Shown: in pieces, positions 1 to 64,000 of the stretch | Layout: every line of letters starts with the position of its first letter | How positions within the stretch are numbered: position 1 is the first letter of the stretch | Source: an uncultured Prevotella sp. | GTDB lineage: Bacteria; Bacteroidota; Bacteroidia; Bacteroidales; Bacteroidaceae | Direction: 5' to 3' | Assembly (NCBI GenBank): GCA_946548065.1 | Contig: CAMNPM010000003.1 | Coordinates: 1-64,000 of the forward strand | DNA length: 64,000 nt | Program-made: the position numbers and the translations under genes | Notes under the pieces: generated by a model | The model's input: the letters and a program-made list of their open reading frames with translations, nothing else | Told to the model about the DNA's origin: nothing | Database searches by the model: none

Positions 1-920
1 AGGATGGCGAACGACATACCCTCAGGATAAGCACCCCAGTTGCGGATGACGACGGTGAGGAAACCGATGCAGACACCATAGATGAGCTGACCCTTGGCCG
101 TCATGGGCGAGGTGACATAGTCGGTAGCCATGAAGATGGCACCGAGCATCAGACCACCCGAGAGGATGACCGAGAACGGATCGGCATAGGCAGGACTCAG
201 CAGATGGCAGATGCCTGCAAAGACGAAGACGGTGCAGATAATCGACACGGGGATGTGCCAAGTGATAATCTTCTTCCACAGCATGTAGGCCAAACCCAAG
301 AGCAGGGCCAGCGCACAGATCTCACCCATAGCACCGGCACCGTCGGGATGGTTGCCAAGGAAGAGGTCGAGCGACGACGGCAGTTGGTTGAGCACATCGG
401 GATTGCCGCTCTTGATGGCCTCCTTCATGATAGCCAGCGGGGTAGCACCGGTCTCAGCGTCGAGATAGCTGGTGAGCTGTCCGACCTTCGGCCAGGTAGT
501 CATCTGTGCAGGGAAGGCTACCAGCAGGGCAGCACGACCCACAAGGGCAGGATTGAAGAGGTTGTTACCCAGGCCGCCAAAGGTCATCTTTCCCACACCG
601 ATGGCAAACAGCGCACCGATGATGATAATCCAGATGGGGAGGTTGCTGGGGAGGTTGAAGCCGAGCAGCAGACCCGTCAGCACAGCCGAGCCGTCGCAGA
701 TGGTGTTGCGCTCGTTCTTAAGCATAAACTTATTGATGGCCCACTCGAAGCAGACGCAGGCCGCAACGCTCGTAGCACAGACAATGGCAGAGCCAATGCC
801 GAAGAAATAGAACGATACGAGCAATGCAGGCAACAGGGCGATGATGACGCCATACATGTTGCGCTCGACGGTATCGGTTCCGTGTGCGTGAGGCGATAAT
901 GATACAACTAATTTTCCCAT
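1..920 (-). CDS. rnfD: Rnf complex subunit RnfD (3' end outside window)
   Basis: Membrane subunit of the Rnf complex, which couples electron flow between reduced ferredoxin and NAD+ to Na+ or H+ pumping across the inner membrane. I translated it by hand from the ATG at 918-920 (MGKLVVSLSPH...); the ORF track omits it because its stop lies outside the window. About 306 residues are visible, out of roughly 330-350 usual for the family. Several hydrophobic helices are present. The TGATPL motif near residue 157 matches the S/T-GAT site where FMN is linked to threonine in the RnfD/NqrB family. It lies 37 bp downstream of rnfC on the same strand, in the usual rseC-rnfB-rnfC-rnfD order; rnfG, rnfE and rnfA are expected just outside the window. 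Confidence 0.95.
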   Translation of the reverse strand, partial: MGKLVVSLSPHAHGTDTVERNMYGVIIALLPALLVSFYFFGIGSAIVCATSVAACVCFEWAINKFMLKNERNTICDGSAVLTGLLLGFNLPSNLPIWIIIIGALFAIGVGKMTFGGLGNNLFNPALVGRAALLVAFPAQMTTWPKVGQLTSYLDAETGATPLAIMKEAIKSGNPDVLNQLPSSLDLFLGNHPDGAGAMGEICALALLLGLAYMLWKKIITWHIPVSIICTVFVFAGICHLLSPAYADPFSVILSGGLMLGAIFMATDYVTSPMTAKGQLIYGVCIGFLTVVIRNWGAYPEGMSFAI

Positions 921-957
921 TGTATGAGTTTCGATTTACTGATTTTCTATTTTCGAT

Positions 958-2337
958 TTATTTCTTAGGAGCCGCTGCGGCAGCACGGGCACGGATAATG
1001 CCCATAACAGTAGACTTGGCCTGACGGATGTTGTCGAGCAGCGGACGGTGGGCGGGACAGGTGAACTGACAAGAGCCACACTCAATACAGCTGACGACCT
1101 CCTCATGCTCAGCACGCTCCCAGTTCTTCACGGCAGCAAGCTTGGCCAGCAGATAGGGCTCCAGGCCCATCGGACATGCCGACACACACTTGGCACAACG
1201 GATACAGGGATTAGGTTCCTTACGGAATGCCTCCTCGCCAGAGATGATGGTCACCGAGTTGGTACCCTTACAGATAGGCACCTCGACGGATGTCAGTGCC
1301 TTACCCATCATCGGACCGCCAGCCAACAGCTTGTTGTCGCCCTCGGGCATACCGCCACAGGCCTCAATCAGGTCTTTCATCGGCGTGCCCATACGTACGA
1401 GGAAGTTGCCCGGATTCTGCAGACGCTTACCAGTAACGGTAGTATAGCGCTCGAACAGGGGTTTGTTCTTCATCACAGCCTCGTAGACAGCGTATGCCGT
1501 ACCCACGTTCTGCACGATGGCACCCACGTTGACAGGAATAGCGGGAGGAGCAGGCACCTGACGACGGATGACCGCATCGACCAGCTGCTTCTCACCACCC
1601 TGCGGATAGCGCTGGGCCAGAGGCACAACCTCTACGTGATATTCAGTTCCTCCGAATACTTCGGCGCATTTCTTAGTGAGCAGCTCAATGGCAGGCATCT
1701 TATTAGTCTCAATACCAATATAGCCCGTAGTCACCTTGGCTCCCTTCATTAGCAGTTCCAAGCCCACGAGAATCTCGTCGGCATGCTCCATCATCAGACG
1801 GAAGTCGGCTGTGATATAAGGCTCGCACTCTACAGCGTTAATGATCACACATTCTGCCTTTGCTGTTGGCGGAGGACATAATTTAATAAAGGTAGGGAAA
1901 CAGGCACCGCCCATACCGACAACACCTGCTGCCTTGATGCGGTTGACGATCTCTTCGGGAGTGAGTTCAGGATGCGCCTTGACAGTCTCCAGCTTGTCGG
2001 AACGGTCGATAGACTCTTCCCACTCGTCACCCTCTACATTTATAATAATAACAGGCTTGCGATAGCCAGTGGCATCAATAGCAGTATCAATCTTAAATAC
2101 AGTACCGCTGACACTCGAGAAGATGGGAGCCGACACGAATCCGCCAGCCTCAGCAATCATCGTTCCTACTTTCACCTTGTCGCCCTTGGCAACAACGGGC
2201 TTGGCAGGAGCACCAATATGCTGCGAGAGAGGGAAAATGGCCTGCTTGGGCAGAGCTGCCACCTTGGTAGCCACCTCATGGGTGAGTTTATTCTCTTCGG
2301 GGTGTACACCACCGATACGGAATGTTCTTATGTTCAT
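958..2337 (-). CDS. rnfC: Rnf complex subunit RnfC
   Basis: Peripheral subunit of the Rnf complex, the NADH/FMN and iron-sulfur module on the cytoplasmic side. At 459 aa it has the usual length. The GMGGACFPT motif near residues 141-149 is the conserved nucleotide/FMN-binding loop shared with the NuoF family. Two ferredoxin-type cysteine clusters follow, CIRCAKCVSACP (about 378) and CIECGSCQFTCP (about 417), each suited to a [4Fe-4S] cluster. The C-terminus is a short Ala-rich tail. The start codon overlaps the rnfB stop by 4 bp (ATGA), which indicates translational coupling. Confidence 0.97.
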   Translation of the reverse strand: MNIRTFRIGGVHPEENKLTHEVATKVAALPKQAIFPLSQHIGAPAKPVVAKGDKVKVGTMIAEAGGFVSAPIFSSVSGTVFKIDTAIDATGYRKPVIIINVEGDEWEESIDRSDKLETVKAHPELTPEEIVNRIKAAGVVGMGGACFPTFIKLCPPPTAKAECVIINAVECEPYITADFRLMMEHADEILVGLELLMKGAKVTTGYIGIETNKMPAIELLTKKCAEVFGGTEYHVEVVPLAQRYPQGGEKQLVDAVIRRQVPAPPAIPVNVGAIVQNVGTAYAVYEAVMKNKPLFERYTTVTGKRLQNPGNFLVRMGTPMKDLIEACGGMPEGDNKLLAGGPMMGKALTSVEVPICKGTNSVTIISGEEAFRKEPNPCIRCAKCVSACPMGLEPYLLAKLAAVKNWERAEHEEVVSCIECGSCQFTCPAHRPLLDNIRQAKSTVMGIIRARAAAAAPKK

Positions 2338-3311
2338 GCTTGTTCCTCCTTTTTTACTTCAGGTTCAACATTCTTCTCAGCGGGAGAGCCGCTTGCCACA
2401 GCAGTTGCAGCCTTAGGAGCATCAGCAGCCTTAGGAGCATCAGCAGCCTTAGGAGCATCGACGGGAGCAGCAGGCTTCGGCTTGGGGGCAGGGAAATTGA
2501 CAGCGTGGATGGCCTTAGTGGGGCATACCTCTACGCACTTCTTACACAGACGGCACTTGTTGAAGTCAATGTACGACACGTTGCCCTCGATGGTGATGGC
2601 ACCGAACTTACACTCCTTCTCACACTTGCCGCAACCAATGCAGGCTGCCTTACAGGCCTTCATGGCCACAGGACCCTTATCCTTATTGACGCAGGAAACG
2701 AACACTCTCCTACCCTTCGGGCCTTTCTTGCGCAACTCGATGATATGGCGCGGACAAGCCTTCACACAGGCACCGCAGGCCACACACTTCTCCTCGTCCA
2801 CCTCAGGCAGACCCGTCTCAGGATTCATGTGGATAGCATCGAACTGGCATGCTGCCACACAATCGCCACAGCCCAAGCAGCCAAAGCCGCAGGCTGTCTC
2901 GCCAGCACCACATGAATTCATGGCTGCACAAGTGCGCAGACCACTATACTCGGCAATCTTCGGACGAGCCTCGCAATTACCGTTACAACGCACTACGGCT
3001 ACCATCGGTTCACCGTTGGCAATAGCCATACCCAAGAGGTCGGCTACCTTGCCCATCACTTCCTGTCCGCCGACGGGACACATCAGCCCGTCAATGCTGC
3101 CGGCATCGGCACCCTTGACAAGGGCATCGGCCAAGCCACCACATCCAGCAAATCCGCAACCACCGCAATTGGCTCCTGGCAACTGTTCGGTCACCTGAGC
3201 AATACGCGGGTCTTCATAGACGGCGAACTTCTTGGAGCAGACATAGAGCACAAGAGCGGCTATCAGTCCGATAGCGCCCAGCACCAATACTGCAATTAGA
3301 ATGAAATTCAT
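2334..3311 (-). CDS. rnfB: Rnf complex subunit RnfB
   Basis: Iron-sulfur subunit of the Rnf complex. One N-terminal membrane helix (residues 3-25) is followed by the Fe-S domain with the GANCGGCGFAGCGG motif, then four ferredoxin-type CxxCxxCxxxC clusters (CLGCGDC, CVACGAC, CIGCGKC, CRLCKKC). This is the long polyferredoxin form; the enterobacterial protein is much shorter. The C-terminus after about residue 270 is a low-complexity Pro/Ala/Lys tail with three copies of DAPKAA. It sits 54 bp downstream of rseC and overlaps rnfC by 4 bp. Confidence 0.96.
   Translation of the reverse strand: MNFILIAVLVLGAIGLIAALVLYVCSKKFAVYEDPRIAQVTEQLPGANCGGCGFAGCGGLADALVKGADAGSIDGLMCPVGGQEVMGKVADLLGMAIANGEPMVAVVRCNGNCEARPKIAEYSGLRTCAAMNSCGAGETACGFGCLGCGDCVAACQFDAIHMNPETGLPEVDEEKCVACGACVKACPRHIIELRKKGPKGRRVFVSCVNKDKGPVAMKACKAACIGCGKCEKECKFGAITIEGNVSYIDFNKCRLCKKCVEVCPTKAIHAVNFPAPKPKPAAPVDAPKAADAPKAADAPKAATAVASGSPAEKNVEPEVKKEEQA
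2407..2460 (-). repeat. 18-bp tandem repeat x3 in the rnfB tail
   Basis: Three 18-bp copies (plus-strand unit gcagccttaggagcatca) are perfect apart from the last base. They encode the AADAPK repeats of the RnfB C-terminal tail. The period is a multiple of three, so copy-number change only lengthens or shortens the tail. Confidence 0.9.
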
Positions 3312-3365
3312 AAAGTTACTTGTTTTTTTTATTTGTTTTAGTTTGAATTATTGCACTCTTGGTTT

Positions 3366-3782
3366 TTAGTATCTCTCAATAGAGAATGCGAGCTGCTCGC
3401 GCATCTTGTCGCGCAGAAGCCATAAAATAAAATAATAAGGTATAAGAGCCGCTATAGCACTGAGTGCCGCCATACCCTCGCTGCCTGTAAGCTGAAGCAC
3501 TACGAACAACACGCCAACCAGGATGATGAATGGCACACCGAACCCCCATAACAAGGCACGCGCGGCCACTCTGCCCGATGTAGCCACCACCACTTGCTGG
3601 CCCACCTGATAGGAACCGCTGTCGGCACAATGCACGTCGACCACCTTCTCCTTTGATTCGGCAGCATTACAATAGCCTGCCACTTTACAGGCTGCACAAG
3701 CTGAGGTTTGGACTATGCGAACGTGAACGCAGTCTCCATCGACACTCTCTACGATACCAGAATGACTTATTTTAGTACTCAT
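3366..3782 (-). CDS. rseC: RseC/MucC family protein
   Basis: 138-aa membrane protein of the RseC/MucC family, which in Bacteroidota heads the rnf operon. The family is linked to sigma-E control and to SoxR reduction in proteobacteria; here the role is probably redox support of the Rnf complex. The N-terminal part carries a cysteine motif CAACKVAGYC (about residues 31-40), followed by two predicted membrane helices (about 78-100 and 107-128). It is the first gene of the minus-strand rnf operon, with a -7 box about 30 bp upstream of the start. Confidence 0.88.
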   Translation of the reverse strand: MSTKISHSGIVESVDGDCVHVRIVQTSACAACKVAGYCNAAESKEKVVDVHCADSGSYQVGQQVVVATSGRVAARALLWGFGVPFIILVGVLFVVLQLTGSEGMAALSAIAALIPYYFILWLLRDKMREQLAFSIERY

Positions 3783-3810
3783 TAGTTTTGCAATCTCGAG
3801 TTTGCAAATG

Positions 3811-3818
3811 CAAAGGTA
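3811..3818 (-). promoter_or_regulatory. Promoter -7 box of the rseC-rnf operon
   Basis: On the minus strand this reads TACCTTTG, an exact match to the Bacteroidota -7 consensus TAnnTTTG, about 30 bp before the rseC ATG. I see no good TTTG at -33. Confidence 0.65.
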
Positions 3819-3880
3819 CGATAAAAATATGAATTATTAACGTAAACATATACTTTTTTTCGAAAAAAAGTCACAATCAC

Positions 3881-3911
3881 TTGCATTTCTCCTATCTTTT
3901 TCATAATTTTG
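3881..3911 (+). promoter_or_regulatory. Promoter for the 146-aa protein gene
   Basis: TTG at 3881-3883 and TAATTTTG at 3904-3911 are separated by 20 bp, matching the Bacteroidota -33/-7 promoter. The predicted transcript start is near 3916, giving a leader of about 25 nt. Confidence 0.7.
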
Positions 3912-3940
3912 CAATCAGATAACAAAAAAGAATAGAAGAA

Positions 3941-4381
3941 ATGAAAGCAACCGAACAGACCTTGCAACAGGTGGAACGTGCACTCAACAAGATTGCAGCC
4001 AAGTTCCCTGCACAGGAAGAGGCCAGCATACTGACCGACATCCATCTGCGCGTCACACAGGAGACGGGAGAGCTGGTGGCATTCGACGATGATGACAAGG
4101 AAATCAACCGTTGCGTTGTGGAGCAGTGGATTGACAATAAGGAAGACAACTTTTACAACGATGTAGCCAACGTGCTGCGCAGCCAGCTCAACAAAAACAA
4201 GAAACTGATTGAGGGCATGTCTATCCTGCGCCCTTACTCTTTCGTGCTGGAGAACGACGAACACGAGCATTTAGCCGAACTATATCTGGTAGACGACGAC
4301 ACTGTCATCATTGACAAGGAACTGATGGCAGGACTTGACAAGGATCTGGATTCCTTCCTGGCCAAGCTGCTAAAAGACTGA
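3941..4381 (+). CDS. Conserved hypothetical protein (146 aa)
   Basis: I do not recognise a named family. The protein is soluble and acidic, with no signal peptide or membrane segment. It begins with a helical stretch rich in Gln and Glu and contains acidic patches (FDDDDKE near residue 47, VDDDT near 118). It looks like a small cytoplasmic protein of the kind conserved among Bacteroidota. It is monocistronic, with its own promoter upstream and a hairpin just after its stop, and is convergent with the glucosaminidase gene. Function unknown. Confidence 0.85.
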   Translation: MKATEQTLQQVERALNKIAAKFPAQEEASILTDIHLRVTQETGELVAFDDDDKEINRCVVEQWIDNKEDNFYNDVANVLRSQLNKNKKLIEGMSILRPYSFVLENDEHEHLAELYLVDDDTVIIDKELMAGLDKDLDSFLAKLLKD

Positions 4382-4400
4382 CAGCAATGATTCTGCTGTC
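4380..4400. terminator. Hairpin between convergent genes
   Basis: GACAGCA / TGCTGTC form a 7-bp stem with a 7-nt loop, starting at the stop codon of the upstream gene and lying 9 bp before the end of the convergent gene. There is no U-tract, so it is at best a weak bidirectional terminator. Confidence 0.4.
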
Positions 4401-4409
4401 GACAGCCGG

Positions 4410-5312
4410 CTATCTTACTCTCAGCAAGTCGCCTACCCTGATCTGATAGTCGGGACTTAGGTCGTTCATCTTATAGAGATACTTCACACGGATTCCATAT
4501 TTCTGGGCAATGGTATACATCGACTCGCCTGCCGCCACCCGATGAGGACGACCTTTATAGCTCTTGGGAGCCTTGCGAGCCTTCTTCTTCAGCCATACCA
4601 CCTCACCTTCCTCCAATGCGTCATTCTTGTCGCGCTCGTTGTAGCGAGCCAACTTGCGATACGAGATGTCCACCTCTTTGGCCAAGCTACGGTAGGTGTC
4701 GCCACGTTTTGCATATACGTAATAGTTGTCGTTGAAGGCAAAGACTTGGCGCAATACGCCCCTCTCTATCTCACGTGTTTGGAAAGCATCGAAGCCCTTG
4801 GCCTTATCGTACTCATAGAGCCTGTAAAGTTCGATGATCTCTATCAGCTTTTTGGCATAGACCGGACTGGTGGCATAGCCACAGGCTTTCAGTCCCTTTG
4901 CCCATCCCTTATAATCGGTCAGTTTCAACTGAAACAACCGTCTGTAGCGCTGACTTGTGGTCAGAAACACGGAATGATCGCGAAAGCTCTCATAGACACT
5001 GTTGTATGCACGGAAGCACTCATTCCTTTCGTCGTCATCATGGTAGCTCTTACGCCCCGTCCAACCGTTACACTTAATGCCGAAATGATTGTTAGCCCTC
5101 AGTGCCAACTCACTCCTACCCGCTCCAGACTCCAGCACACCCTGTGCCAGCGTGATGCTGGCGGGTATCTTGTATTGAAGCATCTGCTCAATGGCCACAT
5201 CCTTATAAGTATTGAAATAATCCTGATAGCGCTGATTCCACACCATCGACTGTGCAAGGACATGCACCGTACTGCCAATCAACACAAAAAGTGAAAATAT
5301 AAGCCGTTTCAT
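4410..5312 (-). CDS. Secreted glucosaminidase with LysM domains
   Basis: Predicted peptidoglycan hydrolase (endo-beta-N-acetylglucosaminidase, FlgJ/Atl-like fold) exported to the periplasm. The signal peptide ends near HVLAQ. The glucosaminidase domain follows, with the catalytic-Glu segment LAQGVLESGAG and the AxxxxHFGIKC motif. Two C-terminal LysM-like modules (one degenerate, YVYAKRGDTYRSLA; one clear, HRVAAGESMYTIAQKYG) should bind cell-wall glycan. The ORF can start at 5327 (MERLLMKRL...), but I chose the second ATG at 5312: the promoter places the transcript start near 5331, which leaves only a few bases before the first ATG, and MKRLIFSLF is a better signal peptide. Confidence 0.88.
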   Translation of the reverse strand: MKRLIFSLFVLIGSTVHVLAQSMVWNQRYQDYFNTYKDVAIEQMLQYKIPASITLAQGVLESGAGRSELALRANNHFGIKCNGWTGRKSYHDDDERNECFRAYNSVYESFRDHSVFLTTSQRYRRLFQLKLTDYKGWAKGLKACGYATSPVYAKKLIEIIELYRLYEYDKAKGFDAFQTREIERGVLRQVFAFNDNYYVYAKRGDTYRSLAKEVDISYRKLARYNERDKNDALEEGEVVWLKKKARKAPKSYKGRPHRVAAGESMYTIAQKYGIRVKYLYKMNDLSPDYQIRVGDLLRVR

Positions 5313-5331
5313 CAATAATCTTTCCATTTGA

Positions 5332-5367
5332 GTTGCAAAAATAAAGAAAAATAACTATATTTGCAAC
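5332..5367. promoter_or_regulatory. Mirror-symmetric divergent promoter pair
   Basis: An exact inverted repeat, GTTGCAAA (5332-5339) and TTTGCAAC (5360-5367), contains both promoters. Plus strand: TTG at 5333, 20 bp, TATATTTG at 5356-5363 (cdd). Minus strand: TTG (5366-5364), 20 bp, TATTTTTG (5343-5336) (glucosaminidase). Each arm supplies the -33 of one promoter and the -7 of the other, so RNA polymerase should be able to occupy only one orientation at a time. Confidence 0.75.
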
Positions 5368-5382
5368 AAAAATCGGAACAAT

Positions 5383-5856
5383 ATGAAAGAATTAGCACTA
5401 AAAACTACTATTTACACCGCCCAGATGTCAGAATTAAATGAGCAGGAGCAGTCGTTGGTACACCAGGCCATCGAGGCTGCCGGCCGTTCGTATGCACCCT
5501 ACTCGCACTTCAACGTGGGAGCAGCCTTACTGCTGAAAAACGGACAGACCATAATCGGCTGCAATCAGGAGAATGCCGCCTTCCCCGCCGGAACCTGCGC
5601 AGAGCGTTCCGCCCTGTTTGCCGCTGGCGCACAATATCCCGACGAACCCGTGATGATGCTGGCCATCGCTGCTCGCGACACCAACGGAAACCTGACCCAA
5701 GAGCCCGTTAGCCCCTGCGGCGTCTGCCGTCAAGTCATCATCGAGACTGAGACCCGCTACCGACAGCCTATCCGCATCCTGCTCTACGGCGAGAAGTGCG
5801 TTTACGTCATGGACGGCATCAAACAGCTGATGCCCCTCTCGTTTACAGAATTCTAA
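5383..5856 (+). CDS. cdd: Cytidine deaminase
   Basis: Zinc-dependent cytidine/deoxycytidine deaminase of pyrimidine salvage, small homotetrameric type (157 aa). The zinc ligands and catalytic Glu are visible as CAERSA (about residues 72-77) and PCGVC (about 110-114). The FNVGAALL substrate-binding strand is near residue 43. The ATG lies about 15 nt after the predicted transcript start. Confidence 0.95.
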   Translation: MKELALKTTIYTAQMSELNEQEQSLVHQAIEAAGRSYAPYSHFNVGAALLLKNGQTIIGCNQENAAFPAGTCAERSALFAAGAQYPDEPVMMLAIAARDTNGNLTQEPVSPCGVCRQVIIETETRYRQPIRILLYGEKCVYVMDGIKQLMPLSFTEF

Positions 5857-5975
5857 CTGACACAATAAAAGAGTTCTATCGAACGTAATATGTAGTTTTT
5901 CTGCATAAGTATAAGGTTTCGCATGCAAAGTTCCTAAAAAGATTAAAAAAAGTCACGATTCTCACCACTTTTTAC

Positions 5976-5983
5976 TACTTTTG
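5976..5983 (+). promoter_or_regulatory. Promoter -7 box of the malic enzyme gene
   Basis: TACTTTTG matches TAnnTTTG and lies 45 bp before the malic enzyme ATG. No convincing -33 is visible. The rest of the 172-bp spacer (5857-6028) is AT-rich, and I see nothing else in it. Confidence 0.6.
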
Positions 5984-6028
5984 CGGTGGAAAAGAAAAAT
6001 TGTACATTATTAATAATACGCGCATAAT

Positions 6029-8332
6029 ATGGTAAAAATCTCCAAAGAAGCCGCCCTGCAGTATCATGAAGCGGGACGTCCCGGAAAAATCGAAGTAAAG
6101 CCCACCAAAGCTTATCGTACTCAAACAGACCTGTCGCTGGCTTATTCGCCTGGCGTGGCATATCCGTGTCTGGAAATCCAGCAAAACCCTGACGACGCCT
6201 ACCGCTATACGGACAAGGGCAATCTGGTAGCTGTCATCTCTAACGGCACTGCCGTGCTGGGGCTGGGAGACATAGGAGCAATGAGCGGCAAACCCGTGAT
6301 GGAAGGCAAGGGACTGCTGTTCAAAATATATGGCGGTATCGATGTTTTTGACATTGAGGTAGACGAGAAAGACCCTGAGAAGTTCTGTGAGGCTGTAGAG
6401 CGTATTGCCCCCACTTTTGGCGGCATCAACCTGGAAGACATCAAGGCTCCTGAATGTTTCTATATAGAGGAACGCCTGAAGAAAAGCCTCGACATCCCGG
6501 TAATGCATGACGACCAGCACGGCACAGCCATCATCTCGGCTGCAGGACTGAAAAACGCCCTCGAAGTATGCGGAAAGGACATCAAGAAGGTAAAGATTGT
6601 CGTCAACGGAGCAGGTGCTGCTGCCATCTCTTGCACCAAGCTTTATATGGCACTTGGAGCACAGAAAGAGAATATCGTGATGCTCGACTCAAAAGGTGTC
6701 ATCTCCACCAGCCGTGAGGGACTGAACGAACAGAAGAAGTTCTTTGCCACCAACCGTACTGACATCCACACCTTGGAAGAGGCCGTTAAAGGTGCCGATG
6801 TCTTCGTGGGGCTGTCAAAGGGAAACGTCCTCTCCAAAGAGATGGTAAAGACAATGGCCAAAGATCCTGTCATCTTTGCACTGGCCAACCCCGTACCGGA
6901 AATCTCTTATGAAGATGCAATGGAAGCTCGGCCTGACGTGCTGATGTCAACAGGACGCACCGACTATCCTAATCAGATTAACAACGTCATCGGATTCCCT
7001 TACATCTTCCGTGGAGCACTCGACGTTCACGCCACTGCCATCAACGAGGAGATGAAAATGGCTGCCGTACTGGCTATTGCCGACTTGGCCAAGCAGCCCG
7101 TCCCCGATGTGGTGAACGATGTATACAAGGTGAACAACTTGACCTTTGGGCGCAACTACTTCATCCCCAAACCTGTCGACCCGCGGCTCATCACTGAGGT
7201 GTCGTCTGCAGTTGCCAAAGCAGCCATCGAGAGTGGAGTGGCCCGCAAGAAGATTGAAGACTGGGACGAGTACAAAAGATCGCTCAGCGTACTGCTGGGC
7301 CAGGAGACCAAGCTCACGCAGAAGCTGTATGCCACAGCAGCAGCCCACCCGCAGCGCGTAGTCTTTGCCGAAGCAGTGCACCCCACCATGCTCAAGGCTG
7401 CCGTACAAGCCAAGGCTGAAGGTATCTGCGAACCCATCCTTCTGGGCAACGATGAGGTACTGCAGAAGATGGCCGACAAGCTTGACCTGAACATTGAGGG
7501 CATAGAGATTGTCAACCTGCGCCATCCATCAGAGCAGGAGCGTCGTGAGCGCTATGCCCACATTCTAACAGAGAAGCGCCAACGTGAGGGATACACTTTC
7601 CAGGAGGCCAACGACAAGATGTTCGAGCGCAACTACTTCGGAATGATGATGGTGGAAACCGGTGAGGCAGATGCCTTCATCACGGGTTTATACACCAAGT
7701 ACTCCAACACCATTAAAGTGGTCAACGAAGTTATTGGAATACGTCCGCAGTACAAGCACTTCGGCGCCATGCATATCATCAACTCGGCACGTGGTACGCT
7801 CTATATCGCTGACACACTGGTGAACGAGAATCCTGATACAGACACCCTGATCGACATTGCCAAGCTGGCCAGCAGAAGTGTGAGGTTCTTCAACGAGAAA
7901 CCAGTGATCGGCATGATCAGCCACTCCAACTTTGGCAGCAACCAAAATGAAGGAGCCAAGAAGGTGAAGAAAGCTGTGGAATATATGCAGGAAAACTATC
8001 CCGAACTTCCTATCGACGGTGAACTGCAGATTGGTTTCGCTTTGGATCGTGAGCTACGCGACGAGCAGTATCCGTTTACCCGTCTCTTTGGCAAGGATGT
8101 CAACACGCTGGTATTCCCTAACCTTACCTCTGCACGCTCCAGCTACAAGATGCTTCAAATGCTGGATGCCGACGTGGAAATCATTGGCCCCATTCAAATG
8201 GGACTGAACAAAGCTATCCACTTCATCGACTTTGGAGCATCTGTCAGAGACGTTGTCAACATTGTAGCCGTAGCCTCCATAGACGCCTATGTGGACAAGC
8301 TTAAGAAACACATCAACATGACTTACGAATAA
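6029..8332 (+). CDS. maeB: NADP-dependent malic enzyme with phosphotransacetylase domain
   Basis: Converts malate to pyruvate and CO2 with NADP+ reduction. Residues 1-430 are the malic enzyme part: [14 protein letters not shown], the NAD(P)-binding [12 protein letters not shown] (about residue 192), and [10 protein letters not shown]. Residues 430-767 are a phosphate acetyltransferase-like domain ([30 protein letters not shown]). In MaeB-type enzymes the latter is thought to be regulatory, for example acetyl-CoA sensing, rather than catalytic. The length (767 aa) is normal for MaeB. It is monocistronic, with a strong terminator after it. Confidence 0.95.
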
Positions 8333-8360
8333 GGCTCATTAATATTTTTTAAATAAAAAA

Positions 8361-8396
8361 AATCGGCTCTTGAGTAACAACGAGCCGATTTTTTTT
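8361..8396 (+). terminator. Rho-independent terminator after maeB
   Basis: AATCGGCTC / GAGCCGATT form a perfect 9-bp stem with a 12-nt loop, followed by eight T residues. An A-run precedes the stem. It lies 29 bp after the maeB stop and directly abuts the next promoter. Confidence 0.9.
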
Positions 8397-8397
8397 G

Positions 8398-8405
8398 TAA
8401 CTTTG
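8398..8405 (+). promoter_or_regulatory. Promoter -7 box of the sigma factor gene
   Basis: TAACTTTG matches the TAnnTTTG consensus. It begins 2 bp after the T-tract of the maeB terminator, leaving a leader of about 70 nt before the sigma factor ATG. No clear -33. Confidence 0.6.
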
Positions 8406-8480
8406 CACCGCCTTAGAGGTATATTTTATCACACAAGCCTGATATTCAGGCGGTTAACGATTTTAGGAGAAGTTTTTCAG

Positions 8481-9353
8481 ATGAGACAACTAAAGATTCA
8501 AAAGAGTATTACGAATCGCTCAAGTGAAGCACTGGACAAGTATTTGGTAGAAATCGGCCGAGCTCCACTAATCAGCATTGACGAGGAAATCGAACTGGCC
8601 CAGAAAATACGCAAAGGCGGTCCCGAAGGCGAGCGAGCCAAGGACAAGCTGGTAACGGCCAATCTCCGATTCGTAGTATCTGTTGCAAAGCAGTACCAGC
8701 ATCAGGGACTGACGCTGACTGACTTGATTGACGAGGGTAACATCGGCCTCATCAAGGCCGCACAGAAGTTTGACGAGACACGTGGTTTCAAGTTTATTTC
8801 CTATGCAGTATGGTGGATTCGTCAGTCCATCCTGCAGGCTATTGCCGAGCAGAGCCGTATTGTACGACTGCCCCTGAATCAGGTGGGAAGCCTTAACAAG
8901 ATTAACCACGAGATAAATAAGTTTGAGCAGGAAAACCAGCGTCATCCCTCTATCTCAGAGCTCAGCGATGCCACACAGCTGGACGAAGAAAAGATTGGTC
9001 AGAGCCTGATGGCCGATGGACACCACGTATCCATAGACGCTCCTTTCCAAGACGGTGAGGACAACTGTATGCTTGACGTGATGGCATCGGGCGACGATTC
9101 GCGCACCGACCGTCATGTTGACCACGAATCGATGGCCCTGGAGCTCAACAACGTACTGCAGAAGGTACTGAAAGAGCGTGAAATCACCATCATCCGCGAG
9201 TGCTTTGGCATTGGATGCCACGAGAAAGGACTTGAGGAGATAGGCGACCAGCTCGGACTAACCCGTGAGCGAGTCCGCCAGATACGTGAGAAAAGCATTG
9301 CCAAACTGCGTGATTCTGGCAATGCACGTATCTTGATGAAATATTTGGGCTAA
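8481..9353 (+). CDS. rpoD: RpoD/SigA-type sigma-70 factor
   Basis: Group 1/2 sigma factor of the short Bacteroidota kind (290 aa; lacks region 1.1). Region 1.2 is ALDKYLVEIGR, region 2 is the conserved block from LRFVVSVAKQY to FKFISYAVWWIRQSI, region 3 begins at RIVRLPLNQVGSL, and region 4 carries the helix-turn-helix LTRERVRQIREKSIAKLR. Region 2.4 recognises the unusual TAnnTTTG -7 box found throughout this window. The ORF opens at 8370, but I chose 8481 (MRQLKIQKS, the usual family start) because the -7 box lies inside the longer version; AGGAGA sits 10 bp upstream. Regions 3-4 look somewhat divergent from the canonical primary sigma, so it could be a close paralogue. Confidence 0.9.
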   Translation: MRQLKIQKSITNRSSEALDKYLVEIGRAPLISIDEEIELAQKIRKGGPEGERAKDKLVTANLRFVVSVAKQYQHQGLTLTDLIDEGNIGLIKAAQKFDETRGFKFISYAVWWIRQSILQAIAEQSRIVRLPLNQVGSLNKINHEINKFEQENQRHPSISELSDATQLDEEKIGQSLMADGHHVSIDAPFQDGEDNCMLDVMASGDDSRTDRHVDHESMALELNNVLQKVLKEREITIIRECFGIGCHEKGLEEIGDQLGLTRERVRQIREKSIAKLRDSGNARILMKYLG

Positions 9354-9357
9354 ATAT

Positions 9358-9388
9358 TTTGCAACTCCAATTTTTTTTCGTAATTTTG
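9358..9388 (+). promoter_or_regulatory. Promoter of the DUF5686-like/addAB operon
   Basis: TTTG (9358-9361), 19 bp, TAATTTTG (9381-9388): a full consensus Bacteroidota promoter starting 4 bp after the sigma factor stop codon. The transcript start should fall near 9393. Confidence 0.75.
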
Positions 9389-9393
9389 GAGGC

Positions 9394-11412
9394 GTGAATC
9401 AGAAGCCACTCATTTCAACTATAATGCTGGGTATGATGATTTTCATGCCCAGCATGTGTTTTTCAGCCAAATCGGACTCTACACTACTGAGCCGTATTTG
9501 GAATTACCACCGCAACTACACCCGGTCAGTGAAAGGTCTGGAGCAGAACATCTACCTTTGTTACAGTTTCACAACCGAAAGACGCAACCCTACCCTATTC
9601 CTTGTACCGACGATGTATGTCATTGCCAAAGGAGACCGCCGATATATAGGAGAATCGTACTGTAAGATTAAGTTCCGCGACACCAATGACTACGACCTGA
9701 ATCGCCAGGTAGTGGCAGGCACCATACCTCGCCAGCGCACAGCAATGCCTGCTATCTTTCAGTCTATTACCCCCAACTTCTACGAAGAGACCATCTATAA
9801 GGGCAGCATGCTGTCGCCATTCCACAAGTCGAACAAGAGTTTCTACCGCTATAGCATTGACTATGCGGAAGGCAATCTGGCCATCGTTCGCTTTAAGCCC
9901 CGGAACATTAACACCCAGCTCATCAGCGGTCAGGCAATAGTAGACAATGCCACAGGACGCCTGCAGTCTGTACAGTTTGAGGGCGAATTCGACATGATAA
10001 GATTCAAGGTCTCTACGCTGATGAATATGGAAGACCAGCAAACCCCACTGCCAGCACGCTGCACCACGGAGGCCACCTTCAGGTTTCTTGGCAATCGCAT
10101 TAGCTCGCATTGCACTGCGGTATATAATTGTCCTACCACCCTCCCCGACACTTTGAAGGAGGAAGCCGACCGTAAACTAATGGCAGAGCTGCGTCCTATT
10201 CCGCTGTCAACAGAGGATCAAGACATCTATCATGTCTTCGACGAACAGCGAATGAAGGAACTGGCTGCAGAGCATAAAGACACGACCAAACAGTCAAAAG
10301 ACTGGGACTGGGTGAAGGAGGTTGGCTGGGACATCATAGGAGACAACCTCGTCAACGGACACCGAACAGGTTCAGGACCTTTCAGCATGCGCGTGTCGCC
10401 ACTACTCAACCCCTTCTATCTGGGGTATAGCCAGAGCGACGGTCTCAGCTACAAGCTCGACGTTGGTGTACAATACACGTGGAACGCATATCGCTACTTG
10501 ACCCTCAACGCGCAGCTGGGCTATAACTTCAAGCAACGGCAGTTCTACTTCAACCTTCCCCTGCGCATGAACTATAATCCCAAGCGCAACGGCTATGCAG
10601 AAATCAGGTATGCCAACGGCAACCGCATCTCCAACGGCAGTCTGGCCGAAGACTTCCATAAAAAGATGGACCACAAGGTGGATATGCCTCAATTTAACGA
10701 CCGTTACCTCCAGGTAGTGAATAACATCGGAGTCTTCGACTGGCTGGAGGTGATGACGGGTGTAGTCTATCACAGGCGCACATCAACCGACGAGAAGCTC
10801 ATGAGGGAAGCAGGCATGGAGCACTCGTTCACCAGCTTTGCCCCACTACTCACTCTTCGCATCACTCCTTGGCACAAAGGCCCCACTTTGACAGCTAATT
10901 ACGAGCGGAGCATCAAAAATTTCCTGAACTCCAATCTCGACTACGAGCGATGGGAGTTTGATGCATCCTACAAGCGCCACCTGCACAGTCTGCGCATTCT
11001 GAACCTCAGGGCCGGAGCGGGTTTCTACACTGCGCGCAACTCCAACTACTTTGTTGACTTCGAGAAGTTCCGTGCCAATAATCTGCCACAAGGATGGGAG
11101 GACGACTGGACCGGCCACTTCCAGCTGCTCAACAGCCGCTGGTATAACGAGTCGAACTACTACATTCGAGGCAATGCCTCCTACGACTCGCCTATGATGC
11201 TCATCTCACACCTACCCATCTTCGGCCGCTATATCGAGACAGAGCGCATCTATCTGAGTGCGCTCAGCATTGAGCACACCCGTCCCTACTTTGAGCTGGG
11301 CTACGGATTCTCGAATCGCTATCTCTCGGCGGCCGCGTTTACAAGTTTCCTCAATACCAAGATAGAGAGAGTAGGATTTAAAATCACCCTACAATTATTT
11401 AGCCGATGGTAA
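9394..11412 (+). CDS. DUF5686-like outer-membrane protein
   Basis: Large exported protein (672 aa) that I match to the Bacteroidota DUF5686 group. These usually have an N-terminal carboxypeptidase-like module and a C-terminal beta-barrel; this one seems to lack the N-terminal module. A signal peptide (about residues 1-25, ending MCFSA) is followed by a soluble region and, from about 320, alternating aromatic strands typical of an outer-membrane barrel, ending in FSRW. The start is uncertain. The GTG at 9394 gives a Lys-containing signal peptide but lies almost on the predicted transcript start; the ATG at 9424 gives a normal 30-nt leader but an uncharged signal peptide. The 3' end overlaps addA by 7 bp. 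Function unknown. Confidence 0.8.
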   Translation: MNQKPLISTIMLGMMIFMPSMCFSAKSDSTLLSRIWNYHRNYTRSVKGLEQNIYLCYSFTTERRNPTLFLVPTMYVIAKGDRRYIGESYCKIKFRDTNDYDLNRQVVAGTIPRQRTAMPAIFQSITPNFYEETIYKGSMLSPFHKSNKSFYRYSIDYAEGNLAIVRFKPRNINTQLISGQAIVDNATGRLQSVQFEGEFDMIRFKVSTLMNMEDQQTPLPARCTTEATFRFLGNRISSHCTAVYNCPTTLPDTLKEEADRKLMAELRPIPLSTEDQDIYHVFDEQRMKELAAEHKDTTKQSKDWDWVKEVGWDIIGDNLVNGHRTGSGPFSMRVSPLLNPFYLGYSQSDGLSYKLDVGVQYTWNAYRYLTLNAQLGYNFKQRQFYFNLPLRMNYNPKRNGYAEIRYANGNRISNGSLAEDFHKKMDHKVDMPQFNDRYLQVVNNIGVFDWLEVMTGVVYHRRTSTDEKLMREAGMEHSFTSFAPLLTLRITPWHKGPTLTANYERSIKNFLNSNLDYERWEFDASYKRHLHSLRILNLRAGAGFYTARNSNYFVDFEKFRANNLPQGWEDDWTGHFQLLNSRWYNESNYYIRGNASYDSPMMLISHLPIFGRYIETERIYLSALSIEHTRPYFELGYGFSNRYLSAAAFTSFLNTKIERVGFKITLQLFSRW

Positions 11413-14400
11413 AACCACTTACCGTTTATAAAGCCAGTGCAGGATCGGGAAAGACGTTCACACTGGCTACAGAGTATATCAAACTGTTAGTACTAAACCC
11501 GCTGAGCTATCGCACCATCCTTGCCGTCACCTTCACCAACAAGGCTACTGAGGAGATGAAGATGCGTATCCTCAGCCAGCTGTATGGCATCTGGAAGCAA
11601 CTGCCGGACTCTGACGACTATGTGCGGAAGATTATGAAAGAGACCGGCCTTCCACTCGCCACCGTCAGCCAACGTTCGGGCGAGGCGCTCCACCTGCTAC
11701 TGCACAACTACAACTATTTCCGTGTGGAGACCATCGACACATTCTTCCAGAGTGTGCTGCGGAACCTGGCTCGCGAGCTCGACCTGACGGCCAACCTGCG
11801 CATTGGTCTCAATGATGTCCAGGTGGAGGAACAAGCCGTCGACCGGCTCATCGACTCGCTGACGCATACCGATGTCATGCTGCAATGGCTGCTGAAGTAT
11901 ATTATGGAGACCATCAGCGACGACCGTTCGTGGAACATCATCGGACAGGTGAAGCAGTTCGGGCGCACCATATTCCGCGACTACTACAAGGAGCACAGCC
12001 AGGAGCTGAACCAACTGGTGAACCAGAAGGGATTCCTGGAGGGCTATATGGGCCAGATGCGCACGATACGGAGCAATGCCCTTGCGCAGATGAAGGCACT
12101 GGGCGACGAGTTTTTCAGCATCCTTGACACTGAGAATATCAAGGTGGAAGACCTCAGCTATGGCAAGACCGGTGTAGCCTCCTTCTTCCTGAAGCTACAG
12201 AACGGTGTGATGGACGAAAGTATTATAGGCAAGCGGGTTACAGACTGTATGGAAGACGCCTCCAAATGGTATTCGAAGAAGAGCGGACAAGCCGAGCACA
12301 TCCATTTGCTGGCCGACGCGACCCTCATTCCCCTATTGCGCAAGGCCATTGAGGCACGTCCGCAGCAGTGGAAGCTCTATGCCTCCGCCGACCTCACGCT
12401 ACGTCATCTGAACCAGCTTCGCCTGCTTGGCAGCATCGAGCAGAAAGTGCGGCAGATGAACGACGAGGCCAACCGCTTCCTGCTCAGCGACACGCAGCAA
12501 CTGCTGCACTCGCTAATCAAAGACAGCGACTCTCCGTTTATCTTTGAGAAGATAGGCACGCAGCTGGAGCACGTGATGATAGACGAGTTCCAGGACACCT
12601 CCACCGTGCAATGGCAGAACTTCAAGGTACTGCTGCAGGAGTGCATGAGCCATGTGGACACCGAGAACCTCATCGTGGGCGATGTGAAGCAGAGCATATA
12701 CCGCTGGCGTTCGGGCGACTGGCGCCTGCTCAACGCTATCGACCGCGAGTTCCCCCGGGCCGACGAGCAACTGGACGTGCGTCCGCTGGACACGAACTAC
12801 CGCTCGGAGCGCAACATCATCGACTTCAACAATGCCTTCTTCACGGCGGCCGCACAGGTGGAGTACGACAGCATCCGCGAGGATTACCCCACGGGAGCCG
12901 AGCAACTGCGCGCCGCCTACGCCGACGTGAGGCAGGAAGTGCCACAGAAGCGCGGGCGGAACGGATATGTCAGCATTGCCCTGCTGCCCAAGAAGGACTA
13001 TCAGGAGCAGGTACTGGCGAGGATGGTTGAAACCATCGACTGGCTCATCGGCCAAGGTATTAGCCAGCAACGCATCGCCATACTGGTGCGCGTCAACAAG
13101 AGTATACCGCTGATAGCAGAGTACATAGGCACATACCGACCCGACATCAAGCTGGTGAGCGACGAAGCGTTCCGTCTGGACGCATCGGTATCGGTATGCC
13201 TCATCGTCCAGGCCCTGCACTTGCTGACGCACCCTTCCGACGTGCTGGCCAAGGCCACTGTGGCCAAGCTCTACCAGCGGTCCGTACTGGGTCGCGACGT
13301 GGCCGAGAACGAGCTGCTCATCAAGGACCAACCGCTCGACGAGCTGCTGCCCAAGGCATACATCGAGCACACAGACGAGCTGCTGCGGCTGCCGCTGTAT
13401 GAACTGGCCGAGCGCATCTATACTATCTTCCAGCTCCACTTGCTCAACGAACAGAGTGCGTATATCTGTGCCTTCTACGACCAGCTGAACCAGTTTGCGC
13501 AGGAAAACAGCACTGACATCGACGCCTTTGTGGCCGAGTGGGAGGAGACGCTCTGCAGTAAGACCATCCAGGACAGCGAACAGCACGGCATCCGCATTCT
13601 CTCTATCCACAAGAGCAAGGGTCTCGAGTACGACCACGTCATCATCCCCTACTGCGACTGGAAGCTGGAGCACGGCGACATCCTGTGGTGCGAGCCCAAG
13701 GAGGCCCCATTCGACGCGCTGCCCATCGTGCCTGTGGACTACAGCCAGAAGCAGATGACAGGCACCATCTACGAGCATCAGTATATGGACGAGCACCTGC
13801 AGAACACGGTGGACAACCTGAATCTGCTATACGTGGCGTTCACCCGTGCCTGCGAGAGCCTGCACGTCATCGGCCAGCGCAACAGCAAGGGCCGGCGTTC
13901 GGCGCTCATCGAGCAGGTACTGCCGCTGCTGCGGCTGGACGGTGGGACACTGGATGGAATGGAGGACGACGAGCGGGCCATCTGCTATAACTACGGCAGC
14001 ATGAACATCGTGGCGGAGGGGGCGGAAACGGCAACCGAGGCGGAGGGCAAGGACATGGCAACCGAGGCGGAACTGAATAGCGAGGCGGAGGGCGAGGACA
14101 TGGCAACGGAGGCGGAGGGCATGGGTGCGAAGGACCGGAGCGCCAATGTGTTCCTGCAGCCTGTGACACCGAAAGCCATCAGCCTGGAGACCTTCGAGGT
14201 GAAGACCGAATTCCGGCAGAGCAACAAGAGCCGCGACTTCATTGAGGGCGATGACGAGCAGTCGGAGCTGAGCTATATCAAGGTGGGCAGCGTGCTGCAC
14301 AACGTGTTCTCCACCATCCGCACGAGTGCCGACATCCCTCAGGCCCTGCTACAGCTGCAGCAGGACGGCATACTGTACGACGACGAGGTGACGCGCGAGA

Positions 14401-14720
14401 AGGTGACGGCGCTGCTACGCAAGAGGCTTGAAGATGAGCGTGTAAGGGGATGGTTCTCAGACCGTTGGCAGCTGTTCAACGAGTGTACCATCCTGACCTA
14501 TGTCGACGGGTGGATACAGGAGCGTCGTCCGGACCGAGTGATGACCGACGGGTGTGAGACCCACGTTGTGGACTTCAAGTTCGGCCGGCCGAGGGCGGAG
14601 TACCGCGAGCAGGTGGGCGAGTATATGGAGCTGCTGCGGCGCATGGGGATGCCCGGGGTGAGGGGCTGGCTCTGGTACGTATATATTAATAAGGTAGAAG
14701 AAGTGAGTATCGAGGAATGA
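11406..14720 (+). CDS. addA: AddA/RecB-like helicase-nuclease
   Basis: UvrD/Rep-family (SF1A) helicase with a C-terminal nuclease, the AddA-like subunit of a double-strand-break resection complex. Visible motifs: Walker A ASAGSGKTFTLA (residue 10), motif Ia AVTFTNKATEEMK, Walker B DEFQDTS (about 392), motif III GDVKQSIYRWRSGD, motif IV RSERNI, motif V ILSIHKSKGLEYD, motif VI YVAFTRACESL, and the PD-(D/E)XK core VVDFKFGRPR near the end. At 1104 aa it is typical for Bacteroidota. A Glu/Ala-rich low-complexity insert (about residues 866-910) separates helicase from nuclease. It overlaps the upstream gene by 7 bp and the addB homologue by 4 bp. Confidence 0.9.
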   Translation: MVKPLTVYKASAGSGKTFTLATEYIKLLVLNPLSYRTILAVTFTNKATEEMKMRILSQLYGIWKQLPDSDDYVRKIMKETGLPLATVSQRSGEALHLLLHNYNYFRVETIDTFFQSVLRNLARELDLTANLRIGLNDVQVEEQAVDRLIDSLTHTDVMLQWLLKYIMETISDDRSWNIIGQVKQFGRTIFRDYYKEHSQELNQLVNQKGFLEGYMGQMRTIRSNALAQMKALGDEFFSILDTENIKVEDLSYGKTGVASFFLKLQNGVMDESIIGKRVTDCMEDASKWYSKKSGQAEHIHLLADATLIPLLRKAIEARPQQWKLYASADLTLRHLNQLRLLGSIEQKVRQMNDEANRFLLSDTQQLLHSLIKDSDSPFIFEKIGTQLEHVMIDEFQDTSTVQWQNFKVLLQECMSHVDTENLIVGDVKQSIYRWRSGDWRLLNAIDREFPRADEQLDVRPLDTNYRSERNIIDFNNAFFTAAAQVEYDSIREDYPTGAEQLRAAYADVRQEVPQKRGRNGYVSIALLPKKDYQEQVLARMVETIDWLIGQGISQQRIAILVRVNKSIPLIAEYIGTYRPDIKLVSDEAFRLDASVSVCLIVQALHLLTHPSDVLAKATVAKLYQRSVLGRDVAENELLIKDQPLDELLPKAYIEHTDELLRLPLYELAERIYTIFQLHLLNEQSAYICAFYDQLNQFAQENSTDIDAFVAEWEETLCSKTIQDSEQHGIRILSIHKSKGLEYDHVIIPYCDWKLEHGDILWCEPKEAPFDALPIVPVDYSQKQMTGTIYEHQYMDEHLQNTVDNLNLLYVAFTRACESLHVIGQRNSKGRRSALIEQVLPLLRLDGGTLDGMEDDERAICYNYGSMNIVAEGAETATEAEGKDMATEAELNSEAEGEDMATEAEGMGAKDRSANVFLQPVTPKAISLETFEVKTEFRQSNKSRDFIEGDDEQSELSYIKVGSVLHNVFSTIRTSADIPQALLQLQQDGILYDDEVTREKVTALLRKRLEDERVRGWFSDRWQLFNECTILTYVDGWIQERRPDRVMTDGCETHVVDFKFGRPRAEYREQVGEYMELLRRMGMPGVRGWLWYVYINKVEEVSIEE
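14001..14130 (+). repeat. Glu/Ala-coding repeats in addA
   Basis: Imperfect purine-rich repeats around gcaaccgaggcggag occur three times and encode ATEAEG-type peptides between the helicase and nuclease parts. The composition (GA-rich) differs from the flanking gene. Confidence 0.75.
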
Positions 14721-17683
14721 AAGACTTTTTATCATACGTTACTGAGGACATCCTCAGTAAATACGGCACCGACTTGTCGCGCGTGGCCGTGGTATTCCCC
14801 AATAAGCGCGCGTCGCTGTTCCTCAACGAACACCTGGCTCGTCTGGCGCAGAAGCCGCTGTGGAGTCCGGCCTACATCACCATCAGCGAGCTGTTCCGCA
14901 GGGAGTCGTCGCTACAGGTGGCCGACCCCATCAAGCTTGTGTGCGAGCTGCACAAGTCGTTCTGCCGGCAGACGGGCTCCACGGAGACGCTGGACAAGTT
15001 CTACGGCTGGGGCCAGCTGCTGCTCAGTGACTTCGACGACATCGACAAGAACATGGCCGACGCGGACCGCGTGTTCGCCAACCTGAGGGACATACACGAG
15101 CTGGACGATGTCTCCTACCTCACAGATGAGCAGAGGGCCATGATACAGCGGTTCTTCAGCAACTTCAGTGCCGACCACAACAGCGAGCTGAAGGAGCGGT
15201 TCCTGCGCCTGTGGAGCCACTTCGCCGACATATACCACGACTTCAACGAGCACCTGCTGGCCCAGGGGCTGGCGTATGAGGGAGCACTCTACCGGCGCGT
15301 GGTGGAGGAGGTGTGCAGGCATGGTGAAGATAGCGGCGAGGGTATAGGAAAAGAGGCGGGAAAATATAGTGATGCAAATGGGGCCGAAATAGGGGCCGAA
15401 ATGCTTTGCTATAGCAAAGCCAGTGGGTTTGCTATAGCAAAGCCACTAGGTTTGCTATATGAAAGCTATTTGTTCGTCGGTTTCAATCTGCTGCAGAAGG
15501 TAGAGCAACAGCTGTTCGCTGCGTTGCAGAAGTCGGGCAAGGCACACTTCTATTGGGACTTCGACCACTACTATGTGAAGGGCAGCGAGGGCGCGTCGAC
15601 GATGAAGGGCAACGAGGCGGGGCAGTACATCGGTCGCTACTTGCAGCAGTTCGGTAATGAGCTGGACAGTGGGTCGGAAGAGATATACGGAAACTTCCGC
15701 CGCGAGAAGCGCATCAGCTTCGTCTCTGCCCCGACGGAGAACGTGCAGGCGCGGTTCGTTCCCACGTGGCTTCGCGAGGGGGAGCGGTGGAGCAAGGGAC
15801 GGCGCACGGCAATCGTGCTGTGTAACGAAGCGTTGCTGCCTGTAGTGATACACTGCCTGCCGCAGGAGGTGGAGAAGGTGAACGTGACCACGGGCTACCC
15901 GCTGTCGCAGACTGCCGTGGCATCGTTCATCCAACTGTGGTTCAACCTGCTGTTGCAGGGACGGACGCCGAGGCTGCTACGGGCTTTCCAGCGGCATCCC
16001 TATGCCAAGTACATCGAGGAAATAGTGACGGACGGACAGGAGAAAAAGAGGAGCACGGAGCAAGACGCAGCGGGTGAAGTGAGGCCCGACACTACGGGTA
16101 CGGAGCAAGAATCAGCAGGCGAAGAGAGGCCCGACGGCAGTAGGCTTTCGGCGCTGTGCGCTATGCTGCGGCAGATTGCTCAGCAGGGGAAGGAGGAGAT
16201 AGGCGACCCGCTGTTCCAGGAGTCGCTGTTCCGTGCCTACACGCTGGTGAACCGTCTTGACGAGCTGAGCAGGACGGGCGACCTGGTGGTGGACGACAAT
16301 ACGCTGCAACGGCTGACGACACAGCTGCTGCAGCAGACGAGCATACCGTTCCACGGCGAGCCGGCCGAGGGACTGCAGGTGATGGGCGTACTGGAGACGA
16401 GGAACCTGGACTTCGACCACGTGCTGCTGCTCTCGTGCAACGAGGGCAACCTGCCACGGGGCATCAACGACAGTTCGTTTATCCCGCACAGCATCCGCCG
16501 CGCGTACGAGCTGACGACGGTGGAGAACAAGGTGGGCATCTATGCCTACTACTTCCACCGCCTGCTGCAACGTGCGGGCGACGTGACCATCGTGTACAAC
16601 AACTCGACGGAGGACGGTCAGCGGGGCGAGATGAGCCGCTTCATGCTGCAGCTGATGGTAGAGAGCGGCCACCGCATCAACAGGCACACGCTGCGCACCG
16701 GGCAGGGCGTGGAGCGCTGGCAACCGCAGGCGATAGCGAAGACAGAGCGCGTGATGCGGGCGCTGGGCGAGCACTTCTTCCAGAAGGACTCGCTGCTGTC
16801 GCCGTCGGCCATCAACAAGTATATGCGCTGCCCGCTGCAGTTCTACTACAACTACGCTGCCGACATACGCCAGCCGGACGTTCCGGACGATGAACAGGAG
16901 CTGGACAACCGTATCTTCGGCAACATCTTCCACGAGGCTGCCGACCTGATATACCACCGTCTGCCGCGCGAGGTGAACAAGGCGGTGCTGGAGCATCTGC
17001 TACAGTCGAAGGTGGAGATAGAACGTGCCGTTGACGAAGCTTTCCACCATGCCATGCCGTACATGCCGACGGGCGGACTGCACCTCATCAACCGCGAGGT
17101 GATTATCCACTACCTGCGGCAGCTGCTGCGCATTGACATGCGGCTGGCGCCGTTCACGATACTGGGTCTGGAGTGCGACGTGCATAGGGACATCGAGGTG
17201 ACGCTACGCGAGGGAGGCCCGGAGGAGCGCGGCGAGCGGCGGCAGAGGCTACGGCTGGGCGGGCGAATAGACCGTCTGGACCTGATGGGCGACGGCACGG
17301 TGCGGGTGGTGGACTACAAGACGGGCAGCCGCCAGCTGAAAGCACTGGCCGACGTGGAGGCCATATTCGCGCCGGAGAACATCCACGAGCACTCCGACTA
17401 TTACCTGCAGACCTTTGTGTATGCCGACATCGTGAGCCGCGAGCGTCGCCAGCCCGTGGTTCCGGCACTGCTGTTCATACAGCATGCGGGCGGCGAGGAC
17501 TACGACCCGGTGCTGAAGTTCGGGCGAGAGCAGGTGGGCGACATAGCGCAGCACTCGGAGCGGTTCAACGAGCTGCTGCTGCAGAAGATAGGCGAAATGT
17601 TCTCGACGGACATACCCTTTACACCTACTGACGACCTGCGCATCTGCCAGACGTGCCCCTACGCGCCCTTCTGCCGCCGTTAA
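14717..17683 (+). CDS. addB: AddB-like PD-(D/E)XK nuclease
   Basis: Partner of the AddA-like helicase (988 aa). The N-terminus has an AddB-type fold without a functional Walker A (RVAVVFPNKRASLFLNEHL). The C-terminus is a RecB-type nuclease with VVDYKTGSRQ. A cysteine in YMRCPLQFYYNY and a C-terminal CQTCPYAPFC would form the iron-sulfur staple seen in AddB. The ATG overlaps the addA stop (ATGA). Two repeat-derived inserts interrupt it: a 23-bp tandem repeat coding for residues around 215-250, and a 15-residue duplication around 445-475. Because the 23-bp period is not a multiple of three, copy-number change would truncate the protein before the nuclease. Confidence 0.88.
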   Translation: MKDFLSYVTEDILSKYGTDLSRVAVVFPNKRASLFLNEHLARLAQKPLWSPAYITISELFRRESSLQVADPIKLVCELHKSFCRQTGSTETLDKFYGWGQLLLSDFDDIDKNMADADRVFANLRDIHELDDVSYLTDEQRAMIQRFFSNFSADHNSELKERFLRLWSHFADIYHDFNEHLLAQGLAYEGALYRRVVEEVCRHGEDSGEGIGKEAGKYSDANGAEIGAEMLCYSKASGFAIAKPLGLLYESYLFVGFNLLQKVEQQLFAALQKSGKAHFYWDFDHYYVKGSEGASTMKGNEAGQYIGRYLQQFGNELDSGSEEIYGNFRREKRISFVSAPTENVQARFVPTWLREGERWSKGRRTAIVLCNEALLPVVIHCLPQEVEKVNVTTGYPLSQTAVASFIQLWFNLLLQGRTPRLLRAFQRHPYAKYIEEIVTDGQEKKRSTEQDAAGEVRPDTTGTEQESAGEERPDGSRLSALCAMLRQIAQQGKEEIGDPLFQESLFRAYTLVNRLDELSRTGDLVVDDNTLQRLTTQLLQQTSIPFHGEPAEGLQVMGVLETRNLDFDHVLLLSCNEGNLPRGINDSSFIPHSIRRAYELTTVENKVGIYAYYFHRLLQRAGDVTIVYNNSTEDGQRGEMSRFMLQLMVESGHRINRHTLRTGQGVERWQPQAIAKTERVMRALGEHFFQKDSLLSPSAINKYMRCPLQFYYNYAADIRQPDVPDDEQELDNRIFGNIFHEAADLIYHRLPREVNKAVLEHLLQSKVEIERAVDEAFHHAMPYMPTGGLHLINREVIIHYLRQLLRIDMRLAPFTILGLECDVHRDIEVTLREGGPEERGERRQRLRLGGRIDRLDLMGDGTVRVVDYKTGSRQLKALADVEAIFAPENIHEHSDYYLQTFVYADIVSRERRQPVVPALLFIQHAGGEDYDPVLKFGREQVGDIAQHSERFNELLLQKIGEMFSTDIPFTPTDDLRICQTCPYAPFCRR
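15405..15465 (+). repeat. 23-bp palindrome-containing repeat x2.6 in addB
   Basis: Copies start at 15405, 15428 and 15451 (partial). Each complete copy contains the perfect palindrome TTTGCTATAGCAAA; the third is degenerate (tttgctatatgaaa). The region is AT-richer than its surroundings. A GGGGCCGAAATA duplication lies just upstream (about 15380-15402). Since 23 is not divisible by three, successive copies are read in different frames (YSKAS / AIAKP / LYES). Confidence 0.9.
16055..16144 (+). repeat. 45-bp in-frame tandem duplication in addB
   Basis: Two copies start at 16055 and 16100 with acggagcaaga and encode the 15-residue units TEQDAAGEVRPDTTG and TEQESAGEERPDGSR. The insert is hydrophilic and probably an exposed loop. 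Confidence 0.8.
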
Positions 17684-17712
17684 GGCAAAGGGGAGTTTTT
17701 TTTCACGGATGT

Positions 17713-18882
17713 TTATCGGCTTTTATGGCGCATGAACCACTGGTGTGTGAATAGGTGGTACATGGCGAGGGCCGTGGCGGTGAGGGCCAGGGCTATATAT
17801 AATAATAGGTGTGGCTGTCGGTAGCAGCAGGCGTATCCTACTGCGAGGCCGAGGGCCACGCCAGTCTCCCAACACAGGAAGAATGTGCTTTGCGAAGTGC
17901 CGCGCTGGCAGTGTCGGCTCAGCTTGACGAAGAATAGGAGGAATCGCGCGCTGACGATGCCGGTGGCGAGGCCCAGCAGTAGCGGTGCCATGGGGCTCTG
18001 CGGGTAGGCGGCGAGCACGGTGAGTGCGGCCAGCAGCAGTATGAGCCCGCTGACCACCTCGCTCTTCAGTTCGGCGTCGCGGAAGACGAAGCGCTGTGCG
18101 AGCAGGGCGAGCATGAATCCGCCCATCATGAGTCCGTAGAACATGGGCTGCAGGGGCAGTGCGAGCACCATGCCCAGGGCTATGGTGACAAGGAGCAGGT
18201 TGGCATAGAGCACCGAGCCGCTGGGCAGCAGGAAGCGGTCGAGCGAGACGGGCCGCACGGTCTCGTCGGGTGTGCGGAAGGGGAAGTCTACGCGGTGGAT
18301 GAGTATGGCGGCCATCAGTGCCGTTCCAGCTGCGATGAGCACGAGGTGGCTGAAGTCGAGGACGTGGTAGGCGATGAGCCCGGCCAGTGGTCCGAGCGAC
18401 AGTGCGAAGCGGGCGAACCAGGACGCGCTGTAGTTGGCCTCGGTGCGATGGTGCGACTCACAGGTGTCGATGATGAGTGTGGAGCTGAGCACCATCTGCG
18501 CCAGTCCGAAGGCTGCTCCCAGTGCGGTGCGGTGCAGGATGATGAGCCACGGGTCGACAAACTGGCACCGCTGTTCGTCGAGGTAGAGCAGGAGCAGCAG
18601 GTCGAGGGCCAGTGCCACGATGGCCCAGATGCACACCATGTTGCGGCGGTATCGCTGTACGAGCCACGAGCACTGCGGCCCGAGCAGGTAGAGCCCGGCG
18701 GCATAGGCTCCCATGGCGAGGCCCGTTTGCTGCGGGGTGAAGTTCTGGGTGTGGATGAGCCACTGCGGCAGTACGGGCAGCAGCATGTAGACAGCCATGG
18801 TGAGCAGCAGGTTGGCTACGACGAGGAGCCAGAACTCATGGTGCCAGAGGCGGATGTGTACGGGAGTGTTCTGTGTATTCAA
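17713..18882 (-). CDS. MFS transporter
   Basis: Major facilitator superfamily protein of 389 aa with about 12 predicted membrane helices. The loop after helix 2 (GPQCSWLVQRYRRN) resembles the MFS motif A region in a degenerate form. The substrate cannot be read from sequence; MFS proteins of this size include efflux pumps and metabolite transporters. It is the last gene of HAD-panB-MFS, starting 3 bp after the panB stop. That tight spacing hints at a link to pantothenate metabolism, which is inference only. It is convergent with addB. Confidence 0.85.
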   Translation of the reverse strand: MNTQNTPVHIRLWHHEFWLLVVANLLLTMAVYMLLPVLPQWLIHTQNFTPQQTGLAMGAYAAGLYLLGPQCSWLVQRYRRNMVCIWAIVALALDLLLLLYLDEQRCQFVDPWLIILHRTALGAAFGLAQMVLSSTLIIDTCESHHRTEANYSASWFARFALSLGPLAGLIAYHVLDFSHLVLIAAGTALMAAILIHRVDFPFRTPDETVRPVSLDRFLLPSGSVLYANLLLVTIALGMVLALPLQPMFYGLMMGGFMLALLAQRFVFRDAELKSEVVSGLILLLAALTVLAAYPQSPMAPLLLGLATGIVSARFLLFFVKLSRHCQRGTSQSTFFLCWETGVALGLAVGYACCYRQPHLLLYIALALTATALAMYHLFTHQWFMRHKSR

Positions 18883-18885
18883 TGC

Positions 18886-19707
18886 TTAATAGGATTCGTT
18901 CGTACTGGGGAAGTCGCCGCTCTTGACGTCTTCCACGTATCGGCCGACAGCGTCGGTGATGACGGTGCTCAGGTCGGCGTAGCGCCGCAGGAAACGGGGC
19001 GAGAAGCCCTGCGTCATGCCCAGCATGTCGGCAATCACGAGCACCTGGCCGTCGCATCCCGGTCCGGCGCCGATGCCGATGGTAGGGCATTTCACGATGC
19101 GCGTGACCTCCTCGGCCAGCTTGGCGGGTACTTTCTCGAGGGTGATGCCGAAGCATCCCACCTCGTCGAGCAGCCGTGCGTCGTGCATCAGCTTGTCGGC
19201 CTCGGCCTGCTCCTTGGCGCGTACGGCGTAGGTGCCGAACTTATTGATGCTCTGGGGCGTCAGTCCGAGGTGTCCCATGACGGGGATACCGGCGTCGAGG
19301 ATGCGCTTCACGGTGTCGAGTATCTCCTCGCCACCCTCCATCTTCAGGGCGTCGCATCCCGACTCCTTCATGATGCGTATGGCGTTGCTCACGCCCTCGG
19401 CGGCATTGACCTGGTAGGAGCCAAAGGGCATGTCGCACAGCACCAGTGCGCGCTGCGTGGCGCGGACTACGCTGCGGGCATGGTAAATCATATTATCGAC
19501 CGTCATGGGCAGCGTGGTGTGGTTGCCCGCCATCACGTTGGAGGCCGAGTCGCCCACCAGTATCACGTCCACCCCGGCCTTGTCCACAAGCCCGGCCATG
19601 GTATAGTCGTACGAGGTGAGCATCGATATTTTCTCACCCTTCTGTTTCATCTCCATCAGTCGATGGGTTGTCACCTTGCGGTTGTCGCTAACTAAATATC
19701 CAGCCAT
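18886..19707 (-). CDS. panB: 3-methyl-2-oxobutanoate hydroxymethyltransferase
   Basis: First committed step of pantothenate (vitamin B5/CoA) synthesis: transfers a hydroxymethyl group from 5,10-methylene-THF to alpha-ketoisovalerate, giving ketopantoate. At 273 aa it has the normal length. Family motifs: [31 protein letters not shown] (metal and substrate site), [13 protein letters not shown], and GHLGLTPQS. The 5' spacer separating it from the HAD gene is made entirely of a 23-bp tandem repeat. Confidence 0.97.
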
Positions 19708-19716
19708 ATCTGATTG

Positions 19717-19808
19717 ATATACTATATTAAGTGTGATTGATATATTATATTAATAATGTATGATATACTAAATGAATGATGATTGATATACTAAATTGAT
19801 GATGATTG
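19717..19808 (-). repeat. 23-bp tandem repeat x4 spanning the HAD/panB junction
   Basis: Four consecutive units start at 19717, 19740, 19763 and 19786 with an exact 23-bp period. All begin atata(c/t)ta on the plus strand and end with (a/g)tg or ttg. The unit at 19786-19808 contains the stop codon and last five codons of the HAD gene; on the other side the array ends 9 bp before the panB start. The whole spacer is therefore repeat. Confidence 0.9.
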
Positions 19809-20438
19809 ATGTGGGTCGATGTCAGCTGCCAGCAGGGCGGTGTAGTCGCCTATCACGTGGTCGCATAGGGGGCGGATGGCTTCGGCGGCATTGGTGGTGG
19901 CCAGTCCGACGACGGTCATTCCGGCAGCGCGACCGGAGCGCAGGCCATTGAACGAGTCCTCGAAGACCACGCACTCCTCGGGCCGTGCGCCCAGTCGGCG
20001 GGCGGCGCGAAGGTAGCAGTCGGGGTCGGGCTTCGAGGCCGCGAAGTCCTCCGAGGTCAGTATAGCGTCGAACATGCCCTGGAACTCCGGGTGCGCCCCG
20101 TAGACGGCCAGCATCTTCTGTCGGTTGGAGCTGGTGACCACGGCGGTCTGTACGTTGCGACGGCGCAGCAGGGCTATGTACTCCTGGAATCCCGCCACGT
20201 AGCGGTAGTCCATCTGCTGCTCAAAGCGGTCGAGCCGCTCGGTAATGAGCGCCTGCTTGTCGCGCAGCGGCCCAGAGAACCACGCGTCGTAGATCTGCAC
20301 CAGCGTCTGGCCTTTGATCTCGTGCTCCAGCCCCGGGCGCTCCGGGTGGAACTCGCGGCACTGCTGGCCCCAGAACACCGTGTACTGCCCCTCGGTGTCG
20401 AAAACAACACCGTCCAGGTCGAATAAAGCAGCCTTCAT
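19791..20438 (-). CDS. HAD-superfamily hydrolase (beta-phosphoglucomutase-like)
   Basis: HAD phosphatase/phosphoglucomutase-type protein of about 215 aa. Motif I is LFDLDGVVFDTEG (nucleophile Asp), motif II VVTSSNR, the Lys region is SKPDPDCYL, and motif IV is VVFEDSFNGLRSG. The alpha-helical cap after motif I fits the beta-PGM/GPH subfamily, whose substrates are small phosphosugars. The ORF opens at 20468, but the -7 promoter box overlaps that start; I chose MKAALFDLDG at 20438, which leaves a 20-25 nt leader. The last codons lie inside the 23-bp repeat. Confidence 0.88.
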   Translation of the reverse strand: MKAALFDLDGVVFDTEGQYTVFWGQQCREFHPERPGLEHEIKGQTLVQIYDAWFSGPLRDKQALITERLDRFEQQMDYRYVAGFQEYIALLRRRNVQTAVVTSSNRQKMLAVYGAHPEFQGMFDAILTSEDFAASKPDPDCYLRAARRLGARPEECVVFEDSFNGLRSGRAAGMTVVGLATTNAAEAIRPLCDHVIGDYTALLAADIDPHQSSSI

Positions 20439-20465
20439 ATCAAGTATATTTTTCATAATCGGCTG

Positions 20466-20497
20466 CAAAGGTAGTGCAAATCGCGCGAATATCCAAA
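20466..20497 (-). promoter_or_regulatory. Promoter of the HAD-panB-MFS operon
   Basis: On the minus strand TTTG (20497-20494), 20 bp, TACCTTTG (20473-20466). This is a full consensus match and excludes the most upstream ATG of the HAD ORF. Confidence 0.8.
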
Positions 20498-20530
20498 TTT
20501 ATTTGCCACTTTTACGCAGAAGCCCCCCTA

Positions 20531-20549
20531 CCCTCCCTACACGGGAGGG
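20531..20549. repeat. GC-rich extragenic hairpin, REP-like
   Basis: CCCTCCC-TACAC-GGGAGGG forms a perfect 7-bp GC stem within a C/G-rich island in an otherwise AT-rich divergent spacer (20439-20680). It resembles dispersed GC-rich extragenic palindromes, but only one copy is seen in this window. Confidence 0.45.
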
Positions 20550-20644
20550 GCCGCCACCGTCGTCATTAATCACTAAGTCTATGAAAAAATCGACTGCATA
20601 GGTACGAAGAAACCAACAAAATGAAAAACGAAATCCGATTTTCT

Positions 20645-20675
20645 TTTGCCGTTCAAACCTTTATTCGTACCTTTG
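20645..20675 (+). promoter_or_regulatory. Promoter of rsmG
   Basis: TTTG (20645-20648), 19 bp, TACCTTTG (20668-20675). The box ends 5 bp before the rsmG ATG at 20681, so the transcript should start at or within a few bases of the start codon. Confidence 0.8.
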
Positions 20676-20680
20676 CAGGC

Positions 20681-21301
20681 ATGAAACAGATACTACACTA
20701 CTTCCCCGACCTCAGCCCCGAGCAGCAGCAGCAGCTCAGCATGCTCGACGAGCTCTACCGCGACTGGAACCAGAAGATCAACGTCATATCCCGCCGCGAC
20801 ATCGACAACCTCTACCTCCACCACGTGCTCCACTCCATGGCCATCGCCCGACTCATACACTTCCGGCCCGACACGCGCATACTCGACTTCGGCACCGGAG
20901 GAGGATTCCCAGGCATACCGCTGGCCATACTCTTCCCCCAGTGCCACTTCAAGCTCATCGACGGCACAGGCAAGAAGATACGCGTAGCACAAGAGGTAGC
21001 ACGGGCCATAGGACTCAGAAACTGCACCATCGAGCACCTGCGAGGCGAGCAGGAGACAGGCCGCTACGACTTCATCGTCAGCCGCGCCGTCATGCCACTG
21101 CCCGAGCTGCAGAAGATAGTCCGAAAGAACATCGCCCGCCAGCAGCACAACGCACTACCCAACGGCATCATCTGCCTGAAAGGAGGCGACCTCCAGGCCG
21201 AACTGCAACCCTTCCGCCACATCGTAGAGACCGCCGACCTAAGCCAGTGGTTCACCGAAGACTGGTTCAAGGAAAAACACGTCGTCTACCTCCCCATGTA
21301 G
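20681..21301 (+). CDS. rsmG: 16S rRNA (guanine527-N7)-methyltransferase
   Basis: SAM-dependent methyltransferase (GidB) that makes m7G527 in 16S rRNA. The SAM-binding motif is LDFGTGGGFPGIPLAI; ISRRDIDNLYLHHVLHS is the conserved N-terminal segment, and FIVSRAVMPLPEL holds the later catalytic-domain motif. The ORF is open from 20621, but I chose the ATG at 20681 (MKQILHYFPDLS) because the upstream part contains the promoter and family members begin with this segment. This gives about 206 aa, normal for GidB. The mRNA appears leaderless or nearly so. Confidence 0.94.
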   Translation: MKQILHYFPDLSPEQQQQLSMLDELYRDWNQKINVISRRDIDNLYLHHVLHSMAIARLIHFRPDTRILDFGTGGGFPGIPLAILFPQCHFKLIDGTGKKIRVAQEVARAIGLRNCTIEHLRGEQETGRYDFIVSRAVMPLPELQKIVRKNIARQQHNALPNGIICLKGGDLQAELQPFRHIVETADLSQWFTEDWFKEKHVVYLPM

Positions 21302-21312
21302 ACAACGTATAA

Positions 21313-21340
21313 GAGGCCGCCCCCAAGCGAGTGCGGCCTC
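21313..21340 (+). terminator. GC hairpin after rsmG
   Basis: GAGGCCGC / GCGGCCTC form an 8-bp GC stem with a 12-nt loop, 12 bp after the rsmG stop. No T-tract follows, so termination here would be weak; it may instead stabilise the 3' end. Confidence 0.5.
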
Positions 21341-21361
21341 CCAATAACAATGTATAGCGAG

Positions 21362-22012
21362 TCAGCGAAGATAAGGATTGAACTTCAGCTCGTCGGCAAT
21401 AGTGCTCCGAGGGCCGTGACCGCACAGCACCGCCGTCTCCTCAGGCAGCCGAGCCACCACCTGCCGTAGCGAATGCTCCATCTCAGCCCAGCTGCCCTCA
21501 GCAAAGTCGGTACGCCCGATGCTCATCCGGAACAGCGTATCCCCCGTGAACACCACATGCTCCGACTCGCAGTAGAACAGTACCGAACCGTGCGTATGCC
21601 CCGGCGTCGACAGCACACGCAGCTCGTGGCTGCCGAACCGCACCACATCGCCATCCTGCAGCCGGCGACCCACAGAAACAGGCGCCAGCTCCTTATCCAG
21701 CTCCATGCCAAACAACGTGCGAGCCTGCTCGTCCAAGTGCTCAACCATCTCCGCGTCCAGCTCGCTCACCTCCACCTTCAGCCCATACTCACCATACACA
21801 AACCTATTGCCGAAGTTATGGTCCAGGTGGCCGTGAGTAGCCAGCAGATGCACAGGCCGCAGACCACCGCCGCCAATATAACCGCGCAGCGCGCCACGCT
21901 CATCCTCCCACATCGCGCCACAGTCAATGATGACACACTCACACGTCTCGTCGCTCACCACATAGCAGTTCTCCTGCAGCGGATTGCACATAAAACTCTT
22001 AATCGAAATCAT
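21362..22012 (-). CDS. MBL-fold metallo-hydrolase (glyoxalase II-like)
   Basis: 216-aa metallo-beta-lactamase fold hydrolase. The metal-binding motif THGHLDH (about residue 59), the later histidine in TPGHTHGS, the bridging aspartate in FTGDTLF and the final CGHGPRST are all present. The overall form is that of hydroxyacylglutathione hydrolase-like proteins (YcbL/GloB2 type), so the substrate may be a thioester. It lies 30 bp downstream of the GH10-like gene on the same strand. Confidence 0.9.
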   Translation of the reverse strand: MISIKSFMCNPLQENCYVVSDETCECVIIDCGAMWEDERGALRGYIGGGGLRPVHLLATHGHLDHNFGNRFVYGEYGLKVEVSELDAEMVEHLDEQARTLFGMELDKELAPVSVGRRLQDGDVVRFGSHELRVLSTPGHTHGSVLFYCESEHVVFTGDTLFRMSIGRTDFAEGSWAEMEHSLRQVVARLPEETAVLCGHGPRSTIADELKFNPYLR

Positions 22013-22042
22013 AGCAAATCTTCATCGAATCCCCTCGAAACC

Positions 22043-23524
22043 TCACTCCTTAACCTTAACCTTCACACCCTTGCTCTCGTTCTGCAGGCGGTCCAGCGCC
22101 GTGACCACATACACACAAGGCACACGCTCACCCCGAGGCAACTCATAAAACGTCTCCGGCGTCAGCGCCACCAGATGGCTCGCATCCTCGATATTCACAC
22201 GCTCGCCGCGATCAAAGCGATACACACCATAGAGCACGGCCTCGTCCTTCCAGCCCTTGCCCCGCGGAGCAGTCCAGAACAACACGCGCTGACCCTCCAC
22301 GCTGAACGACTTCACCTTCCTCGGCTTCTTAGGAGCCTTGCGGTCGATGCGCGACATCGTAGGCTGCAGCGCAGGCCGCCGCCAGTACACATTGCGCAGC
22401 GCACTGCCATAGTTCCCCACGTTGTCCACAGCAGCCTTCGCATACCACAGCACAGTACCCTTCACACGCGGCAGCTGCTGGTGAAGCAACATCTTAGCAC
22501 CCAGCTGGTGGCGGCTGCCGTCGCGCGGGTCGCGGTGCTTCACCGTGCGCTCCACATCCTCACCGATATACAGGTCCGTATTAGTCAGGTTAGCACTCCA
22601 CCAGCGTATCAGCTCCTCATAGTCCGCAGCCTTGTGGCCAATCTCCCAGTACAGCTGCGGCACACAATAGTCCATCCAACCCTCGCGGTCCCACAGCAGC
22701 ACGTCGGCATACAGCTCGTCATAGTTCTGCAAACCGTTAGTACGCGAGCCGTTAGGGTCGCTACGCTGGTTGCGGTAGATGCCGAAGGGCGAGATGCCCA
22801 CCTTCACCCAAGGCTTGGCCTCGTGCACCGTATGGTACAGCTGCTCGATGAACAGGTTCACGTTCATACGCCGCCAGTCACGGATGTCACCCAGCCCGTA
22901 GTTGTTGGCACGGAAGAACGCACGGTCCGGAATCTCAACCCCAGCCACGGGATAGGGATAGAAATAGTCGTCGATGTGCAGACCATCCACATCATAACGC
23001 GTCACAATGTCGCGCACCACGTCGCAGATATAGTCACGGCACTGCTTCAGCGCAGGGTTCAGCAGCGTCAGACCGTCATACTCGAACGTCCACTCCGGAT
23101 GCTGCACCACCACATGGTTGCGAGCATTGCCGTGAGGCGACTTCGTCTTAGCACGATACGGATTAATCCACGCATGCAGCTCCATGCCCCGCCTGTGACA
23201 CTGATCAATCATCCACTGCAGAGGGTCCCAGTAGGGATACGGCCGACTGCCCTGCTCACCAGTCAGATAGTAGCTCCAAGGCTCCAGCCCACTCTCGTAG
23301 AGCGCATCGCACTCCGGCCGAACCTGGAAGATGATGGCATTGCAGCCGTCCTTCTTCAGCTCGTCCAGCTGGTACAGCAGCGTGCGCTGCATCACCTCAG
23401 TACCTATACCCTTGAACTGTCCGTTCACACACTGTATCCACGCTCCGCGGAACTCACGCTTCGGCTGGCCCTGCACACCAAGCGCCACGGCCAGCAACAA
23501 TAAAATCCATTTTATTCTAATCAT
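22043..23524 (-). CDS. GH10-like family glycosyl hydrolase (DUF187/GHL10)
   Basis: Exported predicted glycoside hydrolase of the YngK/GHL10 group (493 aa). The signal peptide is residues 1-19 (LLLLAVALGVQGQ). The TIM-barrel region has the typical motifs FRGAWIQCV, NAIIFQVRPECDALY, HAWINPYR and GLHIDDYFYP, the last with the acidic residues expected at the active site. A C-terminal fibronectin-like domain is plausible after about residue 400. The substrate is unknown; some relatives act on cell-envelope glycans. Its start codon lies inside the third, most degenerate copy of a 30-bp repeat that begins in the metH 3' end. Confidence 0.88.
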   Translation of the reverse strand: MIRIKWILLLLAVALGVQGQPKREFRGAWIQCVNGQFKGIGTEVMQRTLLYQLDELKKDGCNAIIFQVRPECDALYESGLEPWSYYLTGEQGSRPYPYWDPLQWMIDQCHRRGMELHAWINPYRAKTKSPHGNARNHVVVQHPEWTFEYDGLTLLNPALKQCRDYICDVVRDIVTRYDVDGLHIDDYFYPYPVAGVEIPDRAFFRANNYGLGDIRDWRRMNVNLFIEQLYHTVHEAKPWVKVGISPFGIYRNQRSDPNGSRTNGLQNYDELYADVLLWDREGWMDYCVPQLYWEIGHKAADYEELIRWWSANLTNTDLYIGEDVERTVKHRDPRDGSRHQLGAKMLLHQQLPRVKGTVLWYAKAAVDNVGNYGSALRNVYWRRPALQPTMSRIDRKAPKKPRKVKSFSVEGQRVLFWTAPRGKGWKDEAVLYGVYRFDRGERVNIEDASHLVALTPETFYELPRGERVPCVYVVTALDRLQNESKGVKVKVKE

Positions 23525-23610
23525 ATCTTCGGTTTGTCAATATCCATTGTTATATCCCGGGCTTGTTAAGTCTCGCCTTTTATATCTTGGGCTTGTTACG
23601 TCTTGCCTCC
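23521..23610 (-). repeat. 30-bp tandem repeat x3 across the metH/GH10 boundary
   Basis: Units at 23581-23610, 23551-23580 and 23521-23550 line up at a 30-bp period. The first encodes the C-terminal residues and stop of MetH, the second is spacer with another in-frame stop, and the third is more degenerate and holds the GH10-like start codon. The common core on the plus strand is tatatctt-ggcttgtta. Confidence 0.8.
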
Positions 23611-26294
23611 TCCAGCGACAGCAACTGACGCTGTTCCTCCTCATAGTGCTCGCGAAGATGCTCATAGCGGCTCCCCAGCTCGCGCTCCATCTTGCGGCCC
23701 TCAGCGCGGTCCATCAAGCGGGCCGCAACCAGCGCGTTCTGCGAAGCATCCTTCATCCACACCACCGGACCGCCATATACCGGAGCAATCTTCAGAGCCA
23801 CATGCAGCTCGCTCGTCGTAGCACCGCCTATCATCACCGGAATGTCCAGCCCGGCACGCTCCAACTCGCGGCACACGTTCACCATCTCCTCCAGCGAAGG
23901 AGTAATCAGACCCGACAGACCAATCATGTCAACGCCCTCCTCACGGGCCTTGCGCACTATCTGCTCGGCAGGCACCATCACGCCCATGTCTATCACCTCA
24001 TAGCCGTTGCAAGCCATGATCACACCCACGATGTTCTTACCAATGTCATGCACGTCGCCCTTCACCGTGGCCAGCAGCACCTTGCCGCTCTTACGCGCTC
24101 CCGGGCCGCGCTGCTCCTCAATATACGGCTGCAGAATACCCACAGCCTGCTTCATCGTGCGCGCCGTCTTCACCACCTGCGGCAGGAACATCTTGCCCTC
24201 GCCGAACAGCTGGCCCACACGGTTCATCCCCGCCATCAGCGGACCCTCGATAATGTCGACCGCCCGCCCATACTTACCCAGAGCCTCCCGCAGGTCCTCC
24301 TCCAAACGGTCGCCAACGCCCTTCACCAGAGCCTCCTGCAACCGCTCCTCCACCCCGCCATCCCGACTAGGGCTACTAGTCCCCCTAGGACTACTAGGAC
24401 CACTAGCCCCACTAGTCCCACTAGTCCCACTAGTCCCACTAGCCTCCCTAGCCTCCCCCAGCCGCGCAGCCAGCGCAATGAGCCGCTCCGAAGCACCAGT
24501 GCAGCGGTTCAAGATAACATCCTCGATCATCTCCAGCTCATCGCCAGGAATATCACTATACTGCACCTTCATCGCCGGGTTGACAATGGCAAAGTCCATC
24601 CCCGCCTGTATGGCGTGATACAGGAACACCGCATGCATCGCCTCGCGGATATAGTTGTTGCCCCGAAACGAGAACGACAGATTAGACACGCCGCCGCTGA
24701 CATGCGCGCCCGGCAGGTTCTCGCGTATCCAGCGCGTGGCACGGATGAAGTCGGCAGCATATGCGTCGTGCTCCTCCATACCCGTGGCAACGGCCAGGAT
24801 ATTCGGGTCGAAGATAATATCCAGCGGATTGAAGCCCACCTCCTCCGTCAGCAGCCGATACGAACGCTCGGCAATGGCAATCCGACGCTCGTAGCTGGTG
24901 GCCTGCCCTTCCTCGTCGAAGCACATCACCACCACGGCAGCACCATAGCGCTTCACGTCGCGGGCATGACGGAGGAACACCGCCTCGCCCTCCTTCAGCG
25001 AAATGCTGTTGACGATGCCCTTGCCCTGCAGACACTTCAGGCCTGCCACAATGACATCCCAGTCGCTCGAGTCTATCATCACCGGCACCGCTGCTATATC
25101 GGGCTCGGCAGCTATCGTATTGAGAAACGTCACCATCTCGCGGCGGGCATCCAACAGCCCGTCGTCCATGTTCACATCGAGCACCAACGCACCGTCGGCC
25201 ACCTGCTTGCGGGCTATCGCAACCGCCTCGTCGTACTGATGTTCCTTGATGAGACGCAGGAACTTGCGCGAACCGGCCACGTTGCAGCGCTCGCCTATCA
25301 CATTGAACGTCGAGGGCTGGATCTGTAGAACGTCCAGCCCGCTGAGCTGCATCTGCTGCACAGCGGCGGCAGGCCGACGGGGCGACTTGCCCTGTACCAA
25401 AGGCACATAGCGGGCAATGAACTCGGGAGTGGTGCCGCAGCAGCCACCGATGATGTTCACCAGGCCCTCGTCCACCATCTGCCCCATCTTCGGGGCCATG
25501 CTCTCAGCAGTCTCGTCGTAGAGTCCCAGCGCATTGGGCAGACCGGCATTGGGATAGGCACTAATATAATAAGGTGACTTGCTGGCCATCTGGCGCAGAT
25601 AAGGCAACATCTGCGTAGCACCGAACGAACAGTTCAGTCCCACCGAGAAGACGGGATACGACGACACGGAGGCCAGGAAGGCATCGATGGTCTGTCCGCT
25701 CAGTGTGCGGCCCGCCAGGTCGCTGACGGTCATGCTGAGCATCAGCGGAACCCGTCGTCCTCGGGCTTTCATCGCCTGCAAGGCGGCATCCATGGCCACC
25801 TTGGCATTCAGGGTGTCGAAGATGGTCTCCACCAGCACGGCATCCACCCCACCCTCCAGCAGGGCGTCGGCCTCCTCGTAATAGGCATCGAACAGCGTAT
25901 CGTAATCCAACTCGCGCAGCGCCGGGTTCGACACGTCGGGCGACATCGAGCACGTCTTGTTCGTCGGACCTATCGACCCGGCCACGAAGCGCGGCTTGTC
26001 CGGCGAAGAGAACTCATCGGCGCACTGACGGGCGATGCAGGCTCCCTCAAGGGCCATCCGGCGAGCCTGCTCCTCCATGTGATAGTCGGCCTGCGAGATG
26101 CGCTGAGCACTAAACGTATTCGTAGTGATGATGTCGGCTCCTGCAGCCAGATACTGCCGGTGGATATCGGCTATCACGTCAGGACGCGACAGGTTGAGCG
26201 CGTCGGAGTTGCCCGTCTTACCCAATATCTGCCCTATCATGGTACCCATCGCACCATCCAGTATCAATATGCGTTCTCTGATTACTTGCTCCAT
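23580..26294 (-). CDS. metH: Cobalamin-dependent methionine synthase, short form
   Basis: Transfers the methyl group of methyl-THF to homocysteine through B12. Domains: homocysteine S-methyltransferase (about 1-300, zinc cysteines in VGLNCSFG and [11 protein letters not shown]), pterin-binding (about 310-590, [16 protein letters not shown]), B12 cap (about 655-735) and B12-binding (about 740-880, DVHDIGKN with the axial His, then GLSGLITPS and IGGATTS). The C-terminal SAM-dependent reactivation domain of the 1227-aa E. coli enzyme is missing, as far as I know the usual state in Bacteroidota. A Ser/Gly/Thr linker near residues 613-645 is coded by a 9-bp CTAG repeat. It overlaps smpB by 13 bp; there is no room for a riboswitch. 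Confidence 0.96.
24366..24455 (-). repeat. 9-bp CTAG repeat x10 inside metH
   Basis: Ten consecutive nonamers in perfect register, all of the form (A/C)CTAGNNNN on the plus strand (for example actagtccc x4, actagcccc, actaggacc). They code for the TSG/ASG/SSP linker between the pterin and B12-cap domains. The period is a multiple of three, so frame is kept. Confidence 0.92.
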
Positions 26295-26767
26295 ACCTTC
26301 ATTGCACGATCCATCTCGCGGCGGTCTTCTTTCTCCTTCAGCGTCTGACGCTTGTCAAACTCCTTCTTACCTTTACACAGGGCGATGTCCATCTTGGCAC
26401 GACCGTTCTGGTCGATGAACACCAGCAGCGGCACGATAGTGTAGCCAGTCTGCTTGGTGGCCGACTCCAGTTTGCGTATCTCGCGCTTAGTGAGCAGCAG
26501 CTTGCGGTCGCGCTTCAGGTCATGATTGTTGTACGAACCGTAGAAGTAGGGCGAGATGTTCATACCCTTCACCCACATCTCGCCGTTCATAATCGTGCAG
26601 TAGGTGTCTACCAGCGAGGCCTTGCCCAGACGGATACTCTTGATCTCGGTACCGGTGAGGACTATACCCGCAGTAAAGGTCTCGATGAAAAAGTATTCAA
26701 ACGAGGCCTTCTTGTTCTTTATGTTGACAGGACTCTTCTTCCTGATCAGTTCTTCTTCCTTATTCAC
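26282..26767 (-). CDS. smpB: SsrA-binding protein SmpB
   Basis: Binds tmRNA and brings it to stalled ribosomes for trans-translation. 161 aa; the OB-fold core contains [20 protein letters not shown] and [23 protein letters not shown], followed by the basic C-terminal tail [19 protein letters not shown] that enters the decoding centre. No ssrA gene is visible in this window. It lies 17 bp downstream of the DMP19-family gene and overlaps metH. Confidence 0.97.
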
Positions 26768-26784
26768 TATACTTGTATTTACAA

Positions 26785-27300
26785 TTATTCCATTTTATCC
26801 GTTATCTCTGCAAAGCGCTCGATATGCTCGTCGATATACCGAGCTATCTGCTCCGTCCATACCTCCTCCTCTTCCACGAACTGGTCGTCCATATCATCAA
26901 ACTCAGGAAACTGCTCGAACAGGGCCATGAACTCATCGTCGGTGCAGTCGCGCTCCAGCTGCTGACCATACTTATTATATAAGGTATGAGCCTCGTAGAT
27001 GAGTTTCGACAGCTCGCGCAGGCCCCATAGCTTCAAGGCCTTGGCCAGCGGATTCTTGAAGATGAAGGGACCATAGCCGTTATGGATCAGCTGAACGAAG
27101 CCGCCGTCCATCACCTCCTCGTGCAGCGTGTCCCACGCCAGAAGCGTCACCTGGTCGCTGTTGAGCTGTCCCATCGTCTCGGCAGTCAGCTCGCCGCCGA
27201 TAGCCTCCTTGATAGCAGCAACGAATGCTCCGACAAAGGCATCCATGCCCTCGCCGGCAGCCTGCCGCAGCACAGCATCCGTAATCCTCACCTGTATCAT
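26785..27300 (-). CDS. DMP19 family (DUF4375) protein
   Basis: 171-aa acidic protein. The segment [22 protein letters not shown] is the hallmark of the DMP19/DUF4375 family, named after a Neisseria protein that mimics DNA charge and blocks a transcription factor. The C-terminus is strongly acidic ([16 protein letters not shown]), in line with DNA mimicry, but the target here is unknown. It overlaps nadE by 4 bp and precedes smpB by 17 bp, so it is embedded in a housekeeping operon. Confidence 0.75.
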
Positions 27301-29222
27301 AGCTCGTCACACTCTTTCAACCATAAAGCACTGGAGGCATCGCTGGGCATACGCCAGTCGCCACGAGGAGAAAGGCTGATGCTGCCCACCTTGGGACCGT
27401 CGGGCAGACAGGAGCGCTTGAACTGCTGCGAGAAGAAACGGCGACAGAAGGTCTGCAGCCACTTCTTGATAGTTTCCTTGTCATACTTGCCGCTGAAGGC
27501 TGCACTAGCCAGCAGGAATATCTTGGCCGGACGGAAGCCGAAGCGCAGGAAGTAGTAGAGGAAGAAGTCGTGCAGTTCATAGGGACCTACAAGATCCTCG
27601 GTCTTCTGCTGGATATTGCCTTCCGAGTCGGCAGGAGTCAGCTCAGGCGAGATAGGCGTGTCAATCACGTCAATCAGCGTATTGCGCTGGGCGGCAAACA
27701 CAGGCAGGGCAGACATATAGCGAATGAGATACTGAATCAATGTCTTAGGCACCCCGCCGTTGACCCCATACATCGACATGTGGTCGCCATTGTAGGTGGC
27801 CCAGCCAAGAGCCAATTCCGACAGGTCGCCGGTACCAACCACAATGGCATTCAGCTTGTTGGCCAGGTCCATCAGAATCTGCGTGCGCTCGCGGGCCTGC
27901 GAATTCTCATAGGTAGCATCGTGGACGGAGGCATCGTGACCGATGTCGGAGAAATGCTGGGTAACAGCCTTGGCAATCGGTACCTCCATCTGCGAGATGC
28001 CCAGCGACTGCATCAGCGAAGTAGCGTTGTCGTGAGTGCGGTCGGTGGTTCCAAAGCCGGGCATGGTGACCCCTACGATTCCCTTACGGTCGTAGCCCAG
28101 CTTGTCGAAGGTGCGGATGCAAACCAGCAGGGCCAGCGTAGAGTCCAGCCCACCGCTGATGCCGAGGACTACGTGCTGACAGCCGGTGTGATAGAGGCGT
28201 TTTGCCAATCCTGCTGTCTGTATGTTGAGTATCTCCTCGCACGAGTCGGCCATCTCGCTGTCCTTCGGGATAAAGGGATGCGCATCGACCGTGCGCGACA
28301 GCGTGAAGGGATGGTCCTCCAAAGCCAGTTTGGCGGGGATGACGAGAGCACGGGCATTGCGCTGGGCATTGATAAAGGTGGAGTTGGTATGGCGCTCGGT
28401 GCGCAGACGGTCGACATCCACCTGAGCACTCTGAATCTGGGGCTGGAAGGAGAACCTCTCGCCCTCAACAAGCAGCCGGCCGTTCTCGAATATCATAGCA
28501 TTCCCGCCGTACACCACATCCTGCGTCGACTCGCCAAAGCCACACGAGGCATAGACATAGCCGCTCATGGTGCGGGCACTCTGCTGGGCCACCAACGAGC
28601 ATAGGTAGCGGTGCTTGCCTATGAGTTCGTCGCTGGCCGAACAGTTGAAGATGATATCGGCACCGGCCATCGTCAGGTTGTTGCTAGGCGGAATCGGGGC
28701 CCAGACATCCTCGCAAATCTCGACGCCAAACCTGACACCATCAGCAGTCTGAAAAAGCTTCGGCTCCGACGACAGCATCAGTCGCTGACCAGCCATATAG
28801 ATCTCGGTAGGATTCAAGTCCTGCGCTGAAGCAAACCAACGCTTCTCATAGAACTCATTGTAGTTGGGCAGATAGGTCTTAGGCACAAGGCCCAGAATGG
28901 TGCCCTGCTGGATAACCGCAGCACAGTTGAGCAGCAGTCCGCCAGCCAGTACAGGAAGTCCCACGATACTGATAACATCGAGCTTCCGTGTGAAGTCAAG
29001 CAGCATCATCAGACCTTCTTCGGCCTTTGACAGCAGCAACTGTTCCTTGAAGAGATCCTGACAAGTATAGCCCGTGATGGCAAGCTCGGGGAAACAAATC
29101 ACCTCCACATGCCCACCCTCAGCGACAGCTATCAGCTTCTCTATCTCCTGGATGTTGAACTCAACATCAGCCACCTTCACGGCAGGAACCGCAGCAGCTA
29201 CTTTAATGAATCCGTACTTCAT
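27297..29222 (-). CDS. nadE: Glutamine-dependent NAD+ synthetase
   Basis: Last step of NAD synthesis: amidates nicotinic acid adenine dinucleotide using glutamine and ATP. The N-terminal carbon-nitrogen hydrolase domain (about 1-270) supplies ammonia, with the triad Glu (CFPELAITGY), Lys (PKTYLPNYNEFYEKR) and Cys (GVEICEDVW). The C-terminal synthetase domain (about 330-641) has the ATP P-loop GISGGLDSTLAL and VVGTGDLSELALGW. 641 aa is the usual length for the fused enzyme. It is the first gene of nadE-DMP19-smpB-metH. Confidence 0.97.
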   Translation of the reverse strand: MKYGFIKVAAAVPAVKVADVEFNIQEIEKLIAVAEGGHVEVICFPELAITGYTCQDLFKEQLLLSKAEEGLMMLLDFTRKLDVISIVGLPVLAGGLLLNCAAVIQQGTILGLVPKTYLPNYNEFYEKRWFASAQDLNPTEIYMAGQRLMLSSEPKLFQTADGVRFGVEICEDVWAPIPPSNNLTMAGADIIFNCSASDELIGKHRYLCSLVAQQSARTMSGYVYASCGFGESTQDVVYGGNAMIFENGRLLVEGERFSFQPQIQSAQVDVDRLRTERHTNSTFINAQRNARALVIPAKLALEDHPFTLSRTVDAHPFIPKDSEMADSCEEILNIQTAGLAKRLYHTGCQHVVLGISGGLDSTLALLVCIRTFDKLGYDRKGIVGVTMPGFGTTDRTHDNATSLMQSLGISQMEVPIAKAVTQHFSDIGHDASVHDATYENSQARERTQILMDLANKLNAIVVGTGDLSELALGWATYNGDHMSMYGVNGGVPKTLIQYLIRYMSALPVFAAQRNTLIDVIDTPISPELTPADSEGNIQQKTEDLVGPYELHDFFLYYFLRFGFRPAKIFLLASAAFSGKYDKETIKKWLQTFCRRFFSQQFKRSCLPDGPKVGSISLSPRGDWRMPSDASSALWLKECDEL

Positions 29223-29282
29223 AGTTTATTCTTTTATTTCGATAATCCGATTTTCTGCTTATTTCCTTTTCGCATGCGACTA

Positions 29283-30518
29283 TTATGGAATCAACAATGA
29301 GGAGTCGCCATAGCTCAGAAACCTGAATTCGTGGGCCAGGGCATAGTCGTATATCTTGCGCCAGTCGCCATGCACAAAGGCACTCACCAACAGCAACAGC
29401 GTAGACTGGGGCTGATGGAAATTGGTGACCAGCATCTTCACCACCTTATAGTCATAGCCCGGAGCAATGATAATCTGAGTAGAAGAGTGGAGCACCGACA
29501 ACTGATGCCGGTCCATCCAGTCGAGCAAAGCCTGCAGAGCCGCTACGGAGGCAGGAACATCCGACCTCTCACTGCTGCCATCAGCCATCTCATACGGTTC
29601 CCACTGATTGACATGCAGCTGTTCTTCAGTCAGGTCGAGATTGTCAAGCACCTTCAGTCCCATATAGTAGAGACTCTCCAAGGTCCTGACACTCGTGGTA
29701 CCCACTGCAATAGCCTCGCCATGATGGGCTATCAGGCGCTCGATGGTTTGCCGACGCACGGCAATATACTCCGTGTGCATAGGATGCTCCCCGATGGTCT
29801 CGCTTTTCACGGGACGAAACGTTCCCGCCCCCACATGGAGCGTCACTTCTTCGCGTTCTATCTGGTGGGCATCGATGTCTGAAAGCACTCGCTGCGTAAA
29901 ATGCAGCCCGGCGGTAGGCGCTGCAACACTACCCTTTATCTTCGAGTATACTGTTTGGTACGTTGTCTTGTCACTTTCCTGAGTGGCGCGGTTCAAATAG
30001 GGCGGAATGGGCAACTCACCGGCAGCATCAAGCACTTCGGCAAACAACACACCACCTGTCCACTCAAACTCCACCAGTTGACTTGTGCCATGCTCCCCCA
30101 CCCTCGTAGCCTTAATGGTGCAAGGTGTCCCCTTGATGCTACATTGACGCTCTAACATAGTTCCCGCTTTCCATTTCTTCTGGTTACCCACCAGGCAAAG
30201 CCACGAGCAGCGTTCCTGCTGCTGGAACATCTGTTCGTAATCAGCTGGAGCATAGGGCTCCAGCAGGAACACCTCAATGCTGGCTCCCGTTTCCTTACGG
30301 AAATGCAGGCGCGCCTGAATGACCTTGGTGTTGTTCATCACCATCAATGCACCTTCAGGCAGGTAATGGGGCAGATGGTAGAACACATCCTCACCCACTT
30401 CACCTTTATTATATATCAATAGCTTCGAATGGTCGCGTTCCGCTATGGGAAATTTCGCTATTCGCTCGTCAGGCAACTCATAGCTATAGTCACTTATATG
30501 AATCTGTTTAGTACTCAT
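29283..30518 (-). CDS. queA: S-adenosylmethionine:tRNA ribosyltransferase-isomerase
   Basis: Makes epoxyqueuosine in tRNA by transferring the ribosyl part of SAM to preQ1. 411 aa, slightly longer than the about 350 typical. Family motifs: DYSYELPDERIAKFP at the N-terminus, PEGALMVMNNTKVIQAR, AAPTAGLHFT, HVGAGTFRPV, and NFHQPQSTLLLLVSAF near the C-terminus. Confidence 0.96.
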   Translation of the reverse strand: MSTKQIHISDYSYELPDERIAKFPIAERDHSKLLIYNKGEVGEDVFYHLPHYLPEGALMVMNNTKVIQARLHFRKETGASIEVFLLEPYAPADYEQMFQQQERCSWLCLVGNQKKWKAGTMLERQCSIKGTPCTIKATRVGEHGTSQLVEFEWTGGVLFAEVLDAAGELPIPPYLNRATQESDKTTYQTVYSKIKGSVAAPTAGLHFTQRVLSDIDAHQIEREEVTLHVGAGTFRPVKSETIGEHPMHTEYIAVRRQTIERLIAHHGEAIAVGTTSVRTLESLYYMGLKVLDNLDLTEEQLHVNQWEPYEMADGSSERSDVPASVAALQALLDWMDRHQLSVLHSSTQIIIAPGYDYKVVKMLVTNFHQPQSTLLLLVSAFVHGDWRKIYDYALAHEFRFLSYGDSSLLIP

Positions 30519-30581
30519 AAAGTTCTTTGGTTATGCAATTTTTACATTCATAAATAACGAGCTATACTCGATGACCTCATC

Positions 30582-31232
30582 TCAACAGACTGTTACGGCA
30601 GCCTTGCAAAGGGCAAATAGCAGGGTAAGCCCCAATACAGTCATTGGCACGTAACAATCCCGAAGAGGATACTTTGCAGGGATTGTTAACCGACAGTAGA
30701 TGCGATAGACCAACCATCCCACGAAGCCGCCCCAGATGAGTCCGACGGTAATGTCTCCGGGATAATGCACTCCAAGATAAAGCCGTGTATAGCAGTTGGT
30801 GAGCGACCAGCATACCATAAAGATTGTGAACAGACGCTGGCGCATCAGCAACGAGAAGAAGATGGCAATGGAGAACGTATTGGCAGCATGAGCCGAGAAG
30901 AAACCGTAGTTTCCTCCCCTATAGCCGTCCACAGTATCAATAAGATGTCCAATCTCCGGATCGTGGGTAGGACGCCATCGTGCCACCAGCGGCTTCACAA
31001 TCTCGTCGTCGACAGCACCGGCCAGAGCCACACAGATTCCTGCAGCGACAAATATCAGCAGCACTTCACGCACATTGCGATTCACGCGAATCACGACAAA
31101 AAGCAAGGCCACATAAAGCGGTATCCAGGTCTGCGCGGTGGTCAGTGTCATGATGACGCTATCGAGAAACGTAGAATCGCTACCATTCAGGGCCAGCAGC
31201 AAATGCTTGTCGAATTGTATCAGTTCATCCAT
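30582..31232 (-). CDS. PAP2-family membrane phosphatase
   Basis: 216-aa integral membrane phosphatase of the PAP2/BacA-independent type, with about five to six helices. The three signature motifs are present: KPLVARWRP (KxxxxxxRP), FFSAHAAN (SGH-like, with Ala-His) and TRLYLGVHYPGD (SRxxxxxHxxxD-like). Probable substrates are undecaprenyl pyrophosphate, phosphatidic acid or phosphatidylglycerophosphate. It lies between the bat operon and queA; the spacer upstream is an 8-bp repeat array. Confidence 0.9.
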   Translation of the reverse strand: MDELIQFDKHLLLALNGSDSTFLDSVIMTLTTAQTWIPLYVALLFVVIRVNRNVREVLLIFVAAGICVALAGAVDDEIVKPLVARWRPTHDPEIGHLIDTVDGYRGGNYGFFSAHAANTFSIAIFFSLLMRQRLFTIFMVCWSLTNCYTRLYLGVHYPGDITVGLIWGGFVGWLVYRIYCRLTIPAKYPLRDCYVPMTVLGLTLLFALCKAAVTVC

Positions 31233-31248
31233 TGTTTTTCCTTTTATG

Positions 31249-31331
31249 TTATTTCGTTACTTCGTTCTTTTTTTCGAGATTTCGATACTTCGTTTTTTGA
31301 GATTTCGATACTCCGATGTTTCGATGCTTGC
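31249..31331 (-). repeat. 8-bp degenerate repeat array, PAP2/bat junction
   Basis: Plus-strand octamers of the NNNNTTCG type: ttatttcg, ttacttcg, agatttcg, atacttcg, agatttcg, atactccg, atgtttcg, atgcttgc, interrupted by two T-rich stretches. atgtttcg is shared exactly with the array at 47023-47093. It ends 12 bp before the batDE stop and begins 17 bp after the PAP2 start codon. Confidence 0.85.
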
Positions 31332-31342
31332 AAGAATTCGAG

Positions 31343-33982
31343 CTATATCACCTCTATCTCCTTGGTCTCCAACCATCCTTTCTTGCCGTCGGCAACTCGG
31401 ATTTCCTTCCATCCCTTCATCGACGAGTCGGTAATGGTGACACGGGTCCCTTCGTGCAGGATAAAAAGGTCAGTGCCATTCTTCGAGGGAGTGCTCTTGA
31501 CATTGACCGCAGAGCGGATGATGACGGCTCCTGTCCGATGGTCAAGCCCACGCTTCTGCTGCCATGCGAAGACATTACTGACCACAAACATCAGCAACAG
31601 GAGCAGCGCACCGAAAAAGCCCACCTTGCGCAACCAAATCCGCTCGGCAAAGAGATATGCCAGGGCCAGGACAATAGCTATAGCCAAGGCGATGAGCGCC
31701 ATCCGGGCCCAGGCATCGACACTTTGTAAATTGACCAGTGAGCGGTACCACGTGACAAAGAACATCTCCGATTCAGGGGTAATCTTGTCTATCGTCTTCG
31801 AACGCGCCATCTGCAGGTTAAAGCGAATGTCCTCATCACCTGGCGACAGCAGCAATGCTCTCTCGTAGGCAATGACAGCCTGCGTAATGCTGTCCATGCG
31901 ATAATAGCAGTTGCCAAGATTATAGTATAACTCTGCTGAAACACCCTGACGCAGCAACGACTTATATCCGCTGGCTGCCTGCTGGTAGTGTTCTGCAACA
32001 TAGGCACTGTCGGCCTCTGCCTTGGTTGCTGCGACTGATGCTACGGGAATCAACATCAGAATCAGCAATATGACAGCAGACTTTGGCATTCTGCCTTTCT
32101 TCATCGTGCTGGCTATCTGGGTGATAGCCGTCATGGCCATATCATACACTTTATTCATATTTCCTTTAGCATCACCTGGTGCATAGCGGGCATACTCGCA
32201 TTCGTCCAGTGCACCGATAAACTGCTGAATAGTTTCCTCACTGACATGATGTTCAGAAAGTTTCTGACTGATGTTCTCACGAGAAAGCTGCTCAACGGGC
32301 ATATTCAGCTTGTCGCCCACATAACCCCACAGTGCACGTAACACCTCATCGTAGAACTCGCCCTGATTGCCTGCAGCCATCAGCTTCGAGGCTTTCCTTA
32401 GGCGCTTGGCAGCAACCTTGTTGGCTTTGCCAGCGCGCCGTTTTACAATATCAGCATTCTCAATGGCCCGCTGGCGGAAGATAACGAACAACGAGACAAA
32501 GCCCAGAAAGAGCACAGCCAGTGCAACCCAGTATTGAATAGAAACGAAGAAGAAGTCATCAACGGCATGCTGGCGAGTCTCTCCAGTTTTGATATAATGG
32601 ATGTCACTATTCAGCTGGCGTACATCCTCCTGTCCTGTATAGGCAGCAGTCTTACCGCCATCGCCCTTGGCCACTTGCAGGGTGAACGACTCGGTGCTGA
32701 CGGTCTTATACTGGTTTGTATGGGTATCAAAGTAAGTATACTCTATGGCAGGAATCTCAAACGTTCCCTGATGCCGCGGCACTGCCAGGAAGTCGTAGAT
32801 GATATTGCCCTCCAGCCCCTGTGTAGTCAGTTTGGTCTGGTCGGTCACCTTGGCATCGTAGTGGTCAAAGTCCTTCGGGAACTTCACCTCTGGTTCCTTC
32901 AGCAGTTTCATATTACCAGCACCACTCACCACTACGCGAAGCTTCACGGGGTCGTTGGCTTTGACTTCCGTCTTGTCAAGAGTGGCCGAGATGGTATATG
33001 TTCCCACACCACCCGAGAAATTGGCTGGGCGTTGGGGCAACGGATCTACCTGTATGGTAATACCCGGGGCGGTAATCTTCTTCTTCACCTCCACATAGCC
33101 GGAGCCTCCGTTGAAGAATGCCTCAAAGGGGTCGACATTACGGTTCTGCTGCACCACAATGCCTTCATAGGTGATGCTGGGAACTTCCAATTTACCTGTA
33201 GTCTGCGGGAACATCACGTATTGCTGCCAGGTAACGGTACGATAAGCTTTTCCGTTAAGGTTCTCGATATGGAACTGCTTCTCTTGAGGCAGCGGAACCT
33301 CACGGGTATAGAAACTCTTCAGGTCGGCCATCTTACCATTCAACTGCGTCAGTCCCACCAGCGTATATACCTTATAGGTGAGAAGGATGGGTTCTTGCTC
33401 ACGCACGTGCTGCTTTGAGGCTGTCACCTTGATAAACAAGTCACTGCCAGAAATGGCAGAGCCCGCAGCCCGGACTTCACCGTTGCCTCCCTGCTGGCGG
33501 TTGCCCTGCTGACCACCCTTTGACTCGCCCTGAACCTTGATGCGTACCTCATTGGAGTTGACCGTCTTGCCATTCACCGAGATGTGAGCCGCCGGAATAG
33601 TAAAAGAGCCTTGCTTGGTGGCCGAAAGGATATAGGTATAAGTGATAGACGACGAACTAGACATGTGTCCGTTGACCATCTGGAAGCTCGACTGGGTGCT
33701 GGTGCTGGGTCCCATCAACACATCGAAGGCATCGGGTATGTTGCCTGCCCGGAAACCGTTGGCATCGTCAGTATTGACGGTATAGCTCAGACGGAACTGT
33801 TCTCCCACAGCCACCTGACCTGGCGCACGGCCGATTAGCGTCTGAGCTATTGCCGATGTGACGAAGAATGAGGCATAAAGGATGACAAATGCTGCACAAA
33901 ACAGTATTCGCCTCATTCTATTCCCATGACTGTTCATTCCCGTCATCACCATTATTGCATTAGAAAATTCTTCTTTCTTCAT
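31343..33982 (-). CDS. BatD-BatE fusion protein
   Basis: Single ORF of 879 aa joining two Bat (Bacteroides aerotolerance) proteins. The N-terminal part (signal peptide ending VTSAIAQ, immunoglobulin-like oxygen-tolerance domains, membrane helix YWVALAVLFLGFVSLFV, about residues 1-618) is BatD. The second part starts with a further signal-like segment (MPKSAVILLILMLIPVASVAA) and continues with TPRs, two helices and a C-terminal SH3-like domain (about 620-879), as in BatE. Homologues are usually separate genes. The start is uncertain: ATGs at 33982, 33937 and 33916 (MRRILFCAA, best signal peptide) are all possible. Confidence 0.85.
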   Translation of the reverse strand: MKKEEFSNAIMVMTGMNSHGNRMRRILFCAAFVILYASFFVTSAIAQTLIGRAPGQVAVGEQFRLSYTVNTDDANGFRAGNIPDAFDVLMGPSTSTQSSFQMVNGHMSSSSSITYTYILSATKQGSFTIPAAHISVNGKTVNSNEVRIKVQGESKGGQQGNRQQGGNGEVRAAGSAISGSDLFIKVTASKQHVREQEPILLTYKVYTLVGLTQLNGKMADLKSFYTREVPLPQEKQFHIENLNGKAYRTVTWQQYVMFPQTTGKLEVPSITYEGIVVQQNRNVDPFEAFFNGGSGYVEVKKKITAPGITIQVDPLPQRPANFSGGVGTYTISATLDKTEVKANDPVKLRVVVSGAGNMKLLKEPEVKFPKDFDHYDAKVTDQTKLTTQGLEGNIIYDFLAVPRHQGTFEIPAIEYTYFDTHTNQYKTVSTESFTLQVAKGDGGKTAAYTGQEDVRQLNSDIHYIKTGETRQHAVDDFFFVSIQYWVALAVLFLGFVSLFVIFRQRAIENADIVKRRAGKANKVAAKRLRKASKLMAAGNQGEFYDEVLRALWGYVGDKLNMPVEQLSRENISQKLSEHHVSEETIQQFIGALDECEYARYAPGDAKGNMNKVYDMAMTAITQIASTMKKGRMPKSAVILLILMLIPVASVAATKAEADSAYVAEHYQQAASGYKSLLRQGVSAELYYNLGNCYYRMDSITQAVIAYERALLLSPGDEDIRFNLQMARSKTIDKITPESEMFFVTWYRSLVNLQSVDAWARMALIALAIAIVLALAYLFAERIWLRKVGFFGALLLLLMFVVSNVFAWQQKRGLDHRTGAVIIRSAVNVKSTPSKNGTDLFILHEGTRVTITDSSMKGWKEIRVADGKKGWLETKEIEVI

Positions 33983-34004
33983 TCAACATTCTTCTTTAAA
34001 AAGA

Positions 34005-35708
34005 CTACCAATTCTTTTCTAGTCTCCTGCGCTGAGGTTGTTGTTGAGCTTTTTTCATGCGTTCTTGAGTTTGCTTCTCTTCCTGCATGGCAGCGTTCAA
34101 TAGTTGCTCAGCATTCTCACGGCTCATTTGTTGCTGTTGTTGCTGCTGTTGTTGTTGCTGCTGTTGCTGCTGCTTTTCTTGTTCTTGTTTCTGCTTATTC
34201 TGATCTTGCTTCTGCTTGTCCTGTTGGTCTTTGTTCTGTCCACCTTGATTCTGCTCATCCTGCTGTTGTTTTTGCTGACGCTTGCAGAGAGCCAGATTAT
34301 AGCGGGTCTGGTCATCACCAGGATTGTTGCGCAGGGCTTCCTTATATGCCTCTATAGCCTCGCCGAACATCTTGTGCTGCTGGCAGATTACACCAATATT
34401 GTGAAAGGCTTGTGCCCGACGCAACGGATTGGTTTCCAATTTGGCTGCCTGCTCATACTGGATAATAGCTAAAGAATCCTTACGTTGCTGCATCAGGGCG
34501 TTGCCCAGATTATAGACCGCTTGCGCATTGCGAGGATTCTTCTCGACAGCCTTGCGGTATAGCACTTCAGCAGAGGCAGCATTGCCTTGACGGAACTGTC
34601 GGTTACCCTGGCGCACCAGCTGTCGGTCGCCTTGAGCCTGCACTCCTGTTGCCACCAGCAATAATGCCGTCAGCACCATGGCTTTCTTGCTGCGCTTAAA
34701 TAGCGAGATGCGTTTCAACATGGGGTTCTTGATTTCCTGTATGCATACCTCGATGATGAGCAACAGCAGCACCAGAATGCCAACTGCCTGAAACTGCTCA
34801 TCATAGTCGCTATAGATAGTGCTCGAGATTTCTTTCTTGGCCAACTTGTCCAACTCGTTGTCCAGCTGCTCCTGAGCATTACTGTTATTGTCAACATGGA
34901 TATAGGCTCCTTTTCCAGCATCAGCCAGCTGACGACACATGTCCTCGTTCAGTCCCGTCATCACGGTCTGCCCGCTATTGTCTTTCAGGTAGTCGCCATT
35001 CCCTGTAGGAATGGGAGCTCCACTTGCAGAACCCACACCTAAAACATAGGTATTCATGCCCTTCTCCAAAGCTTCCCTGGCTGCATCTATGGCTTTGCCC
35101 TCATGGTCTTCGCCATCGGTAATGACGATGATAGCCTTGCCCACGCCCTCTTGCTGTGTAAAACTGTGGCTGGCCATGCCAATGGCCGCTGCAATGTCTG
35201 TACCCTGTGTGGCAATCATCGAGGGCGAGATGCTCGACAAAAACATTTTTGCCGACACATAGTCGCTTGTGATAGGCAACTGCACAAAAGCTTCTCCTGC
35301 AAAGACTATCAGCCCTATCTTATCGTTGGTGAAGTGGTCTACAAGGTTCTCTACCATCATCTTGGCTCGGTCCAGACGACTGGGTGCTACATCCTCAGCC
35401 AACATGGAGTTACTGACATCCATGCAGATAATAGTCTCAATGCCGGTGCGCTTCTCATGGCTGATGCGGGTACCCAGCTGCGGACGGGCCAGCATAACAA
35501 TAATCAGTGCCAACGCTCCCATAAGTAGCCAGAACTTGACAGCAGGGCGCAGACGAGACACGTCGGGCATCAGCTGGCGCACCAGTGCTGGGTCACCAAA
35601 CTTGCGCAAGCGTTTCTTCTGCAGGCGCATCATCAGCCAGCGTATCAAGAACAGCAGCGGTACCACTGCCAACAAATAGAGGTATATAGGATCTTCGAAT
35701 CGAAACAT
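34005..35708 (-). CDS. BatB-BatC fusion protein
   Basis: 567-aa membrane protein. Residues 1-335 are BatB: two N-terminal helices, a von Willebrand A domain with the MIDAS motif DVSNSM and the later GTD and TDGEDHEG, then a helix. Residues 340-567 are BatC: a second membrane/signal segment (AMVLTALLLVATGVQAQ), three to four TPRs, a Gln/Lys-rich stretch with a run of 15 glutamines, and a basic tail. In Bacteroides these are normally two genes. The complex is thought to assemble periplasmic proteins with the MoxR chaperone. Confidence 0.88.
   Translation of the reverse strand: MFRFEDPIYLYLLAVVPLLFLIRWLMMRLQKKRLRKFGDPALVRQLMPDVSRLRPAVKFWLLMGALALIIVMLARPQLGTRISHEKRTGIETIICMDVSNSMLAEDVAPSRLDRAKMMVENLVDHFTNDKIGLIVFAGEAFVQLPITSDYVSAKMFLSSISPSMIATQGTDIAAAIGMASHSFTQQEGVGKAIIVITDGEDHEGKAIDAAREALEKGMNTYVLGVGSASGAPIPTGNGDYLKDNSGQTVMTGLNEDMCRQLADAGKGAYIHVDNNSNAQEQLDNELDKLAKKEISSTIYSDYDEQFQAVGILVLLLLIIEVCIQEIKNPMLKRISLFKRSKKAMVLTALLLVATGVQAQGDRQLVRQGNRQFRQGNAASAEVLYRKAVEKNPRNAQAVYNLGNALMQQRKDSLAIIQYEQAAKLETNPLRRAQAFHNIGVICQQHKMFGEAIEAYKEALRNNPGDDQTRYNLALCKRQQKQQQDEQNQGGQNKDQQDKQKQDQNKQKQEQEKQQQQQQQQQQQQQQQMSRENAEQLLNAAMQEEKQTQERMKKAQQQPQRRRLEKNW
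34128..34172 (-). repeat. Poly-glutamine codon run in batBC
   Basis: Fifteen consecutive Gln codons (mixed CAA and CAG; ttg/ctg on the plus strand) follow a Gln/Lys/Asp-rich segment in the BatC part. The trinucleotide repeat keeps frame. Confidence 0.95.
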
Positions 35709-35737
35709 TTTTCTTTCTTTCGTTAATACGTTATTAT

Positions 35738-36736
35738 TTAGGGCAGCTTGCGGAACACGGTGATTCGCAGCAAGACCTCCAGCAGCAGCAGCAGGGCGGC
35801 AGCAAGGGCAAAGGGTTGGTAAGCCTCGTATTTCTTGCTAAATTTTTTTACATTCAGCTTCGATTTCTCCAGCTTGTCAATCTCCTTATATATGTTCTGC
35901 AGCTCACGATTGTTAGTGGCACGGTAGAAGTCACCCTCAGTAGCCCGGGCGATATCTTGTAGCGTCTGGGTGTCTATCTCCACCGGGATGTTCACATACT
36001 GTATGCCACCACCTACCTGCATGGGATACGGAGCCACCTTATTGGTACCCACGCCAATGGTGTAGACTCGTATGCCCAGGCTCTTGGCTATCTCAGCTGC
36101 CGTCATCGGAGACAGGTCTCCACGATTGTTCGAGCCATCGGTCAGCAGTATCACGACACGGCTTTTGGCCTTCGAGTCTTTCAGTCGGCTCACGGCATTG
36201 GCCAGTCCCATGCCAATAGCCGTACCGTCTTCTATCAGTCCGCGGGCGGCAATGTCGGTTCTGACACCCTGTAGCAGATTGAGCAGCGAGGCATGGTCGG
36301 TGGTCATCGGACACTGGGTGAATGCCTCGCCTGCAAAAATTGTCAGACCGATATTGTCATCAGTACGACCCACTATGAACTCTGCAGCCACTTGCTTGGC
36401 AGCTTCCATGCGATTGGGCTTTAGATCTTCGGCAAGCATGGAAGTAGAAACGTCCATAGCCAGCATGATATCGATACCTTCCACCGTTTGGTTCTTCCAA
36501 GAGTTCTGTGTTTGCGGTCGTGCCAGCACTAATACCACGAGCACGAAAACCACTATGCGCAGCAGGGGCTGCAGAGGCATCAGCACCACCTTCCAAGAGC
36601 GCGGAGCAAAGCGAAACACACTGGTGTCGCTCATCCGCATTGTAGGTTCGCTCTTCTTCCTGTATAGCAGATACCATATTATATAAGGTATCAGCAACAG
36701 CAGCAGCAACAGATATTCCTTATTGGCAAATTCCAT
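35738..36736 (-). CDS. batA: BatA, von Willebrand A domain membrane protein
   Basis: 332-aa inner-membrane protein with two N-terminal helices, a vWA domain (MIDAS DVSTSM at about residue 95, LTDGSNNRGD later) and a C-terminal helix. It is the first of two vWA proteins in the bat operon and is proposed to act with MoxR AAA+ ATPase in folding or metal-dependent assembly of envelope proteins; inactivation of bat genes reduced aerotolerance in Bacteroides fragilis. It is 29 bp upstream of batBC. Confidence 0.93.
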   Translation of the reverse strand: MEFANKEYLLLLLLLIPYIIWYLLYRKKSEPTMRMSDTSVFRFAPRSWKVVLMPLQPLLRIVVFVLVVLVLARPQTQNSWKNQTVEGIDIMLAMDVSTSMLAEDLKPNRMEAAKQVAAEFIVGRTDDNIGLTIFAGEAFTQCPMTTDHASLLNLLQGVRTDIAARGLIEDGTAIGMGLANAVSRLKDSKAKSRVVILLTDGSNNRGDLSPMTAAEIAKSLGIRVYTIGVGTNKVAPYPMQVGGGIQYVNIPVEIDTQTLQDIARATEGDFYRATNNRELQNIYKEIDKLEKSKLNVKKFSKKYEAYQPFALAAALLLLLEVLLRITVFRKLP

Positions 36737-36738
36737 CT

Positions 36739-37782
36739 CTAAATCAACAATAGATAAACACTATACACTATATAGCAGAACAGCACTATAACAACTGCGG
36801 CCAAGGCCCAAATGACAGTTTTCAGGATGCGGCGCTCCTTCTGCGAACGCTGGTCAGCCTCCGACAGTTCCGGCTTCTGCACCTCTTCGACAGGTTGGTT
36901 CTCCTGCTTCGTCTGATTGATGAAGTCAATGGCATTCACCAGGTTGGCGTCATTCTCATTAATCAGCGTCGAGTATTTGGCGAACTTCACCAGATCGGCT
37001 GTCAGGAACAACTGTCGCAGCTCGTCCAGCGACTGCTGGTCGCCGGTAGACGTCAGTCGCTCGATAATCTCGGTGCTGGTCATCTCCATGGCCGAGAATC
37101 CATAGCGTTCCTCAATATACTTGCGCAGCGTATCGGTCAATTTGGTATAGTACTCTTTCTGATTCTCCGAGTTCACCATCTTGTCGGCCTTGATTTGTTC
37201 TATCTCCTTCATGGCTTTCTGGTGAGGCAGCAGGCGCTTGACAATCTTGATACGGGCTATCACGGGCTTGTTGTCGCGCAAACGCAGATACAGGTAATAG
37301 CACAGAGCTATCAGCACCAGCACCAGCACACTGAACCAGAAGGCCGGTGCCCAGTCGTTCCACTGGAACGGATTGTCTTGCACGTCTTTCGGACCGAAGA
37401 ATTTATTCAGCTGCGTGGTGTCCACCTCCACCTCAACCACTTTTAGTGCCAGCTCCGAGGTTTGCCGTTCCTTGCCGTTTACCTTCACCTTGAAAGGAGG
37501 CAGAGGGTATAGCTTACCGTCAAACGAAGTCAGCACGATGGTCATCGTCTGGCTTGTCGGATGCTGGGTAGAAAGTATCTCCACACCCGGTACTAACATC
37601 TGACGGGCCTGCAACTGGGGCCATTCCACCTTCAAGTCCCCCTCTCCCTCCACGGTCAGTGTCACCACAGCCTGCTCGCCTATCATCATTTCAATAGGGT
37701 CTATCGTGGCCTTCACGCTCTGAGCAGAGGCCACACACAGGGTGAAGAGCAAAGCAACGACGGAAATAATAGTCTTTCTCAT
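36739..37782 (-). CDS. Bat-operon membrane protein (unnamed)
   Basis: 347-aa protein with a signal peptide (VASAQ), an extracytoplasmic Ig-like region related in style to BatD, a membrane helix (about 160-182, FWFSVLVLVLIALCYYLYL), a cytoplasmic helical domain (KAMKEIEQIK...) and a second helix at the C-terminus. It is positioned between DUF58 and batA, where Bacteroidota bat operons usually carry such a protein. Its start overlaps the DUF58 stop by one base. Likely a partner of the vWA proteins. Confidence 0.8.
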   Translation of the reverse strand: MRKTIISVVALLFTLCVASAQSVKATIDPIEMMIGEQAVVTLTVEGEGDLKVEWPQLQARQMLVPGVEILSTQHPTSQTMTIVLTSFDGKLYPLPPFKVKVNGKERQTSELALKVVEVEVDTTQLNKFFGPKDVQDNPFQWNDWAPAFWFSVLVLVLIALCYYLYLRLRDNKPVIARIKIVKRLLPHQKAMKEIEQIKADKMVNSENQKEYYTKLTDTLRKYIEERYGFSAMEMTSTEIIERLTSTGDQQSLDELRQLFLTADLVKFAKYSTLINENDANLVNAIDFINQTKQENQPVEEVQKPELSEADQRSQKERRILKTVIWALAAVVIVLFCYIVYSVYLLLI

Positions 37783-38651
37783 TAGCTTCTTTGTTTAAAC
37801 AACATCAGCAGGGCTTTCACATAGTCTTCATTAGTGGCCATAGACACCAGGTCGACATTACTCTTATTCATCGTCTCACGCAACTTCTCCTGTCGCTGAT
37901 GCCAATACTTCTCATACGATTGTCGTAGCCTGCGGCTCGATGTGTCGATATACTGCTCAAACCCTGTCTCTGCATCCACTATGCGCATCAGTCCCACATC
38001 GGGCAACTCGCGAGCTCGCTGGTCGTACACCTGCAGTGCCACCACATCGTGCTTGCGGTTGGCTATCTGAAGCGGCTGCAGGAAGTCTTGCCGCACGTAG
38101 AAGTCGCTCAGCACAAAGGCCGTACACCGCCGCTTGGCAACGCTGGTCAGGAACTCTAGTGCCTGCTTCACATCGGTTCGCTTCGACTCTGGTTTAAAAT
38201 CCAGCATCTCGCGAATGATGTAGAGGATGTGCTTGCGTCCCTTCTTGGGAGGAATATATTTCTCAATGCGGTCTGAGAAGAACACCACACCTATCTTGTC
38301 GTTGTTCTGGATGGCCGAAAAGGCTATCGTGGCTGCTATCTCCGTCACCATGTCGCGTTTCATCTGGCGCTGCGTTCCGAAGTCCAGCGAGCCACTGACA
38401 TCAATCAGCAACATCACCGTTAGCTCGCGTTCCTCCTCGAACACCTTGACATAGGGCCGATGGAAGCGGGCTGTCACGTTCCAGTCGATATCGCGCACAT
38501 CGTCGCCATATTGGTACTCGCGCACCTCGCTAAAGGCCATACCCCTGCCCTTGAATGCTGAGTGATACTGCCCTGCAAAGACGTTCGAGCTCAGGCCACG
38601 AGCCTTGATCTCTATCTTCCTTACCTTTTTTAATATCTCACTAGTCTCCAT
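37782..38651 (-). CDS. DUF58 domain protein
   Basis: 289-aa cytoplasmic protein of the DUF58 family, which is nearly always encoded next to MoxR ATPases. The signature GRGMAFSEVREYQYGDDVRDIDWNVTARFHRPYVK is present in parts (DIDWNVTAR) and a degenerate vWA-like fold follows (LLIDVSGSLDFG). It is the second gene of the moxR-bat operon. The N-terminal codons METSE contain ACTAGTGAG, which fits the 9-bp repeat just upstream. Confidence 0.93.
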   Translation of the reverse strand: METSEILKKVRKIEIKARGLSSNVFAGQYHSAFKGRGMAFSEVREYQYGDDVRDIDWNVTARFHRPYVKVFEEERELTVMLLIDVSGSLDFGTQRQMKRDMVTEIAATIAFSAIQNNDKIGVVFFSDRIEKYIPPKKGRKHILYIIREMLDFKPESKRTDVKQALEFLTSVAKRRCTAFVLSDFYVRQDFLQPLQIANRKHDVVALQVYDQRARELPDVGLMRIVDAETGFEQYIDTSSRRLRQSYEKYWHQRQEKLRETMNKSNVDLVSMATNEDYVKALLMLFKQRS

Positions 38652-38659
38652 AATTTGGT

Positions 38660-38704
38660 TTGCCTAGTTTTCCTAGTATGCCTAGGTCTCCTAGTTTTCC
38701 TAGT
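38660..38704 (-). repeat. 9-bp CTAG repeat x5, moxR/DUF58 spacer
   Basis: Five nonamers in perfect register on the plus strand: ttgcctagt, tttcctagt, atgcctagg, tctcctagt, tttcctagt. They fill almost the entire spacer between the moxR stop (38707) and the DUF58 start (38651). Confidence 0.92.
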
Positions 38705-38706
38705 CT

Positions 38707-39702
38707 TTAGGGAACCTCCACCTTATTGATAATCTTCGAGACAATCTCCTCGCTGGTGACGTTGCTGGCCTCAGCTTCATAGGTTAGGCCTATGCGGTGG
38801 CGCAGCACATCGTGGGCTACGGCTCTCACATCCTCAGGCACCACATAGCCGCGACGCTTAATGAAGGCATAGGCACGGGCTGCCTTTGCCAGGTTGATGC
38901 TGGCACGGGGTGAGCCGCCAAACGATATCATATCCTTCATATCCTTCAACCCGTAGCGGTCGGGATAGCGAGTGGCAAACACGATGTCGGCGATATACTG
39001 CTCTATCTTCTCGTCCAGATACACCTCGCGCACTACCTGGCGGGCCTTCAGAATCTCCTCGGCGGTAGTCACGGGGGTCACACGGGGCAGCCCTTCGCCA
39101 ATGTTCTCACGGATAATCTTCTTCTCCTCCTCAATGGTGGGATAGCCGATTACCACCTTCAGCATGAAACGGTCTACCTGAGCTTCTGGCAGCGGATAGG
39201 TCCCCTCTTGCTCTATCGGGTTCTGCGTAGCCATCACCAGGAAGGGATTAGGAAGGTCAAAGGTATCGCTGCCTATAGTCACCTGCTTCTCCTGCATGGC
39301 TTCCAGCAACGCGCTCTGCACCTTGGCGGGAGCACGGTTAATTTCATCAGCCAGCACGAAGTTAGCAAACACAGGGCCGCGTTTCACATTAAACTTCTCG
39401 TCCTTCTGTGAATAGATGAGCGTTCCCGTCACGTCAGCCGGCAACAGGTCGGGCGTAAACTGAATACGGCTATAGGTAGCATCAATCAGTTGTGACAGCG
39501 TCTTGATGGCAAGTGTCTTGGCCAGACCGGGGACACCCTCCAGTAGTATATTGCCGTCGCTCAGAAGACCTATCAGCAACGAGTCTACCAGATGTCTCTG
39601 TCCCACTATCACACGATCCATACCCGTTACCAGGTTGGTCACGAATCCACTTTGTTGTTCTATCCGGATATTCAGTTCACGGATGTCAATAGCTTCTGCC
39701 AT
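38707..39702 (-). CDS. moxR: MoxR-family AAA+ ATPase
   Basis: 331-aa AAA+ chaperone-like ATPase. Walker A is EGVPGLAKT (about residue 56), Walker B VLADEINRAPAK, sensor 1 MATQNPIEQEGTYPLPEAQ, and the C-terminal lid follows. It heads the seven-gene moxR-DUF58-bat-PAP2 run. The family couples ATP hydrolysis to activation or assembly of vWA-partnered proteins. A -7 box lies 39 bp upstream of the ATG. Confidence 0.95.
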   Translation of the reverse strand: MAEAIDIRELNIRIEQQSGFVTNLVTGMDRVIVGQRHLVDSLLIGLLSDGNILLEGVPGLAKTLAIKTLSQLIDATYSRIQFTPDLLPADVTGTLIYSQKDEKFNVKRGPVFANFVLADEINRAPAKVQSALLEAMQEKQVTIGSDTFDLPNPFLVMATQNPIEQEGTYPLPEAQVDRFMLKVVIGYPTIEEEKKIIRENIGEGLPRVTPVTTAEEILKARQVVREVYLDEKIEQYIADIVFATRYPDRYGLKDMKDMISFGGSPRASINLAKAARAYAFIKRRGYVVPEDVRAVAHDVLRHRIGLTYEAEASNVTSEEIVSKIINKVEVP

Positions 39703-39740
39703 AATATTACTTTTTTACCTTTTTACTTTTAATTTGGGTG

Positions 39741-39748
39741 CAAAAGTA
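39741..39748 (-). promoter_or_regulatory. Promoter -7 box of the moxR-bat operon
   Basis: On the minus strand TACTTTTG, matching TAnnTTTG, 39 bp before the moxR ATG. I see no clear -33 match. The rest of the 255-bp divergent spacer (39703-39957) is AT-rich. Confidence 0.6.
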
Positions 39749-39898
39749 CTCATTTTCCCTGTCATAACGCACATCAGCACAACTAAATAATATTAAAATA
39801 TTATAAGAGTTTTTTTTATGACCTGCTCTTCGGCCATCCTGCCCCGTTTTTCTGGCTACCAAAAGAAGCGACACTTCATCAAAAAAGCGTTTGACAAT

Positions 39899-39929
39899 TT
39901 TGCAGTTAACAAGAAAAGTTGTAAATTTG
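39899..39929 (+). promoter_or_regulatory. Promoter of the 276-aa outer-membrane protein gene
   Basis: TTTG (39899-39902), 19 bp, TAAATTTG (39922-39929): full consensus. The leader would be about 24 nt. Confidence 0.8.
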
Positions 39930-39957
39930 CAAGTGAAATAAAAAAACACTAACGTTT

Positions 39958-40788
39958 ATGAAGAAGAAACTATTATTGGTTTGGGCAATGACTGTAACAG
40001 GATTGTCACCCATGACTGCCCAGGAGATGACAACTGAAGACTTAGGCATTTTCAATCACCTCGGTGCCGCTGTCGGAGTGGGAACAACAGGTATCAGCGT
40101 GGAACTTGCCGCCCCGCTGACATCGTACGTCGCAGTGCGTGGCGGTGTGAACATCATGCCCGCCTTCAAGTATAACGACGACTTCAGGCTGAACTACAAA
40201 CTTGACGGCACGGCGCAGCGAGTTGTCGACGAGCAAGGCAAGGTGCTACCCGACAAAGTTAGCATCCAGGGCAAGCCGAGCATGACGACGGGCCACCTGC
40301 TGTTCGACATCTTCCCCTTCCGAAGCAGCAGCTTCCATCTGACGGCCGGTGCCTACTTTGGTGGCGAGAACGTTGTGAACGTATATAACAAAGATGACGG
40401 AGCACTCAGTATGGTCAGCGAAGTGAACAAAGCCCTTATTGCTGCCGGCATAGCCGACCCTGCGACACACGACAACATGATAGGTGTGAGCCTGGGCAAC
40501 TACTTCCTCACTCCCGACAGGAACGGCAACGTGAAGGCCGACATCAAGGTGAGCGCATTCCGTCCCTATCTCGGTTTCGGCTTTGGTCGCCCCGTACCCA
40601 CGAAGAGCCGTTTCACATGCAACTTCGACATGGGTGTGCAGTTCTGGGGCAAGCCCAAGGTGATGGTCGAGGGCAATGAGCTGTCTGAGTCCGACACCGA
40701 CGGCAAGGACGGCGGCGTGATGAAGGTCATCTCAAAGATTGCGGTATGGCCAGTCATCAGTATACGTCTGGTGGGCAGAATCCTCTGA
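39958..40788 (+). CDS. Predicted outer-membrane beta-barrel protein
   Basis: 276-aa exported protein with a clear signal peptide (MKKKLLLVWAMTVTG...MTAQ). The remainder alternates polar and aromatic residues in short strands (AVRGGVNIMPAF, SSSFHLTAGAYFGGENV, PYLGFGFGRPV, MGVQFWGKPKVMV) and ends ISIRLVGRIL, as expected for a small porin-like barrel. I do not recognise a named family. It is monocistronic, with its own strong promoter, and convergent with the HU-LysM gene. Confidence 0.82.
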   Translation: MKKKLLLVWAMTVTGLSPMTAQEMTTEDLGIFNHLGAAVGVGTTGISVELAAPLTSYVAVRGGVNIMPAFKYNDDFRLNYKLDGTAQRVVDEQGKVLPDKVSIQGKPSMTTGHLLFDIFPFRSSSFHLTAGAYFGGENVVNVYNKDDGALSMVSEVNKALIAAGIADPATHDNMIGVSLGNYFLTPDRNGNVKADIKVSAFRPYLGFGFGRPVPTKSRFTCNFDMGVQFWGKPKVMVEGNELSESDTDGKDGGVMKVISKIAVWPVISIRLVGRIL

Positions 40789-40797
40789 CGACTTACG

Positions 40798-42000
40798 TTA
40801 CTGCTTGCGACGCTTTTTAAGCTGTAACTTTGGTATCTTGATGACCTGTCCCACTTTGACCTTCGGGTTCTGGGGCAGGTCGTTGAATACTTCGACGTAG
40901 CACTCCATATCCGGTCCCAGATGAGCCCGACAGATGCTGTAGAAAGTCTGCCCCGCCAAGACCTTCACCTCGTGGTCGAGTCCTACGATACGGTAAGCCC
41001 CCAGTCGTACGCGAACGTCCTTTTGGGCATATTTGTCTGGGGTCTCGGCATCTGGTTTGGTTGCTGGCTTATCTGCGGGTTTGACAGCAGGCTCAACCTT
41101 AGCGGGAGGAGCAATGGGTTCCACCTTGGCTGCTGCGGGAGCTGGTTGCAGCTGAGCCGGTTGCTGGTCGGGTTCGTCTTTGGCTGTGCCTTCGGGGAGC
41201 GTGTCCAGCGGGACAGCCTGCACCGTGTCGTGCACCACCACCGTATCAGGTGCCACAGACCGAGTTGCATGCTGAAAGCCATAATAATAGCCTCCGGCAG
41301 CCGACAACGCCATGAGTGTCAAGATGCCGAATGCAGCCAATATCCAGCGTCCCCTCGAACGTTCCTCCTCAGGTACATCGTCATCGACTGGCTGCTCGGC
41401 AGAGGCAGACTCTTCATCAGAGGATGGGGCTTCATCAGAGGAGGGGGCTTCATCAGAGGAGGGGGCTTCATTAGAGGCGGGGTCTTCATCAGAGGAGGAT
41501 TCTTCATCAAAGACTGGTTGTTCGGTTACGGGTTCATCTACAACAGCTACAATCTCCGACAGTTCATCCTCCATAAGCGCTTGAGATATGGTATCCTGCT
41601 CGGGAACAACAATTTGTTCGGGAACAACCTCCTGCTCAGAAACGACCTCCTGCTCTTCCTTGATATCAGCGAACTCAACACCCTCGTTGAGCACCACCGT
41701 CTCGAACTGCGAGAAGGGCTTGTTGACCAGTTCCTTCATGGTAGCATCGGGTGTAAACGACACTTTAGAGTGACCGTTGATGGTGACTCGCTCTCCCGTT
41801 CGCACACTGACACTCTCTCGAGCCTCGACATCAATGATTTTAAACGTACCCAGACCTTTCACCTTCACCAGCTGGTCGGTCTCCAACCGTTCCTGTATCA
41901 AGGCGAACATAGCCGATGCAAAAGCATTGGCCTCACGCTTCTCGAAGCCGTTCTTCTGAACCAGAATGGCGGCAATCTCCTGAATCGTCATCTTTCCCAT
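40798..42000 (-). CDS. HU-domain protein with transmembrane helix and C-terminal LysM-like domain
   Basis: About 400 aa. Residues 1-90 are an HU/IHF-type DNA-binding domain (MTIQEIAAILVQKNGF, KVKGLGTFKIIDVEARESV). An acidic linker with EAPSSD repeats follows, then one membrane helix (WILAAFGILTLMALSAAGGYYYGF, about 222-245), a Pro/Ala/Lys spacer, and a LysM-like domain (VLAGQTFYSICRAHLG...VKVGQVIKIPKL). With the HU end inside and the LysM end outside, the protein could tether the nucleoid to the cell wall. The ORF opens at 42036, but I chose 42000, where ATG overlaps the stop of the preceding HU gene by one base (TAATG). Confidence 0.88.
   Translation of the reverse strand: MGKMTIQEIAAILVQKNGFEKREANAFASAMFALIQERLETDQLVKVKGLGTFKIIDVEARESVSVRTGERVTINGHSKVSFTPDATMKELVNKPFSQFETVVLNEGVEFADIKEEQEVVSEQEVVPEQIVVPEQDTISQALMEDELSEIVAVVDEPVTEQPVFDEESSSDEDPASNEAPSSDEAPSSDEAPSSDEESASAEQPVDDDVPEEERSRGRWILAAFGILTLMALSAAGGYYYGFQHATRSVAPDTVVVHDTVQAVPLDTLPEGTAKDEPDQQPAQLQPAPAAAKVEPIAPPAKVEPAVKPADKPATKPDAETPDKYAQKDVRVRLGAYRIVGLDHEVKVLAGQTFYSICRAHLGPDMECYVEVFNDLPQNPKVKVGQVIKIPKLQLKKRRKQ
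41426..41497 (-). repeat. 18-bp repeat coding for EAPSSD units
   Basis: Plus-strand unit ggggcttcatcagaggag occurs at 41426 and 41444, with degenerate copies at 41462 and 41480. It encodes the acidic linker of the HU-LysM protein. Confidence 0.85.
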
Positions 42001-42287
42001 TATTGCTGCACTCCTCCTTTCAGTTTGTCTTTCCAAGTCTGGTTAGGCTTGAATGTAAGCACCAGCTTGGGTGGCACGAGCATGCGCTGTCCCGTGGAGG
42101 GGTTGACGATGACGCGTTCCAGTTTTTTCTTTGACTCGAAAGTACCGAAGTTTGGCACTTGCACACAGTTGTCTTCCTGAAAAGCATCCCCCATAGCGTT
42201 GATGATGTTGTCCACCAGCCTTTGGGTGTCTTTCAGAGAGTAGCCGGTGCGCTCAGCCAGCTCAGCAATAAATTCCTTGTTATTCAT
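42000..42287 (-). CDS. HU family DNA-binding protein
   Basis: 95-aa nucleoid-associated protein (MNNKEFIAELAERTGYSLKDTQ, FGTFESKKK, IVNPSTGQ, LTFKPNQTWKD). The ORF track extends it to 42461 through out-of-frame rimO sequence; MNNKEF at 42287 is the natural HU start. It overlaps the rimO 3' end by 8 bp and the following HU-LysM gene by 1 bp, so two HU-domain genes are translated in tandem. Confidence 0.92.
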   Translation of the reverse strand: MNNKEFIAELAERTGYSLKDTQRLVDNIINAMGDAFQEDNCVQVPNFGTFESKKKLERVIVNPSTGQRMLVPPKLVLTFKPNQTWKDKLKGGVQQ

Positions 42288-43596
42288 ATCGTGTCGTAGC
42301 GTATAAGTCAAACTCTTCTGCATCCGTAATACGTGCTTCGTAGAACTGGCCGACGACAAGTTGCTCGTCGGCAGGCAGCAAGACCTCGGGGTCGACCTCT
42401 GGCGAGCAGAACTCAGTGCGGCCAACAAACCAGCCGCCCTCCCTCCGGTCGATGATGACACGCAGAGTCTGTCCTATCTTGGCGGCCTCTATTTCTGCCG
42501 AGATATTCTGCTGCAGCCGCATCAGCTTGTCCAGCCTGGTCTGCTTGACCTCTGCGGGTACATCGTCGTCGTAGTGCTGAGCAGAGTAAGTTCCGTCCTC
42601 CTCGCTATAGGCGAAGGCTCCCATTCGTTCAAAGCGTGCCCAACGGGTGAAGTCCATCAGTTCGCAGAAGTCATCGTCTGTTTCGCCTGGGAAGCCCACC
42701 ATCAGTGTAGTGCGCAGATGGATGCCCGGCACCTCGCGCCGCATGCGTTCTACGAGTTCGTAGGTTTCCTGCTTGCTGAAGTGTCGCTGCATCCGCGTGA
42801 GCATATGGTCGGAGATGTGCTGCAAGGCTATATCCAGATAGCGGCAGACGTTAGGCCGTTCACGCATCACGCGCAACAGTTCCCAGGGGAAATGAGCGGG
42901 ATAGGCATAGTGCAGACGAATCCAGGCCACACCCTCAATCTGTGCCATCTGGTCAATCAGTTCTGCTATATGCTGTCGACCGTCGATGTCCACACCATAG
43001 TAGGTAAGTTCCTGTGCAATAATCTGAAACTCCTTCACGCCCCGACTCACCAACCATCTTACCTCGTCGAGAATATCCTGCTGCTGACGGCTCTGGTGAC
43101 GGCCCGTGATGAGCGGAATGGCACAGTAGGTACAATGCCGGTCGCAGCCCTCGCTGATTTTGATATAGGCATAGTGCGAGGGAGTCGTGATACGCCTGTG
43201 ACATAAGCCATCCGGCTTTCGCTCTACCCCACCCGCTGACGACTCCAGATCGTCGAGCAACTGCCGGTAGTTGAACTTCCCATACCATCCGTCAACCTCA
43301 GGAATCTCTGCTTCCAGATCAGCCAGATAGCGTTCTGACAGACATCCCATCACATAGAGCCGCTTTAGATGTCCTTCCGTCTTGGCCTGAGCCAGTTCGA
43401 GGATGGTGTCGATGCTTTCTTGCTTGGCATCCTCGATGAAGCCGCAGGTATTGACAACGGCTATCTGGCCCTGCGGGTTCTCTGCATCGTGCGTAACATG
43501 ATAGCCACGCGACTCAAAGAGCCCCATCAGCGTCTCCGAGTCTACCAGGTTCTTCGAGCATCCCAGCGTGATGAAATCTATAGTCGGTTTATTCAT
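42280..43596 (-). CDS. rimO: Ribosomal protein S12 methylthiotransferase
   Basis: Radical-SAM enzyme that methylthiolates Asp88 (E. coli numbering) of ribosomal protein S12. 438 aa. The N-terminal UPF0004 domain has the cluster cysteines (TLGCSKNLVDSE, VVNTCGFI, VMGCLSER), the radical-SAM motif is CDRHCTYCAIP, and a C-terminal TRAM domain follows. Overlaps ftsY by 8 bp and HU by 8 bp. Confidence 0.97.
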   Translation of the reverse strand: MNKPTIDFITLGCSKNLVDSETLMGLFESRGYHVTHDAENPQGQIAVVNTCGFIEDAKQESIDTILELAQAKTEGHLKRLYVMGCLSERYLADLEAEIPEVDGWYGKFNYRQLLDDLESSAGGVERKPDGLCHRRITTPSHYAYIKISEGCDRHCTYCAIPLITGRHQSRQQQDILDEVRWLVSRGVKEFQIIAQELTYYGVDIDGRQHIAELIDQMAQIEGVAWIRLHYAYPAHFPWELLRVMRERPNVCRYLDIALQHISDHMLTRMQRHFSKQETYELVERMRREVPGIHLRTTLMVGFPGETDDDFCELMDFTRWARFERMGAFAYSEEDGTYSAQHYDDDVPAEVKQTRLDKLMRLQQNISAEIEAAKIGQTLRVIIDRREGGWFVGRTEFCSPEVDPEVLLPADEQLVVGQFYEARITDAEEFDLYATTRYE

Positions 43597-44545
43597 TCTT
43601 GAACAGCGAGTCTACAAACTGCGTCTTGTTGAAGAGTTGCAGGTCGGTCATGCCTTCACCCAGTCCGATATACTTGACTGGCACCTTCAGTTGGTCGGAT
43701 ATTCCAATGACCACCCCTCCCTTTGCCGTGCCATCGAGCTTGGTAATGGCCAGCGAGGTTATCTGCGTGACGGCTGAGAACTGCCGGGCCTGCTCAAAGG
43801 CATTCTGTCCGGTAGAGCCGTCGAGCACCAACAGCACCTCGTCGGGTGCTTCGGGCAGCACTTTCTTCATCACGTCCTTGATTTTCTTCAACTCGTTCAT
43901 CAGTCCCACCTTGTTGTGCAGTCGGCCTGCCGTATCTATCAGCACCACGTCGGCACCATTGGCCTTGGCACTCTGCAGCGTGTCGAACGCCACCGAGGCA
44001 GGGTCGGAGCCCATCTGCTGCTTCACCACAGGCACTCCCACGCGCTCGCCCCAGATGCACAGCTGCTCTACGGCAGCAGCACGGAACGTATCGGCAGCAC
44101 CCAGGTAGACTTTCTTGCCTGCCTGCTTGAACTGCCACGCCAGCTTGCCTATCGTGGTGGTCTTGCCCACACCGTTGACACCTACCACGAGTATCACATA
44201 GGGCTTATGGTCGCTGGGCAAATCCCAGTTGTCGTTGTCATCACTGTTATTCTCTGCCAGCAGCGAGGCTATCTCGTCGCGCAAGATGCGGTTCAGTTCG
44301 GCGGTTGATACGTATTTGTCGCGAGCCACGCGCTCCTCGATGCGCTCAATAATTTTCAGAGTAGTCTCCACACCTACATCCGACGTGATGAGCACCTCCT
44401 CAAGATTGTCCAGCACATCATCGTCGACCTTCGACTTTCCAGCTACGGCTCGCGCCAGTTTGTCGAACACGCTCGACTTGGTTTTCTCAAGACCCTTGTC
44501 CAGCGTTTCCTTCTTGTCCTTATTAAAAAATCCAAATATACCCAT
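43589..44545 (-). CDS. ftsY: Signal recognition particle receptor FtsY
   Basis: SRP GTPase receptor that docks ribosome-nascent chains at the membrane. 318 aa without the long acidic N-terminal domain of E. coli. NG domain motifs: G1 GVNGVGKTTTIGKLA, DTFRAAAVEQL, G3 DTAGRLHNK, G4 TKLDGTAKGG. First gene of ftsY-rimO-HU-HU/LysM, all overlapping. Confidence 0.97.
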   Translation of the reverse strand: MGIFGFFNKDKKETLDKGLEKTKSSVFDKLARAVAGKSKVDDDVLDNLEEVLITSDVGVETTLKIIERIEERVARDKYVSTAELNRILRDEIASLLAENNSDDNDNWDLPSDHKPYVILVVGVNGVGKTTTIGKLAWQFKQAGKKVYLGAADTFRAAAVEQLCIWGERVGVPVVKQQMGSDPASVAFDTLQSAKANGADVVLIDTAGRLHNKVGLMNELKKIKDVMKKVLPEAPDEVLLVLDGSTGQNAFEQARQFSAVTQITSLAITKLDGTAKGGVVIGISDQLKVPVKYIGLGEGMTDLQLFNKTQFVDSLFKNE

Positions 44546-44564
44546 AGTTATAACTATTTGGCGA

Positions 44565-44572
44565 CAAAGGTA
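44565..44572 (-). promoter_or_regulatory. Promoter -7 box of the ftsY operon
   Basis: On the minus strand TACCTTTG, about 20 bp before the ftsY ATG and directly next to the T-tract of the upstream terminator. Confidence 0.65.
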
Positions 44573-44574
44573 AT

Positions 44575-44605
44575 AAAAAAAGCTGAAACTGCGAAGAGTT
44601 TCAGC
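44575..44605 (-). terminator. Terminator of the rpmB-rpmG-DUF4295 operon
   Basis: GCTGAAACT / AGTTTCAGC form a 9-bp stem with a 6-nt loop; on the minus strand it is followed by seven T residues. It lies 24 bp after the DUF4295 stop. Confidence 0.9.
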
Positions 44606-44629
44606 CTTTTCTATATAGTTTTTTTAATA

Positions 44630-44788
44630 TTAATTCTTAAAGAAGTCCTTAACGGCCTCGTTAGGAACCATCTGCTCATCGAAGATGTAAGCACCCGTCT
44701 TGGGGCTCTTCACCATCTTGATCACCTTTGTGTAAGCGCGACCATCCTTCGAACCTTCGTGGAGGGTAGCAACGGTTTTCTTTGCCAT
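44630..44788 (-). CDS. DUF4295 family protein (52 aa)
   Basis: Too short for the ORF track; translated by hand as MAKKTVATLHEGSKDGR... ending DFFKN. This small basic protein is conserved in Bacteroidota immediately after rpmB-rpmG, and the family is described as DUF4295. The location and composition suggest a ribosome-associated role, which is inference. Last gene before a strong terminator. Confidence 0.9.
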   Translation of the reverse strand: MAKKTVATLHEGSKDGRAYTKVIKMVKSPKTGAYIFDEQMVPNEAVKDFFKN

Positions 44789-44828
44789 TGAGTATTTACT
44801 TTATTAGTTTATTAAACCTATTCGCCCC

Positions 44829-45020
44829 TTATTTAATCTCCTTGTGCACAGTCATGCGCTTCAGGATGGGGTTATACTTCTTCAGCTCCATACGCTCGGG
44901 AGTGTTCTTGCGGTTCTTCGTCGTGATATAACGGCTTGTGCCGGGAAGACCGCTCTCCTTCATCTCGGTACACTCCAGAATAACCTGGACACGGTTGCCT
45001 TTAGCTTTCTTACCTGCCAT
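44829..45020 (-). CDS. rpmG: 50S ribosomal protein L33
   Basis: 63 aa, [19 protein letters not shown], then [22 protein letters not shown]. It has a single cysteine, so it is the zinc-free (C-minus) form. It lies 5 bp downstream of rpmB. Confidence 0.98.
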
Positions 45021-45025
45021 AATTG

Positions 45026-45289
45026 TTAGTCTCCTATTACTTTAATGTCCTTCCAGTCAACATAACCCTTGGCAACAGCCTGCTTAAGGGCAGCGTCCAG
45101 ACCTACCTTATTAATCATACGCAGACCAGCAGCGCTGATCTTCAACTGAATCCAGCAAGCCTCCTCTACATAGTAGAACTTCTTGCTGAACAGGTTTACA
45201 TCAAAGCTGCGCTTTGTGCGGTGCTTTGAGTGAGACACATTATTACCAATCTGTGCCTTCTTTCCCGTAATCTGACAAATTTTCGACAT
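45026..45289 (-). CDS. rpmB: 50S ribosomal protein L28
   Basis: 87 aa, [29 protein letters not shown], with the typical [21 protein letters not shown]-terminal segment. It is first gene of the small ribosomal operon; a -7 box is 54 bp upstream. Confidence 0.98.
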
Positions 45290-45342
45290 CTCTATCTACT
45301 CTTTTTTGTGTTCCTTAAATGTAACTTATTCCAAACAGGGTG

Positions 45343-45350
45343 CAAAGGTA
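45343..45350 (-). promoter_or_regulatory. Promoter -7 box of the rpmB operon
   Basis: TACCTTTG on the minus strand, in the common Bacteroidota context TACCTTTGCACC. No clear -33. Confidence 0.65.
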
Positions 45351-45409
45351 CGAAAAAGTTTAGAGTTTCGAGTTTAAAGTTCAGAGAAAACGTCAACTCT
45401 TAATATTTT

Positions 45410-45922
45410 TTAACCTTCCAACTCGGCTGGCTGGGGTTCTGTCTTCAGAAAATCGAGAAACATCTGCATCGCACTGTTGGTAGCGATGGCCAGGTTGATG
45501 TCCCGTCCGTGGTCTTCTTCCACCTTCATCGTCACCTGCCGGTCAGGAGTGCCACAGGCCAGCCAGATGGTACCTACGGGATTCTCCTTCGTACCTCCTC
45601 CAGGACCAGCAAAGCCTGTTGCCGAAATGGCATAGTCGGTGTTCAGCGTCCGGCAGGCTCCAGCCACCATAGCCCGGGCCACCTCTTCACAGACGGCAGT
45701 CTTCTCGGCCAGCAGTTCGGCGCTGACACCCAGCAGCGAGATCTTCACCTCGTCGACATACGAGATGATGCCACCCTTGAAATACTTCGAGGCTCCCGGC
45801 ACAGCGATGATGGCCTCGGCAATACGGCCGCCCGTACAGCTCTCGGCTGTCGACACGGTCTTGTCCATTTCCCACAGCAGCTGACTCACTTCCCTGCTGA
45901 TTACCTTGCTTTCAAAATCCAT
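45410..45922 (-). CDS. pncC: CinA C-terminal family protein (nicotinamide-nucleotide amidase)
   Basis: 170-aa stand-alone CinA_C/PncC domain, which deamidates NMN to nicotinate mononucleotide in pyridine nucleotide recycling. Motifs: TVSTAESCTGGRIAEAI (active-site Ser), GGIISYVDEVK, YAISATGFAGPGGGTKENPVGT. Third gene of map-tsaD-pncC. NAD recycling here complements nadE elsewhere in the window. Confidence 0.93.
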   Translation of the reverse strand: MDFESKVISREVSQLLWEMDKTVSTAESCTGGRIAEAIIAVPGASKYFKGGIISYVDEVKISLLGVSAELLAEKTAVCEEVARAMVAGACRTLNTDYAISATGFAGPGGGTKENPVGTIWLACGTPDRQVTMKVEEDHGRDINLAIATNSAMQMFLDFLKTEPQPAELEG

Positions 45923-45989
45923 CTTTACTATTTACGATTTGACTATTTACTATATTATTTAATATTGGACAATTTACGATTGTCCCACC
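45923..45989 (-). repeat. AT-rich degenerate repeats, tsaD/pncC spacer
   Basis: The segments ctatttacgatttga, ctatttactatattat and caatttacgattgt are imperfect copies sharing TTTAC. The period is irregular (about 15 and 27 bp), but the whole spacer is built from them. Confidence 0.6.
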
Positions 45990-47018
45990 TTATTTAAATG
46001 TCACCTTCGAGAAGGCGGGAGCCTCTATCGGACAGAACTCCCCGTCCAGATACTTATTGTAGCCCACTATGCCTATCATGGCCGCATTGTCGGTAGTATA
46101 GCTGAACTTGGGGATGTATACCGTCCACCCGTAGCGCTTGGCATAGTCGTGGAAGGCATTGCGCAGTCCGTTGTTGGCACTCACGCCGCCAGCCACAGCC
46201 ACATGCTTGATGCCAGTCTGCTTCACGGCCAGCTTCAGCTTCTTCATCAGAATATCGACAATGGTCCACTCCAGTGAGGCGGCAATATCCTCCTTGTGGT
46301 TCTCGATGAAGTCGGGCTCCTGCTCCACCCACTTGCGCAGGTTATAGAGGAACGAGGTCTTCAAGCCCGAGAAGCTGTAGTCAAGTCCGGGAATATGCGG
46401 TTCGGCAAACTGGTACGCCTTCGGGTTACCCTGCCGCGCCAGCCGGTCGATGATGGGACCACCTGGATAACCCAGTCCCATCACCTTCGAGCACTTGTCG
46501 ATGGCCTCGCCGGCAGCATCGTCGATGGTCTGGCCCAGCACTTCCATATCGTTGTACTTGCGCACCAGCACAATCTGGGAGTTGCCGCCGCTCACAAGCA
46601 GGCAGATGAACGGATAGGGAGGCGGATTGAAGTCGCCCTCGCCACCGTCGATAAAATGCGCCATCACGTGTCCCTGCAGATGATTGACATCTATCAGGGG
46701 TATGCCCAGCGAGCGGGCAAAACCTTTGGCGAAGTTGACACCCACAAGCAGCGACCCCATCAGTCCGGGTCCGCGTGTGAATGCCACCGCCGAGAGCTGT
46801 TCCTTCTGAATGCCGGCACGCTTGATGGCCTCATGCACCACTGGCACCACGTTCTGCTGGTGAGCCCTCGATGCCAGCTCAGGCACCACACCGCCATACG
46901 CTTCGTGGACAGCCTGCGACGCCGTGACATTCGACAGCAGCACATCGTTTCGCAGCACTGCTGCCGACGTGTCGTCGCATGAGCTCTCTATTGCTAATAT
47001 ATAAATGTCTTTTGTCAT
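45990..47018 (-). CDS. tsaD: tRNA N6-threonylcarbamoyladenosine transferase TsaD
   Basis: Essential ASKHA-fold protein that transfers threonylcarbamoyl to A37 of ANN-decoding tRNAs, with TsaB and TsaE. 342 aa. N-terminal AIESSCDDTSAAV, the metal site HQQNVVPVVHEA (two His), LVSGGNSQIV, GEAIDKCSKVMGLGYPGGP and AVAGGVSANNGLR. The start codon is reached directly by an 8-bp repeat array from the map gene. Confidence 0.97.
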   Translation of the reverse strand: MTKDIYILAIESSCDDTSAAVLRNDVLLSNVTASQAVHEAYGGVVPELASRAHQQNVVPVVHEAIKRAGIQKEQLSAVAFTRGPGLMGSLLVGVNFAKGFARSLGIPLIDVNHLQGHVMAHFIDGGEGDFNPPPYPFICLLVSGGNSQIVLVRKYNDMEVLGQTIDDAAGEAIDKCSKVMGLGYPGGPIIDRLARQGNPKAYQFAEPHIPGLDYSFSGLKTSFLYNLRKWVEQEPDFIENHKEDIAASLEWTIVDILMKKLKLAVKQTGIKHVAVAGGVSANNGLRNAFHDYAKRYGWTVYIPKFSYTTDNAAMIGIVGYNKYLDGEFCPIEAPAFSKVTFK

Positions 47019-47022
47019 TTCA

Positions 47023-47093
47023 ATGTTTCGATGTTTCGGGCTTCGGTATTTCGAAGTGTCGATGCTTCAAGGTTTGGATGCTTCGATGCTTCG
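47023..47093 (-). repeat. 8-bp degenerate repeat array, map/tsaD spacer
   Basis: Nine units nearly all 8 bp long on the plus strand: atgtttcg, atgtttcg, ggcttcg, gtatttcg, aagtgtcg, atgcttca, aggtttgg, atgcttcg, atgcttcg. They begin 4 bp from the tsaD start codon and end 9 bp from the map stop. Same NNNNTTCG unit family as 31249-31331. Confidence 0.9.
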
Positions 47094-47102
47094 AAAGAAG
47101 CC

Positions 47103-47975
47103 TTAATAAGTCAGAATCTCCACCCCGTGTTCGGTCATCAGCAGCGTGTGCTCCCATTGGGCCGAGGGCTGCTCGTCCTCAGAGATGACCTCCCAGCCGT
47201 AGGGGTCGTCGGCATCGATGAACACCTTCCATGTACCCATGTTGATCATCGGCTCGATGGTGAACACCATTCCCGGCACCAGCAACATGCCTTTGCCCTT
47301 CTGGGCAAAATGGCAGACCTCAGGCTCCTCGTGGAAGTCGTTGCCCACCCCGTGGCCGCAAAGGTCGCGCACCACACCGTAGTGATACTTCCGGGCATGC
47401 TTCTCTATCGCCTTGCCAATATCGTTCACATAGCCCCAGGGCTTGGCAGCCTCCATGCCTATCTCCAGACACTCCTTGGCGACGCGCACCAGCTGCTCCT
47501 TCTCGGGCGTTGTCTTACCTATTATATACATACGCGAGGCATCGGCATAGTAGCCGTCGAGGATTGTAGTGAAGTCGACATTGATGATGTCGCCCTCCTG
47601 CAAGATGTCGTCAGCCTTGGGAATACCGTGACACACCACCTCGTTGATGCTCGTGCATACCGACATAGGGAACGGGGGTGTCTCCTCGTCACCACCATAG
47701 TTCAGACAGGCGGGAATAGCTCCGTGCTGTTCACAGTAGTCGCGGCATATACGGTCGATCTCCAATGTCGACATACCCGCATGGATGGCCTCGCCCACAG
47801 CATCCAGCACGCCCGTGTTCACCACTCCAGCACGGCGGATGCCCTCTATCTGTTCAGGGGTCTTGACCAGTTCGGGCGTAGGTACCTCGTTGCCCTTGTT
47901 TTCCAAATACATGATACGCTTGTCAAACTCTGTAGGCTGTTCGCCGGGTTTGCAGTGCCATCTTCTTCTTGCCAT
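47103..47975 (-). CDS. map: Methionine aminopeptidase, type I
   Basis: Removes initiator methionine after deformylation. About 290 aa; the N-terminal extension RRRWHCKPGEQPTEFDKR precedes the peptidase, as in type Ib. Metal ligands fit NVDFTTILDGYYADASRMY, GHGVGNDFHEEPEV and FTIEPMI. The ORF extends to 48089, but the promoter lies at 47996-48026, so MARRRWH at 47975 is the start, with a leader of about 16 nt. Confidence 0.96.
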   Translation of the reverse strand: MARRRWHCKPGEQPTEFDKRIMYLENKGNEVPTPELVKTPEQIEGIRRAGVVNTGVLDAVGEAIHAGMSTLEIDRICRDYCEQHGAIPACLNYGGDEETPPFPMSVCTSINEVVCHGIPKADDILQEGDIINVDFTTILDGYYADASRMYIIGKTTPEKEQLVRVAKECLEIGMEAAKPWGYVNDIGKAIEKHARKYHYGVVRDLCGHGVGNDFHEEPEVCHFAQKGKGMLLVPGMVFTIEPMINMGTWKVFIDADDPYGWEVISEDEQPSAQWEHTLLMTEHGVEILTY

Positions 47976-47995
47976 ATTTTTAACGAATTTGAGTG

Positions 47996-48026
47996 CAAAG
48001 GTACAAATAAGTGGGAAAAATGCAAA
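47996..48026 (-). promoter_or_regulatory. Promoter of the map-tsaD-pncC operon
   Basis: On the minus strand TTTG (48026-48023), 19 bp, TACCTTTG (48003-47996). Full consensus. Confidence 0.85.
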
Positions 48027-48078
48027 GGGAAAAACCGTTTTTCTTTCCTTTTCCGCATGAAAGTTACAACTTTTTTTG

Positions 48079-48086
48079 TACATTTG
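48079..48086 (+). promoter_or_regulatory. Promoter -7 box of the SpoIIE phosphatase gene
   Basis: TACATTTG matches TAnnTTTG, 22 bp before the ATG. Divergent to the map promoter; the -33 is weak. Confidence 0.6.
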
Positions 48087-48108
48087 CAAGCGTAAATGTT
48101 AATCAACG

Positions 48109-50148
48109 ATGAAACGAAGTCTGAAAATCATACTCTTATTGGCCGTCATAGCTATAGCTGGCTGCCAGAGCAAGTCTGTCAGCAAGCGCGGCAACGAAGT
48201 ACTCATCGACAGCTTGTCTGCAGTCCTCTACGACCTGATGGGCGACCATCCTGACGAAGCATTGGCACTGGTGGACAGTCTGGAGCGCGAAGGTCTTATA
48301 GACAAGGGATTAGCCAACTGCCGTCGCGCACAAATATATTCGGAGCAATATCAGCCCAGGGTATCCGGTATATATGCCCAGCGGGCACTGAAGGACAAGA
48401 CGCTGAAACGCGGACAGTACTATTTCGCCTACAACTTGCTGATCAACTCTGTCAGCAACGTAGGCAACACTGAACGCGCCCTGCAATATGCCACAGAGGC
48501 ACTGGCTGCAACAAAAGAAGACACTTCAAGCGCCGCCCGCGAATATGCCCCCGACTTTATGACTTGCATCGGCAACAGCCTGATGAAGCTGGACCGGCGG
48601 GAAAAGGCCAACGAACACTACGAAAAGGCCTACCAGATGTATGAGGAGATACTGGCCGGAGCCAAGAGCTTCTCGTGGTTCTATCCGGAATTCATGCTGT
48701 GCGTTGATGCTATCAACGACAACTCCTCCAGAGGCGACATCGAGACATCGCGCCGATGGATACCAAGACTGCAGAGCAGTTACCAGCGAACCATCGGCAC
48801 CAACGACATCCCCAGTCATGTGAAGGACGACTGCACGGCAGATATGGAGATGACGCTCGCCAAGTTCCATCTGCGCGAGGGCAACACCCAGAAGGCAGAA
48901 CAGCACCTACGAGCTTTCAAGCAAACCGACTTTTCCAAGACTTCAATCGGCAAGAAAGACGCTGCCGCCTACTATGAGATTGCCAAACGCTGGAAAGAGC
49001 TGGAGCAATCTGTCGCAAACGTAGACTCGTTCTATATCGACAACCACACCTACCACTCTATGGATTATCTGAAACAGGTTCTGTCCCGCCGGTTTCAGGC
49101 CCAGAAGCAGCTGGGCCATCAGGAGGAAGCGCTGAACACGGCCTCAAAGCTGATTACCCTACTCGACAGTGCCGAAGAGAAAACGGAGAAAGACAATGCT
49201 GTAGAATTCGCTGTCATCTACGAGACCCAAGAGAAGGAGCAGATGATTTCCGACCAGCGCGCCACACTCTCCAAGCAGCGCTGGATAGCCATAGCCGTAG
49301 CACTCCTGCTGGTCACCGTCTTCTTCCTTGTCTACACCCTTTACAGGCGGCAAGTGCATAAGAAGCTGCAGCAGGCCTACAACCAACTGGAGGAAACAAC
49401 CACCGCGAAAGAGCGCATAGAGAGCGAGCTGCGCATTGCCCGCGACATACAGATGTCGATGGTGCCTCATGAGTTCCCCCGTCGCAAGGGTCTGGACCTC
49501 TATGCCCAGATGATGCCCGCCCGCGAGGTGGGAGGCGACTTGTACAGCTACGTGCTGCGAGGAGACGAACTTTACTTCTGCGTCGGCGATGTCTCTGGCA
49601 AAGGTGTGCCGGCCTCACTGTTTATGGCACAAACGGCAAGGCTGTTCCACACGCTGGCAGCCCAGCACTTAATGCCTGCGGACATTGCTTCCAGAATGAA
49701 CGACGAACTGACCATTGGCAACGACCAGGGAATGTTTGTCACGATGTTCATTGGCTCTCTGAGCCTGTCTACAGGCCACCTGAACTACTGCAACTGCGGC
49801 CACAACCCTCCCGTGCTTGGCGGGGACGAGCAACAAGGAACGTTCCTGGAGATGGAGCCCAACGTCCCCATCGGACTGTTCCCCGAAGTACACTTCGTGG
49901 GGCAGCAGATAGACAGCATCAAGGGACGGGCGTTGTTTATCTATACCGACGGACTCAACGAGGCCGAGAACACCGAGCAGCAGCAGTTTGGCGACGACCG
50001 TCTGCTGAAGTGCCTCAGAGAGGTGCGCTTTGCCTCAAGCCGACAGGTGATAGAGTATGTTGTCCAGACTATTGACGCTCACCGCAAGGATGCCCAGCCC
50101 AACGACGACCTCACCATGATGTGTCTGCGTGTAGATGACAGCGATTGA
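48109..50148 (+). CDS. TPR lipoprotein with C-terminal SpoIIE/RsbU phosphatase
   Basis: 679 aa. The N-terminus is a lipoprotein signal (LLAVIAIAGC, lipobox IAGC). TPR-like helices fill about residues 40-370. A membrane helix (WIAIAVALLLVTVFFLVYTLYRR, about 388-410) and a coiled linker lead to a PP2C-type SpoIIE/RsbU phosphatase (about 445-679): RIARDIQMSMVPHEFP, PAREVGGDLYSY (metal Asp), VGDVSGKGVPASLFMA, CGHNPP, IYTDGLNEAEN and PNDDLTMM. TPRs probably sense in the periplasm while the phosphatase acts on a cytoplasmic phosphoprotein, perhaps an anti-sigma antagonist. No STAS or anti-sigma gene is adjacent. Confidence 0.9.
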   Translation: MKRSLKIILLLAVIAIAGCQSKSVSKRGNEVLIDSLSAVLYDLMGDHPDEALALVDSLEREGLIDKGLANCRRAQIYSEQYQPRVSGIYAQRALKDKTLKRGQYYFAYNLLINSVSNVGNTERALQYATEALAATKEDTSSAAREYAPDFMTCIGNSLMKLDRREKANEHYEKAYQMYEEILAGAKSFSWFYPEFMLCVDAINDNSSRGDIETSRRWIPRLQSSYQRTIGTNDIPSHVKDDCTADMEMTLAKFHLREGNTQKAEQHLRAFKQTDFSKTSIGKKDAAAYYEIAKRWKELEQSVANVDSFYIDNHTYHSMDYLKQVLSRRFQAQKQLGHQEEALNTASKLITLLDSAEEKTEKDNAVEFAVIYETQEKEQMISDQRATLSKQRWIAIAVALLLVTVFFLVYTLYRRQVHKKLQQAYNQLEETTTAKERIESELRIARDIQMSMVPHEFPRRKGLDLYAQMMPAREVGGDLYSYVLRGDELYFCVGDVSGKGVPASLFMAQTARLFHTLAAQHLMPADIASRMNDELTIGNDQGMFVTMFIGSLSLSTGHLNYCNCGHNPPVLGGDEQQGTFLEMEPNVPIGLFPEVHFVGQQIDSIKGRALFIYTDGLNEAENTEQQQFGDDRLLKCLREVRFASSRQVIEYVVQTIDAHRKDAQPNDDLTMMCLRVDDSD

Positions 50149-50164
50149 GGGGGCTTTTCTTTTT

Positions 50165-50180
50165 TGGCACGTTTTTTGCT
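50165..50180 (+). promoter_or_regulatory. Sigma-54 (-24/-12) promoter of htpG
   Basis: TGGCACG-TTTT-TTGCT is an exact match to the sigma-54 consensus TGGCACG-N4-TTGCW, with GG and GC 10 bp apart. The transcript should start near 50191, leaving about 30 nt before the htpG ATG. I see no TAnnTTTG box between the two genes. Confidence 0.8.
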
Positions 50181-50221
50181 CAACACTGTGCAGATAATGT
50201 CAAATTAGAAATAGAAACAAT

Positions 50222-52282
50222 ATGCAAAAAGGCAACATCGGGGTTACCACAGAGAACATTTTCCCCGTCATCAAAAAGTTTCTCTATTCAGACCATGAGA
50301 TTTTCCTGCGCGAGATGGTGAGCAACGCCGTCGATGCCACACAGAAGCTGAAGACGCTGGCCCAGCAGGGCGACTTCAAGGGCGAGCTGGGCGACCTGAC
50401 CGTCCACGTCAGCCTGGACACGGAGAAAGGCACCATCACCATCTCCGACCGAGGCATCGGCATGACCGAGGAGGAAATCGACAAGTACATCAACCAGATA
50501 GCCTTCTCAGGCGTCAACGACTTCCTGGAGAAGTACAAGGACAATGCCAACAACATCATCGGCCACTTCGGACTGGGCTTCTACTCCTCGTTCATGGTGT
50601 CGAAGAAGGTGGAGATCATCACCCGCTCCTACAAGGAAGGTGCCAAGGCCGTGAAGTGGAGCTGCGACGGCTCGCCGGCCTACGAGATTGACGAGGCTGA
50701 GAAGGACGACCGCGGCAGCGACATCATCCTCTACGTCGACGACGACTGCAAGGAGTTTCTCGAGAAGGAGCGCATACAGCAGCTCCTGAACAAGTACTGC
50801 AAGTTCATGGCCGTGCCTGTGGCCTTCGGCAAGAAGCAGGAGTGGTCGAGCGACGAGAAGAAGATGGTAGACACACAGGAGGACAATATTATTAATAATG
50901 TGGAGCCGCTCTGGACCAAAGCCCCCTCATCGCTCAAGGACGAGGACTACAAGTCGTTCTACCGCACACTCTACCCCATGAGCGACGAACCCATGTTCTG
51001 GATTCACCTCAACGTTGACTATCCCTTCAACCTGACGGGTATCCTCTACTTCCCCCGCATCAAGTCGAACATCGACCTGCAGCGCAACAAGATACAGCTC
51101 TACTGCAACCAGGTCTTCGTCACCGACCAGGTGGAAGGCATCGTGCCTGAGTTCCTCACCCTGCTGCATGGTGTCATCGACTCACCCGACATCCCCCTGA
51201 ACGTCAGCCGCAGCTATCTGCAGAGCGACCGCGAGGTGAAGAAGATATCGACCTATATCACCAAGAAAGTGGCCGACCGCCTGCAGGCCATCTTCAAGGA
51301 GAACCGCAAGGAGTACGAGGAGAAGTGGGACGACCTGAAGCTCTTCATCAACTACGGCATGCTCTCTGAAGAGTCGTTCTACGACCGCGCCAAGGACTTC
51401 GCCCTGTTCAAGGACACCGACGGCAAGCACTTCACCTTCGACGAGTACAAGACCCTCATCGAGTCGGCCCAGAAGGACAAGAACGACCAGCTGGTCTACC
51501 TCTATGCCACCGACCGCGAGGAGCAGTACTCCTACATCCAGGCTGCCAAGGACAAGGGCTACTCAGTGCTGCTGCTCGACGGCCAGCTCGACGTGCCTGC
51601 CATCCAGATGCTGGAGCAGAAGTTCGAGAAGAGCCACTTCACGCGTGTCGATGCCGACATCATCGACCGTCTGATTGTCAAGGACGACCAGCCTAAGTCG
51701 AACCTGTCAGACGACGAGTCTGCCAATCTGTCACAGGTGTTCAAGTCGCAGATGCCCAAGATGGAGAAGACCGAGTTCATGGTCGAGGTGCAGAGCCTGG
51801 GCGAGAGCCAGCGTCCGGTGGTCATCACCCAGAACGAGTGGATGCGCCGCATGAAGGAGATGAGCCGCTTCCAGCAGGGCATGAACTTCTACGCCCAGAT
51901 GCCCGACTCGATGAACCTCGTGCTGAACAGCGACCATCGTCTCGTCAAGGAGATTCTCTCAACTCTCAACTCTCAACTCTCAACTGACCTGAAGCCCATC
52001 GATGCCGAGCTGAAGGGTCAGGAGGCCCGTCTGGCAGCCATCCGCCAGCAGCAGGAGGGCAAGAAGCCCGAGGAGCTGACGCAGGACGACAAGGACATGA
52101 AGGCCGAGTGCGAGAAAGCCATCGAGGAGCAGAAGCAGAAGAAGCAGGATGTGCTCAGCGGCTTTGCAGCCCAGAACGATGTCGTACACCAGCTCATCGA
52201 TCTGGCACTGCTCCAGAACGGCATGCTCAAGGGCGAGGCGCTGGACAAGTTCCTCAAGCGCTCCGTCGACCTCATCAAGTAG
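50222..52282 (+). CDS. htpG: Molecular chaperone HtpG (Hsp90)
   Basis: Cytosolic Hsp90 ATPase, 686 aa. GHKL motifs: EMVSNAVDATQKL (usual SNASDA with Val), ISDRGIGMTEEEI, GHFGLGFYSSFMVS; middle domain LYFPRI and NVSRSYLQSDREVKKI with the catalytic Arg region; C-terminal dimerisation domain ending LIDLALLQNGMLKGEAL. As in other Bacteroidota, there is a charged helical insertion before the last helices. That region starts with STLNSQLSTD, coded by a 7-bp tandem repeat. No C-terminal MEEVD, as expected for bacteria. It is preceded by a sigma-54 promoter and followed by a doubled hairpin terminator. Confidence 0.97.
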   Translation: MQKGNIGVTTENIFPVIKKFLYSDHEIFLREMVSNAVDATQKLKTLAQQGDFKGELGDLTVHVSLDTEKGTITISDRGIGMTEEEIDKYINQIAFSGVNDFLEKYKDNANNIIGHFGLGFYSSFMVSKKVEIITRSYKEGAKAVKWSCDGSPAYEIDEAEKDDRGSDIILYVDDDCKEFLEKERIQQLLNKYCKFMAVPVAFGKKQEWSSDEKKMVDTQEDNIINNVEPLWTKAPSSLKDEDYKSFYRTLYPMSDEPMFWIHLNVDYPFNLTGILYFPRIKSNIDLQRNKIQLYCNQVFVTDQVEGIVPEFLTLLHGVIDSPDIPLNVSRSYLQSDREVKKISTYITKKVADRLQAIFKENRKEYEEKWDDLKLFINYGMLSEESFYDRAKDFALFKDTDGKHFTFDEYKTLIESAQKDKNDQLVYLYATDREEQYSYIQAAKDKGYSVLLLDGQLDVPAIQMLEQKFEKSHFTRVDADIIDRLIVKDDQPKSNLSDDESANLSQVFKSQMPKMEKTEFMVEVQSLGESQRPVVITQNEWMRRMKEMSRFQQGMNFYAQMPDSMNLVLNSDHRLVKEILSTLNSQLSTDLKPIDAELKGQEARLAAIRQQQEGKKPEELTQDDKDMKAECEKAIEEQKQKKQDVLSGFAAQNDVVHQLIDLALLQNGMLKGEALDKFLKRSVDLIK
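51958..51985 (+). repeat. 7-bp tandem repeat CTCAACT x4 inside htpG
   Basis: Four perfect copies of ctcaact in a row, preceded by a further ct. The period is not a multiple of three: loss or gain of one unit would shift the frame about 100 codons before the HtpG end and remove the dimerisation helices. Confidence 0.97.
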
Positions 52283-52302
52283 GCCACAGTAAGCTACATA
52301 TC

Positions 52303-52388
52303 TGAGTTAGCTCGATTCATCGTCCGAGCTAACTCACAACATCAAATGAGTTAGCTCTATCGACAACATGAGCTAACTCATTTTTTTT
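52303..52388 (+). terminator. Tandemly duplicated hairpin terminator after htpG
   Basis: TGAGTTAGCTC...GAGCTAACTCA occurs twice (52303-52336 and 52347-52380), 44 bp apart. Both stems are 11 bp and identical, so four mutually complementary arms allow alternative pairings. Only the second copy is followed by a T-tract (eight T). Confidence 0.9.
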
Positions 52389-52406
52389 AGTCCGCCGACA
52401 ACAGAC

Positions 52407-52443
52407 AAAAAAAATCCCAACTGAAAGTAAACTTTCAATTGGG
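52407..52443 (-). terminator. Terminator of tRNA-Arg
   Basis: On the minus strand CCCAATTGAAAG-TTTA-CTTTCAGTTGGG, a 12-bp stem with one mismatch and a 4-nt loop, followed by eight T residues after one A. It lies 16 bp past the tRNA 3' end. Confidence 0.9.
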
Positions 52444-52458
52444 AAATCTTTGCTTTTG

Positions 52459-52532
52459 TGATTCCGGCGGGATTCAAACCCACAACCTTCTGATCCGTAG
52501 TCAGATGCTCTATTCAGTTGAGCTACGGAACC
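52459..52532 (-). tRNA. tRNA-Arg (ACG)
   Basis: 74 nt on the minus strand. Acceptor stem GGTTCCG pairs with CGGAATC (one G-T pair), discriminator A, no encoded CCA directly following. The anticodon arm is TCTGA-CTACGGA-TCAGA, giving anticodon ACG (read as ICG after deamination). The T arm contains GGTTTGAATC. It reads CGU/CGC/CGA arginine codons. Confidence 0.95.
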
Positions 52533-52588
52533 TCCGTTCCTTAGTTTGCTAGCGGACTAGCGAGCTTATCATTTCTGATTTGCGGGTG

Positions 52589-52620
52589 CAAAGGTACGTA
52601 CTTTTTCTGAAACCACCAAA
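52589..52620 (-). promoter_or_regulatory. Promoter of tRNA-Arg
   Basis: On the minus strand TTTG (52620-52617), 20 bp, TACCTTTG (52596-52589). The transcript start would be about 52 nt upstream of the mature tRNA. Confidence 0.8.
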
Positions 52621-52726
52621 CATTTTTGCGACTTTTTTTCAAAAAAGCCCTAAAAAAACTATTTTCCCGATGAATATCCGCCGTAAGCCAACGGATAATC
52701 ACCGGGAAAAGCAGGTTTGTCAGTAA

Positions 52727-52735
52727 GGGGGGGGG
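52727..52735. repeat. Homopolymer run of nine G
   Basis: Nine consecutive G on the plus strand, 20 bp beyond the stop codon of the 59-aa gene on the minus strand. Runs of this length are prone to slippage, but no gene is read across it convincingly. Confidence 0.9.
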
Positions 52736-52754
52736 ACCGACAATTACGTGCTCG

Positions 52755-52934
52755 TCAGTACGGGAAACCAATGATTTCGTTCATGATGTTGTCGTGAATC
52801 TGGTCTGCGTCCATAGGCATCATCTCGGGCGAGCCCACCTCACCGCCGTTCAGCGTTTCGCTCGCTGATAGTAGTGCACCCTGAGACTTCAGGGGCACTA
52901 TCTGCATATCGGGAACTATATATTGCTTCTTCAT
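52755..52934 (-). CDS. Small protein (59 aa) coupled to the surface protein gene
   Basis: Not in the ORF track (60-codon limit). Hand translation: MKKQYIVPDMQIVPLKSQG, then LLSASETLNGGEVGS, ending MNEIIGFPY. Its ATG overlaps the stop of the 1345-aa surface protein by 4 bp (ATGA), so translation is coupled. No signal peptide. The MKKxYxxPxxxxVxL start followed by a Ser/Gly-rich segment is typical of many unannotated Prevotella small proteins and recalls peptide-precursor leaders. Function unknown. Confidence 0.75.
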   Translation of the reverse strand: MKKQYIVPDMQIVPLKSQGALLSASETLNGGEVGSPEMMPMDADQIHDNIMNEIIGFPY

Positions 52935-55900
52935 TTTACTACTACTTTTTTATTGTTATGAATATATACACCTTTCTCTGTTGGCTTGCTGGGCAGGCGG
53001 AAGCCTGTGATGGTCCACCATCCCTCGCCGCTCTGCTCCACCTGCGACTTGTCAAGCGGCACGATGCTGGTTGTGCCGTTGCCCCAGTCGACCGACAGGA
53101 ACTCAGGAGCCGACGTTGACGCGATGCGCAGATAAGCACGGAAGGGCCTGATGTGCGTATCAGCACCCACCTTGGCGAACTGTCCAGCCTTCAGACCATC
53201 CTTTGCCTCGCCCACGAAGCAATAGATACCATCAGGCGCTGATGGCCACGTATGCTCCTCATAGACACCATACAGGCCGTTGCTCTCCGACGAAGCATCG
53301 GGCGAGGCCGACGAGCCAGCTGCCGACACCTCCACACTCAGCATGGGTTTCATAGCGCCATTGCCTGCAGGCTGGAAAATATAGGCCGTATTAGCAGCAG
53401 GAGTGGCTACGAGGTTCAGGTTGACTGTACCCGTCGATGCATTATAGTCAGTGAACGTATAGAACGTACCGTTAGCCTTGTCGGGCTGGATGGCGTATGG
53501 CAGGAATACGGTGTAGCAGCTTGCATTGCCGCGAGCATCCGTACCCGTGCTGAACGAGCGGTTGAAGTCGGCCTTGGCGGCTGTGAAGTCGGCCGCAGCC
53601 TCGAAGCAGTCTGCATCGTCTTTCAGCCTCATGTCGTCGCAGATGCCACCGATGATGAAGTTCGCTCCCGTTGCTGTGTTGCCAGCCGGCAGATAGATAA
53701 GCGTGTTCTCATTCACATCGTTGAAAGCTCCGCCCACGCGCGAGAAGTGCTTGCCCGTAATCTTCGTTCCGCTCAGGTCGATATAGCTTGCCGACTTGTG
53801 GCTGCTGAAGGCATCATCGGGCAGGTCGGTAACATTAGCATTAGAAACCACTACACCGTACTTGCTTCCGCTGCCAGTAGCGATGTCACTGCTGGGATCC
53901 ATCAGCAGATAGGCAGCAGCCGGGTCAACGCTTGGAGTAACAATACTGCTCGACGACACCTTCAGTCCGCCGATGCCACCCGAGACAGAAGCCTTCGGCC
54001 CTGCGCGATGCCCGTCGTAGGCAGGAGCGGGAGTGGTAGTGCTGACCAGATACAAATAGGCATAAGTCGAACGAGATACTGCATAATCTGTCTTAAACTT
54101 AGCGTCATTATTATCAACCTTATTTTTCACCGTTATAGGATCCTGGCTGCCTATCTTCAGATGGAACTCATGGGTTTCGTCAGTATGCGTATCCAGCTCG
54201 ATGGTTCCCGTGCCTGCTGGCAGCAGGAAGGTAAGTCCCTTGAAGGCAGTTGCATAAGCCGAAGTACCAGGAACATATGTTCCATCCTCCACATTACCAT
54301 TTAAGGTAGCAACAGCCTCATCCGTCATCTCGCTGTTCAGCACCACCTCGCCATTATAGAAGCCATCATCTTTGACGTCGGACGCCTGCGTATCCTTCAG
54401 TGTATAAAGCACGTTGTTTATCACTAAGTTTGTCAGATTCGTCCCTTCTGTGGGAACAGCAGAGCCTGGAACTGTATAGTTAATGTCTGTCGTTTGAGTC
54501 TGAGCTGTAGATTGTACGTCATCTACAATCAATCCTAACGGTGCCCCTATATTCGCAGCAGTAATAGCAGCAGCAGTGCCAATCAGCGAGGTTGCGTTCT
54601 CTGGGGTAGAAGAAAGAATGGCCAGAGGGTGCTTGATTTCAGCCGACTGGAAGCCCTGAATGACACCACTTGTACCACCCAGCGTCAATGTTCCTGGATT
54701 GGTGTCGCCGGTCCCAATGACCAGTTTCGGCATCCCCTGGTTGGTATCTATAATGGCCGAGGTACTGCCAGAAATGGTATTCTCCCCCATCAAGTATAGC
54801 TCCAGTTCAGCTCCCTCTTCTAATCCTGTCTCTATCTTCTGCAGTGTGGCACCATTCAGCACCAGACGACTGTTACCATCGAACTGAACAGTGGCAGTCT
54901 CACCGCCCAGCACGTTACCCTTGTTAGCTTCAGTTACCTGCACATCATTCACCCAGATAGGATATCCAGGATTTATGGTAAGTGTAAACTGCAGGTTTTC
55001 TGTATTTAGTACTTTACACCCAATCTCTTCTTGTTCACCTATACGAACTTCAAACGTAGCTGTACCAGGACCGACAATCGTCATTTCTCCTGTTTTTTCG
55101 TTAATGGTCGCAATATTTGAGAAATCTGCAACTGCACTTTGATTGTATGAAATTGAAAGCCCGTCGGCTGAGCCTACGGCAGGTTGCAGAGTGGGAGCAG
55201 CCTTGCTAGATACTTTTCCGTAAATGACAGAAAGTGATTCTTCTGACAATCCGAAGAGCTTGGCAGTAATGGTTTCACTTACCACTGAGCCCATTCTTTT
55301 CCATGCTGTGACAGTACAAGGACCACCCAACAATACATCTTCATTCTGATAAACTGCCTCTACGACATCCTGCATATCGCTGGAAACATAGTCTATTGAA
55401 TAAACTATTTTCACGTTGTCACTAAAGCACTCAAAACCAATATAATAAGTTCCTTTATCATCTTTGCCGCTATAAAAACAGTTCTTGACAGAAGACAACT
55501 CGCTAGTAAAGGTTACAAATGTCACAGGACTTCCATCTTTATTACTAAAAGCTTTGCTATTATCGTTATACGCCCCGCCATTTTCATCAATAAGAGAGGT
55601 CGTAAAGCTGCTAAAGCCACTGATAACAGAGGGAGAAGTTGTTTCTGATTGACTGCTGGATTTAAGTTCTAATGACACAGCACCAGTAGCCTCGCTATCC
55701 TTGGAGATAGTCAACACACCCGTACCATTGATAGCACTGACGTCGGAAGAGGTGATTGAATTACTACCAATGAGGCTTATCGTCAGACTCTCCAAGCTAC
55801 TAACGACAGAGCCTCTTATTGTAGCACCATTCAGCGTCAAGACGCTATTCTCCGCATCGAACTTCACCGTAGCATTATCATCGCCCAAAACATTGGCAGC

Positions 55901-56968
55901 ATTGCTTTCCGACACAGGAACACCAGCAACGGTAATACCATAGGTCTCTGCTTCGCTCACTGAAGCCGTCTTACCATCCTGACCCAAACTCCAAGAAAGG
56001 CCGTTGTTACAAGTAGGTTCCGCCTGATTGGAGAACCCGTCTAATACTGCCTCGCCTCCCGCCAGCGTCAGCGAGCCCGGATTATCATTTGAAGTGGTAA
56101 ACGTAATGGTGGGTGTACTGCCCGAGCTGGCATGTTTAATAGCGGTTCCCGTACACGAGATGCTGTTCGAGCCAGCAAGCGCAATCGTCAAGTCACCCAG
56201 CAAACTCTCAATGGCATCACCAGAATAATTACTAATAGTCGTCCCATTCAGTATCACAGTGTTTGACTGATTATCAAAAGCCACCATCTTGTCGCCCAAG
56301 ACATTTGAAATGTTATTACTCGTCACTTGCTGTCCGGCAATCCAGATGTTATAAAGCGTCGCAGAAGTGATTGTTACTTTAGTTACAGGATCATTTCCGC
56401 ATATCAGGTAATTAGGGGAGCCATAGTTCACCGTATTGCTCGAATTCAACTCAACAAAATGGAGTGGTGCATCTGGTCCGACACCAGTTAGCTCCAAGAA
56501 TTCCGATATTGCCTGCTGCTCCCTTGCATTGATTGTAAGTTCGGCTGCTGCTGTATTTCCACCCGTAAATATCAGCGGAGGATTATTTCCAATATTGCCT
56601 GTAATGGCTCCATTAATGGTGTTGTTGCCAAGTATGTTTATTGTCAAAGCATTAGATTCACTTCCTCCGCTTGCAGGTATAAAGTTATGTGTTCCCTCCC
56701 AGCTTATACCGCCTTCAATTCTTGCTCCTTCCAGCGTCAGCGTGTTCGTTTTTTCATCAAAAGAAACAGTAGCATCATTATCGCCCAAGACATTTCTCGC
56801 ATTCTTTGCAGAAACATTAGTACCAGCTACCGTAAGACCATAGGACTCATCTTGCGCCCACGCCCGTTGTGGCAGCAACATCATTGCTGCAATGAGCAGC
56901 ATTGTCAGGAGCAGCGACTGCCCTCGCCCACCCGATTTCATTTGGTTAGGTAAAAGTTGTTTCATCAT
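52931..56968 (-). CDS. Large repeat surface protein with T9SS-type C-terminus
   Basis: 1345-aa exported protein. The signal peptide ends RAWAQ (about residue 39). At least four repeats begin Y(G/N/P)(L/I)(T/W)V and contain NVLGD...VxFDxxxNTLTLxGAxI (about residues 43, 204, 343 and 669); each continues into beta-strand-rich sequence with SNSIS/NTISG turns, resembling a parallel beta-helix or carbohydrate-binding modules. The last about 75 residues end KGVYIHNNKKVVVK, which fits a type IX secretion (type A) sorting domain. Likely cell-surface or secreted; a possible adhesin or glycan-binder. Coupled to a 59-aa downstream gene. It is AT-richer than its neighbours in the middle. Confidence 0.85.
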   Translation of the reverse strand: MMKQLLPNQMKSGGRGQSLLLTMLLIAAMMLLPQRAWAQDESYGLTVAGTNVSAKNARNVLGDNDATVSFDEKTNTLTLEGARIEGGISWEGTHNFIPASGGSESNALTINILGNNTINGAITGNIGNNPPLIFTGGNTAAAELTINAREQQAISEFLELTGVGPDAPLHFVELNSSNTVNYGSPNYLICGNDPVTKVTITSATLYNIWIAGQQVTSNNISNVLGDKMVAFDNQSNTVILNGTTISNYSGDAIESLLGDLTIALAGSNSISCTGTAIKHASSGSTPTITFTTSNDNPGSLTLAGGEAVLDGFSNQAEPTCNNGLSWSLGQDGKTASVSEAETYGITVAGVPVSESNAANVLGDDNATVKFDAENSVLTLNGATIRGSVVSSLESLTISLIGSNSITSSDVSAINGTGVLTISKDSEATGAVSLELKSSSQSETTSPSVISGFSSFTTSLIDENGGAYNDNSKAFSNKDGSPVTFVTFTSELSSVKNCFYSGKDDKGTYYIGFECFSDNVKIVYSIDYVSSDMQDVVEAVYQNEDVLLGGPCTVTAWKRMGSVVSETITAKLFGLSEESLSVIYGKVSSKAAPTLQPAVGSADGLSISYNQSAVADFSNIATINEKTGEMTIVGPGTATFEVRIGEQEEIGCKVLNTENLQFTLTINPGYPIWVNDVQVTEANKGNVLGGETATVQFDGNSRLVLNGATLQKIETGLEEGAELELYLMGENTISGSTSAIIDTNQGMPKLVIGTGDTNPGTLTLGGTSGVIQGFQSAEIKHPLAILSSTPENATSLIGTAAAITAANIGAPLGLIVDDVQSTAQTQTTDINYTVPGSAVPTEGTNLTNLVINNVLYTLKDTQASDVKDDGFYNGEVVLNSEMTDEAVATLNGNVEDGTYVPGTSAYATAFKGLTFLLPAGTGTIELDTHTDETHEFHLKIGSQDPITVKNKVDNNDAKFKTDYAVSRSTYAYLYLVSTTTPAPAYDGHRAGPKASVSGGIGGLKVSSSSIVTPSVDPAAAYLLMDPSSDIATGSGSKYGVVVSNANVTDLPDDAFSSHKSASYIDLSGTKITGKHFSRVGGAFNDVNENTLIYLPAGNTATGANFIIGGICDDMRLKDDADCFEAAADFTAAKADFNRSFSTGTDARGNASCYTVFLPYAIQPDKANGTFYTFTDYNASTGTVNLNLVATPAANTAYIFQPAGNGAMKPMLSVEVSAAGSSASPDASSESNGLYGVYEEHTWPSAPDGIYCFVGEAKDGLKAGQFAKVGADTHIRPFRAYLRIASTSAPEFLSVDWGNGTTSIVPLDKSQVEQSGEGWWTITGFRLPSKPTEKGVYIHNNKKVVVK

Positions 56969-57024
56969 AATAATATTGTTTCTAATTTGTTGACTGAGGT
57001 TCTATTGCTGTTGATTACACTTGG

Positions 57025-57056
57025 CAAAGATACGAATAGTTTTCCACACTACCAAA
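57025..57056 (-). promoter_or_regulatory. Promoter of the surface protein gene
   Basis: On the minus strand TTTG (57056-57053), 20 bp, TATCTTTG (57032-57025). The leader would be about 50 nt. Confidence 0.8.
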
Positions 57057-57115
57057 TATTTAGCGGTAAAAAATTATTTTCCCTGCAAGTCGGAACAGAC
57101 GCTCAAAACCTGACG

Positions 57116-57140
57116 TGTGACAATTTTCAAAATTGTCACA
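57116..57140. promoter_or_regulatory. Perfect 25-bp palindrome upstream of the surface protein promoter
   Basis: TGTGACAATTTT-C-AAAATTGTCACA: 12-bp arms around one central base, 60 bp upstream of the -33 box. It could be an operator for a dimeric regulator. As RNA it would form a hairpin with almost no loop, so a DNA-level role is more likely. Confidence 0.6.
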
Positions 57141-57150
57141 TCCGCGTTCT

Positions 57151-57194
57151 AAAAATTTTTCCTCGCCTGGGAGAAATAAAATTCTCAGGCGAGG
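57151..57194 (-). terminator. Terminator of the def-TPR operon side
   Basis: On the minus strand CCTCGCCT-GAGAA / TTCTC-CC-AGGCGAGG, a long stem with a 2-nt bulge, followed by AAAAATTTTT. It lies about 130 bp past the last minus-strand gene. Confidence 0.6.
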
Positions 57195-57289
57195 AAACGA
57201 CAGCTTAACTCCGACTTACCTCCGACTTAACGAAGGCAACGAGACATGATAACCATTTAAGCGACAAGTAGTTAAGCAAAAACCGACAG

Positions 57290-57329
57290 GCCGAAAAGCT
57301 GTAAAAAGCTATAAAAAGCCAAAAAGGCT
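57290..57329 (-). repeat. 10-bp repeat x4 at the 3' end of the 182-aa gene
   Basis: Plus-strand decamers gccgaaaagc, tgtaaaaagc, tataaaaagc, caaaaaggct in register; the last reaches the stop codon of the 182-aa gene. Confidence 0.8.
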
Positions 57330-57876
57330 ATTGAGAGATAAGCCCCTCTTCCGCCAGTTCGCGGAGGGCGGTTTCGGCATCCTTGGAGGGCTTGACCTGT
57401 CCGAGGCGCAATTCTTCGCGCTGGGCATCCCAACCTACGACGTAGCACACGAGGTCTTTCATCGTGTAGTATCCCTGGAAGGGCAGCTTCTTTCCCATGC
57501 GCGAGTTGAGGTTGAAGGTGGCGTCGAGATGGTCGTTATAGCCAATGACCTGACGGGCAAACACCAGCTTGTCGGCTCCCATGCGCCAGGCGCGCACAAA
57601 GACGTCGCCAAAGCGGTTGAAGGGTCTGAGGTTGAGGTACAGCACACCCTCGTGGCTCAGGGCGAAGCAGCGCTTGAGCCGATGGCGCATCTTTCGGTCG
57701 CCAACCTGCAGGTCGAGGGCCAGCGAGTCTTCTTTGGCTGAAGGCACCAGCTGCATGTCGGTGTCTACACTCTGCCAACGGTCGGCGATGAAGTCCTGGT
57801 AGCTGGCGCAGTACTTGTCTTGTGCCAAGCCCACAAGGGGCATCAGCATCAGTATGACGATAAGTAGTTTCTTCAT
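57328..57876 (-). CDS. Exported hypothetical protein (182 aa)
   Basis: Signal peptide MKKLLIVILMLMPLVGLAQ, then a soluble domain (YCASYQDFIADRWQS near the mature N-terminus, RPFNRFGDVFVRAWR, LCYVVGWDAQ). I recognise no named family; small periplasmic proteins of this style are common in Bacteroidota. It starts inside the end of the TPR gene (4-bp overlap), so the two are coupled. Confidence 0.8.
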   Translation of the reverse strand: MKKLLIVILMLMPLVGLAQDKYCASYQDFIADRWQSVDTDMQLVPSAKEDSLALDLQVGDRKMRHRLKRCFALSHEGVLYLNLRPFNRFGDVFVRAWRMGADKLVFARQVIGYNDHLDATFNLNSRMGKKLPFQGYYTMKDLVCYVVGWDAQREELRLGQVKPSKDAETALRELAEEGLISQ

Positions 57877-59831
57877 TGTCTGTATTTCTTGATAATACTG
57901 TATGCGGTGTAGAGTCCGAGCTCGCCTGCTTTCGACAGGTCGTCGATGCCCTCCTGTGTATGCTTGGCGGCAATGCGGGCGAGTCCGCGGTTATACCACG
58001 CCTCTGCCAAGTTGGCATCCAGCTCGATGGCCTTCGAATAGTCACTGATGGCTCCTGAGAAGTCCTGCCGCTCAACGCTGACGTTGCCCCTATTATAATA
58101 GAGGTACGCGTTGGCATCCAGCTCGATGGCCCGGTTGAGGTCGATGAGCACGTTGGCAGTCTTCATGCGCACATCGGTGCCTTGCGAGGCGTTGAAGTGA
58201 TTGAGGCGCGACTGGCACACGGCGCGCTGCCAATAGGCGAGCGACGAGGTGGAGTCGGTTTGCAGATAGGTGGTGAGGTCGTCGATGGCATCGGCATAGT
58301 TCTGTATGACGCTGAGTGCGACGGCCCGCTCCAGCAGGTTGCTGAGCTGTCCTATGCGGCTGAAGTAGCGCTGTGTGGCAGCTTCGCTCAGTGTGGTGGT
58401 GGTGCAGACGATGTACAGCTGGCGGTCGGCAGGCAGTGTGTGGTTGAGGGAGTCGACGTGGCGGTCGAAGGCCACATAGTGCTTCACGACGCTCTGCTGC
58501 CGCTCAGTGCTCAGCACGTACATGGGCATATAGTCCAGAGCCACACGCCGGTTCTGCACACGTCCGCGCCAGGCGGTCTGGTAGTCGCTCTCCATCTCCT
58601 GCTCGTCGGCCACAGCCAGCTGGTTGTATTTCTCGATGTCCTCGTCGCTGCGCTTACGCATCTGCCGCTTCGACAGTCGGGGCTGACGGCCATAGCGCTT
58701 GTCAATCTGGGCTTTCAGGATGCGAAACTCGTCGATTTCGGCCTGCTTGGTCATGCCCAGCTTGCGGTAGCACTGTGCGCGCTGGTGCAGTCCGGTCCAG
58801 AAATTGGGATATTGCTCGATGACCTTCGAGTAGTCGCGGATGGCCGCTCGTGGATTGCCTGTCTGTTCGAGGAGCAGGGCGCGGTTGTAGAGGGCCATCA
58901 GGTTGTCGGGTTCCAGCTTCAGCACGAAGTCGAAGTCGGTAATGGCGCGGTTGTCGTCGCCCACCTGAGCGCGCAGCAGTCCGCGGTTGTAGTGTCCCAG
59001 GAAGTTGTTGGGGTCGTAGTCGAGGGCGGTGTCGTAGTCGGACATAGCCCCTCGCAGGTTGTTCTGGTTGAAGCGGGCCAGAGCGCGGTTGATGTAGAGT
59101 CCTGCATCGCGCGGCAACAGATGAATGGCTTTGTCGAGCGACTGCTCGCCCTCCTTCCACTCGCTCCGGGCCAGGCTGATGACAGCCCGCTGGGCCCATA
59201 CGCGACCGTTGTATGCATCGAGCTCCAGGCTCTGCTCCAGCGCGGCGATGGCCTGGGCGGTGTCCTTCTGCTGCAGGTAGGCCTGCGCTTTCATCGCGGG
59301 GATGCTGGCGTTCTTGCTCCACTTCACCGACATCGTGTCCAGCTCGGCCAGCGCTCCCTCGTAGTCTTTTTGCTGCAGTCGGCACAGTGCGCGGTTGTGC
59401 CAAAGGCTGGAGGTCTCGGGTTCGTAGTGCAGGGCGCGGTTGTAGTCGCTGATGGCCTCCTGGTATTTCTTCTGCTGGATGCGGCACAGTCCGCGCAGCT
59501 CGTAGATGCCCACCACGAAGGGGTTGCGGCTGATGGCCTCGGAGCAGTCGCTCTCGGCTCCTGAATAGTCGTCGAGATAGTACTTGGCCACACCCCTGTA
59601 GTACCAAGGTTCATAGAGGTATGGTTTGGCGGAGATGACTTGGTTGAAGTACTGGATGCTCAGCACATAGTCTTCGTAGTAGAGTGCCGAGCGTCCGTTC
59701 ATCAGCAGGCGGTCGGTATTAAACTGGGCCAGAGCCCCCTGAGGGATGAACGAAAAAAGAAAAATGAGAAGCGACCAGAGAACACTCTTTCCGCTTCTGT
59801 TCCTACTACTATTACTATGATTATCCAACAT
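57873..59831 (-). CDS. Exported TPR protein
   Basis: 652 aa with an N-terminal membrane/signal segment (SVLWSLLIFLFSFIPQGALAQ, about 16-36). At least twelve TPR motifs follow (for example AEADC-type SDCSEAISRNPFVVGIYELRGLCRI, SDYNRALHYEP, TDFDFVLKLEPDNLMALYNRALLL). A less regular segment (about 390-500) separates the first block from a C-terminal block of three TPRs (SDYSKAIELDANLAEAWYNRGLARI). It probably acts as a periplasmic scaffold. The spacer to def is a pure 7-bp repeat array. Confidence 0.9.
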   Translation of the reverse strand: MLDNHSNSSRNRSGKSVLWSLLIFLFSFIPQGALAQFNTDRLLMNGRSALYYEDYVLSIQYFNQVISAKPYLYEPWYYRGVAKYYLDDYSGAESDCSEAISRNPFVVGIYELRGLCRIQQKKYQEAISDYNRALHYEPETSSLWHNRALCRLQQKDYEGALAELDTMSVKWSKNASIPAMKAQAYLQQKDTAQAIAALEQSLELDAYNGRVWAQRAVISLARSEWKEGEQSLDKAIHLLPRDAGLYINRALARFNQNNLRGAMSDYDTALDYDPNNFLGHYNRGLLRAQVGDDNRAITDFDFVLKLEPDNLMALYNRALLLEQTGNPRAAIRDYSKVIEQYPNFWTGLHQRAQCYRKLGMTKQAEIDEFRILKAQIDKRYGRQPRLSKRQMRKRSDEDIEKYNQLAVADEQEMESDYQTAWRGRVQNRRVALDYMPMYVLSTERQQSVVKHYVAFDRHVDSLNHTLPADRQLYIVCTTTTLSEAATQRYFSRIGQLSNLLERAVALSVIQNYADAIDDLTTYLQTDSTSSLAYWQRAVCQSRLNHFNASQGTDVRMKTANVLIDLNRAIELDANAYLYYNRGNVSVERQDFSGAISDYSKAIELDANLAEAWYNRGLARIAAKHTQEGIDDLSKAGELGLYTAYSIIKKYRQ

Positions 59832-59836
59832 CTCTT

Positions 59837-59892
59837 TTACCTCTTACCTCAGACCTCATCCCTCAGACCTCATCCCTCAGACCTCTTACCTC
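59837..59892 (-). repeat. 7-bp repeat x8 across the def/TPR boundary
   Basis: Eight heptamers in perfect register on the plus strand: ttacctc, ttacctc, agacctc, atccctc, agacctc, atccctc, agacctc, ttacctc. The last unit contains the def stop codon (AGG TAA on the minus strand); the first ends 5 bp from the TPR start codon. On the mRNA the units read GAGGTAA/GAGGTCT/GAGGGAT, so they present repeated Shine-Dalgarno-like GAGG. Confidence 0.95.
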
Positions 59893-60446
59893 TTGACGGG
59901 TTTGGTCTTGTATGCGCAGCGATAGCGCCCCAGCGTCAGGGCCTTGAGCTTGCTCTTGATGAGCTGCTTGCGGAGCGGCGAGATATGGTCGACAAACATC
60001 TTTCCGTCAAGATGGTCGAACTCGTGCTGCATCACGCGCGCCAGGTATCCGCCAATCCACTGGTCATGATGCTGGAACTGCCCGTCGTCCCATTCAACGT
60101 GAACGCGCGTGGGACGTACCACCTTCTCGTGAATGGCGGGCAGCGACAGACAGCCCTCCTCGGAGGTGTCGGTCTTCGTGTCGTCGTACTCGATGATGTG
60201 TGGATTGATGTAAACCTGACGAAAGCCTTTGTATTCGGGCAGGTCGTCGCTGATAACGTCGAGGTCGATGACTGAGAGGCGGATGGACTTGCCCACCTGG
60301 GGTGCTGCCAGCCCGATGCCCTCGCTCTGGGCCAGCGTCTCCCACATGTCGTTAATCAGCTGCTCCAGCTGTGGATAGTCGGGGGTGATATCCTCGGCCA
60401 CCTTGCGCAGCACGGGGTTTCCGTAAATATATATTGGTAGAATCAT
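59886..60446 (-). CDS. def: Peptide deformylase
   Basis: Removes the formyl group from nascent proteins. 186 aa. Motif 1 GIGLAAPQVG, motif 2 EEGCLSLP (metal Cys), motif 3 QHEFDHLDG (metal His and catalytic Glu). Partner step of map elsewhere in the window. It lies 36 bp downstream of ruvX. Confidence 0.97.
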   Translation of the reverse strand: MILPIYIYGNPVLRKVAEDITPDYPQLEQLINDMWETLAQSEGIGLAAPQVGKSIRLSVIDLDVISDDLPEYKGFRQVYINPHIIEYDDTKTDTSEEGCLSLPAIHEKVVRPTRVHVEWDDGQFQHHDQWIGGYLARVMQHEFDHLDGKMFVDHISPLRKQLIKSKLKALTLGRYRCAYKTKPVKR

Positions 60447-60482
60447 TGGATGGTCTTACAATTTCTTTTCAACTGTTGCACT

Positions 60483-60899
60483 TCACAATTTCTTGCTTCT
60501 CATATAGTCCTCAAGGATGATGGTGGCCGAAATCTCGTCCACCAGAGCCTTGTCCTGGCGCGACTTCTTCTTCAGCCCTCCCTCAAGCATAGCCCTATGG
60601 GCCAGCACGGAGGTGAAACGCTCGTCGTAGTACTCGATGGGTATTTCTGGCTTTGCCTTGCGCCAGCGGTTGACAAACTGCTGCACACGCTGCAGATTCT
60701 CGCTGGGTGCGCCATTGGGCTGTCGAGGCTCGCCAATCACGATGCGCTCCACGGGCTCACGGCTCACATACTGGCACAGCCAGTCGAAGAGCTCTGATGT
60801 GGCGACAGTCGCCAACCCGCCAGCGATGAGCTGCAGCGGGTCGGTGACTGCCAATCCGGTTCGTTTCTTACCGTAGTCTATCGACAGTATCCTTGCCAC
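60483..60899 (-). CDS. ruvX: YqgF/RuvX putative Holliday-junction resolvase
   Basis: 138-aa RNase H-fold nuclease (YqgF). ILSIDYGKKRTGLAVTD carries the first catalytic Asp, RIVIGEPRQPNG the strand with the glycine-rich loop, IEYYDERFTSVLAHRA the catalytic Glu segment, and KKSRQDKALVDEISATIIL the last Asp. The family is implicated in pre-16S rRNA processing as well as recombination. 3 bp downstream of the SPOR gene. Confidence 0.95.
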   Translation of the reverse strand: MARILSIDYGKKRTGLAVTDPLQLIAGGLATVATSELFDWLCQYVSREPVERIVIGEPRQPNGAPSENLQRVQQFVNRWRKAKPEIPIEYYDERFTSVLAHRAMLEGGLKKKSRQDKALVDEISATIILEDYMRSKKL

Positions 60900-60902
60900 A
60901 CC

Positions 60903-61400
60903 TTATTTCGCATACAGCAGCCAAGCACCAGGATACTTCACCTGCAGGTCGTTGCGGCTTGCGGCGGCCTCAGCCTTCGTGTCGAACGTAGCGGCTACCA
61001 CACGGTACATGGCGGGCTGGACAGCTGAGTTGAGCACAATCTGGGCATTGTAGCCAGTATTGAGCAACGTCTGCTGCAGCCCCTCGGCATTGGCCTTCAG
61101 AGAGAACGAACCCACTACGACGCTGAAGTTCTTCAGACCTGAACCGTTGATGACGGTAACAGTCTCCTGGCGCACAGCTACATTGTCGCCATTGTCAATC
61201 ACCTGGGGCCGGGTAGCCACGCGCTCCTCCAAAGGAGTCACCACCGGCTGCTGGGTAACGGGCTGCTGAGCGGGCTGCTGAGCTTCCTCCTGAGCCTTTG
61301 CCTTCAGATAAGCCTGCTTGTAGGCACTTTCACTTGACTTACAGCTTGTAAAAGCCATTGCTGCGCAAAAACCGGCGCAAAGCATGATGTACTTCTTCAT
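60903..61400 (-). CDS. SPOR-domain lipoprotein
   Basis: 165 aa. Lipoprotein signal MKKYIMLCAGFCAAMAFTSC (lipobox FTSC), then a Gln/Pro-rich linker (QQPAQQPVTQQPV), then a SPOR domain (FSVVVGSFSLKANAEGLQQTLLNTGYNAQIVLN...YRVVAATFDTKAEA) that binds denuded peptidoglycan at division sites. First gene of SPOR-ruvX-def-TPR. The 180-bp divergent spacer to ytxH contains no clear minus-strand TAnnTTTG; TAATTTCG at about 61460 is the nearest. Confidence 0.9.
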   Translation of the reverse strand: MKKYIMLCAGFCAAMAFTSCKSSESAYKQAYLKAKAQEEAQQPAQQPVTQQPVVTPLEERVATRPQVIDNGDNVAVRQETVTVINGSGLKNFSVVVGSFSLKANAEGLQQTLLNTGYNAQIVLNSAVQPAMYRVVAATFDTKAEAAASRNDLQVKYPGAWLLYAK

Positions 61401-61502
61401 AATTTCCTATTCGTTTTATTATACTAATTATATTTATATTTGCTTATTTGACCGCGAAATTACAAAATATCGGGCAAACAAGAAGAAAAAAGCTGCATAA
61501 AG

Positions 61503-61534
61503 TTTGTTAATTTCGAAAACTTTCCGTATATTTG
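61503..61534 (+). promoter_or_regulatory. Promoter of the ytxH operon
   Basis: TTTG (61503-61506), 20 bp, TATATTTG (61527-61534). Full consensus. The leader would be about 40 nt. Confidence 0.8.
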
Positions 61535-61579
61535 CCAGCAGAATTACGTTTAACCCAATAAAAAAAACAGAAAACGAGT

Positions 61580-61798
61580 ATGAAAAGTTTAGGTTATTTA
61601 GGCGCATTCTTCGGCGGTGCACTCGCCGGAGCAGTCATTGGTCTCTTGCTGGCTCCTGAGAAGGGCGAAGACACCCGCGAGAAGATTACGGATGCCGTAG
61701 ACGAGTTTATGAAGAAGCACAACATCAAGCTCAGCCGCAACGAAGTGAACGACCTGGTGGACGACATTGCCGAGGCTGCTCCTGAAGTAGAGGCATAA
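61580..61798 (+). CDS. YtxH domain protein
   Basis: 72 aa. N-terminal membrane helix with small residues (LGAFFGGALAGAVIGLLLAPEKGEDTREKI), the YtxH-family signature, followed by an acidic helical tail. Members are stress-related small membrane proteins. First of three small genes with a shared promoter. Confidence 0.92.
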   Translation: MKSLGYLGAFFGGALAGAVIGLLLAPEKGEDTREKITDAVDEFMKKHNIKLSRNEVNDLVDDIAEAAPEVEA

Positions 61799-61836
61799 GC
61801 TATATTTTCCGTCAAAGAACAAAAACGCTACAACAA

Positions 61837-62184
61837 GTGCTATCAAGCGACAAGAATGTAGAAACGATTGCCCAGCTGGCGGAGACTGTCAAGCATTACC
61901 TCGGGCTTCAGGGCGAGTACCTGAAGCTCGATGTAATTGACAAGCTGGTGCGACTGCTCAAGTTCATCATCCTGGCTGTGATCTTCTTCTTCATCATCAT
62001 GGCCGTTGTGCTCTATTTCTCGTTTGCCGTTGCCTATTGGCTTTCTGCATACGTGGGGCTTGCGGCAGCATTCTTCATTGTCTGCATTCTGCACCTCATC
62101 ATTTTCCTGCTCTTCGTCAACTTCCGCAAGGCTTGGATAGAACGCCCATTGGTGCATTTCCTAACCAACCTGCTGCTGAGTTAA
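61837..62184 (+). CDS. Holin-superfamily III-like membrane protein
   Basis: 115 aa with two hydrophobic helices (FIILAVIFFFIIMAVVLYFSFAVAYWL and LAAAFFIVCILHLIIFLLFV) and a charged N-terminus (SSDKNVETIAQLAETVKHYLGLQGEYLKLD). It matches the style of the 'phage holin family' proteins found next to YtxH in Bacteroidota; there is no phage context, so a stress or membrane role is more likely than lysis. The start is GTG at 61837; no in-frame ATG precedes it and VLSSDKNVE fits relatives. Confidence 0.85.
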   Translation: MLSSDKNVETIAQLAETVKHYLGLQGEYLKLDVIDKLVRLLKFIILAVIFFFIIMAVVLYFSFAVAYWLSAYVGLAAAFFIVCILHLIIFLLFVNFRKAWIERPLVHFLTNLLLS

Positions 62185-62214
62185 TAACCATCCCAGAAAA
62201 TCACTGAACCGACT

Positions 62215-62481
62215 ATGCAATTGCCCGTCAGAACCCCAGAAACCACCTACAACACGCTGGAAGACATACAGCTGCGAAAAGAGCAGCTCGCTGCCCAAAT
62301 ACAGCAGGACAACAAGCAGTTCTCTTCACTCTGGAACCAGCTCTTCGTCAAGCGCCAGGAAGCCAGCAAGGGCGAATGGATAGCCGGCATCATCACCAAC
62401 GGCATCACCGCTGTCGACACCTTCCTGCTGGTTCGTAAACTCTTCAAGAACTACGGCCATATCTTCCATAAGAGCAAGTAG
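62215..62481 (+). CDS. Conserved small protein (88 aa)
   Basis: N-terminal helical charged segment (TLEDIQLRKEQLAAQIQQDNKQF), then a moderately hydrophobic stretch (WIAGIITNGITAVDTFLLVRKLF) and a basic end. I know of no named family, but genes like it follow the YtxH and holin-like pair in Bacteroidota. Third gene of the operon, 30 bp downstream of the second. Confidence 0.8.
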   Translation: MQLPVRTPETTYNTLEDIQLRKEQLAAQIQQDNKQFSSLWNQLFVKRQEASKGEWIAGIITNGITAVDTFLLVRKLFKNYGHIFHKSK

Positions 62482-62609
62482 TCCTTGCCAGCAATCCCCA
62501 TTTATTTCTTGCCCGCAGACTGGATATCAGCTTCAGCTGCAGTATACACTTGGCCCTACACCTGCATGTGTAACTTTTGCATCCAACCGACTCAAACAAT
62601 TCTACAGAT

Positions 62610-64000
62610 ATGAAACGAATCTATTATTTAGTAACAATACTATTGACAATGTCTGCCGTGCTGTCTGCACAGACACAGCAGGGCGTGGTTAAGACGCGCG
62701 GACGATTGGGAGCCAACGGAGCTGTAATAGCAGGTAGCAGGCTGGCGGGAGCATCCGTCGTGCTGAAGGGCGGCAATGCGGTGGTCAGCGGAAACAACGG
62801 CAACTTCTCGCTGCTTGTACCCTCAGGTATCTTCTACCTGCAGAACGTGCAGAAACAAGGCTACGTACTGACCGACCCTGACGTGCTGTCGCGTCAGTAT
62901 GCCTGCTCGCGCAATCCCCTGCTATTGGTAATGGAGGTACCCGACCTGCAGGCCAGCGACAAGCTGGATGCCGAACGGAAAATTCGCCGCACACTGCAAA
63001 AACAACTGACCCAGAAAGAGGACGAGCTGGAGGCACTGAAAGAGCAGCACAAGGTTAGCGAGGAGCAGTATCGCCAACAGCTGCAAGCCATCTACAGTCA
63101 GCAGGAGAGCAACGAACGGCTAATCAGCGAGATGGCCGAGCGCTATGCCACCATCGATTTCGACCAGATGGACGAGTTCAATCGTCGCATCAGCCAGCTC
63201 ATACTCGACGGACAGCTGACGGAGGCCGACTCACTGCTCAACACCAAAGGCGACATCAACAGCCGAGCCGACCAGCTGCGCCAACACCAGCAAGCCAACG
63301 CCCAAGCTGAGCGGGAGCTGACCCAGAAACAGAAAAAGCTAGAGCGCAGCAAGGCACTGACACGGCAGGAAATGGAAGACCTGGCCCAGGACTGCTACTC
63401 GAAGTTCGAAATCTTCAAGATGCAGCACCAGAACGATTCGGCCATCCACTATATCGAACTTCGCGCCAGCCTGGATACGACCAATGTACAATGGCTCATT
63501 GATGTTGGGGAGTATATCCACGAGTTCCTCGCCGACTACAACAGAGCCTTGTCCTGCTACGAGAAAGCCCTTCAGATTGCCACAGCCCAAAAGGGAGAGT
63601 ATAGTTATCAGACTGCCGACTGCCTGAACGACATTGCAGTAGTCTATATCCGACAGGCCAAGTTTGAGGAAAGTCTGAAGACGAGCCAGAAAGTGCTCGA
63701 CATTCGCCAGCGAGTGCTTGGCGAGATGCACCCGCGCACCGCCCTAGCCTACTCCAACGTCGGTGGCTGCTACCAGGAAAAGGGCGACTATGCCAAGGCT
63801 ATAGAATATCGGAAACACGCCTTGGACATCTACCTGCAAGTGTTTGGCGAAAACCATGCCGATGTAGCCAGAGAAATCGGACAATTAGGATTGTCTTATG
63901 ATACTAAAGGCGATTACCAACATGCATTGGAGTACTACCAGCGAGCACTCAGGATATACAATGGCCTACCCAAGAGCGAGCAGTTAGGCATTGCCTTGGT
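62610..64000 (+). CDS. TPR protein with N-terminal carboxypeptidase-like domain (3' end outside window)
   Basis: Not in the ORF track; 463 residues visible, open to the window edge. Signal peptide MKRIYYLVTILLTMSAVLSAQ, then a short CarboxypepD_reg/CNA-B-like module (ASVVLKGGNAVVSGNNGNFSLLV), a long charged coiled coil (about 115-275, KLDAERKIRRTLQKQLTQKEDELEALK), and Kinesin-light-chain-like TPRs from about 290 (ADYNRALSCYEKALQIA; RTALAYSNVGGCYQEKGDYAKAIEYRKHAL). Such proteins often lead into a sensor or SEL1/effector part downstream; the remainder is not visible. A TAACTTTTG stretch 40 bp upstream is only an approximate -7 box. Confidence 0.88.
   Translation, partial: MKRIYYLVTILLTMSAVLSAQTQQGVVKTRGRLGANGAVIAGSRLAGASVVLKGGNAVVSGNNGNFSLLVPSGIFYLQNVQKQGYVLTDPDVLSRQYACSRNPLLLVMEVPDLQASDKLDAERKIRRTLQKQLTQKEDELEALKEQHKVSEEQYRQQLQAIYSQQESNERLISEMAERYATIDFDQMDEFNRRISQLILDGQLTEADSLLNTKGDINSRADQLRQHQQANAQAERELTQKQKKLERSKALTRQEMEDLAQDCYSKFEIFKMQHQNDSAIHYIELRASLDTTNVQWLIDVGEYIHEFLADYNRALSCYEKALQIATAQKGEYSYQTADCLNDIAVVYIRQAKFEESLKTSQKVLDIRQRVLGEMHPRTALAYSNVGGCYQEKGDYAKAIEYRKHALDIYLQVFGENHADVAREIGQLGLSYDTKGDYQHALEYYQRALRIYNGLPKSEQLGIAL

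What the first reader, a model, noticed from the sequence alone, without database searches (positions are those of the whole stretch)
15405..15465. 23-bp palindromic repeat in the AddB-like nuclease gene
TTTGCTATAGCAAA palindromes repeat with a 23-bp period inside a conserved DNA-repair gene. Because 23 is not a multiple of three, each copy is read in another frame and copy-number change would knock the nuclease out. It could make recombinational repair switchable, or be a mobile palindromic element inserted into a coding region, as described for Rickettsia palindromic elements. The nearby GGGGCCGAAATA duplication shows continued local repeat growth.
Basis: partly seen in the sequence, partly recalled or inferred. 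Interest (0 to 1): 0.7.

Follow-up and report, generated by a model that had tools for sequence, protein, structure and literature searches.

The report
Palindromic repeats in AddB linker
A bacterium carries a tandem 23-bp palindrome inside its DNA-repair gene addB; it sits in a species-specific, dispensable stretch of the protein where related species carry different palindromes, so it is most likely tolerated repeat DNA rather than an on/off switch.

Summary
Two perfect TTTGCTATAGCAAA palindromes and a third copy with two mismatches lie 23 bp apart at 15405-15464, in an intact AddB-like ORF. They lie in a 77-residue linker that is 34 residues in most of the genus, so about 43 codons are an in-frame, lineage-specific expansion. 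The 18-bp palindrome (up to 3 mismatches) occurs nowhere else in the genome.

The surroundings were more surprising. Relatives carry different palindromes in the same addB linker. One, TGTTGCTGTGnCACAGCAACA, is dispersed through their genomes (69 copies examined, 63 in ORFs) with covarying arms. A second family, TTCCCAnnnTGGGAA at 22-bp pitch and usually in threes, occurs in 86 of 398 genus genomes and in three ORFs here.

Best reading: a locally grown palindromic repeat in a tolerant linker, seeded by the host's own imperfect palindrome and kept in frame by selection. Main rival: a rare coding palindromic element of the RPE/REP kind. Gaining or losing one unit would truncate AddB near residue 241-248, but nothing shows that this happens. 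In-frame palindromes in addA/addB are already reported in Wolbachia, and REPs in recBCD genes. Verdict: new variant of a known kind, moderate interest.

The parts
14717..17683 (+). addB-like gene (988 aa), PD-(D/E)XK nuclease domain at residues 694-987; starts within the last codons of the addA/recB-like gene 11406-14720
15305..15457 (+). expanded linker, residues 197-247, between conserved YEGALYR and the Y-x-x-Y before FVGFN; about 43 codons longer than in most of the genus; GC about 50% against 60% for the gene
15380..15403 (+). GGGGCCGAAATA / GGGGCCGAAATG 12-bp direct duplication, in frame
15405..15427 (+). palindromic unit 1, TTTGCTATAGCAAA plus spacer GCCAGTGGG (perfect palindrome; 18 bp at 15403-15420)
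15428..15450 (+). palindromic unit 2, TTTGCTATAGCAAA plus spacer GCCACTAGG (perfect palindrome)
15451..15466 (+). unit 3, TTTGCTATATGAAAGC, imperfect; its right half 15458-15466 (TATGAAAGC) is the start of the conserved Y-E-S-Y codons, so it is probably host sequence and the likely seed; the TAT removes the TAG that a perfect copy would put in frame

Best explanation
The feature is a short tandem array of palindromic units that grew inside a length-variable, dispensable linker of AddB. The seed was most likely the host's own imperfect palindrome TTTGCTATATGAAAGC, whose right half is the codons of the conserved Y-E-S-Y. A 23-bp duplication, together with template-switch (quasipalindrome) correction at a hairpin, gave two perfect copies upstream. 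Selection on the ORF kept only length combinations that preserve the frame and avoid the TAG present in one frame of the unit. The encoded peptide is tolerated rather than functional, and the array is not a switch. Shown: anatomy, uniqueness, lineage-specific in-frame expansion, intact downstream domain, recurrent palindromes in the same linker in relatives. Inferred: the seed, the template-switch step, neutrality.
For: Unique in the genome: 18-mer with up to 3 mismatches only here; the 181-bp region has no other similar place. Expansion of 43 codons against the usual 34-aa linker. Copy 3 overlaps conserved host codons, and 7 of its 9 host bases (TATGAAAGC) match the unit (TAGCAAAGC), about 0.001 by chance if the host sequence were unrelated (hand calculation, made after the fact). 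Other repeat growth in the same linker and in two more linkers of addA/addB. A strong hairpin forms there. Template switching making imperfect palindromes perfect is established in E. coli (PMC7202029). The ORF is intact.
Against: The layout (14-15-bp palindromes at 22-23-bp pitch, three units, in an ORF) is shared with the dispersed TTCCCAnnnTGGGAA family, and TTTGCnnnnGCAAA pairs are dispersed in one relative, G034, which favours an inserted element. Two units add 46 bp, not a multiple of three, so a compensating length change elsewhere in the insert must be assumed. No ancestor with only the seed was found.
Confidence: 0.5

Rival explanations
1. It is an inserted coding palindromic element, a rare or decayed member of a class of dispersed tandem palindromes in this genus. 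Such elements spread through genes and spacers and survive where they fall in frame in a loop, as RPE, WPE and intragenic REP do.
For: TTCCCAnnnTGGGAA triads at 22-bp pitch in three ORFs of this genome and in 86 of 398 genus genomes, control 0. TGTTGCTGTGnCACAGCAACA dispersed in ten relatives and present in their addB linker. TTTGCnnnnGCAAA pairs dispersed in G034. Clean in-frame insertions of 10-13 aa against orthologues for the TGTTGCTGTG family.
Against: This sequence is at one locus only in its genome. Copy 3 overlaps conserved host codons. No Y1 (REP-type) transposase in this genome or in three of the six relatives searched.
Confidence: 0.35
2. The hairpin itself is selected: it acts in addB mRNA or DNA, for example as a translation pause at a domain boundary or as an array of protein-binding sites two helical turns apart.
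For: Very stable fold. Different palindromes recur at the same place in relatives. Arms of the TGTTGCTGTG family covary. Pitch of 22-23 bp is shared between unrelated families.
Against: Most relatives have no hairpin in this linker: 0 of 56 standard linkers and 30 of 39 expanded ones not significant. Closest relatives G428 and G135 have a 33-aa linker without one. Sequences differ between species.
Confidence: 0.12
3. A contingency switch: gain or loss of 23-bp units turns AddB off and on and so makes recombinational repair switchable.
For: 23 is not a multiple of three, and gain or loss of one unit stops AddB at about residue 241-248 of 988.
Against: Only two perfect units, few for a hypermutable contingency locus (general knowledge). 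No allele variation seen, though none could be tested here. The same linker expands in relatives with many unrelated sequences, all in frame.
Confidence: 0.03

Closest known systems
Wolbachia palindromic element (WPE)-like inserts in addA, addB and priA (Badawi et al. 2014, PMC4224334; citing Ogata et al. 2005)
   Same: Palindromic stretches inside addA and addB, in frame, without stops in most strains, gene apparently functional
   Different: Those stretches are about 170-840 bp in an endosymbiont and resemble a dispersed family; here a 64-bp tandem of 14-bp palindromes found at one locus of the genome
Rickettsia palindromic element (RPE; Ogata et al. 2000, reviewed in PMC2229807)
   Same: Palindromic DNA within conserved ORFs, translated, tolerated; Gmk with an RPE stays active according to the review
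   Different: RPEs are 105-146 bp and dispersed in one genome; this unit is 23 bp and not dispersed
Intragenic REPs, GTAG and CGTC super-families (Di Nocera et al. 2013, PMC3733652)
   Same: 20-40-bp palindromes inside ORFs, notably uvrA, uvrB, recBCD; different REPs at about the same site of recB in two Xanthomonas species
   Different: No GTAG or CGTC tag is evident here; REPs are multicopy, this sequence is not; GTAG REPs are linked to tyrosine transposases
Quasipalindrome template-switch mutation hotspots (PMC7202029)
   Same: Imperfect palindrome turned into a perfect one at a hairpin
   Different: Known cases correct one palindrome; here there is also a 23-bp tandem repetition

Membership tests
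RPE/WPE coding palindromic elements | Family of similar copies dispersed in the genome | tested here: not met
   18-mer with up to 3 mismatches only at this locus; 14-mer exact only here
RPE/WPE coding palindromic elements | In-frame insertion in a conserved ORF, absent from orthologues | tested here: met
   77-aa linker against 34 aa in most relatives; ORF intact
RPE/WPE coding palindromic elements | Insert is translated and the protein works | not testable with these tools
   Needs expression and an assay
RPE/WPE coding palindromic elements | Element of about 105-146 bp with long stem (RPE) | tested here: not met
   Repeat spans 64 bp (15403-15466)
REP (GTAG/CGTC) | Multicopy 20-40-bp palindrome with a GTAG or CGTC tag at one end | tested here: not met
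   Single locus; no such tag at the ends of 15403-15466 (sequence)
REP (GTAG/CGTC) | Y1/RAYT transposase in the genome (GTAG families) | tested here: not met
   PF01797 not found in this genome, which is 74% complete
Phase-variable contingency repeat | Copy number varies between alleles | not testable with these tools
Phase-variable contingency repeat | Unit change shifts the frame | tested here: met
   Plus or minus one unit stops at residue 241-248
Quasipalindrome template-switch product | Imperfect palindrome in the ancestor, perfect in the descendant | tested here: inconclusive
   Imperfect copy 3 lies beside two perfect copies; no ancestor close enough to compare

The most novel reading that the evidence does not exclude
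A large Bacteroidales genus carries several unrelated families of short palindromes, some as triads at a two-helical-turn pitch, that repeatedly enter conserved ORFs in frame and keep their arms complementary, sometimes replacing codons without length change. That would be a new class of coding palindromic element, of which the addB array is a rare member.
Probability: 0.3. Interest if true: 0.65.

Novelty: new variant of a known kind. Interest (0 to 1): 0.42.

Why it matters
Palindromic elements inside conserved genes are known mainly from Rickettsia and Wolbachia, plus intragenic REPs. Here a genus with hundreds of sequenced species shows several families in ORFs, with the same addB linker holding different palindromes in different species. 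That gives a comparative system to ask whether such palindromes insert as elements or are created in place by template switching, and how proteins absorb them. A methyltransferase gene where a palindrome stands in place of conserved codons without length change is a sharp test case. Together with the Wolbachia addA/addB and REP/recBCD reports, it also raises the question of why RecBCD/AddAB-type genes so often carry palindromes.

Tried and rejected
Dispersed copies of this palindrome: none. The 34 hits of the paired pattern across GTDB genomes are in scattered, mostly unrelated taxa and were not followed up. REP with Y1 transposase: none in this genome. Preference of the TGTTGCTGTG family for ORFs: 63 of 69, but ORFs as called cover about 95% of the sampled sequence of this genome, so no enrichment. 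Solved structure for AddB to place the linker: no relative found by sequence. Structure prediction was not run: a single sequence would be poor, and loci from the genome search are not on the list of permitted inputs. Literature: no paper found for 'palindromic element' with Prevotella.

Full report
Observation. Two perfect copies of TTTGCTATAGCAAA (15405-15418, 15428-15441) and a third with two mismatches (15451-15464) lie 23 bp apart. None of 100 shuffles of the window gave three matches. The 15403-15466 stretch is also one large imperfect inverted repeat, and its fold is much more stable than shuffles. The repeat lies in an intact 988-aa ORF, 14717-17683. Its C-terminal PD-(D/E)XK domain is clear, the AddB family models match in part but below their cut-offs, and it follows an AddA/RecB-like helicase with a 4-bp overlap. 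The C-terminal cysteines expected of an AddB iron-sulphur site are present by eye (the expectation is general knowledge). The gene therefore looks functional.

Insertion or conserved? In 98 linkers from genus and order relatives, the stretch between YEGxLYR and FVGFN is usually 34 aa; here it is 77. The extra 43 codons are an in-frame expansion, lower in GC (50%, against 60% for the gene).

Frames and copy number. The three copies are read in three frames. One frame of the unit contains TAG, so three perfect copies in tandem would truncate the protein; the third copy avoids it with TATATG instead of TATAGC. Removing or adding one unit stops translation near residue 241-248. This makes a switch possible in principle but gives no evidence for one.

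The same linker in relatives. Several close relatives have other inverted repeats at the same spot: TGTTGCTGTGnCACAGCAACA in G333, G301, G402 and, with one more mismatch, G033; TGTTGTCATGccATGACAACA in G265 and, imperfectly, G178; TGTTGCGACtcgGTCGCAACA in G321. In codon-shuffle tests, 9 of 39 expanded linkers but 0 of 56 standard ones have an inverted repeat at p<=0.05; these species are related, so the nine are not all independent. Other relatives carry 7-mer microsatellites there (CTCACCT, TCAATTC). The linker is a place where repeat DNA accumulates.

Dispersed families. TGTTGCTGTGnCACAGCAACA is dispersed in all ten relatives searched. Of 69 distinct copies examined, 63 lie in ORFs, mostly in two of the three frames, which is about what the coding fraction predicts. 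The arms covary: at pair 4/18 there are 65 Watson-Crick pairs of 69, against 45 expected, in three types. The copies were collected by similarity to a palindrome and filtered for pairing, which leans towards this result. Compared with orthologues, some copies are clean in-frame insertions of about 10-13 aa. In a SAM-methyltransferase gene, however, the palindrome encodes CCCDTAT or similar in place of VCGDGVE with no length change. A second family, TTCCCAnnnTGGGAA at 22-bp pitch, sits in three ORFs of the sampled part of this genome with exactly three copies each and occurs in 86 of 398 genus genomes with zero control matches. In one array per genome, 20 of 30 have three copies, in ORFs and outside alike. 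TTTGCnnnnGCAAA pairs at 20-23 bp pitch occur in 5 of 398 genomes, dispersed in G034.

Interpretation. Two origins fit. Local growth is favoured by uniqueness and by copy 3, whose right half is the host's conserved Y-E-S-Y codons, so the unit seems derived from the host. It is also favoured by the other repeats in this linker and in two more linkers of AddA and AddB. An inserted element is favoured by the shared triad layout and by the dispersed families. I put 0.5 on the first and 0.35 on the second. In both, the peptide is a tolerated linker.

Known precedents. Wolbachia addA and addB carry in-frame WPE-like palindromes that mostly do not inactivate them (PMC4224334). REPs occur in recBCD and uvr genes (PMC3733652). 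RPE inserts are translated, and Gmk with one is active (PMC2229807). Long coding palindromes occur in Nematomorpha mitochondria (PMC6649704). That the genus is Prevotella in the GTDB sense is my inference from its size and order and was not tested.

Limits. One draft genome, 74% complete; no strain alleles; only 848 kb of the genome read in full; the seed argument is after the fact; ORFs are mechanical calls.

Noticed in passing
L173:8890-8948, L189:6126-6184, L196:17158-17216 (same genome): TTCCCAnnnTGGGAA palindromes, exactly three per array, spaced 22 bp, inside three unrelated ORFs; family present in 86 of 398 genus genomes.
   Followed up: partly
L148-L169, L210-L249 (relatives): Dispersed TGTTGCTGTGnCACAGCAACA palindrome with covarying arms and weaker outer arms GTTCAGT../..AACNNAAC, mostly inside ORFs.
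   Followed up: partly
L173 ORF of 442 aa; L247, L295, L297: In a methyltransferase gene this palindrome stands in place of conserved codons (CCCDTAT for VCGDGVE) with no length change; two of these genes also carry the TTCCCA triad.
   Followed up: partly
L166 (G301) and L169 (G123): Orthologous glycosyltransferase-like ORFs carry two different palindromes at the same site (TGTCGCTGTGcCACAGCGACA and TGTTGTCATGcCATGACAACA), as in addB.
   Followed up: no
L152, L156, L211, L228, L237: The TGTTGCTGTG palindrome forms part of an N-terminal signal-peptide-like sequence in what look like orthologues of five species.
   Followed up: no
L174:14560, L202:5673, L204:12588, L208:19776, L198:77; window about 52303-52383: GAGTTAACTC palindromes spaced 22 bp in dispersed, mostly intergenic arrays; the window pair is a GAGTTAGCTC variant.
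   Followed up: no
window 14016-14141 and 16052-16141: AddA and AddB each have a further repeat-rich acidic linker (ATEAEG repeats; TEQ..AGE.RPD repeat).
   Followed up: no
window 24366-24453, 51956-51985; L181, L190, L191, L197 and others: Many tandem arrays with units of 7, 8 or 9 bp (CTCTCAA, ATCGAAAC, CTAGTnnnn) run through ORFs, many with periods not divisible by three.
   Followed up: no

Follow-up and report, generated by a model that had tools for sequence, protein, structure and literature searches.

A conserved sigma-54 promoter element upstream of htpG and its probable place in a chaperone regulon of Bacteroidales

Introduction

Which sigma factor transcribes htpG, the gene for the Hsp90 chaperone, in Prevotella, and which regulator acts with it? 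The question arises from a 64-kb stretch of DNA from an uncultured Prevotella sp. (the window, meaning the whole stretch that was analyzed), in which the initial annotation placed an exact sigma-54 promoter in front of htpG and proposed that the gene is controlled by RpoN and an enhancer-binding activator rather than by a heat-shock sigma factor. It further suggested looking for rpoN in the genome, for the motif in relatives, and for additional sites before stress genes. Chaperone control without RpoH or HrcA is at issue here for the Bacteroidales, a dominant group among gut bacteria. In Proteobacteria, a similar set of targets (htpG, dnaK, dnaJ, clp) forms the regulon of RpoH (sigma-32), which belongs to another sigma family, whereas sigma-54 needs an ATP-driven activator. 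In many bacteria, chaperone genes are controlled by HrcA/CIRCE.

A connection between sigma-54 and chaperones has been predicted before. An in silico survey from 2025, based on PSSMs, found GroEL/ES, DnaK, DnaJ, GrpE, and IbpA enriched as predicted sigma-54 targets in Bacteroidota, with COG0326 (Hsp90) enriched among the predicted targets in Bacteroidia (PMC12316311). The same survey describes grpE and groES of B. thetaiotaomicron as dependent on sigma-54, with a Blattabacterium genome paper as its reference. Because Hsp90 is already part of this predicted regulon, the htpG site in the window is an instance of it. The survey was carried out at the level of COGs, whereas here single sites are traced through relatives.

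Results

An exact -24/-12 element precedes htpG

The element upstream of htpG, TGGCACGTTTTTTGC, contains the GG near -24 and the GC near -12 at the fixed spacing of a sigma-54 promoter (TGGCAC-N5-TTGC) with no mismatches, is followed by a T at position 50180, and is separated by 42 nt from the htpG ATG (Table 1). The promoter match reported by the initial annotation is therefore exact. Searching both strands of the entire window gave this one match to TGGCAC-N5-TTGC, compared with 0.21 expected by chance, so that a chance match within the ~60 nt before htpG has p ~1e-4. Judged from its conservation in relatives (below), TGGCACGTTTTTTGC is a real promoter element rather than a chance match. With sigma-54, transcription starts 12 nt past the GC, and the predicted start site and leader in Table 1 follow this rule.

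Table 1. Coordinates of htpG, its predicted promoter features, its upstream neighbor, and the candidate activator
Feature	Position	Strand	Basis and remarks
Sigma-54 core promoter	50165..50179	+	Letters read; TGGCACGTTTTTTGC, comprising -24 element TGGCAC(G), spacer, and -12 element TTTGC
Predicted start-site block TGCAGA	50189..50194	+	Conserved columns at offsets 24-29 from motif start; consensus in relatives GGCARA
Predicted +1	~50191-50192		Offset 26-27; sigma-54 rule placing GC at -13/-12
Predicted short A-rich htpG 5' untranslated leader	50192..50221	+	From predicted +1; A-rich columns in relatives
htpG, Hsp90 chaperone, 686 aa	50222..52282	+	ORF; PF00183 and HATPase matches
TPR/SpoIIE-phosphatase protein	48109..50148	+	PF07228; upstream neighbor ending 16 nt before the motif, outside the conserved unit
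Candidate activator, receiverless enhancer-binding protein, 413 aa	G000:C13:9979-11217 (L101)		Adjoins lptE

The element had also been described as replacing a TAnnTTTG box found before most other genes. No TAnnTTTG box occurs within 300 nt upstream of htpG, and this part of the description stands. The strict box is present at most 200 nt upstream of 9 of the 23 larger ORFs in the window that have an upstream gap, and "most other genes" is consequently an overstatement.

A relative of the TPR/SpoIIE-phosphatase neighbor sits upstream of htpG in only 2/72 loci, and the promoter site thus follows htpG while its surroundings change. Several smaller features of the gene can be recorded here. A short direct repeat of CTCTCAACT-like units at 51955-51990 in the coding sequence is translated as STLNSQLSTD, and just past the gene, at 52295-52380, words of the GAGTTAGCTC type are repeated and inverted, possibly forming a terminator or a small repeat array. 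The C-terminal part of HtpG has two length forms across Bacteroidota: the match in other Bacteroidota often stops near residue 580, in frames of ~610-675 codons compared with 686 aa here.

The element is conserved at htpG in Prevotella and across the order

The source genome (2.28 Mb, 74% complete) has its nearest htpG relatives among rumen Prevotella/Prevotellaceae. A single scan across Prevotella and its relatives yielded 80 htpG loci, 77 of them with sufficient upstream sequence. The comparison suggested by the initial annotation found TGGCAY-N4-TTTGC within 140 nt of the htpG start in 76/77 informative Prevotella-group loci, at distances of 35-103 nt that mostly fall between 38 and 46 nt. 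The site is missing before htpG at L040, and at L069 it survives only in degraded form. One rumen MAG (RUG10994) contributes two different htpG loci, L028 and L034, which could reflect a second copy or a mixed bin.

Aligning these sites on the motif, together with the site in the window, gave 77 rows. TGGCA and TTTGC do not vary in this alignment, partly since the search pattern demands both, and positions that the pattern does not constrain are strongly conserved too, with G at position 7 in 70 rows, T at position 9 in 67, and A at position 16 in 64. Columns 10-60 nt upstream of the motif carry ~0.1 bit each. A second conserved block, GGCARA, coincides with the predicted sigma-54 +1.

A wider sample covered 40 further Bacteroidales families with one genome apiece; one of these genomes belongs to the same family as the window but to a different genus. 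TGGYAY-N5-TTG was found in the 130 nt before htpG in 36/40 families, while none had the reversed pattern there or a match on the opposite strand (0/40 each). Elsewhere in the class, the pattern precedes htpG in 9 of 18 genomes, compared with none for the control, and neither of two genomes sampled beyond the class has it before htpG. Outside Prevotella the -12 element tends to end differently: among the 36 order sites its final base is A in 21, T in 9, and C in just 5, which loosens the classical GC to TTTGA/T. In the order relatives L126-L165, and in L183-L212, sigma-54-like promoters of both htpG and dnaK mostly end in TTTGA or TTTGT. The arrangement at htpG was initially called unusual, which is accurate when measured against E. 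coli; Bacteroidales as a rule have it, and the predicted sigma-54 targets of Bacteroidia already included Hsp90 (PMC12316311). The sigma-54 site at htpG is ordinary for the order and striking against the E. coli picture.

Further chaperone genes carry the element

The sigma-54 pattern gives 15 matches in the source genome and 4 for a reversed control. Most of the 15 lie in coding genes, and the motif by itself is consequently no proof; these intragenic matches were discarded as targets. Clear intergenic matches lie before htpG, dnaK (TGGCACAGGCTTTGC), and a thioredoxin gene (TGGCACGGTATTTGC), which provides the additional sites before stress genes that had been asked for. One further match falls at a gene's end, ahead of an alkaline-phosphatase-like ORF. 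The dnaK, thioredoxin, and phosphatase names were read off the N-terminal sequences rather than obtained by family search.

Across ten Prevotella genomes, with the source genome included, TGGCACG-N3-TTTGC has 15 matches and its control has none. The intergenic matches in the other Prevotella genomes precede htpG (three), clpC-like genes (two), dnaJ/cbpA-like genes (two), and two others. In eight genomes of other genera and families, the element with A, C, or T as its last base is found before dnaK, htpG, and thioredoxin genes, with a small overall excess over control. The theme common to the genes that bear the element is protein folding and repair.

Sigma-54, a candidate activator, and the usual heat-shock regulators

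The source genome encodes RpoN as a 513-aa ORF on contig C12 with PF04552 and PF04963 domains; its N-terminal region has no Pfam match, yet reads like region I. All 148 Bacteroidota genomes sampled contain rpoN, and this set accordingly offers no natural case of rpoN loss. The source genome has one full-size enhancer-binding activator (PF00158, 216.8 bits; 214 bits for its 413-aa ORF), with the remaining PF00158 matches being weak (26-33 bits). At least one strong activator match occurs in 40/40 congeneric genomes, many of which have only one.

The full-size protein has an AAA+ domain from residue 15, with the Walker A sequence GESGVGKE and an intact GxFTGA loop (GSFTGA), followed by a C-terminal Fis-type HTH (HTH_8), and it has no receiver domain. 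GSFTGA in place of GAFTGA is seen in many members of this lptE-linked group. The layout of an AAA+ domain and a Fis-type HTH without an N-terminal receiver is that of PspF-type proteins, but the candidate is linked to lptE rather than to pspA. A close homologue is present in 57/60 Bacteroidales genomes and lptE lies beside the activator gene in 12/12 loci examined, both counts including the source genome. We consider this receiverless protein the probable, though by no means certain, activator at htpG.

RpoH was not detected in any of 30 congeneric genomes above the cut-off of the NCBIfam equivalog TIGR02392 (best score 177 bits, cut-off 323), and the weaker matches to the profile are presumably other sigma-70-type factors. 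HrcA was likewise not found in 30/30 congeneric genomes. The proposal that htpG is under RpoN and an activator rather than a heat-shock sigma factor is thus supported by the genomes sampled.

Upstream regions of htpG

Activator sites were sought as palindromes, 8-mers, and spaced dyads in 64 non-redundant htpG upstream regions, each reaching 250 nt up from the promoter, and no shared palindrome or conserved activator site was accepted in these regions. The top dyads, TTTG-N4-CAAA and CGGA-N14, were read as divergent TAnnTTTG promoters (TGCAAAGGTA) and terminator stems. Shared 8-mers are probably coding sequence of the neighboring gene; neither they nor the dyads were taken as activator sites. 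A leader hairpin picked out by eye (for example ATACCTT...AAGGTAT in L027) was also rejected: its 5' arm is upstream of the predicted +1, so the hairpin would be absent from the RNA. In the window, the space above the promoter is the coding end of the neighboring gene, and an enhancer would therefore lie inside that gene or farther away. Alternatively, an activator at high concentration may need no enhancer.

Discussion

The conservation of the site, the presence of rpoN and an activator, the sites before other chaperone genes, and the failure to find RpoH and HrcA together make it very likely that sigma-54 transcribes htpG within a proteostasis regulon. In the mechanism that we propose, RNA polymerase with sigma-54 (RpoN) would bind the core promoter and wait at -24/-12 as a closed complex, until an AAA+ enhancer-binding activator, likely the receiverless protein next to lptE, hydrolyzes ATP to open the promoter and allow htpG transcription to start at the predicted +1. 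The regulon would comprise htpG, dnaK, and a thioredoxin gene, and in relatives also clpC-like and dnaJ/cbpA-like genes. We infer the dependence on sigma-54, and hold with high confidence to the explanation as a whole, in which a sigma-54 promoter and an AAA+ activator would place htpG in a Bacteroidales proteostasis regulon in genomes where RpoH and HrcA were not found. The inducing signal could be protein-folding or envelope stress, a suggestion that we make tentatively.

Several other readings of the locus were weighed. Most htpG transcription might originate at a sigma-ABfr (housekeeping) or ECF promoter, with the sigma-54 site secondary and used only under special conditions. Genes commonly have several promoters, TAnnTTTG precedes 9/23 genes in the window, and within the openly licensed literature three transcriptome papers on B. 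thetaiotaomicron make no mention of RpoN or sigma-54. We nevertheless regard this reading as quite unlikely, given that the 300 nt before htpG lack a TAnnTTTG box and that, over the 60 nt on either side in relatives, nothing is conspicuous but the sigma-54 motif, the +1 block, and the general A-richness of the leader. It is very improbable that the element is real but bound by another protein, a repressor or an ECF sigma factor, whose site resembles -24/-12. The motif is as fixed and as sharply bounded as any binding site would be, and outside Prevotella its last -12 base is often A or T, unlike the classical GC; however, its order, spacing, and letters fit -24/-12, the +1 block lies where sigma-54 would start, rpoN is universal in the sample, and the relaxed -12 form also precedes dnaK and thioredoxin genes. 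A chance match, retained by common ancestry only, is scarcely credible even though 64 kb should hold ~0.2 random matches, and the conservation test refutes it: random flanks and near-invariant motif columns stand in one alignment, and the 36 families with a site contrast with none for the control.

A fourth alternative keeps the sigma-54 promoter and changes the activator, with a two-component NtrC-type regulator acting at htpG in place of the lptE-linked receiverless protein. One or more additional activators that could fill this role occur in roughly half of the 40 congeneric genomes. In the other congeneric genomes, the source genome (at its 74% completeness) among them, a single activator passes the same score threshold, and the lptE-linked protein is the one found nearly throughout the order genomes. 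An NtrC-type regulator is therefore rather unlikely, yet a more serious contender than the preceding alternatives.

Relative to the earlier survey, the present analysis adds the depth of conservation of a single site, the conserved +1 block, the relaxed -12 base, and a candidate activator. With sigma-54 as the preferred reading, sigma-54 probably runs the chaperone response in Bacteroidales that lack the usual heat-shock regulators, and its role would widen across the order from nitrogen, flagella, and the envelope to core protein folding. A bolder proposal, possible rather than probable, is that RpoN and the near-universal receiverless activator beside lptE take the place of RpoH and HrcA in Bacteroidales as the master stress (heat-shock) regulator, acting through a -12 element of relaxed sequence (TTTGC in Prevotella, TTTGA/T in most of the other families). 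If so, the link to lptE would suggest that the state of the envelope, in particular LPS transport, feeds into chaperone expression.
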